Positions 1 through 39,048 of a stretch of 39,048 nt of DNA are shown in pieces. The notes under the pieces are model-generated. The model saw only the letters and a list, made by a program, of their open reading frames with translations. It ran no database searches and was not told the origin of the DNA. A program made the translations under genes and the position numbers. This DNA comes from a virus, in IMG/VR virus record IMGVR_UViG_3300043427_003613, positions 1 to 39,048 of that record; one strand, written 5' to 3'. Numbering within the stretch: the stretch's first letter is position 1; every line of letters begins with the position of its first letter.

Positions 1-58
1 GTATTCCGATACTTCTCGGAATAAGGCACGGAAAAAATATAGAGGTCAGGGAAAATAA
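1..58 (+). CDS. C-terminal end of an upstream gene (partial)
   Basis: An open frame enters from the left edge, with its first full codon at position 2, and stops at TAA 56-58. It encodes the basic tail YSDTSRNKARKKYRGQGK. The stop shares one base with the next ATG (TAATG), as at other junctions here, which supports a real gene in the same transcription unit. By position it could be a head-completion or baseplate gene of the T4-like module, but 18 residues do not identify it. Confidence 0.6.
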   Translation, partial: YSDTSRNKARKKYRGQGK

Positions 59-654
59 TGTATTTCTCAGAGGCTTCTGATGAGTGGAATTACATTCATA
101 ATGAAGACCTCTGGGTTTACAATAAACTATTTTTAAGTCGGGTTTTGGAGTATAACTGTGGTCCTGCGGGAGTCTCAGTTCCAAAACCCGACTTTTATAT
201 TGTTAGACCCTCTCTGAATCTTATGGGTATGGGGCGTTACTCTCGTATAGAGCACTTGGAGAGTAATACAGAACATCTACATCCCTCTGAGTTCTGGTGT
301 GAAGTATTTGAAGGAGAGCATTTGAGTGTTGATTTTTATAAAAAGCAGTGTTCTTTGGTTGTTAGAGGTTTAAGAAAACCGGATTCACCTCTCTATAAGT
401 GGTCTAAGTGGGAAAAAGTAGAAAGAAAGATAGAATATCCAAGTATTTTGGAGAAATTAATTGGTAATTATGACTGGATTAATTGTGAATTTATTGGAGA
501 TAAACTTATAGAAGTTCATTTTCGTAGAAATTCAGATTTTAAGCATAATAATTCTATTGCTATTCCAATTTGGAAAGAGGATAATCATATAGATAGTGAA
601 TATAGGTATATAAAAGATGAGGACTATCATAGAAAGGGATTTTTAATTAATTAA
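58..654 (+). CDS. Conserved phage protein of unknown function, 198 aa (faint ATP-grasp-like features)
   Basis: The gene starts at an ATG overlapping the upstream stop by one base. A purine-rich AGAGGTCAGGG lies 8-18 nt upstream as a plausible ribosome binding site. The 198-aa product is rich in Trp and Tyr, with no signal peptide or membrane segment. It resembles hypothetical proteins found next to the baseplate genes of marine T4-like phages. The C-terminal stretch WINCEFIGDKLIEVHFRRN (about residues 140-158) has the strand-acid-strand-E-x-N/H-x-R look of an ATP-grasp metal-binding end. That link is an impression from one motif, so no enzymatic role is assigned. The ORF ends inside a 7-bp hairpin. 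Confidence 0.75.
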   Translation: MYFSEASDEWNYIHNEDLWVYNKLFLSRVLEYNCGPAGVSVPKPDFYIVRPSLNLMGMGRYSRIEHLESNTEHLHPSEFWCEVFEGEHLSVDFYKKQCSLVVRGLRKPDSPLYKWSKWEKVERKIEYPSILEKLIGNYDWINCEFIGDKLIEVHFRRNSDFKHNNSIAIPIWKEDNHIDSEYRYIKDEDYHRKGFLIN

Positions 655-693
655 GGGATAGCAACCCCTTAAAAAGTTCTGATTACAAATCAG
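651..693 (+). promoter_or_regulatory. Two tandem RNA hairpins between the 198-aa and 81-aa genes
   Basis: TTAAGGG (651-657) pairs perfectly with CCCTTAA (666-672) across an 8-nt loop and contains the stop codon of the 198-aa gene. CTGATT (679-684) pairs with AATCAG (688-693) across a 3-nt loop. The second 3' arm overlaps the first bases of AGGAG (692-696), the ribosome binding site of the next gene, so this hairpin could dampen its translation. No T-run follows either stem, so an intrinsic terminator is unlikely. Confidence 0.45.
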
Positions 694-703
694 GAGTTTA
701 AAA

Positions 704-949
704 ATGGGAAAATCTTCAGATAGAAATACTGATATTATGATGCAAATGTGGGGCACTAATAAATTAGCAACAGATTATGATTCTATAGATCACAAAAAAA
801 TGCTTCGTGAAATTAATAATGATCTACTTGTTCCCAAGAAGCATGATTTTGCAATTCAAAATGAAATTCATGAAAAGATTCGTAATGATGAAGATTATGA
901 TGATTGGGAGTATGGAACAGAACCACTTTATGAATTTCAAAAACACTGA
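704..949 (+). CDS. Small acidic hypothetical protein, 81 aa
   Basis: The ATG is preceded by AGGAG at 692-696 with 7-nt spacing, a clear start. The 81-aa product is hydrophilic and ends in a cluster of Asp, Glu, Trp and Tyr (about residues 60-76), with no membrane segment or catalytic motif. Its place immediately before gp25 suggests a small structural or assembly protein, but that rests on position only. The stop codon overlaps the late-promoter-like box of gp25. I do not recognise a named family. Confidence 0.7.
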   Translation: MGKSSDRNTDIMMQMWGTNKLATDYDSIDHKKMLREINNDLLVPKKHDFAIQNEIHEKIRNDEDYDDWEYGTEPLYEFQKH

Positions 950-955
950 TAAATA
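948..955 (+). promoter_or_regulatory. Late-promoter-like box (GATAAATA) upstream of gp25
   Basis: GATAAATA matches the NATAAATA late promoter motif of T4-like cyanophages (T4: TATAAATA), which is read with the phage gp55-type sigma factor. It overlaps the TGA stop of the 81-aa gene and ends 20 nt before the gp25 ATG. The match is by eye; the start site is not shown. Confidence 0.55.
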
Positions 956-975
956 ATACAGTTTTTATAGTTTTT

Positions 976-1377
976 ATGCCGTTAGAACGGGTAAGTAAAG
1001 GATTTAAAGACCTTAGTATGTCTTTTCAAGTAAATCCTCTTAACTATGATTTAATTGCACTTAAAAATGAAAGTGCGATTGCCCGTTCTGTTCGAAATTT
1101 AGTACTTACTTATCCAGGAGAACGTTTTTTTAACGAAAATCTCGGATCAAAAGTAAGTCGTTCTCTTTTTGAAAATGTAGATGAGATCTCAGCATCAATT
1201 ATCAAAGACGAGATTGAAAATACTATTCGTAATTATGAGTCTAGAGTTAATTTAATTGAAGTGATTGTTTCACCAAATTATGATAATAATGAATTTAATG
1301 TCACGATAAATTATCGTATTGTGGGAATTGATGTCCTTCCACAGCAGTTATCATTTGCACTTCAGCCAACAAGATAA
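976..1377 (+). CDS. gp25: Baseplate wedge subunit gp25
   Basis: This 133-aa protein is the T4 gp25 / GPW_gp25 family wedge component, which joins gp6 at the inner baseplate and helps start sheath polymerisation. Family features are the N-terminal NPLNYDLIALKNESAIARSV block, then LVLTYPGERFFNENLGS with the PGER and F-NP/NENLGS-type core (about residues 43-58), and a C-terminal beta hairpin ending in the LPQQL region. Length matches T4 gp25 (132 aa). There is no obvious Shine-Dalgarno before the ATG, but a late-promoter box lies just upstream. The stop TAA abuts the gp6 ATG with no gap, suggesting translational coupling. Confidence 0.93.
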   Translation: MPLERVSKGFKDLSMSFQVNPLNYDLIALKNESAIARSVRNLVLTYPGERFFNENLGSKVSRSLFENVDEISASIIKDEIENTIRNYESRVNLIEVIVSPNYDNNEFNVTINYRIVGIDVLPQQLSFALQPTR

Positions 1378-3288
1378 ATGGCACTAGTTAATTTTACTAA
1401 TTTAGACTTCGATCAAATTAAAAGTTCTCTTCGCGAGTATCTTAGAGCGAATTCAAACTTTACTGATTATGATTTTGAAGGATCAAATCTTTCCACTTTA
1501 ATTGATGTTTTAGCATATAATACCTACATTACCTCATATAATGCTAATATGATTAGCAATGAGGTTTTTATCGATAGTGCTACTCTCCGAGAAAACGTTG
1601 TATCGCTAGCAAGGAATATTGGGTATGTTCCCCATTCTCGTGCAGCATCAAGAGCAAACATCTCATTTTTTGTTGATACTACTGGATTTACAACAAAACC
1701 AATTACCTTAACACTTAAAAGTGGTGTTGTTTGTGCAACAAATTCTTCTTTTGGAAGTCAAAGTTTTTCTTTTATTATTCCTCAAGATATTACAGTTCCT
1801 GTTGTTAATGGAATTGCTTTATTTGAAAATATTGATATCTACGAAGGAACATTCATAGTTAATAATTTTACCGTAGATTCAAATAATCCAAACCAAAAAT
1901 TTATTTTAGAAAATGCTAATATTGATGTAAATTCTATTAATGTTTTTGTAAGAGATACACAAGCAAGTTCAATTAGAAGAACTTTTAAATTATCAAAGAA
2001 TTTATTTGATATAACTTCAGAGTCTAAAGTATTCTTTATTCAAGAAATTGAAGACCAAAGATATGAATTAATTTTTGGCGATGGTATTTTTGGCAAAAAA
2101 CTTGAAAATTTAAATTATATTGAAATTTCTTATAATGTAACTAATGGAGAATCTGGAAATGGAGTATCATCTTTTGGATTTAATGGTCGTATTGTTGATA
2201 ATAATGGAAGAATAATTACATCAGGTATTTCTTTAATTACTACAAATTCTTCTTCTCAAAATGGAAGAGAAATTGAATCAGTAGAATCTATTAAAAAGTA
2301 TGCTCCTAGAAAATATGCATCACAAAATCGCGCAGTAACTGCAACTGACTATGAAACCATTATACCAACAATATATCCAGAAGCAGAATCTATTTCAGTT
2401 TTTGGTGGGGAAGATCTAAATCCACCAAAATATGGAAGAGTTTTCATATGCATTAAACCAATTAATGGTCCATTTGTCTCAAATCAAGTTAAAGACAATA
2501 TCGAAAGAGATTTGAGAAAATACTCTGTTGCTGGAATTGTTGCTGAAATTATCGATCTTAAGTATCTGTATATTGAGACTGACACAACAGCATATTATAA
2601 TTCAAACTCTACATTAGATCCCAATAACCTTAAAGATATCATTCTCAGTAACATTAGAAACTATGCCAATTCAAAAGAATTGAATAAGTATGGAGCGAGA
2701 TTTAAATATAGTAAGTATTTAAAAGTAATTGATGATTCCAATATTGCAATAACTTCTAATATAACAAAAATCACAATGAGACGTGATTTAAGGGTTGAAG
2801 CAAATAAATTTGCAGATTATGAAATTTGTTATGGTAATGAGTTTTATATTAAAAACCAAAATGGATATAATATTAAATCTTCTGGATTTAAAATTTCTGG
2901 TATTAGTGACACATTGTATATTTCGGATCTTCCGAACTCAGATGGTTTAACTGGAAGTATATTCTTTTTTAAATTACCTTCAGCATCACAACCAGTAATT
3001 GTAAAAAGAAATGTTGGAAAAATTGATTATGTGAAAGGTGAAATTCTATTATTCCCGGTAAATATAAATTCAACATCAAAAACCTCATTTAATCAACCAA
3101 TTATTCAAATTTCGGTTATTCCAAAATCAAATGATGTAATTGGATTACAGGATTTGTATTTGCAACTAGATATTAATAATAGTGTGTTAAATATGTTATC
3201 TGATGAAATTTCTTCTGGTTCAGATATTTCTGGATCAACATATAAAATTACATCAAGCTACACCAACGGAGACCTTGTAAGAATATAA
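1378..3288 (+). CDS. gp6: Baseplate wedge subunit gp6
   Basis: The 636-aa product matches T4 gp6 (660 aa), the baseplate-J-like wedge protein that forms the inner ring around the hub. Visible features are the N-terminal helical region with AYNTYITSYNANMISNEVFI (about residues 46-65), then LRENVVSLARNIGY, and the baseplate-J core APRKYASQNRAVTATDYETI (about residues 308-327). The order gp25-gp6 is the usual one in marine T4-like phages. The ATG follows the gp25 stop directly with no independent ribosome binding site. A gap of only 4 nt separates it from the giant gene downstream. Confidence 0.93.
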   Translation: MALVNFTNLDFDQIKSSLREYLRANSNFTDYDFEGSNLSTLIDVLAYNTYITSYNANMISNEVFIDSATLRENVVSLARNIGYVPHSRAASRANISFFVDTTGFTTKPITLTLKSGVVCATNSSFGSQSFSFIIPQDITVPVVNGIALFENIDIYEGTFIVNNFTVDSNNPNQKFILENANIDVNSINVFVRDTQASSIRRTFKLSKNLFDITSESKVFFIQEIEDQRYELIFGDGIFGKKLENLNYIEISYNVTNGESGNGVSSFGFNGRIVDNNGRIITSGISLITTNSSSQNGREIESVESIKKYAPRKYASQNRAVTATDYETIIPTIYPEAESISVFGGEDLNPPKYGRVFICIKPINGPFVSNQVKDNIERDLRKYSVAGIVAEIIDLKYLYIETDTTAYYNSNSTLDPNNLKDIILSNIRNYANSKELNKYGARFKYSKYLKVIDDSNIAITSNITKITMRRDLRVEANKFADYEICYGNEFYIKNQNGYNIKSSGFKISGISDTLYISDLPNSDGLTGSIFFFKLPSASQPVIVKRNVGKIDYVKGEILLFPVNINSTSKTSFNQPIIQISVIPKSNDVIGLQDLYLQLDINNSVLNMLSDEISSGSDISGSTYKITSSYTNGDLVRI

Positions 3289-3292
3289 TAAA

Positions 3293-6200
3293 ATGACAGA
3301 AACCAGAATCAAAATCAGTTCAATTGTCGATAATCAACTTCCTCAATTTGTTAGAGAAGAATTTCCTTTAGTATCAGAATTTTTATCCCAATATTATACC
3401 TCTTTGGAGAATCAAGGGGGAACTAGTGATATACTTCAAAATATTGATCAATATATTAAAGTTGACAATCTAACAAATTTAATTGATTCTACAAATTTAA
3501 GTTCTGATGTAACTTTTTTTGATTCGACTATTAATGTAATATCAACAGCAGGATTTCCAGATTCTTATGGTCTCCTGTTAATAGATTCTGAAATAATTAC
3601 ATATACGTCAAAGACCTCTACAAGTTTTGAGGGATGTGTTCGTGGATTTAGTGGAATCACATCATATGAAGTAAAAGATGAATTAATTTTTTCAGAAAGT
3701 GAATCGGAAGACCATTCTTCAGGGTCAATTGTTACTAATCTAAGTATTCTTTTTTTAAAGGAATTTTTAAATAAAGTTAAAAAACAAATTACTCCAGGAT
3801 TTGAAAATAGAGAGTTATATTCAGAATTAAACGAAAGACTTTTTATTAAACAGTCAATTGATTTTTATTCATCAAAGGGAACCGATAGTTCCTTTAAAAT
3901 TTTATTTGCTGCATTATATGGTCAAAATGTTGAAATTATTCGTCCTAGAGATTATTTAATTCAACCATCTGATGCTCAATATAGAATTACTTTGGATTTA
4001 GTTGTAGAAGCAATTGAAGGAAATCCAGAAGATCTTGTTAATGCAACATTATATCAAGACAAAACAGATTTTATAGATGCTGCACAAGGAACTATTACAA
4101 AAGTCGAAAAAATTAGAAGAGATAATAAAAATTATTATGTAATTAGTTTAGATTCTGGTTATGATAAGGATATTGAATCTATTGGATCAGTTTATGGTAA
4201 ATTTACGATTCACCCAAAAACAAAAGTAACTTCAACAATATTATCAGGTTCAAATACTATAGAAGTAGATTCTACGGTTGCATTTCCTAATAGAAATGGT
4301 AATCTAATTGTTGATTTAGAAAATGGTACTACTTTAAACCTTACATATACTTCAAAAACCTTAAATCAATTTTTAGGATGTTTTGGAATTACTCAAGATA
4401 TTCCAAAATCTTCTGAAATAAAATTTGATTCTTTTGCTTCATCAAAAGATAAAAATATAAAAGTTCGTATTTTAGGGGTCCTCTCAGAATTTAAAATACC
4501 AGAAAGAACACGTTTTTACTCTAAAGGCGATTTAATTAAGATTAAAACTTTGGGAATAGATTCAAAAGATACAAAATCAAATAATTGGTTTTTTAATATT
4601 CCAGTAAAATATGATGTTCAATCTATTTTAATAGAAGATTTTCCAAATGATTCAAATTCATCATCATCAGTATTGTATCGAATTAATACATATGATGATA
4701 ATTTTCTAAGGATTGGTGATTATGTCACGTTAATTTCATCTTCAGGGGGTGAAAAATTTGGATATATTTCATCTATTATTAATAAAAAATCTTTCAGTAT
4801 TAATTTTGGATCAAGAAAAGAGTTTGGAAGTCAATTGAATATCAATTCAATTTATACTATTGAAAAAAATATATCTAAAGTTTTAATTAAAGATTATCCC
4901 TCCGTTGAACAGTATACTGCAAATGTTCAAAATGTATATTTGGATAATGAAGGTTCTTTATATGTTGCAGCACCTTCACTTCCAAATTATTTAAATAGAA
5001 ATATAAAAATTAATGATCAATCAGTAACATTTAGTGGCACTTTTAGTGGTACAACATTGAATATTGGTATTCATGGATTTTATACAGGAGATTCTATTGT
5101 ATATAAACCATCCCCAAATAATAATTTAGGTATATCTACTGGGGTATACTTTATCAAAAAAGTAAGCGACACTGAAATAAAACTATCAAGAAGTAAAGAT
5201 AATATTTTTTATGAAAAGTTTATCACGGTAAATGGCACAGTAACTAATGCTAAGTTTGAATTAGTAGAATTTACATATAGAGATTTAAGTACTCAACTTT
5301 TAGATTCCCAAAAACTTATCAGAAAAATTTCATTACCAGAAGTTGACGGTAAGATTTATGAAACCGAACCTGGACTTACTGGAATTTTTGTTAATGGTAT
5401 AGAATTATTAAATTATAAATCTAAAGATAATGTTTACTATGGTCCAATCCAAGAAATTATCCCAACTGCGCCTGGGTCAGATTATGATGTAATTAATCCA
5501 CCAATATTAACAATCAGCGATCCAATAGGATCTGGTGCGAATGCTCATTGCTCAGTAATTGGAAATCTTAAAAGAATTGAGATTATAGATCCAGGATTTG
5601 ATTATATCGAAGAACCAACGATTGAGATTACTGGGGGAAATGGATTTGGTGCTTCCGCGAAGGCAAATTTAGTCAGTTTCGATCATGAGGTTTCTTTTAA
5701 TTCGCAAAGTTCTTCGGGATTGGTAAAATTAAATCCTATTAATACTATTGAATTTTATAATTATCACAAATTTCGTAATGCTGAAGAAATAATTTATATC
5801 ACTGATGGACAAAATGGAATAAGTGGATTAACTACTAATTCATCTTATTTTGTGTCTATTCAGGATGCTTATACTGTAAAGTTGCATAATTCATTTTCAG
5901 ATGCTGTTTCTGGTATTAATACTATTTCATTGACATCATATGGAATAGGAAATCAATCATTCAGATGTAAAAATAAAAAGAAAAAGATAGGATCAATTGC
6001 AATAGAAAATGGTGGATCTAATTATCAAAATAAACTAACTACAACTAATGTAAGTGGCATTAATACTGCATTAGATACTATTAATATTAAAAGTCACGGA
6101 TATCAAAGTGGTGAGATAATTACCTATAATTCAACCGAATCTTCTATTGGAGGATTATCATCATCTACTTCTTATTACGTTACTAAGATAACTGATGATA

Positions 6201-9200
6201 GTTTTAAATTATCATCATTAGGAATTGGAACTATAGGGGTTAGTACATCTTTTTATTATGATACTAAACAATACGTTGATTTAACTTCACTTGGTTCTGG
6301 AATTCATAAGTTTAATTATCCAGAAATCAAAGTATCAGTTAAAGGTAGAATTGGAGTTTCTACTTTAACAAATCAGAATTTTGATGCTATTATTCAACCG
6401 ATTTTTAGAGGTGAGATTCAATCTGTATCTATAGAGAATGGTGGTTCTAAGTATGGATCCCAAGAAATTATTAATTATAATAGACAACCATCATTTACGT
6501 TAAATTCTGGATCTGGTATTGAACTTACTCCAATCGTTTCAAATGGACAAATTGTTGATGTAATTATTAACAAATCTGGAAGTAATTATAATTCTATTCC
6601 TAATCTTGAAGTTGTTGGTGATGGAACTGGTGCAATTTTAACACCTATAATATTAAATGGATCTTTGATTGAAGTGAAGATAATTTATGGAGGAATAGAC
6701 TATACTCAAGATAGTACATCTATTATTGCTACTTCTTCGGGTACTGGATCTAAGTTTGAATGCAATATTAAATCTTGGAAAATTGATTTAGTAAAGAGGT
6801 TAATATACAATTCTAAACTATTTGAAGATGAGGGTATTTTAACCAAAGGATTGAATAGTGATTATGGACTAGAATATTCACATGCGTATGCATCAAGATC
6901 ATTAAGAGCATCTGTTCAAGCAACAAGCTTTAGAGATGGGAATCAAGTTTATATTCCTGATCTTGAAAATGATATTGAAGAAAATCCAAGTCATTCTCCA
7001 ATTATTGGATGGGCATATGATGGAAATCCAATTTATGGACCTTATGGATATTCATCAAAAACTGGTGGATCGGTAAAATCTTTAGTTTCTAGTTATAAAC
7101 GAATTATAACCCCAGATAGACCTGGAGGATCCGGAGAATCATTATATCCATGGGGATTTTTTGTAGATGATTATGAATATGTTGGTGATGGAGATCTTGA
7201 TGAGCATAATGGAAGATTTGGAGTAACTCCTGAATATCCAAATGGTGTTTATGCTTATTTTGCAACTCTGGAGCAATCTGATAAAACGCCAAGTTTTCCT
7301 TATATTATAGGACCATCTTATAAATCAAAACCAATAGATTTTAATTTTAGAACTGACTCAAATCAAGATTTTATTGATATTAATATGACCGGATGGAAGA
7401 GAAATACAACTCCATATGGTCTTTTAAATGAAAAAACTTATTATGAATTTCTTACAGATTCAAATAAAATTAAACCTCAAATTTCTATAGTTAAAAATGT
7501 ATTAAAAGGTACTGTAGATTCTATTGGAATTGTCACAGGAGGAAAAGATTATGAAGTTGGTGATCAAATAATATTTAATAGCGAAAACCAATTAATTACA
7601 GGAGCAAAATCTAGTGTTTCTTTAGTTAAAGGAAAATTAATATCTCAAATTAATGCCGAAATATCTTCTTTTAACGACGTTATTTTATATCCAAGTGGAA
7701 GAACTGGTAAATTTATTGGATTTACTACGACTCCTCATAATTATAAGAATAATGATTTAGTAACATTTACTGGTAAATTTGACTATAAAAAATCCTCAAC
7801 TATAAATGTAAATTCCAATATTCTTACGCTAATTTCTGGCGTAGGATCTACACAATATACGGGAATAGTGACTTATTTCAATGTAAGTGGTAATTTAAAT
7901 TATCCATACATTAGAGAAAATGATGTCTATCAAATAGGTAATGAACAAATAAAAATTCTAAACGTAGAACCAAATTTATCAAGAATTAGAGTTCTTCGAA
8001 ATCAAAATGGTATAGTTGGACTTACAAGCTACTCTGTAGGTACTGAAATTATTGAAAAACCAAAAAGATTTTCAATTAATTTAGGAATTTCTACAACATA
8101 TAACTTTAATATTAATAAAGAATTGTATTTTAATCCAATAGAATCTGTTGGACTTGGTACATCTTTTGGTGTTGGTATTGTAAGTACCATTTATTTTTCA
8201 AATCCCGGATTTGGTATTACACAAATTTCTATTCCAACACAATCAATTTATTTACCCAATCATAATTTATCTACTGGGGATTCTTTGATTTATTCATCTA
8301 ATGGAGGAACAGGAATTTCAGTTTCTACTGATAGAAATTATACTTTTGAACTCCAAAATAATTCATTATTATATGTTGCAAAAATTTCAAATGATTTAAT
8401 TGGCATTTCTACAGTTAAAGTTGGATTGGGATCAACTGGATCTTTTAATAATTTAGATTCTACTGAAGGTGGAATATTGTATTTCACTTCAGTAGGAGTT
8501 GGAGATACTCATAGTTTTAAGACAAATTATGAAAATACTTTAGTAGGATCAATTTCTAAAAATACTGTTACAGTATCAACTGCAGAAACTCATGGACTTT
8601 CTGTGTCTGATAGTGTAATTATTAATGTAAATGTAGGAATAAGTACTACCTTTGTTGTAAAATATGATGATTATAATAGAAGAATATTGATTAATTCTAG
8701 AACATTTTCCTCTATTGATATTAGTAACAATATAATTACAATTAATGACCATAATTATTATACTGGACAAAAAATTGTATATACTTCAAATACACCAGCA
8801 ATTGGATTAACAAATAATAATTTTTATTATGTAATCGTTGTAGATGAAAATACTTTTAGATTATCTAATAGTTATTATGGTGCAACTAAAAATGATCCAG
8901 AAATAATTGATATTTTATCTTCCACTTCTGGAACTATTTCACCAATTAATCCACCACTTCAAATAATTAAAAATCAACAAATTACTTTTGATCTTTCTGA
9001 TTCTTCACTTTCTTTTATTAGTAATGCAAGATCATACTCTGCATTTGAATTTAAACTTTATACTGATAATAAATTTACTCAAGTATTTGATACTACTCAA
9101 ACTTCAAATAGATTTGAAGTTTCTCAAGTTGGAAGAGTTGGAATTGATTCGACTGCAAAATTAAGTATATTAATTAATGACCAAATCCCAAACAATTTAT

Positions 9201-12200
9201 ATTATAATTTAGTACCAATTAATTTAGATTTAAATTCACAAGTCAAGCAAGAAATTGTTAATGATAATGAGGTTATTTCTTCAAACCAAATTTCAATAGT
9301 TGAAAGTGAATATAATGGAAGACATACCATTGTAGGAGTTGGATCAACATATTTTCAGTTCAATATTTTAGAAAAACCTAAATTTCAAACTCTTACTTCA
9401 AATTCCAATAACCTTGAGTATTTTACAGATACTTTAGGAATTAAAGGTGAGATTCAAGAAATAGTAATCTCAAATAAAGGAAATTACGATTCTCTACCTG
9501 TTGTCAATTCTATAATATCAAAATCTGGTTCCGAATCAGTTATAGTTCCTATATCAGATTCAATAGGAAGAGTTTCGTCAACAGAAATACAAGACATTGG
9601 CTTTGAATATTCTGCCGATTATAGTGTAAGACCTATTGCAAAGTTTCCGGATATTTTGAGACTTAATCCATTATCAACTTTTGACAGGATTGGTATCACT
9701 TCATTTGGAAAAAACTATACTATTGCACCGGATCTTATTGTAATTGATGGATTAACTAATAAAGTAATTGAAGATGTAAATTTACTGTATTCTATTGGTG
9801 ATAAAACTGTAACTATTCGTAAAAATACATATGAGTTAAGCGATGTTACACCTAAGATTATTCCTATAAACAATCCCAATGGAATAAAAATTAAAAATAT
9901 AGTATTTGATAATATAACAAAGGATGTAACTGTAACTTTGGGTGCAAGTTTTAGTGACCCCGAAGATTATCCATTTTTTATTGGAAGTAATGTATTAATT
10001 GAAGGCGTGAGCGTAGGAGTTGGATCAACTGGTAGAGGGTATAATTCTTCAAACTATAATTATACACTATTTACTTTAACTGGCATCGATCCAAATATTG
10101 GTGGAGCTATCGGTGTTGTAACTTTTAATATGTCTTCTTACCTAAGAGAAGACGAAATACCAGGAACATTTAATAGTTTTAACTCTTCAGGTAGAATAGT
10201 TCCAGAATCTTATTTTCCAATTTTCAATCCTATACTTAAGAAAAACAATTTCTACAAAGGAGAAATTGTTTATTCAGCGACAGCAACTGGTAATGTTGAA
10301 AATTGGGATCCTAATCAACAATATCTTAAGGTATCTACTATAGATGAGTTTGATATTAATCAAACAGTTAGAGGAAAAACTTCAGGTTCTGTAGGCATTA
10401 TTAATGAAATTATTGGATTTGAATCTGATTATAAGGTTAATTCATATTCTCAAATTAGAAAAGGTTGGAATCGTGAAACAGGATTTTTAAATAATGATTT
10501 TCAAAGAGTTCATGATAATGACTATTATCAATATTTTTCTTATGAATTAAAATCTAAAATTGATCTAAACACATGGGATAATTCAGTAAGTGCTTTAAAT
10601 CATACTGCAGGATTTAAAAAGTTTGGCAATTTAATCATTGAATCAACACAACTAAATGGGGGCATTTCTACAGATCAAAATCAAGGAGATTTTACTGGTA
10701 TTTCAGATTTATCTTCTTTTGTAAGTTTAAACTGTGTATATGATTTTGATTTAGTGCGAGAAAATAATCTGTATATAGATCAAGATATTAAATCAGATGA
10801 AATAATATTTAATTCTGCTATTATTCAAGATTATATTGAATCGATCGGAAATCGAGTATTAATGATTGATAATATTTCAGATCAATTTAATAGTAATCCA
10901 CGACCAACTGATTTTAGCGTTGTAGATTCTTTTAAATTAAATGAATTTAGATCAAAAAAATATATTTCATTTGTTATGGATAAAAGATTTACCAATGAAT
11001 GTGAACTAGGTTTAATTTCTTTAATTCATGATAATTCTTTTGGATTTTTGAACCAATATGGGTCAATTTCACCATTTAATACTCTTGGATTTTTTGATTT
11101 TAATATTTCGGGAACAGATGGAAATTTATTATATTATCCAGTTAAATCAAAATATGATAATTATCATATTGAATTATTTTCTTTCTCACTAAATGATATA
11201 AGTAGTGGAATTGGAACTGTAAATTTAGGCGATTCTGTTTGTATTAATACAAACACTAATATTATTCCTCAGGGAACCATTTCGCCAATAGGTGTAGTAG
11301 GAATAGCGTCTACATATAGATCTGCAAAAGTTCTTGTTCAAATTGGGGCAACTGATTCTTCATATTTTGAATATGATGAAATCACTTATATTCATGATAA
11401 TAATAATGTTTATTTTATTGATTATGGGCAACTTTCTACAGATAATTTTGGATATAATTCATCTTCTGGAATTGGAACATATGATGCTTACTTATCTGGT
11501 TCAAATGTCCAAATCGATTTAATTCCTAATTTTGAAACCTCAGTTGATTATGTTATTAATACTTTTAATGTATCATTAGGAAATTCGAGCGTTTCTGGTA
11601 TTGGCACTGAAATAATTGAAGGAAGTTCAATAAATTCTTCTTCAGTTAGTATTGCATCTTCAAGTTTTCCAGTTTCGAATGTAATTGCAACATATTCTAC
11701 TCTATCAATAAGCTCCAAAAATTATAACTCTTCATACTCAATTATTAGTATTGAAGATAAAACTAATTTAAATTATCAAGTTTCTGAATTTTTAACGGTA
11801 TTAAGTGATTCAAATTGTTACACTACTGAATTTGGAATTGTCCAAACAGGTTCTTCTCTTGGTATTATAACTGCAGGACTTTCTGGATTAGATGTAAATA
11901 TTTACTTTACACCAATTGAAAATATTGATGTTGATGTTAAAGTATTTAAGGTTGATGTTGGATTAGATCCTGATTCTGGAGAAATTTCATTACTAAATGG
12001 GTCTTTAAATTATGATTATGGCAGTTATACTGGATCTTATAATGATGTTAAAAAAGAGTTTAATTTAACTCATAAAAATATACCAATTTTCCAAAGAAAC
12101 TTTGATGGCAGTAATTCAAATATTGTAAATATTGAAAATAATACAATATCGATTGAAAACCATTTTTATATTACTGGAGAAGAAATTGAATATTCTTATC

Positions 12201-15200
12201 CAGGAGTTGGAACTACCCAAGCAATAGGAATAGCAACGACATCAATTGCTGGAATTGGAATCACAGATAAATTACCTTCTTCTTTATTTGTAGTGAAAGT
12301 TAATGATATAGGTATTCAAGTTGCTGCATCTGCATCTGAAGCACTCAAAACAATTCCAAATACATTAGATTTAACTTCTGTTGGAATAGGAAGTGTACAT
12401 ACTTTTACATCAAAAAATCAAAATAATAAGGTTATAATTGGAATTGACAATGTAATTCAATCTCCGGTTGTTTCCACATCAATTACATCGTTTTTAACAA
12501 AAAATGTAACTCCACTTGATTTTGATATTTATTGCTCAGACATAAGTTCTATTTTTAGTGGTGATTTAATTAAGATTGGTGATGAAATTATGAAAGTTTC
12601 TGCTGTAGGTGTTGGAAGTACAAATTCAATATTAGTCATTAGATCTTGGTTGGGAACTGAAGAATTATCACACAATCAATATGATATTGTTACTAAAGTT
12701 TTTGGTACCTATAGTATCTCAAATAATACCCTCTATTTTTCTGAGGCACCATTTGGTAAAATTCCTTTCACAAATTTTTCAAATAATCCAAGTGAGCAAG
12801 ATTATATTGGCATATCTACAAGTTCTACTTTTAGTGGAAGAGTATTTTTAAGATCTGGAATTTCAGATACTACAAATGAACCTTATAGTAATAATTATAT
12901 TTTTGATGATATTTCTGATCAATTTAATGGATTTGAAAATACATTTACATTAAAATCAAATAATTCAAATGTGACTGGAATATCAACAGACAATGCAATT
13001 TTATTGATCAATAGTATTTTCCAAGGACCAGTATCAACTAATATTGACGGAGATTATAATTTGATTGAAAATACTGGAATAACAAGTATTACTTTTACTG
13101 GAGTTGCAAATTCAACAAGTTATGATGTGAATACTGGAAGTCTTCCTAGGGGTGGTATTATTCTTTCATTAGGATCTACTCAAGGATTTGGATATCAACC
13201 ATTAATTTCTGCTGGAGGAACGGCAATTGTATCCTATGCAGGAACAATTCAATCTATTAGCATTGGTAATAGTGGATCTGGATATAGATCTGGAATTCAA
13301 AAAATTATTAATGTGGGAGTTAAAACTGAGAATTTAGAATCATCAACTATAGAATTTGTCGGGGTTGCTTCTGTAATAAATGGTAATATCGTAAGTATTG
13401 CGATTACAAATCCTGGAGTTGGATATACTTCATCAAATCCTCCAATTGTTGTATTTGATTCTCCTTTATCATATTCAAATCTTCCTCTAATTTATAGCCC
13501 TCAATCTTCAGTGGGACTAGGAACTGGTGCAGTTATAGATATCGTCGTTGGTCAAGGATCTAGTGTCATCTCGTTTGAACTAAAAAATCTTGGATATGGA
13601 TATAAACGAGGTGAAATCCTTACCGTTTCAATTGGAGGAACACTTGGAATTCAAACAACTTATTCTTCAAATTTCTCAGAATTTCAAATTATTATTGATA
13701 ATATCCAATCTGATCAATTTACTGCTTGGTCAATTGGCAATCTTCAAGTAATTGATCCGTTAGATTCATTATTTGATGGGAATAGAAAAGTATTCCCAAT
13801 ACTAATTGAAGGTAATCAAACTACAATTAGATCTAAAAAAGGATCTAATATTGATGTTCAAGCATCTTTATTGGTGTTTATAAATGACGTTTTGCAAGTT
13901 CCAGGTCAAGGTTATATATTTGCTGGTGGAAGTAGAATAGAATTTACTGAGGCACCTAAAATAGGAGATAAATCTAAAATTATATTTTACAAAGGAACAG
14001 GTGATATTGATACTCAAGTTATTGATATTCTTGAGACTATTAAAGTTGGAGATAATGTTCAAATTAAGAGTGATGATATTATATTAAATCAAAATGATAG
14101 ATTAGTTACTGAAATTATTTCCTCAGATATCATTGAAACAAATATATATTCTGGACCAGGAATATCTCAAAATGAAAATTTATTGAGACCAATTCTTTGG
14201 TGTAAACAGACTGAAGACTTGTTTGTAAATGGGCAATCTGTTGGAAAAAATAGAATCATTTATGAATCTTATATTCAACCAGTTTCAAGCATTATCCAAA
14301 ATGTTGGAATCGGATCTACTATAATTTTTGTTGAAAATGTAAAATCTTTATTTGATAATGAAAGAGAATATATCCATGACGGAACAATAGAAAAACCCCA
14401 GAATAAAATTTTAATTGTATCTCAAGATAATATAGTTTCTGCTGCTGCAACTGCTGTGGTTTCTATTTCTGGAACTATTTCTTCGATTATTATTTCTGAT
14501 GGTGGCGTTGGTTATAGTACATCTCCTACAGTTTCAATAGGCAATCCTGTTGGAATAGCAACTACTGGACTTGCTCAATTAAATGCAACAATAATAAATG
14601 GATCTGTAACATCTGTATCAGTTATTGATGGTGGATTTGGATATGATTCATCTCAACCACCAATGGTTTTAATTGAACCACCTGAACCAAAATATGAAGT
14701 TATAGATAATATTTCTTATACTGGAGATTTTGGTGTCATTACTGGAATCAAAACAACTTCTGTTGGCGTTGCATCCACAGGTATTGTGTTTGATTTCTTC
14801 ATCCCACAAAATTCTCCATTGAGAGATGGTAAAACAGTTACAGTTGGGATTGCAACTACTGGAATTAGTGGAATTCAAACTGGATATTATTTTACTATCA
14901 ATAACTCAAATGTTGGTCAAGGACTCACATCTCTAAATTCTTCTGGAGGTGTAGTTGGAGTTGGTACTACTTTTATTGATAACATTTATCAAGTTGCTGC
15001 AGTTTCCATAGCACAAACTGCGGTTTCGGGGGTTGGGGTTACTTATGTTGCCCAAGTAACTGTAAGCGTCTCTAATTATAATGGTTTAAGTGGTATTGGG
15101 TACAGTGGTTTTTATGGCGAATATAGTTGGGGAAGAATCTCTACACCAACTAGAAAAAATCCGCAGCAGTTTACCTCATATGCAAACATTGGAGGAATTT

Positions 15201-15259
15201 CTACATCACCAACAATTCAAAGATTTAATAGACTTAAATTCTCAAATTATAATACATAA
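3293..15259 (+). CDS. Giant baseplate-associated virion protein, 3,988 aa, with YHYH-like domain and many beta-rich repeat modules
   Basis: One uninterrupted 11,967-nt frame follows gp6 by 4 nt and sits where T4 has gp7, so a wedge or peripheral baseplate role is inferred from context. The N-terminal 230 residues look like the conserved start of cyanophage gp6-gp8 interval proteins (for example FKILFAALYGQNVEIIRPRD near residue 200). A YHYH-like domain lies at about 1230-1345 (IIGWAYDGNPIYGPYGY, then DLDEHNGRF, TPEYPNGVYAYF). Other recognisable conserved blocks are at about 1905-1975 (FEFKLYTDNKFTQVF), 2389-2450 (QRVHDNDYYQYFSYELKS), 3500-3573 (LLVFINDVLQVPG) and the C-terminus (GFYGEYSWGRI, about 3939). 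Between them are repeated GG-x-G/N-Y strands, H-x-x-x-TG-type units and G-V/I-G-S/T-T peptides. No signal peptide or transmembrane segment. Whether it contains a true gp7 homologue is unresolved. Confidence 0.88.
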   Translation: MTETRIKISSIVDNQLPQFVREEFPLVSEFLSQYYTSLENQGGTSDILQNIDQYIKVDNLTNLIDSTNLSSDVTFFDSTINVISTAGFPDSYGLLLIDSEIITYTSKTSTSFEGCVRGFSGITSYEVKDELIFSESESEDHSSGSIVTNLSILFLKEFLNKVKKQITPGFENRELYSELNERLFIKQSIDFYSSKGTDSSFKILFAALYGQNVEIIRPRDYLIQPSDAQYRITLDLVVEAIEGNPEDLVNATLYQDKTDFIDAAQGTITKVEKIRRDNKNYYVISLDSGYDKDIESIGSVYGKFTIHPKTKVTSTILSGSNTIEVDSTVAFPNRNGNLIVDLENGTTLNLTYTSKTLNQFLGCFGITQDIPKSSEIKFDSFASSKDKNIKVRILGVLSEFKIPERTRFYSKGDLIKIKTLGIDSKDTKSNNWFFNIPVKYDVQSILIEDFPNDSNSSSSVLYRINTYDDNFLRIGDYVTLISSSGGEKFGYISSIINKKSFSINFGSRKEFGSQLNINSIYTIEKNISKVLIKDYPSVEQYTANVQNVYLDNEGSLYVAAPSLPNYLNRNIKINDQSVTFSGTFSGTTLNIGIHGFYTGDSIVYKPSPNNNLGISTGVYFIKKVSDTEIKLSRSKDNIFYEKFITVNGTVTNAKFELVEFTYRDLSTQLLDSQKLIRKISLPEVDGKIYETEPGLTGIFVNGIELLNYKSKDNVYYGPIQEIIPTAPGSDYDVINPPILTISDPIGSGANAHCSVIGNLKRIEIIDPGFDYIEEPTIEITGGNGFGASAKANLVSFDHEVSFNSQSSSGLVKLNPINTIEFYNYHKFRNAEEIIYITDGQNGISGLTTNSSYFVSIQDAYTVKLHNSFSDAVSGINTISLTSYGIGNQSFRCKNKKKKIGSIAIENGGSNYQNKLTTTNVSGINTALDTINIKSHGYQSGEIITYNSTESSIGGLSSSTSYYVTKITDDSFKLSSLGIGTIGVSTSFYYDTKQYVDLTSLGSGIHKFNYPEIKVSVKGRIGVSTLTNQNFDAIIQPIFRGEIQSVSIENGGSKYGSQEIINYNRQPSFTLNSGSGIELTPIVSNGQIVDVIINKSGSNYNSIPNLEVVGDGTGAILTPIILNGSLIEVKIIYGGIDYTQDSTSIIATSSGTGSKFECNIKSWKIDLVKRLIYNSKLFEDEGILTKGLNSDYGLEYSHAYASRSLRASVQATSFRDGNQVYIPDLENDIEENPSHSPIIGWAYDGNPIYGPYGYSSKTGGSVKSLVSSYKRIITPDRPGGSGESLYPWGFFVDDYEYVGDGDLDEHNGRFGVTPEYPNGVYAYFATLEQSDKTPSFPYIIGPSYKSKPIDFNFRTDSNQDFIDINMTGWKRNTTPYGLLNEKTYYEFLTDSNKIKPQISIVKNVLKGTVDSIGIVTGGKDYEVGDQIIFNSENQLITGAKSSVSLVKGKLISQINAEISSFNDVILYPSGRTGKFIGFTTTPHNYKNNDLVTFTGKFDYKKSSTINVNSNILTLISGVGSTQYTGIVTYFNVSGNLNYPYIRENDVYQIGNEQIKILNVEPNLSRIRVLRNQNGIVGLTSYSVGTEIIEKPKRFSINLGISTTYNFNINKELYFNPIESVGLGTSFGVGIVSTIYFSNPGFGITQISIPTQSIYLPNHNLSTGDSLIYSSNGGTGISVSTDRNYTFELQNNSLLYVAKISNDLIGISTVKVGLGSTGSFNNLDSTEGGILYFTSVGVGDTHSFKTNYENTLVGSISKNTVTVSTAETHGLSVSDSVIINVNVGISTTFVVKYDDYNRRILINSRTFSSIDISNNIITINDHNYYTGQKIVYTSNTPAIGLTNNNFYYVIVVDENTFRLSNSYYGATKNDPEIIDILSSTSGTISPINPPLQIIKNQQITFDLSDSSLSFISNARSYSAFEFKLYTDNKFTQVFDTTQTSNRFEVSQVGRVGIDSTAKLSILINDQIPNNLYYNLVPINLDLNSQVKQEIVNDNEVISSNQISIVESEYNGRHTIVGVGSTYFQFNILEKPKFQTLTSNSNNLEYFTDTLGIKGEIQEIVISNKGNYDSLPVVNSIISKSGSESVIVPISDSIGRVSSTEIQDIGFEYSADYSVRPIAKFPDILRLNPLSTFDRIGITSFGKNYTIAPDLIVIDGLTNKVIEDVNLLYSIGDKTVTIRKNTYELSDVTPKIIPINNPNGIKIKNIVFDNITKDVTVTLGASFSDPEDYPFFIGSNVLIEGVSVGVGSTGRGYNSSNYNYTLFTLTGIDPNIGGAIGVVTFNMSSYLREDEIPGTFNSFNSSGRIVPESYFPIFNPILKKNNFYKGEIVYSATATGNVENWDPNQQYLKVSTIDEFDINQTVRGKTSGSVGIINEIIGFESDYKVNSYSQIRKGWNRETGFLNNDFQRVHDNDYYQYFSYELKSKIDLNTWDNSVSALNHTAGFKKFGNLIIESTQLNGGISTDQNQGDFTGISDLSSFVSLNCVYDFDLVRENNLYIDQDIKSDEIIFNSAIIQDYIESIGNRVLMIDNISDQFNSNPRPTDFSVVDSFKLNEFRSKKYISFVMDKRFTNECELGLISLIHDNSFGFLNQYGSISPFNTLGFFDFNISGTDGNLLYYPVKSKYDNYHIELFSFSLNDISSGIGTVNLGDSVCINTNTNIIPQGTISPIGVVGIASTYRSAKVLVQIGATDSSYFEYDEITYIHDNNNVYFIDYGQLSTDNFGYNSSSGIGTYDAYLSGSNVQIDLIPNFETSVDYVINTFNVSLGNSSVSGIGTEIIEGSSINSSSVSIASSSFPVSNVIATYSTLSISSKNYNSSYSIISIEDKTNLNYQVSEFLTVLSDSNCYTTEFGIVQTGSSLGIITAGLSGLDVNIYFTPIENIDVDVKVFKVDVGLDPDSGEISLLNGSLNYDYGSYTGSYNDVKKEFNLTHKNIPIFQRNFDGSNSNIVNIENNTISIENHFYITGEEIEYSYPGVGTTQAIGIATTSIAGIGITDKLPSSLFVVKVNDIGIQVAASASEALKTIPNTLDLTSVGIGSVHTFTSKNQNNKVIIGIDNVIQSPVVSTSITSFLTKNVTPLDFDIYCSDISSIFSGDLIKIGDEIMKVSAVGVGSTNSILVIRSWLGTEELSHNQYDIVTKVFGTYSISNNTLYFSEAPFGKIPFTNFSNNPSEQDYIGISTSSTFSGRVFLRSGISDTTNEPYSNNYIFDDISDQFNGFENTFTLKSNNSNVTGISTDNAILLINSIFQGPVSTNIDGDYNLIENTGITSITFTGVANSTSYDVNTGSLPRGGIILSLGSTQGFGYQPLISAGGTAIVSYAGTIQSISIGNSGSGYRSGIQKIINVGVKTENLESSTIEFVGVASVINGNIVSIAITNPGVGYTSSNPPIVVFDSPLSYSNLPLIYSPQSSVGLGTGAVIDIVVGQGSSVISFELKNLGYGYKRGEILTVSIGGTLGIQTTYSSNFSEFQIIIDNIQSDQFTAWSIGNLQVIDPLDSLFDGNRKVFPILIEGNQTTIRSKKGSNIDVQASLLVFINDVLQVPGQGYIFAGGSRIEFTEAPKIGDKSKIIFYKGTGDIDTQVIDILETIKVGDNVQIKSDDIILNQNDRLVTEIISSDIIETNIYSGPGISQNENLLRPILWCKQTEDLFVNGQSVGKNRIIYESYIQPVSSIIQNVGIGSTIIFVENVKSLFDNEREYIHDGTIEKPQNKILIVSQDNIVSAAATAVVSISGTISSIIISDGGVGYSTSPTVSIGNPVGIATTGLAQLNATIINGSVTSVSVIDGGFGYDSSQPPMVLIEPPEPKYEVIDNISYTGDFGVITGIKTTSVGVASTGIVFDFFIPQNSPLRDGKTVTVGIATTGISGIQTGYYFTINNSNVGQGLTSLNSSGGVVGVGTTFIDNIYQVAAVSIAQTAVSGVGVTYVAQVTVSVSNYNGLSGIGYSGFYGEYSWGRISTPTRKNPQQFTSYANIGGISTSPTIQRFNRLKFSNYNT
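5473..5668 (+). repeat. GxGY-type beta repeat pair in the giant baseplate protein
   Basis: Residues about 728-792 hold two units of the pattern G-x-D-Y-x-x-x-x-P-x-[IL]-x-[IV]-x-G followed by an Ala/Gly-rich strand: GSDYDVINPPILTI and GFDYIEEPTIEITGGNGFGA. More units occur near residues 906, 1048, 1093-1143, 3326-3456 and 3737-3800. The repetition is at protein level; the DNA copies have diverged. Confidence 0.6.
13268..13660 (+). repeat. C-terminal cluster of GxGY-type beta repeats in the giant protein
   Basis: Residues about 3326-3456 carry GSGYRSG, GVGYTSSNPPIVVF and GYGYKRGEILTVSI, spaced by Ser/Val-rich strands. A further pair at nt 14501-14690 (GVGYSTSPTVSIG and GFGYDSSQPPMV) precedes the C-terminal domain. 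The same unit is present in gp8, gp14 and the DUF4815-type protein of this window. Confidence 0.6.
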
Positions 15260-15262
15260 ATA
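15255..15262 (+). promoter_or_regulatory. Late-promoter-like box (CATAAATA) upstream of gp8
   Basis: CATAAATA matches NATAAATA and overlaps the TAA stop of the giant gene (15257-15259). The gp8 ATG starts 16 nt after the box. The same stop-overlapping arrangement is seen before gp25. Confidence 0.55.
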
Positions 15263-15278
15263 GATAAAAAACGTCAAA

Positions 15279-16838
15279 ATGTCTGCAATTATAACTGATC
15301 AGTTAAGAATTTTAAATGCAAAGAATTTTGTTTCAGTGGCAAGTTCTTCTAATAATTCTTATTATTCATTTGTCGGATTAACTAATGCAACAGATTATGC
15401 TGCAACTTGGGATAATAATCCACCATCTCCTAAGGATAGCTTTGAACAAGAAAATGATTATTGGGATACAATGATTGCTTTGAAAAAAATCAAAGCAAAT
15501 GATGTAAATCAAGTTGTTAGAAAAATTACTTGGTCTTCTGGAACAACTTATGACATGTATCGACATGATATTAGCAGGACTAATACATCAAAACCCTCAG
15601 GAGCAACAAGTTTATATTCTGCAAATTATTATGTAATTAATAGCGATTTAAGAGTTTATATTTGTCTTCATAATGGTACTGATCCAGAAAATCCTGAAGG
15701 AAGACCATCTTTAGATGAACCAACTTTTATAGATTTGGAACCAAAATCTGCTGGAAACAGTGGAGATGGATATATTTGGAAGTATCTTTATACTATTAAA
15801 CCTAGTGAAATTATAAAATTTGATACTGTCAATTTTATGCCAGTACCAAAAGATTGGGAAACTTCAAGTGAATTTTATCCTATTCGAAATAATGCTGCGG
15901 CAACTAATAATCAACTAAAAATTATTACAATTACAAATCGAGGAGTTGGACTAGGTACAGCAAATAGAATATACACCAATGTTCCAATCAAAGGTGATGG
16001 AACTGGTGCAAAAGCAACCATAATCATTAATAATGATTCTAAAGTTGAATCAATTACTATTTCATCTGGAGGATCTGGATATACATATGGAACAGTTGAT
16101 TTAGTAGGTGGTAATGTTCCTACTGGTTCTACTAATTTAGATACTCCAAAATTTAATGTTATTATTCCACCAAAAGGTGGACATGGAGCAGATATTTATA
16201 GGGAACTTGGAGCATACAATGTTCTAATTTTTTCAAGAATAGAAAATGATATTGAAAATCCAGATTTTATTACTGGCAATAAAATCGCAAGAGTTGGTCT
16301 TGTAGAAAACCCACAAGCATATGATTCAACTTCTTTATTAGATATCGATAAGGCAAGTGCTTGTTATGCTCTCAAATTAACAGGCATTGGGTATAGTAAT
16401 ACAACTTTTACATCAAATTCTACAATTACACAAACAATTAGTACTGGCACAACAGCAGTTGGTAGAGTAATTTCATACGATCAAAATACAGGTGTTTTAA
16501 AATATTGGCAAGATAAAAGTCTTGCAGGATTTAATACTGATGGATCTCAAAATTCTTTATCAACTTATGGATTTAATCTGAATAAATTTACCAAAAATGT
16601 TGGGACTGGAGGAACGACCATTTTAAATGGTACTAATCTTTCAATTGATACAACATTTACGGGTATTTCTACCACACTAAATAATAGAACATATAATCTA
16701 GGTCAATTCTTTGTTGACGGATTATCAAATCCAGAAGTTAAAAAGTATTCTGGAAATATTATTTACGTTGATCATAGACCTTCTATTACTAGATCATCAA
16801 ATCAAAAAGAAGATATTAAAGTTATTTTGCAATTTTAA
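15279..16838 (+). CDS. gp8: Baseplate wedge subunit gp8
   Basis: The 519-aa protein matches cyanophage-type gp8, a dimeric wedge subunit bound to gp7 and gp10 in T4. Diagnostic stretches are IITDQLRILNAKNFV at the N-terminus, DSFEQENDYWDTMIALKKI (about 52-70), SGTTYDMYRHD, GTDPENPEGRPSLDEPTF, SAGNSGDGYIWKYLYT, and the C-terminal RPSITRSSNQKEDIKVILQF. It is far longer than T4 gp8 (334 aa). Part of the extra length is a central insertion with a GxGY-type repeat (about 261-275, SSGGSGYTYG). The likely start is this ATG, 16 nt after a late-promoter box. A 6-nt gap separates it from the next gene. Confidence 0.92.
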   Translation: MSAIITDQLRILNAKNFVSVASSSNNSYYSFVGLTNATDYAATWDNNPPSPKDSFEQENDYWDTMIALKKIKANDVNQVVRKITWSSGTTYDMYRHDISRTNTSKPSGATSLYSANYYVINSDLRVYICLHNGTDPENPEGRPSLDEPTFIDLEPKSAGNSGDGYIWKYLYTIKPSEIIKFDTVNFMPVPKDWETSSEFYPIRNNAAATNNQLKIITITNRGVGLGTANRIYTNVPIKGDGTGAKATIIINNDSKVESITISSGGSGYTYGTVDLVGGNVPTGSTNLDTPKFNVIIPPKGGHGADIYRELGAYNVLIFSRIENDIENPDFITGNKIARVGLVENPQAYDSTSLLDIDKASACYALKLTGIGYSNTTFTSNSTITQTISTGTTAVGRVISYDQNTGVLKYWQDKSLAGFNTDGSQNSLSTYGFNLNKFTKNVGTGGTTILNGTNLSIDTTFTGISTTLNNRTYNLGQFFVDGLSNPEVKKYSGNIIYVDHRPSITRSSNQKEDIKVILQF

Positions 16839-16844
16839 AGAATT

Positions 16845-19800
16845 ATGCCACAGGAAACTAACCTCAACGTCTCTCCATATTTTGATGATTTTGATCCTCA
16901 AAAAAATTATTACAAGGTTTTATTTAAACCGGGATATCCTGTGCAGGCGAGAGAGTTGACTGGATTACAGTCCATTCTTCAAAATCAAATAGAACAATTT
17001 GGAAATCATGTATTTAAAGAAGGTTCTGAGGTAATACCTGGAGGAATTTCATACACTTCTAAATTTTCAGGTATTGTTCTTGAAAATTCTTTAAACGGTA
17101 TTGATATAGATTCTTACATAGATAATTTATTATTTAAGAGGATAGTAGGTCAAAGTTCTGGTGTTAGAGCAAGAATTGAGTATATTTTTAAAAAAAATAC
17201 TTTAAATAACCCAAATACTGTTTTGTATTTAAATTATTTAAATGAAAGCGGCGATTCTAAAACATTTAGTGATTCTGAAAATCTTATAGTAGAAGAAGAT
17301 ATAATTCCAGGATTCTCAAATTTAACTTCTATTCGGGCAAATCAAGTTTTTGCTCGTACACTTAGCACTAATTCAAATATATTTGGATCTGCAGTTTCTC
17401 TTTCATCTGAGGGAGTTTATTTTTTGCGAGGTTATTTTATAACCGTTCCACCTCAGACTTTAATTTTAGACTATAATTCTATTAGACCAACTTACAAAGT
17501 AGGATTTACTGTTTCAGAAGAGATTGTTAATTATGATATAGACAATTCTTTGGTAGATAATGCTAAAGGATTTTCTAATTATGCAGCTCCTGGTGCAGAT
17601 AGATTTAAAATAACTGCAACTTTGTCTAAATTTAGATATGACGAGCAGCCCGGAAACTTTATTGAAATTTTAAGAATTAGGAATGGATCTCAAGAATATG
17701 TTGCAACAAATCCACAATATAATGAGTTATCAAAGGAGTTTGCAAGAAGAACATATGACGAATCTGGTGATTATTATGTTAAACCATTTACAGTTGATAT
17801 TAGAAATTCATTAAATGATGGAAAAGATAATAATGGAATTTTTAATTTCAATCAAACAACATATCAAAATAATGTTCCATCAGAAAATCTGGGAGCATAT
17901 TTAATTTCCCCAGGTAAGGCATATGTTCGTGGATATGAAGCAGAAATGCTATCATCGACAATCACGGATTTTGAAAAGCCAAGAACAACAAAAACTTTAG
18001 AAAATCAAAGCATAATTTATTCAACTGGTGCTACATATTCATTAAATAGAGTTTACGGATCTCCATCTTTGGGGATTGGCACTTACTATGTAAGTCTAAG
18101 AGATTCTAGAGTAGGCATAAATCAACATTCTGCCCCAGGTAAAGAAATTGGAGTTGCAAGAGTTTATGATTTTGCACTAGAGTCTGGATCATATGAGTCA
18201 ACTATTCCAGATACAAATCAATGGGATATTTCATTATATGATATACAGACATATACCGAAATTTCTTTAAATGAACCTATCACATTACAAACTCCAATAT
18301 TCATTAAAGGAAAATCTAGTGGTGCAACTGGATTTTTAAGATATGATGCGAGTAATTCTGGAATTATTACTGCATATAATGTAAGTGGAATATTTGCTAA
18401 AGGAGAAAAGTTTATCTTTGATGGCATTGAAAATAATAGAATTGCAACATCTATTAAAAGTTATGGTACTAATGATGTACAATCTCTATATGGATTGGTG
18501 GGAACTTCATATACATTTACTGCTGACACTAAGCAATATCCAACTGTTAATGTTGGGTCAGTAAATATTACTTCTCAATCTGGCGGAATTTCTACTGTAA
18601 CCTCTTCTAATTTTAATTTTATAGGCATTGCTACTGTAGGAAATTTAGTTTCATTTTCGCAACCAGGCATCACAACATCAGTTTTTGCTAAAATTGCATC
18701 TGTAAGTGAAGGAAGTATTACTATAACCGGAATAACAACTGTAACTGGAATATGCGAAGGAAAATTACCTTCTAGTAATATTACACCATCAGACTTTAAA
18801 TTATTAAAATCAAGATTTTTAACTTCTACCGATAATACTTTATATACTCCGATAGGTAAAAAGTATATATCTTCAGTAGACCTATTGGGTTCTCAACTGA
18901 TAATTAAAAAGCAATTTGAAGTTACTATTTCATCAAATTCAATTACTGTACCTTCAACAGAATTGCTATCAAATGAAGCATTTTTACCTTTTGATGAAGA
19001 AAGATACGTTCTTATTAGAAAAGATGGAGTAACTGAACCATTAAGTTCTGATAAATTTTTATTCACTTCTGGTGGTAGAGAATTAACCATTAATGGACTC
19101 ACAGCATCCTCTGGTCAAGCAAAGTTAATAGCAACATTACAAAAAAGAAATATCAAATCTAGAGTAAAATATAAAAATAGAGTTAATTCTATAATCGTTG
19201 ATAAATCAATTTACAATTATTCAGGAACAAATAGTGGTGCAGGAAATACTACTATTAATGATGGATTAGTTTATGGAAATTATCCATATGGGACTAGAAT
19301 TCAAGATCAAGAAATATGTTTAAATGTTCCAGAAGTTACTAAATTATATGCAATTTTTGAGTCCTCTGGATCTCAAGATCCTACAGCACCTTCTATAGTT
19401 TTAGAAAATATATCAACTGTATCGACATCATCAGTTCTAATTGGAGAAGAAATTATAGGAGAAAACAGTGGTGCTGTTGCTATTTGTTTAGAAAAATCAT
19501 CATCTTTTAGTGTAAAATATGTAAGTCTGAATGATCGCTCATTTATTGATGGAGAAAATATTTTATTTAAAGAATCTAATGTTACTGCTTCTATAAATCA
19601 AATAATTTCTGGATCTAATGATATAAAAAATAACTATAGTTTAGATGGTGGGCAAAAAAGTACAATTTTAGATTATTCAAAAATAATTAAAAAAACAAAT
19701 TCTTTCTCTCCCACTAAAAAATTAAAAATATATTTTGAATCCGCATATATTCCAGATTCTGACAATGGTGATATAACTGTTGTTGATTCGTATAATCAAT

Positions 19801-22800
19801 TTAATTATTGCAGTATTCAATCTATAAACAATAATAGAATATCAGACATTATTGATGTAAGACCAATAGTCTCACAATTTAATTCAAATGCAGTAGATTA
19901 TTCTCCCTTTGAATTTTTTGGTAGAGTATTAAATATAACTCAAAGTTCTTCATTAAATATTCTCGCTTCAGATGAAGCGATTATTTGTAATTATTCTTTT
20001 TATCTTGGTAGAATAGATAGAATTTATCTATCTGTAAATTCAAATACTAATAGAATTTCTCAATCATATACGAAGAGACCAGTTATTGTTGCAAAACAGG
20101 GAGTTCCGTCAGAATCTCCACAACTACCAGATAATATTGATGATGCATTAGAAATTGCAAGAGTATTTTTGCCTCCATATTTATGTAATGTTAAAGAAGC
20201 ATCTATAACATTAATTGACAATAAAAGATATACCATGTCTGATATATCTAGATTAGAAAATAGAATCAAAAATGTTGAGTTTTACACTACACTAACACTC
20301 TTAGAAAATAATGCAAAAAATCTACAAATAAAAGATGCTCAACAATTAGATAGATTTAAATCTGGAATTTTTGTTGATAACTTTACAACTACTTCATCTC
20401 AAAATAAAATAACAGAAGTTAAGAATAGTATTGATGTAATTAATTCGGAATTAAGACCTTCCCCATTTACAACAGAAATTGATCTTGTTATAGGATCAAG
20501 ATCATTGATTGGTATCGGAACACAACCACCTTCTGAGGTTGATGTGAAATATGTTACCGATTTAATAGGTAACAATATAAGAAGAAGTAGTGTCAGAAAT
20601 GCTAATTCGACGGGTAAAGGAATTATTACTTTAGATTATAATGAAGTTCTTGAAATTTCGCAACAATATGCTACAAGAATTGAAAATGTAACTCCATATC
20701 TAGTAACTTCATACTACGGAACTATTGAATTAAATCCATCCTCAGATATTTGGGTAGACCAAATTGCTTTAGAACCTTTAACAGTAGAAGGAATTTCCGG
20801 AGAAATAACTTACACTCAAGTTCAACTAAATGCATCTCAAGTTAATCAGCAAAGTGGATGGAGTCCAATTTTATGGAATTCTTGGGTTAATAATTGGACT
20901 GGTCTTGAAACAAATTCTGCTACTTCAGGTAATTCAACAACCATTAGTACAACTCTAACTGGACAAGCTGTAAGAACAGGTACATCTTCAAGAACGATAG
21001 AAACTTTCAGTAATATTTCTTTAGGTAGTCGTGTAGTTAATGTTGATGTTTCTCCTTTCATGAGATCTAGAAATATTGAGTTTAATGCTAAAAAATTAAA
21101 ACCATTTTCTAGACTTTATGCCTTTTTTGATGGGCAAGATGTCAATAACTTTATAATACCTAAATTAATTGAAATTGAAATGTTAGAAGGAGTATTTATT
21201 CCTAATGAAATTATATCAAGTTCTACATTTAAAGCTAGATGTGCATCTGCAAATCATAGATATGGACCATTTGCAAATCCAACGGATATTTTTATAAAAA
21301 ATCCATATAATCAATCAGAAGATCTTCCTTCGTCATATTCCACAAATTCAACAGTTCTAAATATCGATACTACCAGTTTATCTGATTTATCTAGTTTTGA
21401 TTTTTCAGGTTCAATATCGGTAGGAATGCTTTTAAATGGAGAAAGTAGTGGATCTCTTGCTAGAGTTACAAATATTAGATTAATTTCAGATCGTTCTGGA
21501 GTTGTGATTGGGTCATTTTTTGTTCCTAATCCAAATATTCAAACAAATCCAAAATATAAAACTGGAACAAAAACTTTAAAATTAACAACAAATCAATTCA
21601 ATTCACCTTTGGCAGGAGAACTCCTTTCTCAGGCAGAATCTAATTTTTATTCAAGTGGAACACTAACAACAACTCAAGAAACTATCCTTTCAGTAAGAAA
21701 TCTTGATATACAAACTGCTACAGTTAGCGAAAATCAAGCAATTACTCAAACAACAAACACTACATTTACAACCACTCCACCTTCTCCACCTCAACCACCT
21801 CAACCACCAGGAGGAGGAAATGACGACGATGAGGATAATCCAGAATTTTCAGGACCTAATGCAGCAGCCAATCAAGCTGCATGGGAGGCAGCAACTGGAT
21901 ACACAGATCCTTTAGCGCAATCATTTAGAATAGGTGACGATAAAGATTCTGTTGGACGATATGTAACATCTATTGACTTATACTTCCAGTCAAAAGATGA
22001 TGAACTTCCAGTTATTATTCAACTTCGTTCAGTATCTCTGGGAATTCCTACAAATGAAATTTATCCATTTAGTACTGTTACAGTAGAACCGGAAAATATA
22101 AATGTTTCTGATGATGCATCAATTCCAACAAGAATAAATTTTTCTGCTCCAGTATTTTTGGAAGGAAATAAAGAACATGCATTAGTTGTTTTATCTGATG
22201 CTAGAACATATAATCTTTGGATATCCAGAATGGGTGAGATTGATGTATCAACATCAAACGGTTTAGAGTCTTCTCAAATATTTGTGACTTCTCAAACCGT
22301 TTTAGGATCTTTATTCAAATCTCAAAATACTTCGGTATGGACTCCTAGTCAATATGAAGATATTAAATTTAATCTTTATTCTGCTAGATTTGTGTCGGAT
22401 GGATCCATAAATTTCTTCAATCCAGAATTAAATCTTTCTAATCGCCAAATTGCTACTTTAAATAAAGATTCATTACAAATTACATCTAGAAACATTCGGG
22501 TTGGATTAGGAACAACAGTTAGTTCTAATTTAAGTATCGGTAATTTAATCACTCAAGATGGTTCTAATGCAACTGGATATTATGTTGGAGTGGGAGGTTC
22601 TGCTGTAGGGCAACTTCAGGTACTTAATGCCGGTATTGGATATACTCCATCTATAGGGTCTCTTACTTATAATAATGTATCTCTCACGTCAGTAACGGGA
22701 AGTGGAAGAGATGCAAAAGCAAATATTACTATTTCAAATGGAGTTGCTATTGCAGCCACTATTTCTATTGGCGGAACAGGATATACAGTTGGAGAAGTAC

Positions 22801-24392
22801 TTACTGCAGAATCAATTGGAATTAATTCTCTTGGTAGAAACTTAAGATTGTCTGTTGTTGGTATTGGACAAGTAAACGAATTGATATTAGATAATATTCA
22901 AGGAGATTTTATTGTAGGTGTCGGAAAAACACTTTATTATCAAAGTTCAGAAGTTGGAGTTGGACGAACTCCAATAAACGGTGGTGGAGTTTATATTACA
23001 TCAACTCCGATAGTAAGATCAGATGGTCTTCATATGAAAGTAAATCATAATAATCATGGAATGCATTCTTTGACCAATAGTGTAATAATTTCTAATGCAA
23101 AATCTGATATAGATCCTGCAAGACTTACACAAGAATATTCATCTACCTCCAATTCAAGTATTTTACTTTCTCCCGGATTTAGTACTTCATTCTTAACTTT
23201 TGAAAATATTGGAGTTGGGCAAACAAATCCCGGATATGTATTGATTGATGGTGAAATTATCTCCTATACTGGTGTTTCTAACAATAATTTAACTGGAATA
23301 GTAAGAGGAATAGATTCTACTCAAATAACCACACATCAAATAAATTCTTTAGTATATAAGTATGAGCTTGGTGGTGTTTCATTAAGAAGAATTAATAAAA
23401 AACATGATCTTCAGGATGCTGAAATTAATAATCCAATTGGATTAGATTATTATACAATTAAAGTCGGAATGAATACTAATGGAGTAGATAGAACAGATGG
23501 AACAAGTATTCCTAAATTATATTTTAATTCATCTAAATTAACTGGGGGAGAATCTATTCAAGCAACACAAAATATTCCTTTTGAAATTGCGAGACCAATT
23601 ACACAAACAGTAGTTCATCCTAGAACTAAATTAAGTGCAGAAATAAGAACAACTAGTGGTACAAGTGTTTCTGGATCAGAAATTTCTTTTGAAAGTCAGG
23701 GATTTGAACCTATATCTCTATCTCAAAATAATTATTTCTCGACTCCAAGAATAGTTGCATCTAAAGTAAATGAAACTGAAAAATTAAATGATTCTCTTGC
23801 AAACAAGTCAATGGAAGTTAGATTTAATTTGAGTACCAGTGATTCCAGATTAACTCCAGTTATAGATTTAGACCGAATGGGCATGATCTTAGTTTCAAAT
23901 AGAGTAAATAATGTCATTGAAAACTATGCCGATGATATAAGAGTTTCGACTCTTAGGGATGATCCATCTGCATTTGTCTATGCGACAAAAGCTATTCCTC
24001 TTGAAATTCCAGCAAATTCGATTAAGGTAATAGTATCTGCTTATATTAATCCCTACTCTGATCTAAGAGCTTTCTATTCTATACTGAAAGACACTAATGA
24101 GGATCCAATTTATTATCCTTTCCCAGGATATTCTAATATAATTAGATCAGAAGGATTTGGATTATCTAATCAAGTTATTAATATAGAAAATAGTGATGGA
24201 TCTTCGGATGTTTTTGTTTCAAAAAATCAATCTTTAGGATTTGAAAGTAATGATATTACATTCAAGGATTATGAATTTACTATAGATAATTTGGAATCTT
24301 TTAGATACTTTAGCATTAAACTTATTGGAACATCAACAAATCAATGCTATCCACCAAGATTGAGAGATCTTAGAGTTATTGCCGTTGCCTAA
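16845..24392 (+). CDS. Giant DUF4815-type virion structural protein, 2,515 aa
   Basis: The N-terminus (SPYFDDFDPQKNYYKVLFKP, then VQARELTGLQSILQNQIEQF and EGSEVIPGG) is the signature of DUF4815-type phage structural proteins. The conserved block RLENRIKNVEFYTTLTLLEN lies at about 1134-1153. A Pro-rich linker then an acidic run (about 1644-1662) separates a second half beginning GYTDPLAQSFRIG (about 1684). That half includes WTPSQYEDIKFNLYSARF and a GxGY unit (about 1975). It also has a strand pair with IDGEIISYTGVSNNNLTGIV (about 2133). The C-terminal block runs from NSIKVIVSAYINPYSDLRAF to STNQCYPPRLRDLRVIAVA. It follows gp8 by 6 nt, so a peripheral baseplate or fibre-attachment role in the gp9-gp10 position is inferred. 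The exact T4 counterpart is not evident. Confidence 0.88.
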   Translation: MPQETNLNVSPYFDDFDPQKNYYKVLFKPGYPVQARELTGLQSILQNQIEQFGNHVFKEGSEVIPGGISYTSKFSGIVLENSLNGIDIDSYIDNLLFKRIVGQSSGVRARIEYIFKKNTLNNPNTVLYLNYLNESGDSKTFSDSENLIVEEDIIPGFSNLTSIRANQVFARTLSTNSNIFGSAVSLSSEGVYFLRGYFITVPPQTLILDYNSIRPTYKVGFTVSEEIVNYDIDNSLVDNAKGFSNYAAPGADRFKITATLSKFRYDEQPGNFIEILRIRNGSQEYVATNPQYNELSKEFARRTYDESGDYYVKPFTVDIRNSLNDGKDNNGIFNFNQTTYQNNVPSENLGAYLISPGKAYVRGYEAEMLSSTITDFEKPRTTKTLENQSIIYSTGATYSLNRVYGSPSLGIGTYYVSLRDSRVGINQHSAPGKEIGVARVYDFALESGSYESTIPDTNQWDISLYDIQTYTEISLNEPITLQTPIFIKGKSSGATGFLRYDASNSGIITAYNVSGIFAKGEKFIFDGIENNRIATSIKSYGTNDVQSLYGLVGTSYTFTADTKQYPTVNVGSVNITSQSGGISTVTSSNFNFIGIATVGNLVSFSQPGITTSVFAKIASVSEGSITITGITTVTGICEGKLPSSNITPSDFKLLKSRFLTSTDNTLYTPIGKKYISSVDLLGSQLIIKKQFEVTISSNSITVPSTELLSNEAFLPFDEERYVLIRKDGVTEPLSSDKFLFTSGGRELTINGLTASSGQAKLIATLQKRNIKSRVKYKNRVNSIIVDKSIYNYSGTNSGAGNTTINDGLVYGNYPYGTRIQDQEICLNVPEVTKLYAIFESSGSQDPTAPSIVLENISTVSTSSVLIGEEIIGENSGAVAICLEKSSSFSVKYVSLNDRSFIDGENILFKESNVTASINQIISGSNDIKNNYSLDGGQKSTILDYSKIIKKTNSFSPTKKLKIYFESAYIPDSDNGDITVVDSYNQFNYCSIQSINNNRISDIIDVRPIVSQFNSNAVDYSPFEFFGRVLNITQSSSLNILASDEAIICNYSFYLGRIDRIYLSVNSNTNRISQSYTKRPVIVAKQGVPSESPQLPDNIDDALEIARVFLPPYLCNVKEASITLIDNKRYTMSDISRLENRIKNVEFYTTLTLLENNAKNLQIKDAQQLDRFKSGIFVDNFTTTSSQNKITEVKNSIDVINSELRPSPFTTEIDLVIGSRSLIGIGTQPPSEVDVKYVTDLIGNNIRRSSVRNANSTGKGIITLDYNEVLEISQQYATRIENVTPYLVTSYYGTIELNPSSDIWVDQIALEPLTVEGISGEITYTQVQLNASQVNQQSGWSPILWNSWVNNWTGLETNSATSGNSTTISTTLTGQAVRTGTSSRTIETFSNISLGSRVVNVDVSPFMRSRNIEFNAKKLKPFSRLYAFFDGQDVNNFIIPKLIEIEMLEGVFIPNEIISSSTFKARCASANHRYGPFANPTDIFIKNPYNQSEDLPSSYSTNSTVLNIDTTSLSDLSSFDFSGSISVGMLLNGESSGSLARVTNIRLISDRSGVVIGSFFVPNPNIQTNPKYKTGTKTLKLTTNQFNSPLAGELLSQAESNFYSSGTLTTTQETILSVRNLDIQTATVSENQAITQTTNTTFTTTPPSPPQPPQPPGGGNDDDEDNPEFSGPNAAANQAAWEAATGYTDPLAQSFRIGDDKDSVGRYVTSIDLYFQSKDDELPVIIQLRSVSLGIPTNEIYPFSTVTVEPENINVSDDASIPTRINFSAPVFLEGNKEHALVVLSDARTYNLWISRMGEIDVSTSNGLESSQIFVTSQTVLGSLFKSQNTSVWTPSQYEDIKFNLYSARFVSDGSINFFNPELNLSNRQIATLNKDSLQITSRNIRVGLGTTVSSNLSIGNLITQDGSNATGYYVGVGGSAVGQLQVLNAGIGYTPSIGSLTYNNVSLTSVTGSGRDAKANITISNGVAIAATISIGGTGYTVGEVLTAESIGINSLGRNLRLSVVGIGQVNELILDNIQGDFIVGVGKTLYYQSSEVGVGRTPINGGGVYITSTPIVRSDGLHMKVNHNNHGMHSLTNSVIISNAKSDIDPARLTQEYSSTSNSSILLSPGFSTSFLTFENIGVGQTNPGYVLIDGEIISYTGVSNNNLTGIVRGIDSTQITTHQINSLVYKYELGGVSLRRINKKHDLQDAEINNPIGLDYYTIKVGMNTNGVDRTDGTSIPKLYFNSSKLTGGESIQATQNIPFEIARPITQTVVHPRTKLSAEIRTTSGTSVSGSEISFESQGFEPISLSQNNYFSTPRIVASKVNETEKLNDSLANKSMEVRFNLSTSDSRLTPVIDLDRMGMILVSNRVNNVIENYADDIRVSTLRDDPSAFVYATKAIPLEIPANSIKVIVSAYINPYSDLRAFYSILKDTNEDPIYYPFPGYSNIIRSEGFGLSNQVINIENSDGSSDVFVSKNQSLGFESNDITFKDYEFTIDNLESFRYFSIKLIGTSTNQCYPPRLRDLRVIAVA

Positions 24393-24403
24393 TCTATTCG
24401 AGT

Positions 24404-24628
24404 ATGAAAAAAGTTAAAGTTAAGGATGAATTAAATTTAGTTCGTGATTTAGAGACAAAAGCAGTAATTAATACAGATATGCAAGCATATGATAACTATA
24501 TTAATTCCAAAAAAGTTAGGGAAAATGACATGCAAAAAATTAAAAATCTTGAAAATGACGTGAATGAAATTAAAAACGATTTAACTGAAATTAAAAATTT
24601 ATTGAGGAATTTGATAAATGGACCCTGA
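24404..24628 (+). CDS. Small coiled-coil protein, 74 aa
   Basis: The 74-aa product starts MKKVKVKDELNLVRDLETKAV and ends in a heptad-like stretch (about 44-70: LENDVNEIKNDLTEIKNLL) predicting a coiled coil. Similar small proteins upstream of gp13 are common in marine T4-like phages, with the pattern L-V-R-D-x-x-T-x-A-[IV]-[IV]-N-T-D. Function is unknown; the coiled coil suggests oligomerisation or a structural adaptor. It lies 11 nt after the giant gene, and its end overlaps the next small gene by 11 nt, indicating coupled expression. Confidence 0.75.
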   Translation: MKKVKVKDELNLVRDLETKAVINTDMQAYDNYINSKKVRENDMQKIKNLENDVNEIKNDLTEIKNLLRNLINGP

Positions 24629-24782
24629 TAAAATTTCTTTAGAAAGTATATCTAAATTATTTGAATATGAGAAACTCTCAAGAGATATAGATAGTATAGA
24701 TGATCTTGAGACTTTAAGAATAATTACCAAGTCTTATATTAAATTATATTTTAAACAACAAGAAGTAGTATCAAGACTATAA
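24618..24782 (+). CDS. Small hypothetical protein, 54 aa
   Basis: An ATG at 24618 overlaps the end of the coiled-coil gene, and the frame runs to TAA 24780-24782, which shares one base with the gp13 ATG (TAATG). The 54-aa product begins MDPDKISLESISKLFEYEKL and ends YIKLYFKQQEVVSRL; it is helical and charged, with no membrane segment. Perfect packing between two genes, overlapping at both ends, supports a real gene. I associate this type with small conserved proteins before gp13 in cyanomyophages. Function unknown. Confidence 0.72.
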   Translation: MDPDKISLESISKLFEYEKLSRDIDSIDDLETLRIITKSYIKLYFKQQEVVSRL

Positions 24783-25627
24783 TGGCACAACCATCATCAA
24801 GACAAGAACTGATAGATTATTGTTTGAGAAAACTAGGTGCTCCTGTTTTGGAAATCAATGTTGCTGAGGAGCAAATAGAAGATCTTGTTGATGATGCCAT
24901 TCAGTTCTTTCAAGAAAGGCATTTTGACGGTGTTTATCAAACTTATTTGAAGTATAAAGTAACACAGGAAGATATTGATCGAGGGAGAGCAAAAGGAATT
25001 AATGGAGTTGGTGTTGCTTCAACATCAGCAACAGCAAATATAGTTGGAACCGCAACTACCTTTAATTATTTTGAAAATAGTAATTATCTACAAGTTCCAC
25101 CTCATGTTATAGGAGTAAATAAGGTATTTCATTTTGAGGGATCAAATTCTATTGCAAGTGGAATGTTTAGTATTAAATATCAATTATTTTTGAATGATAT
25201 TTACTATTGGGGTTCTACTGAACTTTTGACATATTCAATGGTAAAGACATATCTTGAAGATATCGATTGGTTATTAACAACACAAAAACAAATCCGTTTT
25301 AATAAAAGGCAAGATAGACTTTATATGGATATTGATTGGAGTGCATTAAAGCCAGATCATTATCTTATAATTGATTGCTATAGAATGATGGACCCTAATG
25401 ATTATTCTAGAGTTTGGAATGATTCATTTTTAAAACCATATTTAACTTCACTGATAAAAAGACAATGGGGTTTAAATTTAAGTGCTAAATTTAGAGGAAT
25501 GAAACTTCCCGGAGGAATAGAATATAATGGTAGAGAACTTTTCGAAGATGCTCAAAGAGAAATTGATGCCTTGATGGAAAAAATGTCAAGTACTTATGAA
25601 TTACCACCATTAGATATGATCGGATAA
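24782..25627 (+). CDS. gp13: Neck protein gp13
   Basis: The 281-aa protein matches T4 gp13 (309 aa), the head-completion/neck protein that connects the portal to the tail together with gp14. Diagnostic are the N-terminal SSRQELIDYCLRKLGAPVLE and EEQIEDLVDDAIQFFQERHF. The central LFLNDIYYWGSTELLTYSMV and the C-terminal KPYLTSLIKRQWGLNLSAKF with MKLPGGIEYNG are also typical. The start ATG overlaps the preceding stop by one base. gp14 follows 4 nt after the stop, keeping the neck pair together as in T4. Confidence 0.93.
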   Translation: MAQPSSRQELIDYCLRKLGAPVLEINVAEEQIEDLVDDAIQFFQERHFDGVYQTYLKYKVTQEDIDRGRAKGINGVGVASTSATANIVGTATTFNYFENSNYLQVPPHVIGVNKVFHFEGSNSIASGMFSIKYQLFLNDIYYWGSTELLTYSMVKTYLEDIDWLLTTQKQIRFNKRQDRLYMDIDWSALKPDHYLIIDCYRMMDPNDYSRVWNDSFLKPYLTSLIKRQWGLNLSAKFRGMKLPGGIEYNGRELFEDAQREIDALMEKMSSTYELPPLDMIG

Positions 25628-25631
25628 TGTT

Positions 25632-27056
25632 ATGTTAAATCCCTTCTTTTTAAATGGTTCAAAATCAGAACAAAGTCTTCTTCAAGATTTAGTAAATGAA
25701 TCTTTAAGAATGTATGGTGTTGATGTTTATTATCTTCCTCGTCAGTACATTACAGAGAAAACTGTCATAAAAGAAGTCATTGAGTCTCAATTTAACTTTG
25801 CATACCCAATAGAAGCATACGTTGACTCTTATGAGGGATATGGTGGTCAAGGAACCATTTTATCAAAATTTGGTATTCAGGAATTAGATGATTTAAATTT
25901 AATTATTTCAAAAGAAAGATGGGAAACATATATATCAGAACTAATCAAAAATATAGAACATATTAAAATATCCAATAGACCGAAGGAAGGAGATATAATT
26001 TATTTTCCATACGGTAATCGCTTATTTGAAATTAAATATGTTGAACACGAAAAACCTTTTTATCAATTAAGAAAAAATTATGTTTATGAATTAAGATGTG
26101 AACTTTTCAGATATGAAAATGAAATTATTAATACTGGTATAGATTTCATTGATAATCCTGGAGGAATAGATGGTGATGGGACAGGAGATGATCTTACTGA
26201 TAGAGATCAATATACAGTAACGCAAACTCTTCAACTTGTTGGTTTGGGATCAACGGCATCTGCAATAACAACTATAGTAAATGGTGGTGTTAGATTTGTA
26301 ACTCTTACTAATAGAGGTCTTGGATATAGAACTGCACCAACAGTAGCATTTTCATCAGCACCTTATGGGGGGACAACTGCTATAGGAATAGCAACAATGA
26401 TAGGTGGAATTGTAGATCTTTGCGAACCAAATGATACTTTATTAAGAGTGCAAGGAGTTGAATTAATTAATCCCGGATTTGGATACACTGTAGCACCTAA
26501 AATTTCATTTACTGGTGGAGGAGGTGCTGGAGCAGAAGCAGTTGCAACTATTGGGGACGGTATTGTAGGAATAATTACAGTCAGTAATGGAGGTTCTGGA
26601 TATATAAATCCACCATTAGTTTCCTTTGTTGGAATATCTTCTATATCTGCACAAGCATCAGCAGTAATTAATGATTCCGGATCTGTAACCCAGATTAGAA
26701 TAACTAATTCCGGATTGGGATACACCCAATCTCCACAAATACAAATTAGTTCTCCTAATATAATAGTAGGATTTGGTACATATCAATATAATGAAATTGT
26801 AGTCGGAAGTATAAGTAGTATAACTGCAAGAGTTAAATCTTGGAATGTAATTACTAAAATTTTGGAAGTGTCAAATTCGACGGGAGAATTTTTACCAGGA
26901 GAAATTGTAACGGGAACAGATTCTGGGGCAAATTATAGTATAAGATCTCAAAATTTAATTAATGTCAATGATAATTATGATCAAAGTAATATCATTGAAT
27001 CTGAAGGAAAAAATATTATAGATTTTAGTGAGGTAAATCCTTTTGGAACTCCTTAA
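25632..27056 (+). CDS. gp14: Neck protein gp14 with C-terminal GxGY repeat expansion
   Basis: Residues 1-170 match gp14 of T4-like phages: MLNPFFLNGSKSEQSLLQDL, then MYGVDVYYLPRQYI and GDIIYFPYGNRLFEIKYVEH. T4 gp14 is 256 aa; this protein is 474 aa. The extra part is largely a run of GxGY beta repeats at about 220-375 (GLGYRTAPTVAF, GFGYTVAPKISF, GSGYINPPLVSF, GLGYTQSPQIQI), inserted before a short C-terminal end that resumes a gp14-like tail. A nearer ATG-like triplet at 25627 is out of frame. The role would be neck completion with gp13. The repeat expansion could decorate the neck or anchor fibres (inference). Confidence 0.92.
   Translation: MLNPFFLNGSKSEQSLLQDLVNESLRMYGVDVYYLPRQYITEKTVIKEVIESQFNFAYPIEAYVDSYEGYGGQGTILSKFGIQELDDLNLIISKERWETYISELIKNIEHIKISNRPKEGDIIYFPYGNRLFEIKYVEHEKPFYQLRKNYVYELRCELFRYENEIINTGIDFIDNPGGIDGDGTGDDLTDRDQYTVTQTLQLVGLGSTASAITTIVNGGVRFVTLTNRGLGYRTAPTVAFSSAPYGGTTAIGIATMIGGIVDLCEPNDTLLRVQGVELINPGFGYTVAPKISFTGGGGAGAEAVATIGDGIVGIITVSNGGSGYINPPLVSFVGISSISAQASAVINDSGSVTQIRITNSGLGYTQSPQIQISSPNIIVGFGTYQYNEIVVGSISSITARVKSWNVITKILEVSNSTGEFLPGEIVTGTDSGANYSIRSQNLINVNDNYDQSNIIESEGKNIIDFSEVNPFGTP
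26289..26750 (+). repeat. Four-unit GxGY beta repeat array in gp14
   Basis: Four units of the form G-[LFS]-G-Y-x-x-x-P-x-[VIL]-x-[FI], spaced about 35-55 residues apart, are separated by Ala/Gly-rich strands. This is the cleanest array in the window. An open minus-strand frame across it is only a shadow of its composition. Confidence 0.75.
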
Positions 27057-27059
27057 TTT

Positions 27060-27067
27060 GTTAAATA
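27060..27067 (+). promoter_or_regulatory. Weak late-promoter-like box (GTTAAATA) before gp15
   Basis: GTTAAATA differs from NATAAATA at one fixed position and lies 23 nt before the gp15 ATG, in the longest spacer of the neck block. This is a weak call in AT-rich DNA. Confidence 0.25.
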
Positions 27068-27090
27068 GATTACAAATAGGTCAATAAAAA

Positions 27091-28095
27091 ATGTTTGAGT
27101 ATTTTTACCACGAAATTCTTCGTAAAACAGTAATTAGTTTTGGAACATTATTTAATGACATTGAAATAAGACAAACTAATAATCAAAAGGAAGTAATATC
27201 GATTATTAAAGTTCCTCTTGCCTATGGACCTATTCAAAAGTTTTTAGCAAGAGTCGAACAACAACCAAATCTAAATTCTCCGGTTCAAATAACATTACCA
27301 AGAATGTCATTTGAATTTACCGGATTGTCTTATGATACAACAAGAAAATTAACAACAACTCAAACATTTTTGTCAAAATCAGTGACTGATGGAACTGATA
27401 TAAGAAAAACTTATATGCCAGTTCCATATAACATGGATTTTGAACTTAGTATAATGACTAAATTGAATGACGATATGCTTCAAATTATTGAGCAAATTTT
27501 ACCATATTTCCAACCTTCTTATACATTAACTGTAAATTTAGTTGATTCAATTGGAGAAAAAAGAGATATTCCAGTTGTCCTTGAAGCTATAACTATGGAA
27601 GATGATTATGAAGGTGATTATACTACAAGAAGAGCATTAATTTATACTCTAAAGTTTGTAGCAAAAGTTTATCTTTTTGGTCCCGTTTCTTCTGGCGTTT
27701 CCAAAGATATTATCAAAAAAGTTTCTCTTGGATTTGTTTCTGGAGACACTCAATCAACTTCAAGAGATCTTACATACTCTGCAACACCAATTGCTACTAA
27801 AGATTATACTGGAGGAGCAATTACTACTTTAAGTAAAGATGTTGATCTTGGAACAACTGCGATTGAAGTTATAGATGCCTCAAATATACCAGTAAATTCT
27901 TATTTCACATTAAATAATGAGACATTATATGTTTCTAAGAAATCAGGAAATACTTTAAATGTAATTAGAGGATCTTATAGTACTCCAATTTCAAATCATG
28001 TATCTGGAACTGAAGTTAAGTTAATTACTGAGGCAGATAATTCTCTAATTGAATTTGGAGATGATTTTGGATTTAGTGGTCTAGAATTTAGTTGA
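27091..28095 (+). CDS. gp15: Tail sheath stabiliser / tail completion protein gp15
   Basis: The 334-aa protein matches T4 gp15 (272 aa), the hexameric terminator at the head-proximal end of the tail that locks the last sheath and tube rings and contacts the neck. Diagnostic: MFEYFYHEILRKTVISFGTL, then KVPLAYGPIQKFLARVEQQP, ITLPRMSFEFTGLSYDTTRK, MPVPYNMDFELSIMTK, and the TTRRALIYTLKF region. About residues 245-320 form a C-terminal addition with TTAIEVIDASNIPVNSYFTL and NVIRGSYST, a module also seen in both giant baseplate proteins. The order gp13-gp14-gp15-gp16-gp17 follows T4. Confidence 0.93.
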   Translation: MFEYFYHEILRKTVISFGTLFNDIEIRQTNNQKEVISIIKVPLAYGPIQKFLARVEQQPNLNSPVQITLPRMSFEFTGLSYDTTRKLTTTQTFLSKSVTDGTDIRKTYMPVPYNMDFELSIMTKLNDDMLQIIEQILPYFQPSYTLTVNLVDSIGEKRDIPVVLEAITMEDDYEGDYTTRRALIYTLKFVAKVYLFGPVSSGVSKDIIKKVSLGFVSGDTQSTSRDLTYSATPIATKDYTGGAITTLSKDVDLGTTAIEVIDASNIPVNSYFTLNNETLYVSKKSGNTLNVIRGSYSTPISNHVSGTEVKLITEADNSLIEFGDDFGFSGLEFS

Positions 28096-28102
28096 GGTTA
28101 TT

Positions 28103-28546
28103 ATGCCTAAAAAATTTGACAAGTTAGATGAAGTTTTTAATGTCGCAAGTGAAATTGTAGAAAATCAAATAGAACCTATACAAATTGAAAAGATAGAAGA
28201 AAAAAAAGAAACAACTTCGATAGTTAATGATATAAAAAGAGACTATGAGTATTCTAGAGGAAACTTCTATTCTATCATAGAAAAGGGACAAGAAGCAATT
28301 AATAGTGTTTTGGAATTAGCGCAAGAAACAGAATCTCCAAGAGCATATGAAGTTGTTGGTCAGTTAATTAAAAATGTTTCGGATGCTACTGATAAATTAA
28401 TGGAACTTCAGAAAAAACTCAAGGACATAGAGGAAGTTAAATCTTCAAGTGGACCAACAAATGTTACTAATGCACTCTTTGTCGGATCTACTGCTGAATT
28501 ATCAAAGTTATTAAAAAATAAGCTAAATGAGGAAGAAAATAAATAG
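28103..28546 (+). CDS. gp16: Small terminase subunit gp16
   Basis: The 147-aa product fits T4 gp16 (164 aa), the DNA-recognition and regulatory subunit of the packaging motor. Features are SIVNDIKRDYEYSRGNFYSI (about 39-58), then KGQEAINSVLELAQETESPR, followed by a central coiled coil with VGQLIKNVSDATDKLMELQK and the C-terminal FVGSTAELSKLLKN. Its position just after gp15 agrees. GAGG lies about 8 nt upstream of the ATG. The TAG stop overlaps a late-promoter-like box for the next gene. Confidence 0.92.
   Translation: MPKKFDKLDEVFNVASEIVENQIEPIQIEKIEEKKETTSIVNDIKRDYEYSRGNFYSIIEKGQEAINSVLELAQETESPRAYEVVGQLIKNVSDATDKLMELQKKLKDIEEVKSSSGPTNVTNALFVGSTAELSKLLKNKLNEEENK
28538..28545 (+). promoter_or_regulatory. 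Late-promoter-like box (AATAAATA) before the mosaic gene
   Basis: AATAAATA matches NATAAATA and overlaps the end of gp16. The next ATG begins 9 nt after the box, which is short, so a transcript from here would have almost no leader. An identical motif within the following coding region (28696-28703) shows that chance matches occur. Confidence 0.35.
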
Positions 28547-28554
28547 AAATAAAA

Positions 28555-30189
28555 ATGTTAAATCAAGCAGTAACTGAACTGGAAAATAGATTACTTAATC
28601 TAAAGGACACTTCTTATGATTCTATTGATAACTTGATGAGAAAAATTATGAGATCTCATAAAGTGACCGCTAAACAACTTCACAATGCTTTCACAAATAA
28701 ATATAAAAAGACACCAGACGATTGGATTAAAGGAAAAATGAAAAAAATTCACGAAGATCATAAAGAAATTGCTTCTGGTAAGAAAGCAGATGATGAAGGA
28801 TATATGGCAAGAAATGAATTGGATTCAATTGAAAGGGCAATTCAAAATCTCAGAAAATCCATAAAGTCTGGTGAGCAGCAACTTCCTGCGTGGGTTCAAT
28901 CAAAAATTACTAAGGCAGCAGATTATATTGATACTGCAGCGGAGTATCTTCAAAGTGATGAAAAAGTTGAAGAATCTATAAATCCATTAAAAGATCCAAA
29001 AACTCAAATTAAAAGATCTACTGGTGCTGGAGCATTAACTGCAAATGCAGCAAAACAATTAGGTTCAAAGGCACAAAAACTACAAAAAGAAAAAGCAAAG
29101 CAAGTTGATATTCCTAGATTTAATAAAGAAGAAATTTCTTTAGTTGAAAAAATTCTCGGGGAAGAAAAGTGTGGTAAAGACATGTATTGGTGTAATACTG
29201 ATAAGGTGTGTAAACCACTCCCAGAAGGAATGAAAGTTCCTGGACAAAAAATTAAACCAACTGAAGTTGGAATTGGAAAACCAGTTGAAGGATCTTGTAC
29301 TCATACTAAAAAAGGAAAATCTTGCCCTGTTCATGGAATGAGTCAATGCCCAATGGCAGAAGAAAGAGATCCAAAGGGACCAACTCAACCATATAAATCA
29401 CCACAAGAAATTGCTAAAAAGCATGGGGTTTCATTAAAAGAGATTCAAACACAAGTTGAAATTGGAACCAAAGTTGAATCTGAGCATACTTCAAATAAAA
29501 AACAAGCAAGAATAACCGCTCTTCAACATTTAGATGAACTTCCAGATTATTATACAAAGTTGAAAAAAATGGAAACTCAAAAAGAGAGTTCTATAATAAG
29601 AGATGCATATGGAAATTATTATGCTGAGTTTATTGATATCGTTAAAGCGGGAACTATAGAAGAAGAGAATCCTGGTCTTTGGGCAAACATTCATAAGCGT
29701 AGAGAAAAAGGTCTTCCTAGAAAAAAACCAGGACAAAAAGGATATCCAAAAACATTAGATGTTGATGAGGGAATTGAACAAGCAAGAAAAAATGTTGGTG
29801 CGGATAAATGCTGGAAAGGTAAAAAATTAGGAAATCCTCCAACAAAGATAAAAAATGGAAAAGAAGTTCCTAATTGCGTCAGTGAAGCGGCAAGAATTCC
29901 TGCCCAAACTGGCAATAATGTCTTTGTAACTTTATCTTGGAGAGGTAAATATTATACGATACAAATATTCTTCCCACAAGCAAAAGTTCCTTCAAGAATT
30001 GAGATTTCTGATGAGATTCAGAAAATTTATCCCGATTCAAGAGTAGTTACTTATCGAGTTGCAGATTTTAAACAAGGAGAACCTTTAGTATACGCTTATA
30101 GAGGTGGAAGTGGTGGCAAATTAGGTCCTAATAAAAACTATGTAAAACCTATGGGCGAAGAGGTTGAAATATCAGAGTTAAAAAAGTAG
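28555..30189 (+). CDS. Mosaic multi-domain protein between gp16 and gp17, 544 aa (zero-frame product)
   Basis: The protein is a chain of short modules familiar from marine phage proteins. Residues 22-59 have SIDNLMRKIMRSHKVTAKQL and TPDDWIKG; 82-133 have EGYMARNELDSI with AWVQSKITKAADYIDTAAEY. A Cys-rich part follows at 206-265 (YWCNTDKVCKPLPEG, SCTHTKKGKSCPVHGMSQC), possibly metal-binding. A DUF5661-like segment is at 284-338 (IAKKHGVSLKEIQ, EHTSNKKQARITALQHLDEL, YYTKL). LWANIHKRREKGLPRKKPGQ is at 376-395 and ADKCWKGKKLGN with VPNCV at 416-442. A W-x-G-x-x-Y domain at 454-503 is shared with the 105-aa protein downstream. No signal peptide or membrane segment. The stop TAG comes directly after the slippery heptamer A AAA AAG, and the adjoining -1 frame continues into another phage domain. 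Function unknown; a virion or packaging-associated role is inferred from position only. Confidence 0.82.
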   Translation: MLNQAVTELENRLLNLKDTSYDSIDNLMRKIMRSHKVTAKQLHNAFTNKYKKTPDDWIKGKMKKIHEDHKEIASGKKADDEGYMARNELDSIERAIQNLRKSIKSGEQQLPAWVQSKITKAADYIDTAAEYLQSDEKVEESINPLKDPKTQIKRSTGAGALTANAAKQLGSKAQKLQKEKAKQVDIPRFNKEEISLVEKILGEEKCGKDMYWCNTDKVCKPLPEGMKVPGQKIKPTEVGIGKPVEGSCTHTKKGKSCPVHGMSQCPMAEERDPKGPTQPYKSPQEIAKKHGVSLKEIQTQVEIGTKVESEHTSNKKQARITALQHLDELPDYYTKLKKMETQKESSIIRDAYGNYYAEFIDIVKAGTIEEENPGLWANIHKRREKGLPRKKPGQKGYPKTLDVDEGIEQARKNVGADKCWKGKKLGNPPTKIKNGKEVPNCVSEAARIPAQTGNNVFVTLSWRGKYYTIQIFFPQAKVPSRIEISDEIQKIYPDSRVVTYRVADFKQGEPLVYAYRGGSGGKLGPNKNYVKPMGEEVEISELKK

Positions 30190-30214
30190 AAAGTTCTTCT
30201 GAAGTAGCAGAAGA
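30180..30214 (+). promoter_or_regulatory. Putative programmed -1 ribosomal frameshift site: slippery heptamer plus stem-loop
   Basis: The heptamer A AAA AAG (30180-30186) is in the zero frame as X XXY YYZ, the same heptamer as in E. coli dnaX. It is followed at once by the zero-frame TAG (30187-30189). After an 8-nt spacer, TCTTCTG (30195-30201) pairs perfectly with CAGAAGA (30208-30214) across a 6-nt loop. The -1 frame is open for 94 codons from GTA 30186 to TAA 30468. A GAGG at 30160-30163 lies upstream but farther away than the Shine-Dalgarno stimulator of dnaX. A one-base indel in the A6 run would give the same layout. Confidence 0.6.
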
Positions 30215-30470
30215 TTGGCAAAAGGTAAATCGTAAAGATAAAACTGATGGATTAAGTCAGAAAGCAGTAAATGCTTATCGTAAAGAAAATCCTGGTTCTA
30301 AACTGCAAACTGCAGTAACTGAAAAAAATCCAACAGGCAAAAGGAAAAGTCGTCGTTCTTCTTTTTGTAGTCGTATGAAGGGTATGAAATCTAAATTGAC
30401 TTCATCAAAAACTGCAAATGATCCAGATTCCAGAATAAACAAAGCACTTCGTAGGTGGAGATGCCGCTAA
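30186..30470 (+). CDS. -1 frame extension carrying a DUF6321-like C-terminal domain, 94 aa
   Basis: The frame has no ATG, GTG or TTG between its upstream stop (TGA 30165-30167) and the domain; the first ATG is beyond its middle. Therefore it must be reached by frameshift or be a detached remnant. It reads VESSSEVAEDWQKVNRKDK, then GLSQKAVNAYRKENPGSKL, then a basic stretch with SFCSRMKGMKSKL, and ends with KTANDPDSRINKALRRW-RCR. These are the hallmarks of the DUF6321-type domain that often caps phage proteins (YxxENPGSxL, SFCxRMxGM, DPxSRINKALRxW). Joined to the zero-frame protein the product would be 638 aa. The strong conservation of its motifs argues against neutral decay. Confidence 0.7.
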   Translation, partial: VESSSEVAEDWQKVNRKDKTDGLSQKAVNAYRKENPGSKLQTAVTEKNPTGKRKSRRSSFCSRMKGMKSKLTSSKTANDPDSRINKALRRWRCR

Positions 30471-30491
30471 TATATTAATTGAACTAAAAAT

Positions 30492-32153
30492 ATGGCAGAT
30501 GAACATTATCTTGGTAATCCGTTACTTAAGAAGGCAAATACAAAAATTGAATTTACTGAAGAGCAAGTTCTTGAGTGGATTAAGTGTGCAAAAGATCCAG
30601 TTTATTTTGCAAAGAATTATATAAAAATTGTAACTCTTGATCACGGATTGTCAAAATTTAATACATATCCGTTTCAAGAAGAAATGATTGAGACGTTTCA
30701 TAATAATCGTTTTAGTATTTGTAAGCTACCACGTCAATCTGGGAAAAGTACTACAGTAGTCTCTTATCTTCTTCATTATGCTATTTTTAATGATAATGTA
30801 AACATCGCAATTCTTGCAAACAAAGCATCAACTGCAAGAGATCTTCTTGATCGTCTTCAAACAGGGTATGAGAACTTGCCAAAATGGTTGCAGCAAGGGG
30901 TAATATCTTGGAATAAAGGTTCTATGGAACTTGAAAATAAATCTAAGATTACTGCTGCATCAACTTCAGCATCTTCAATTCGAGGAGGAACCTATAATAT
31001 CATTTTCTTGGACGAATTTGCATTCGTCCCAAATACTGTTGCTGATAATTTCTTTAGTTCTGTTTATCCTGTAATTACATCTGGACTATCTTCAAAGGTG
31101 ATCGTGGTTAGTACCCCATATGGTATGAACCATTTTTACCGTTTATGGGATGATGCACAAAAAAGTAAGAACGCTTATGTTCCAATTGAAGTTCATTGGA
31201 CAGATGTTCCTGGAAGAGACGAGGAATTTAAGAGAACTACTATTGCAAATACTTCTGAGGCTCAGTGGAGACAAGAGTTTGAGTGCTTATTTCTTGGATC
31301 ATCAGATACCCTTATTTCTGGACCAGTACTTAATAGATTAGTATTTGAGCAACCAAAGACATCCAGTGCAGGATTAGATGTCTATGAAGACCCTCAGGAG
31401 GACCATACCTATGTGGTTACTGTTGACGTTGCTCGTGGAGTAGAAAAAGATTTTTCAGCATTTTTAGTAATAGATGTATCTCAATTTCCACATAAAGTAG
31501 TTGCAAAATATAGAAATAATCAAATAAGACCCATACTATTTCCACAAATTATAAAAGACGTTGCAATATCTTATAATAAGGCATATATTTTATGTGAAGT
31601 TAATGATGTTGGAGATCAAGTAGCTGCTGGTCTTCATTATGATTTGGAATATCCAAATCTTCTTATGAGTTCCATGCGGGGAAGAGCAGGTCAAATTTTA
31701 GGACAAGGATTTTCTGGCAAAAAAGTTCAACTTGGAGTAAAGATGTCAAAAACAACCAAAAAGGTTGGTTGTTTAAACTTAAAAACTCTTATTGAAGATA
31801 ATAAACTTGTATTTAATGATTTTGAAGTTATTAATGAACTTACAACTTTCATTCAAAAAGGTAATTCTTTTGAGGCAGAAGAAGGGAGAAATGATGATTT
31901 GGTAATGTGTTTAGTGATGTATTCTTGGTTAATTTTACAAGATTACTTCAAAGAACTTACTGACCAAGATATACGAAAAAAAATATATGAAGAGCAAAAG
32001 AATCAAGTAGAGCAAGATATGTCTCCTTTTGGATTTATTATTGATGGTATAAATGATGAGAACACTTTTGTAGATAAAGATGGTGATAGATGGTATACTG
32101 ATGAATATGGCGATTCGCAAGCAGAATTTTCTTACATGTGGAATTACATCTAA
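30492..32153 (+). CDS. gp17: Large terminase subunit gp17 (packaging ATPase and nuclease)
   Basis: The 553-aa protein is the T4 gp17-type DNA packaging motor and headful nuclease, which docks on the gp20 portal. The ATPase domain has Walker A at about 81-88 (RQSGKSTT) and Walker B at about 170-175 (IIFLDE, with D174 and catalytic E175). Motif III is at about 207-213 (STPYGMN). The RNase H-like nuclease has D312 in VTVDVARG, E369 in LCEVNDVG, and D468/D469 in EGRNDDLVM. All key residues appear intact. It is shorter than T4 gp17 (610 aa). The start ATG lies 22 nt after the -1 frame extension and has no strong ribosome binding site. The stop overlaps the next ATG by one base. Confidence 0.95.
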   Translation: MADEHYLGNPLLKKANTKIEFTEEQVLEWIKCAKDPVYFAKNYIKIVTLDHGLSKFNTYPFQEEMIETFHNNRFSICKLPRQSGKSTTVVSYLLHYAIFNDNVNIAILANKASTARDLLDRLQTGYENLPKWLQQGVISWNKGSMELENKSKITAASTSASSIRGGTYNIIFLDEFAFVPNTVADNFFSSVYPVITSGLSSKVIVVSTPYGMNHFYRLWDDAQKSKNAYVPIEVHWTDVPGRDEEFKRTTIANTSEAQWRQEFECLFLGSSDTLISGPVLNRLVFEQPKTSSAGLDVYEDPQEDHTYVVTVDVARGVEKDFSAFLVIDVSQFPHKVVAKYRNNQIRPILFPQIIKDVAISYNKAYILCEVNDVGDQVAAGLHYDLEYPNLLMSSMRGRAGQILGQGFSGKKVQLGVKMSKTTKKVGCLNLKTLIEDNKLVFNDFEVINELTTFIQKGNSFEAEEGRNDDLVMCLVMYSWLILQDYFKELTDQDIRKKIYEEQKNQVEQDMSPFGFIIDGINDENTFVDKDGDRWYTDEYGDSQAEFSYMWNYI

Positions 32154-32383
32154 TGGACTTAGAGGACCATCTAAATTTTGATCACTTATTCTTATATGAA
32201 AGAAAATGTAGAGTTTGTGGTAAAACTAAAAATTTAATAGATGAATTTTATCGGACAAGAAAAGATAGAGGTCCAGTATCTTCTTCTTTTTCTTATGAGT
32301 GTAAAAAATGTGCCAAAAAACGAATTATTACGTCAAGAAAAAAGAACACACCTAAACCAAAATGGGAATATCCTGACTGGTAA
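32153..32383 (+). CDS. Cys4 zinc-ribbon-like small protein, 76 aa
   Basis: The 76-aa product has two CxxC pairs, C19-x2-C22 (ERKCRVCGK) and C50-x2-C53 (YECKKCAKKR), followed by a Lys/Arg-rich tail, so zinc binding and nucleic-acid contact are plausible. The segment LIDEFYRTRKDRG between the knuckles is typical of small zinc-ribbon proteins encoded between gp17 and gp18 in marine T4-like phages. I chose the ATG at 32153, overlapping the gp17 stop (TAATG), over a GTG five codons upstream inside gp17, because it fits the stop/start pattern of the region. It has no HNH catalytic residues that I can see. Confidence 0.75.
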   Translation: MDLEDHLNFDHLFLYERKCRVCGKTKNLIDEFYRTRKDRGPVSSSFSYECKKCAKKRIITSRKKNTPKPKWEYPDW

Positions 32384-32387
32384 ACTG

Positions 32388-32411
32388 TTCACGCCAGATT
32401 TCCCCCGTGAA
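32388..32411 (+). other. Inverted repeat between the zinc-ribbon gene and gp18
   Basis: TTCACG (32388-32393) pairs with CGTGAA (32406-32411) across a 12-nt loop. It lies just after the stop codon and ahead of the gp18 promoter box. Only a short TTTT (32420-32423) follows at a distance, so a terminator role is doubtful; mRNA end protection is an alternative. Confidence 0.3.
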
Positions 32412-32423
32412 AAGTGTAGTTTT

Positions 32424-32431
32424 GATAAATA
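32424..32431 (+). promoter_or_regulatory. Late-promoter-like box (GATAAATA) upstream of gp18
   Basis: GATAAATA matches NATAAATA and sits in an 84-nt non-coding gap, 36 nt before the gp18 ATG, leaving room for a transcript start and the AGGAG ribosome binding site at 32454-32458. It is one of the two best-placed boxes in the window, as expected for a highly expressed sheath gene. Confidence 0.7.
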
Positions 32432-32467
32432 TTTTTTAGATAAACTGAGACTTAGGAGAAAAACTAA

Positions 32468-34648
32468 ATGGCGACTCCTCAATTATCTCCCGGTGTATTG
32501 ATCCGCGAGGTTGACCTTACCGTAGGAAGAGCTGATAATGTTTTAGATAATATTGGAGTGATTGCGGGTCCTTTTGCAATTGGTCCCGTAGATGAACCAA
32601 TTGATATTACAACCGAAAATGAGTTGATAAATGTTTTCGGTAAACCAATTTCTACTGATGCTCAATATGAGTATTGGATGAGTGCATCTTCATTTCTTTC
32701 ATATGGTGGTGTTCTTAAAGTAGTAAGAACTGACGGTGCTGAACTAATAAATGCAAATGCTATTCGCAATTCTTCTGGTGTTTCTACCGCAGGAGAACCT
32801 TCTTTAAAAATTAAAAACTTTGACGATTACGAGGCAAATTATGCTGATGATATCGCAAACTATATTTTTGCTGCAAAAAATCCAGGATCTTGGGCGAATA
32901 ATCTTAAAGTTTGCGTAATTGACGATAAGGCAGACCAAATTATAAATGTAGGTTCTGCATATACATTTGCTCAAGTTGGATATGGAATTACAACTGCTTT
33001 AGTAAATGTTCCTTCTGCTGGAGTTGGAACTACTTCAGTTTTTAACGGATACTTAAAAGGTATTATTACTGGAGTTGGTACAAGCACAGTTGATGTAAAA
33101 ATTGTATCATTAGTTGATACTAATAATACTGAAATTCCAATTACATATGCTCAAAGAAATCAACTGAGATCTTTTAGACCTACAAATACAGTAGGAATAA
33201 TTAGTGCAACTGGTGTTGGACTTGCTACCGCTCTAATTGGATCAGGATCTAATGATCTTTTAGATTGGTATGATCAACAAACTTTAAATCTCACAAATAC
33301 TAGTATTTACTGGAGATCTATTGCACCAAAACCAGGAACATCACAATATGCTGCAGAGAGACAATCCAAGAGTGATGAAATCCACGTAGTAGTAATTGAC
33401 GATACTGGATCAGTAACAGGTATTCAAGGTAATCTTTTAGAAAAGCACATTGGATTATCTAAAGCAATTGATTCGATTTCTGCAATAAATTCCCCACAAA
33501 AAATTTGGTGGAAAAATTATCTTGCAATATACTCAAGATATGTTTATGCTGGAGACAATCCATCAGATGATATAAATGTAAATGAAAATGTAGTTCCTGT
33601 TGGTTTTAGCAGTGCTTTCACTGCATTAACTACATCAGATGGTCTTTGGAATGATATTGCACAAGGAAAAACCTTTAGTGCTCTTGGAAATGTAACTTAT
33701 AATCTCACTGGAGGATCTGATTACACTTCTTTAGGTGGAATGCAAGCAACTCTTGGAGATTTAATAACTTCATATAATCTATTCTCAAATAGAGATGAAA
33801 TTGCAGTTGACTATCTAATTATGGGACCTGGACTTCAGAATAAATTTGAATCTCAAGCAAAAGCAAATCATCTCATTTCTATCGCAAATCAAAGAAAAGA
33901 TTGTGTTGCGGTTATTTCACCACATCGTCAAGATGTTGTAGATATTACAAATCCAGATACTCAAACTGATAATATAATAGAATTCTTCTCTCCACTTTCA
34001 TCTTCATCTTATGTAGTATTTGATAGTGGATATAAGTACACTTATGATAGATTCAATAATAGATTTAGATATATTCCTTGCAACCCAGATGTTGCTGGAT
34101 TGATGGTTCGCACTAGTATCTTTGCATATCCTTGGTTCTCCCCTGCAGGACAGCAAAGAGGAATCTTAAATAATGCTATTAAATTGGCATATAATCCAAA
34201 TAAAGCACAAAGAGATCAACTTTACCCATTAAGAATTAACGCAATTATCAATCAACCAGGAATTGGAATTCTTCTCTTTGGAGATAAAACTGCTCTTGGA
34301 TATGCATCTGCATTTGATAGAATTAACGTTCGTCGTTTATTCTTAACTGTTGAACAGGCACTTGAAAGACTTGCACAAGCACAGCTCTTCGAATTGAATG
34401 ATGAAATTACTAGATCAAACTTTGTAAACGTCGTTGAACCTTACCTACGTGATGTTCAAGCAAAGAGAGGTCTTTATGGATTCTTCGTTAAGTGTGATGA
34501 GACAAATAACACTCCGGATGTTATTGATAACAATGAATTTAGAGCAGATATTTTCCTGAAACCTGCAAAATCCATCAATTATGTAACTCTTACATTCGTA
34601 GCAACCAGAACTGGCGTTGCGTTTGAGGAAGTTGTTGGTACTGTTTGA
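32468..34648 (+). CDS. gp18: Tail sheath protein gp18
   Basis: The 726-aa protein matches T4 gp18 (659 aa), the contractile sheath subunit. N-terminal LSPGVLIREVDLTVGRADNV and GPFAIGPVDEPIDI, then WMSASSFLSYGGVLKVVRTD, are characteristic. The conserved C-terminal half contains RFRYIPCNPDVAGLMVRTSI, then WFSPAGQQRGILNNAIKLAY and DRINVRRLFLTVEQALERLA. The C-terminus has the strand ATRTGVAFEEVVG used for linking neighbours. A variable middle part (about 150-270) is rich in GVGTT-like peptides. The start has a good AGGAG 9 nt upstream and a dedicated late-promoter box. Confidence 0.95.
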   Translation: MATPQLSPGVLIREVDLTVGRADNVLDNIGVIAGPFAIGPVDEPIDITTENELINVFGKPISTDAQYEYWMSASSFLSYGGVLKVVRTDGAELINANAIRNSSGVSTAGEPSLKIKNFDDYEANYADDIANYIFAAKNPGSWANNLKVCVIDDKADQIINVGSAYTFAQVGYGITTALVNVPSAGVGTTSVFNGYLKGIITGVGTSTVDVKIVSLVDTNNTEIPITYAQRNQLRSFRPTNTVGIISATGVGLATALIGSGSNDLLDWYDQQTLNLTNTSIYWRSIAPKPGTSQYAAERQSKSDEIHVVVIDDTGSVTGIQGNLLEKHIGLSKAIDSISAINSPQKIWWKNYLAIYSRYVYAGDNPSDDINVNENVVPVGFSSAFTALTTSDGLWNDIAQGKTFSALGNVTYNLTGGSDYTSLGGMQATLGDLITSYNLFSNRDEIAVDYLIMGPGLQNKFESQAKANHLISIANQRKDCVAVISPHRQDVVDITNPDTQTDNIIEFFSPLSSSSYVVFDSGYKYTYDRFNNRFRYIPCNPDVAGLMVRTSIFAYPWFSPAGQQRGILNNAIKLAYNPNKAQRDQLYPLRINAIINQPGIGILLFGDKTALGYASAFDRINVRRLFLTVEQALERLAQAQLFELNDEITRSNFVNVVEPYLRDVQAKRGLYGFFVKCDETNNTPDVIDNNEFRADIFLKPAKSINYVTLTFVATRTGVAFEEVVGTV

Positions 34649-34652
34649 TTTT

Positions 34653-34660
34653 AATAAATT
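34653..34660 (+). promoter_or_regulatory. Weak late-promoter-like box (AATAAATT) before gp19
   Basis: The box has one mismatch to NATAAATA, 23 nt before the gp19 ATG. It could raise tube-protein expression over sheath, but the match is imperfect. Confidence 0.25.
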
Positions 34661-34666
34661 AATTAC

Positions 34667-34675
34667 AAAGGAGGA
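34667..34675 (+). promoter_or_regulatory. Strong ribosome binding site of gp19
   Basis: AAAGGAGGA ends 8 nt before the gp19 ATG and is the most complete Shine-Dalgarno sequence in the window. This fits the large copy number needed for the tail tube protein. Confidence 0.8.
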
Positions 34676-34683
34676 ATTCTAAA

Positions 34684-35295
34684 ATGGCTCACAGTCTTTC
34701 AGATTTTAAAAAGGCACTATCTCGCGGCGGTGCAAGACCTAATCTATTTGAGGTAAAACTTGATAGTTTACCTTCTGGAGTAAATCTATCCGCAAGTTCT
34801 GGAGATAATGATAATTTCAGTATGCTTTGCAAAGCTGCTGCTTTACCAGCATCAAATATTGCACCAATTGATGTTCCATTCCGAGGTCGTATTTTTAAAG
34901 TTGCAGGAGATAGAACATTTGATACTTGGACAGTAACTGTTATTAATGATGAAGATTTTGTGATTAGAAATGCTATGGAAGCATGGATGCAATCAATTGG
35001 TCAATATAGTGATGGTAGTGGATTTGCTAATCCTAATGATTATATGGCAAGTGCTACAGTAAAACAACTTGGAAGAAATGCTTCTGACGTTGGTTTTGGT
35101 AAGTACGCTGGACAAGGATTGAAGCCTATTGCCCAATATAAATTTTATGATATATTCCCAACTAATATATCACAAATTGATTTGTCATATGATACCTCAG
35201 ATACTATTGAAGAATTTACTGTAGAATTCCAAGTTCAATGGTGGGTTCCTGAAACAGCAGGAAATACTAATGCTTCTAATGATCCTTTGGTTTAA
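34684..35295 (+). CDS. gp19: Tail tube protein gp19
   Basis: The 203-aa protein matches T4 gp19 (163 aa), the hexameric tube subunit inside the sheath. Features are the N-terminal SLSDFKKALSRGGARPNLFE, then MLCKAAALPASNIAPIDVPF, FRGRIFKVAGDRTFDTWTVT (about residues 66-85), EDFVIRNAMEAWMQSIGQ, and the C-terminal FYDIFPTNISQIDLSYDTSD with EEFTVEFQVQWW. It directly follows gp18 as in T4 and has the strongest ribosome binding site of the region. Its stop codon lies inside a 9-bp inverted repeat that also holds the gp20 promoter box. Confidence 0.95.
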   Translation: MAHSLSDFKKALSRGGARPNLFEVKLDSLPSGVNLSASSGDNDNFSMLCKAAALPASNIAPIDVPFRGRIFKVAGDRTFDTWTVTVINDEDFVIRNAMEAWMQSIGQYSDGSGFANPNDYMASATVKQLGRNASDVGFGKYAGQGLKPIAQYKFYDIFPTNISQIDLSYDTSDTIEEFTVEFQVQWWVPETAGNTNASNDPLV

Positions 35296-35322
35296 CTTAT
35301 AAATAGTACAGAATAAGTTAAA
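35291..35322 (+). terminator. Perfect 9-bp inverted repeat plus T5 after gp19, enclosing the gp20 promoter box
   Basis: TTTAACTTA (35291-35299) is the exact reverse complement of TAAGTTAAA (35314-35322), with a 14-nt loop and then TTTTT (35323-35327). It has the outline of a weak intrinsic terminator, although the stem is almost all A-T. The gp19 stop and most of the TATAAATA box lie within it. Confidence 0.4.
35298..35305 (+). promoter_or_regulatory. Canonical late promoter box (TATAAATA) upstream of gp20
   Basis: This is an exact match to the T4 late promoter TATAAATA, 26 nt before the gp20 ATG. It lies in the 5' arm and loop of the inverted repeat at 35291-35322. Confidence 0.7.
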
Positions 35323-35331
35323 TTTTTAATA

Positions 35332-37008
35332 ATGGCAAGACTATTTGGATTTTCAATTGATGATAATGAGAACCAATCACCTAATGTAGTATCCCCCGTT
35401 CCTCAAAATAATGAGGACGGGGTTGATCATTATTTAACAAGTGGATTTTTTGGTTCTTATGTGGACATAGAAGGTGTCTACAGGACTGAATTTGAAATGA
35501 TTAAGCGTTATCGTGAGATGGCGCTTCATCCGGAAGTAGACAGTGCAATTGAGGATATTGTAAATGAAGCGATTGTTTCAGATACAAATGATTCTCCAGT
35601 AAAAATTGAATTATCTAATTTAAATGCCAGTGATGGTATAAAAGAAAAAATTAGAGAAGAATTTAAACATATTTTAGAACTATTGGATTTTGATAAAAAA
35701 TCTCATGAGATTTATAGAAACTGGTATATCGATGGAAGACTTTACTATCATAAAGTAATTGATATAAAAAATCCTCAAGAAGGTATTCAAGAACTTCGTT
35801 ACATAGACGCTATGAAAATGCGTTATGTGCGTCAGCAAAAGAAGAAAAAGAACGATAATTCTAATTATGTGCAGGCAAATATTAATAATCCTATGGATTA
35901 TGATTTTCCTGAAATTGAAGAATATTTTATCTTTAATCCAAAAGCATCTTATCCAGTTGGTGCTATGGGAGGACAAGCAACTGCCGCTTCCCCAGCTCAG
36001 AATGGGGGAATAAAAATTGCAAGAGATTCTATTGCATATTGCACTTCAGGTTTAGTAGATAGAAATAAAGGAACTTGCCTTTCATATCTACATAAGGCAA
36101 TCAAGTCACTCAATCAACTCCGAATGATTGAAGATAGTCTCGTAATTTATAGACTATCTCGTGCCCCAGAAAGAAGAATTTTTTATATTGACGTAGGTAA
36201 TCTCCCTAAAGTAAAAGCGGAACAATATCTTCGTGATGTTATGATGCGTTATCGTAATAAACTAGTCTATGATGCATCAACTGGAGAAGTTCGTGATGAT
36301 AAGAAATTTATGAGTATGCTTGAGGATTTCTGGCTACCTCGCCGCGAAGGTGGTAGAGGTACTGAAATCACTACACTTCCCGGTGGTCAGAATCTTGGAG
36401 AAATCACAGATATTAAGTATTTCCAAGAAAAACTTTATCGTTCATTAAATGTTCCTCCTACAAGAATTGGTGGAGAAGGAGGATTTAATCTTGGTCGTTC
36501 TTCTGAGATTCTTCGTGATGAATTAAAATTCACAAAATTTGTTGGGAGATTGAGAAAGAGATTTTCTAACATGTTTAGTGATATGCTAAAGACACAATTG
36601 ATTCTCAAAAATATTATTACTCCAGAAGATTGGAAGGTAATGAGAGAGCATATTCAATATGATTTCTTATATGATAATCACTTCTCAGAACTAAAAGAAG
36701 CGGAATTGATGACTGAGAGATTGAATATGGCTGCTACTGCAGAACCATATATTGGTAAATATTATTCTCAAGACTATGTAAGAAGAAAGATTCTCAGACA
36801 AACTGATGAGGAAATTGTAGAGCAGGATATCTTAATCAAACAAGAAATTGAATCTGGTAAAATTCCAGATCCTAATGCTCCTATTGATCCAGAAACTGGA
36901 TTACCAATCCCAACGCAAGGGAATATAGACGGGGAATCTGGAAAAGTTCCTGTAGAACCTTCTGTTGATGAAAAGGGAACAAACCCCCCAACTGAAAAAG
37001 GAATCTAA
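35332..37008 (+). CDS. gp20: Portal vertex protein gp20
   Basis: The 558-aa protein matches T4 gp20 (524 aa), the dodecameric portal that initiates head assembly and on which gp17 packages DNA. Diagnostic: YREMALHPEVDSAIEDIVNE (about 61-80), LVDRNKGTCLSYLHKAIKSL, APERRIFYIDVGNLPKVKAE (about 279-298), FWLPRREGGRGTEITTLPGG (about 333-352), and YRSLNVPPTRIGGEGGFNLG. A C-terminal acidic/proline-rich tail follows. This is the gene used as a marker for cyanomyophage diversity. It has its own TATAAATA box; no clear Shine-Dalgarno precedes the ATG. The gp67-like gene comes 27 nt later. Confidence 0.96.
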   Translation: MARLFGFSIDDNENQSPNVVSPVPQNNEDGVDHYLTSGFFGSYVDIEGVYRTEFEMIKRYREMALHPEVDSAIEDIVNEAIVSDTNDSPVKIELSNLNASDGIKEKIREEFKHILELLDFDKKSHEIYRNWYIDGRLYYHKVIDIKNPQEGIQELRYIDAMKMRYVRQQKKKKNDNSNYVQANINNPMDYDFPEIEEYFIFNPKASYPVGAMGGQATAASPAQNGGIKIARDSIAYCTSGLVDRNKGTCLSYLHKAIKSLNQLRMIEDSLVIYRLSRAPERRIFYIDVGNLPKVKAEQYLRDVMMRYRNKLVYDASTGEVRDDKKFMSMLEDFWLPRREGGRGTEITTLPGGQNLGEITDIKYFQEKLYRSLNVPPTRIGGEGGFNLGRSSEILRDELKFTKFVGRLRKRFSNMFSDMLKTQLILKNIITPEDWKVMREHIQYDFLYDNHFSELKEAELMTERLNMAATAEPYIGKYYSQDYVRRKILRQTDEEIVEQDILIKQEIESGKIPDPNAPIDPETGLPIPTQGNIDGESGKVPVEPSVDEKGTNPPTEKGI

Positions 37009-37011
37009 ATA

Positions 37012-37021
37012 AACTATAGTT
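37012..37021 (+). other. 10-bp perfect palindrome between gp20 and the gp67-like gene
   Basis: AACTATAGTT is self-complementary and lies 3 nt after the gp20 stop. It is short, and such palindromes are frequent in AT-rich DNA; no function is assigned. Confidence 0.25.
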
Positions 37022-37035
37022 AATTACTTAAAAAT

Positions 37036-37191
37036 ATGGATGAACTCATGGATAGTATTGTGGCAGGTGAATCACCTTCACAAATAAGCGATAAAATTAA
37101 GGATATTTTATTTGCAAAATCTGCAGAAAAAATTGACGCTCTAAGACCTGCTGTTGCTGCATCATTATTCGGTAACGTAGCAGAAGAGTGA
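37036..37191 (+). CDS. gp67: Prohead core protein gp67-like, 51 aa
   Basis: A 51-codon frame beginning MDELMDSIVAGESPSQISDK follows gp20 by 27 nt and ends TGA 37189-37191. In T4, gene 67 follows gene 20 and encodes a small scaffold-core protein. Cyanophage counterparts have the same D-x-I-V-x-G-E-S-P-S-x-[IE]-S-D-K-I-K pattern and the FAKSAEKIDALRPAVAASLF stretch seen here. The protein is acidic and helical. It is shorter than T4 gp67 (80 aa). The next ATG begins one base after this stop. Confidence 0.78.
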   Translation: MDELMDSIVAGESPSQISDKIKDILFAKSAEKIDALRPAVAASLFGNVAEE

Positions 37192-37192
37192 C

Positions 37193-37510
37193 ATGAAATC
37201 TTTTAAGCAATTTATTTCCGAATCAATTAATATCGCTGGAGATTTTAATGGTAATTTATATTTAAATTCTCAACCAGAATCTCAGCAAGTTGGTGAAGAG
37301 TATGTTGCGGATGTAATGTGGCAGGGAAATCTTTATAGGATGGAACTTGTCACAAAAGATGGTATTCCTTCTAAAAGAGATTTGGGTGAACAACTTCAGG
37401 GAGAATATCCTGGAGCAATCGTTCACCAAATTTATCCGGCAGAAGAAAAAAATTTTAATATCACAAAAACAAAAAGATATCACCCATCAAAGTTAGAATG
37501 GATTGATTGA
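37193..37510 (+). CDS. Hypothetical protein, 105 aa, in the gp68 position
   Basis: The product starts MKSFKQFISESI, an N-terminal pattern shared by many marine phage core or scaffold-related proteins. It then carries a compact domain at about 37-80: YVADVMWQGNLYRMEL, then IPSKRDLGEQLQGEYPGAIV. The domain resembles the last zero-frame domain of the mosaic protein between gp16 and gp17, sharing W-x-G-x-x-Y, PS, Q, YP and V. By position it could correspond to T4 gp68, but I see no sequence support for that. The ATG begins one base after the preceding stop, which favours coupling. The TGA stop lies 2 nt before the next ATG. Confidence 0.75.
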   Translation: MKSFKQFISESINIAGDFNGNLYLNSQPESQQVGEEYVADVMWQGNLYRMELVTKDGIPSKRDLGEQLQGEYPGAIVHQIYPAEEKNFNITKTKRYHPSKLEWID

Positions 37511-37512
37511 TA

Positions 37513-38847
37513 ATGGCACAGTGGAATATAACAACTCAAGATTATTTAAATCAAGAAAGAAGTTTATTTGAAGTTAATAATATTGCAACGAGAGATGGAC
37601 AACAAGTTACAATTGATAATCCATTTCCAGTTACGTTACCACCAATAGCAATTGATGCATTTGGTAGACAAAGAGTATCTACTCCACTTACACTTTTTGA
37701 TTCATCTCACAGATATAGAGATAATAATCTTTGGTCAAGTTTGGTTGTTGGAACAGGATCTACAGTTGGATTTGTAACAGCACAAGGTTTAGTTAATCTT
37801 GGGATTGGAACTACAAGTGGGTGTTCAATTATTAGAGAAACTACAAAAGTATTTTCATATCAACCTGGAAAATCATTGCAGGTATTAAATACCTTTACAA
37901 TGAACCCAGCAAAAGAAAATCTTCGCCAAAGAGTAGGATACTATGGTGCAGATAATGGAATGTATCTAGAACTTGACGGAAGTAATTTATATTTTGTAGA
38001 AAGAACTTATGTTCCAGGAATTTTAACAGAAACACGAGTAGCACAATCAGATTGGAATATTGATACTATGCTTGGTGCTGATTATCTAAATCCATCTGGA
38101 GTTACATTAGATATCAGTAAAGCACAGATTATGTGGATGGATATTGAATGGTTAGGTCTTGGAACCGTAAGATTAGGATTCGTGGTTAATGGTAAGTTTA
38201 TTCATTGTCATTCATTCCATCACGCAAATATCATTAATACAACTTATATCACAACCGCATCATTGCCTTTGAGGTTTGAAATTTCTAATACAGGAATTAC
38301 AACCAGTGCAAGCACACTTAAACAAGTTTGTTCTTCTGTAATTTCAGAAGGTGGTTATGAACTTCGTGGATTGCAACAAGCTGTGGGGACAGCAATTACA
38401 TCGCCAGTTGATTTAGCAACAGCAGGAACTTATTACACAGTTCTATCAATTCGCCTCAAAACAACTCCAAATAGATTGGACGCAATTACAATTTTAACTG
38501 CACTTTCAATTCTTGGCATTACAAATAATGCAAATTACAACTGGCAAGTAAGGGCAAGTGGGACATCTAATGGTGGAACTTGGATAGATGCTGGTAGTGA
38601 TAGTTCTATTGAATATAAGATTGATGGTGGAACTTTTACTGGAGGGAGAGTATTGGCATCTGGATATTTGAATGGTTCTGCTCAGGGATCTACTCCAGTA
38701 GACATTCTTAAAGAAGCATTATTTAAGTTTCAGTTAGAAAGAAATGGATTGACTGGGACACCTTATGAACTTTCCCTTGTTGCTTCCTCTAATCTTGATG
38801 GTGCAGATATTCATGCATCAATAGATTGGGAAGAAATTAGTAGGTAA
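37513..38847 (+). CDS. Virion structural-type protein, 444 aa
   Basis: The product resembles a class of marine phage structural proteins with the core PIAIDAFGRQRVSTPLTLFD and VFSYQPGKSLQVLNTFTMNP. It continues with LRQRVGYYGADNGMYLELDG, then IMWMDIEWLGLGTVRLGFVV and NGKFIHCHSFHHANIINTTY (about 231-250), and SVISEGGYELRG. I do not know a formal family name or tested function; host-contact or capsid decoration are possible. I chose the ATG at 37513 over an in-frame TTG two codons upstream, since it follows the preceding TGA by 2 nt. In T4 this location is occupied by gene 21, so the gene is an insertion into the head-gene order. Confidence 0.82.
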   Translation: MAQWNITTQDYLNQERSLFEVNNIATRDGQQVTIDNPFPVTLPPIAIDAFGRQRVSTPLTLFDSSHRYRDNNLWSSLVVGTGSTVGFVTAQGLVNLGIGTTSGCSIIRETTKVFSYQPGKSLQVLNTFTMNPAKENLRQRVGYYGADNGMYLELDGSNLYFVERTYVPGILTETRVAQSDWNIDTMLGADYLNPSGVTLDISKAQIMWMDIEWLGLGTVRLGFVVNGKFIHCHSFHHANIINTTYITTASLPLRFEISNTGITTSASTLKQVCSSVISEGGYELRGLQQAVGTAITSPVDLATAGTYYTVLSIRLKTTPNRLDAITILTALSILGITNNANYNWQVRASGTSNGGTWIDAGSDSSIEYKIDGGTFTGGRVLASGYLNGSAQGSTPVDILKEALFKFQLERNGLTGTPYELSLVASSNLDGADIHASIDWEEISR

Positions 38848-38878
38848 ATTTTTATTTTATAATCTAACTTAATTAAAT

Positions 38879-38886
38879 AATAAATA
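38879..38886 (+). promoter_or_regulatory. Late-promoter-like box (AATAAATA) before the last gene
   Basis: AATAAATA matches NATAAATA in a 61-nt non-coding gap, 22 nt before the ATG at 38909. The spacing resembles that of gp20 and gp25. Confidence 0.5.
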
Positions 38887-38908
38887 ACTAATAATCATCT
38901 GCAATAAA

Positions 38909-39048
38909 ATGCAAAGAACTAAAATATTTGAATCTGAAATTACTACTGCAACTGCTGCAGGTACTGCTACCAGTATTTCTAATGCAACTTGTGTGAGATT
39001 GCATAATAGTACTTCTGGTATTGTTACTGTTGGTGTTTCTACTTTAGT
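38909..39048 (+). CDS. N-terminal part of a small virion-type protein (cut by the window end)
   Basis: An ATG at 38909 opens a frame that runs off the right edge after 46 codons. It starts MQRTKIFESEITTATAAG and continues with SISNATCVRLHNSTSGIVTV. This Thr/Ala-rich start resembles small structural proteins often found beside the class of the preceding 444-aa protein in marine phages. A late-promoter-like box lies 22 nt upstream. Length and function cannot be judged. Confidence 0.65.
   Translation, partial: MQRTKIFESEITTATAAGTATSISNATCVRLHNSTSGIVTVGVSTL

Follow-up and report, generated by a model that had tools for sequence, protein, structure and literature searches.

A candidate programmed -1 frameshift cassette ahead of different C-terminal caps in a terminase-adjacent cyanophage protein

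In the E. coli dnaX gene, the slippery heptamer A AAA AAG is part of a three-part layout, with an upstream Shine-Dalgarno (SD)-like element and a downstream stem, and slippage yields the short form of the protein. The same heptamer is present in frameshift genes of IS elements, and some of these genes add an SD-like element, with a stem located 5-8 nt further on (PMC4066793). Frameshifting also provides C-terminal caps to a number of phage proteins, as reported for the T3 coat protein, Lactobacillus phage A2 and Listeria phages; these caps are Ig-like, and the coexistence of in-frame and shifted versions has been attributed to chance (PMC5009743). In phage lambda, gpGT, the minor extended form of gpG, arises by a -1 frameshift close to the 3' end of the gene.

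The locus described here is found in the window, that is, the whole 39,048-nt stretch of viral DNA that was analysed (IMG/VR record IMGVR_UViG_3300043427_003613), and it resembles each of these systems in part. It shares the heptamer and a putative three-part layout with dnaX, and its in-frame relatives would share the dnaX polarity, but the protein is unrelated, slippage in the window would give the long form, and the SD-like GAGG is located farther from the heptamer (16 nt). Unlike in the IS-element genes, no transposase is involved. As in T3, A2 and the Listeria phages, a proportion of a phage protein would gain a C-terminal domain by frameshifting, and in-frame relatives exist; however, the caps are DUF6321 or phrog_7595-like rather than Ig-like, the carrier lies beside the terminase, and the slip cassette is retained in many of the in-frame versions. 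The first-pass annotation of this DNA had drawn an analogy with gpG/gpGT of tail phages, but the resemblance to the lambda pair is limited to a -1 frameshift late in a phage gene that would give a minor extended form: the protein is a different one, and its gene sits between the terminase genes gp16 and gp17, not between those for the major tail protein and the tape measure, and has no adjacent tape-measure partner. The T3/A2 cap extensions and dnaX are nearer. The signal would belong to the dnaX/IS A_AAA_AAG class, with the frameshifted C-terminal phage caps as its nearest biological precedent. Searches of open-access literature gave no account of this locus, and the protein, the caps and the polarity switching described below look new.

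The window belongs to a T4-like cyanophage structural cluster, with homologues of baseplate, neck, gp15, gp16, gp17, sheath, tube and portal proteins, and members of the psbA/psbD photosystem reaction-centre family are found in three of the longer related contigs. A scan of the window for Rfam families and tRNAs identified none. Coordinates of the relevant features are listed in Table 1. Domain and PHROG searches with the 544-residue protein returned only DUF5661 and unknown PHROGs, with no clamp-loader ATPase identity, and its predicted structure (pLDDT 46) was too poor for use. PDB sequence searches gave no convincing match. Only the place of the 544-residue protein beside gp17 points to a possible head or packaging role.

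Table 1. Features of the gp16-gp17 region in the window, with the elements of the candidate frameshift signal.
Feature	Position	Strand	Details
Terminase small subunit (gp16), 5' neighbour	28103..28546	+	phrog_445, E 9.5e-50
Zero-frame ORF, 544-aa mosaic protein (short product)	28555..30189	+	homologues in viral contigs
DUF5661 domain, residues 283-341 of the 544-aa protein	29401..29577	+	Pfam PF18905, E 2.6e-14
Conserved block GAAGAGGTTGAAATA with SD-like GAGG	30157..30171	+	GAGG at 30160-30163, spaced 16 nt from the heptamer
Slippery heptamer A AAA AAG, zero frame, in phase	30180..30186	+	
-1 frame extension, 94 codons + TAA	30186..30470	+	predicted 638-aa fused product
Zero-frame stop TAG	30187..30189	+	TAA, TAG or TGA in relatives
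Putative stimulator stem-loop TCTTCTG-AAGTAG-CAGAAGA	30195..30214	+	spacer 8 nt
DUF6321 domain, -1 frame, residues 17-91 of the extension	30234..30458	+	Pfam PF19846, E 1.5e-16
Terminase large subunit (gp17), 3' neighbour	30492..32153	+	phrog_2, E 1.2e-73

The open reading frame of the 544-residue protein ends in GAG TTA AAA AAG TAG, with the stop codon directly after the heptamer. The individual elements that the first-pass annotation had described here were all recovered, namely the zero-frame heptamer followed by TAG, the 94-codon open -1 frame with no start codon ahead of its domain, the DUF6321-like nature of that domain, and a perfect 7-bp stem-loop starting 8 nt downstream. The first ATG, GTG or TTG of the -1 frame is at 30375, within the DUF6321 domain. 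An in-phase A AAA AAG occurs twice among the 20 window genes listed, and in the other instance the -1 frame is open for 3 codons.

A protein-homology scan of viral contigs gave 79 related loci (designated by L numbers), and a pattern scan gave the more divergent members L089, L101 and L180. The layout seen in the window, in which the heptamer runs straight into a stop codon and the -1 frame stays open (hereafter referred to as stop-type), is also that of L010-L015, L018-L020, L025, L032, L089, L101 and L180. In at least 12 other assembled phage contigs, the heptamer is followed at once by TAA, TAG or TGA and the -1 extension is open, and because this layout recurs in so many distinct loci, chance and homopolymer error can be excluded. 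On the trees, the identity of the stop switches 5-7 times among the three codons. After the heptamer, some phages encode a DUF6321 cap and others an unrelated basic domain (CNKPKAQ...KSHVVKAC...KW, phrog_7595; hereafter b-cap).

The frame, the length (88-94 codons without the spacer described below) and the protein sequence of the extension are conserved among stop-type loci. Pairwise dN/dS values are 0.13-0.23 for the four clean DUF6321-cap sequences (the window, L011, L019 and L020; pairs with L180 were left out, as it has another cap) and 0.06-0.18 for the b-cap extensions, where one further pair shows no amino-acid change. No internal stops are present in the extensions compared. These ratios show that the -1 frame is under purifying selection. 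The conservation of the extension, together with its low dN/dS, rules out both gene decay and sequencing error.

The stem is less constant. In the window, its arms (30195-30201 and 30208-30214) form 7 bp around a 6-nt loop, at -8.2 kcal/mol, with a shuffle p of 0.04 in a 36-nt segment and a z-score of only -0.85 in an 81-nt fold. Several stop-type lineages have unrelated stems of their own at a distance of 5-8 nt: one in the window and L011, another in L019, another in L180, and another (AAGGCA-GAAA-TGCCTT) in most b-cap stop loci. The first-pass annotation had proposed to look in homologues for conservation of the heptamer, the stop and the stem, together with a low dN/dS in the -1 frame; this was borne out for the heptamer, the stop and the -1 frame, and the stem gave a mixed picture, with none identified downstream in the stop-type loci L020, L089 and L101. 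The stem is probably a helper, and inessential.

The heptamer is part of a recurrent block, GAAGAGGTTGAAATA-N8-AAAAAAG, forming a 30-nt module from GAGG to A AAA AAG (hereafter referred to as the cassette). A scan that sought this block was followed by an unbiased test, in which homology to other segments of the protein was the sole criterion for fetching loci. Lys-Lys is encoded at 24 of the 42 junctions obtained in this way, in every case as AAA AAG with an A ahead of it, against a background of 26% AAA AAG among Lys-Lys pairs elsewhere (upstream) in cassette-bearing genes. The codon ahead of AAA AAG has undergone at least nine amino-acid changes (among Ala, Glu, Val, Thr, Leu, Gly and Ser) and no third-base change, always ending in A, while the two codons immediately before it show 6 and 8 third-base changes. 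As judged from codon usage and substitutions, these patterns show selection on the heptamer.

The GAGG was missed in the earlier account of the signal, which gave the positions of the heptamer and the stem exactly; this upstream element goes with the heptamer, being present in 24/24 heptamer loci vs 1/18 heptamer-free in-frame relatives (Fisher p 7e-11), an association for which shared ancestry leaves only two well-supported independent contrasts, gains and losses being few. For SD-like elements, a spacing of 9-14 nt has been cited as optimal for a -1 shift (PMC5009743), and a range of 6-17 nt has been used elsewhere (PMC4066793). It is plausible that the GAGG stimulates slippage, its spacing of 16 nt falling outside the former interval and inside the latter.

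In many cassette-bearing loci, it is the zero frame that encodes the cap (KKSEMPCNKP...). In L016, L017, L021, L035, L058, L063 and others, A AAA AAG is followed by TCT GA within an in-frame fusion, so that slippage would give KKV-stop, a reversed, dnaX-like polarity. Of the 52 in-frame fusions with the cassette, 43 have a -1 frame that closes within 2 codons, against a 23% background, a comparison in which kinship is ignored. Stop-type and in-frame layouts interchange at least five times on both the tree of the upstream core and that of the terminase gene, the latter built without L013 and L017. The simplest reading of these flips is that the production of both forms is the preserved feature. 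The first-pass annotation had regarded homologues with an ordinary in-frame fusion and no heptamer as evidence against frameshifting; such homologues do exist, yet they also lack the GAGG and form a distinct set, and many other in-frame fusions retain the heptamer.

Sequences downstream of the cassette vary further. After the slip site, L020 (5527-5967) and L180 (heptamer at 2731) have the same calcium-loop-like spacer (VETPPS...DTNIDGFVD...), and behind this common spacer they carry two unrelated caps, which indicates domain shuffling downstream of the cassette. In L093, L127, L144, L151 and L155, other DUF6321-like caps (SGHKRPTKSGAGMTAKG; SPAWQRKAGK) are found in frame behind the GAGG-heptamer cassette. 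A different upstream protein (MKSWEEIIAEAKSKREQE...) carries the cassette and a b-cap in L195 (heptamer at 13087), where gp17 does not follow directly.

Among cultured phages, the DUF6321-like domain occurs in 304 records, mostly of cyanophages, exactly once in each and on differing carrier proteins, and looks like a single-copy cap. It lies in the gp16-gp17 region in six of the seven isolates opened; no cassette was found in those seven, where the caps are ordinary in-frame fusions, and a cassette search of cultured-phage records gave chance-level matches only. HMO-2011 and CRP-345 have overlapping annotations that were considered as possible frameshifts and rejected, the b-domain there being a stand-alone ORF that overlaps its neighbour. 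The predicted structure of the DUF6321 cap (pLDDT 69) was too poor for use and gave no match with Foldseek; this low-confidence model is all-helical.

Taken with the conservation of the heptamer, the stop and the open -1 frame, and with a synonymous constraint that falls exactly on the heptamer, a programmed -1 ribosomal frameshift at A AAA AAG is very likely, and the original proposal is strongly supported. Most ribosomes would read ...Leu-Lys-Lys and terminate at TAG, giving the 544-residue protein. Some ribosomes, holding the two Lys codons in their P and A sites, would shift back by one base (tandem tRNA-Lys slippage), aided by the downstream stem and probably also by pairing of the upstream GAGG with the 16S rRNA, and would continue in the -1 frame to yield a 638-residue form with a basic DUF6321 cap. 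In relatives with a zero-frame cap, the same slip would yield the short form. The cassette would act as a portable module ahead of different, unrelated C-terminal caps, setting the ratio of plain to capped protein. I infer the slippage itself, its efficiency, the roles of the GAGG and the stem, and the product ratio from these sequence comparisons.

Of the other explanations, reinitiation fares best, although it is improbable. Here the cap would be a separate small protein with a coupled start after the stop, and the cassette merely the end of the upstream gene. Separate translation is possible in b-cap loci, where an ATG lies 12 nt past the stop codon, in some cases with AAGG ahead of it, and related b-domains are stand-alone in other phages. 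However, no ATG, GTG or TTG precedes the domain in L011 and L019, as in the window, and the sole one in L180 is codon 144; reinitiation also leaves unexplained both the constraint on A AAA AAG and its persistence where the fusion is in frame. A shade less probable again is slippage during transcription of the A6-A7 run, producing a mixed mRNA pool. An A-rich run is indeed present in all loci, but it has no more than six A residues in the window, L011, L015, L019, L020 and L180, which is shorter than the usual runs for polymerase slippage; in every case the register is exactly X XXY YYZ, ending in G, and the GAGG and stems occur alongside.

Still less probable is a cassette with no translational role, serving mainly as a homology block for recombinational swaps of C-terminal domains. 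The very high DNA conservation of the block over differing upstream sequences, with at least three caps, fits such a role, which does not predict that the heptamer begins exactly at a wobble base despite amino-acid changes, nor an immediate stop followed by an open -1 frame under purifying selection. The cassette may nonetheless act as a recombination block in addition to frameshifting. Finally, the sequencing error or fresh frameshift mutation that the first-pass annotation had listed, for which the homopolymer context speaks, is of negligible probability, the same state being found in at least 12 other divergent contigs with three different stop codons.

Beyond programmed frameshifting in the window, I lean, with less assurance, towards a broader proposal for this uncultivated-cyanophage clade: that selection keeps the 30-nt module whatever the cap or its frame, and that both forms are always made, slippage yielding either the long form or the short one depending on the phage. 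In practical terms, gene callers would miss or mis-split the capped protein in stop-type phages. The locus also offers an initial clue to what DUF6321-like caps do. If the proposal is true, selection preserves the two-form output, and not either frame, despite a minimum of five frame flips and several changes of cap, which would challenge, for this gp17-adjacent protein family, the view that frameshifted and in-frame caps coexist by chance (PMC5009743).
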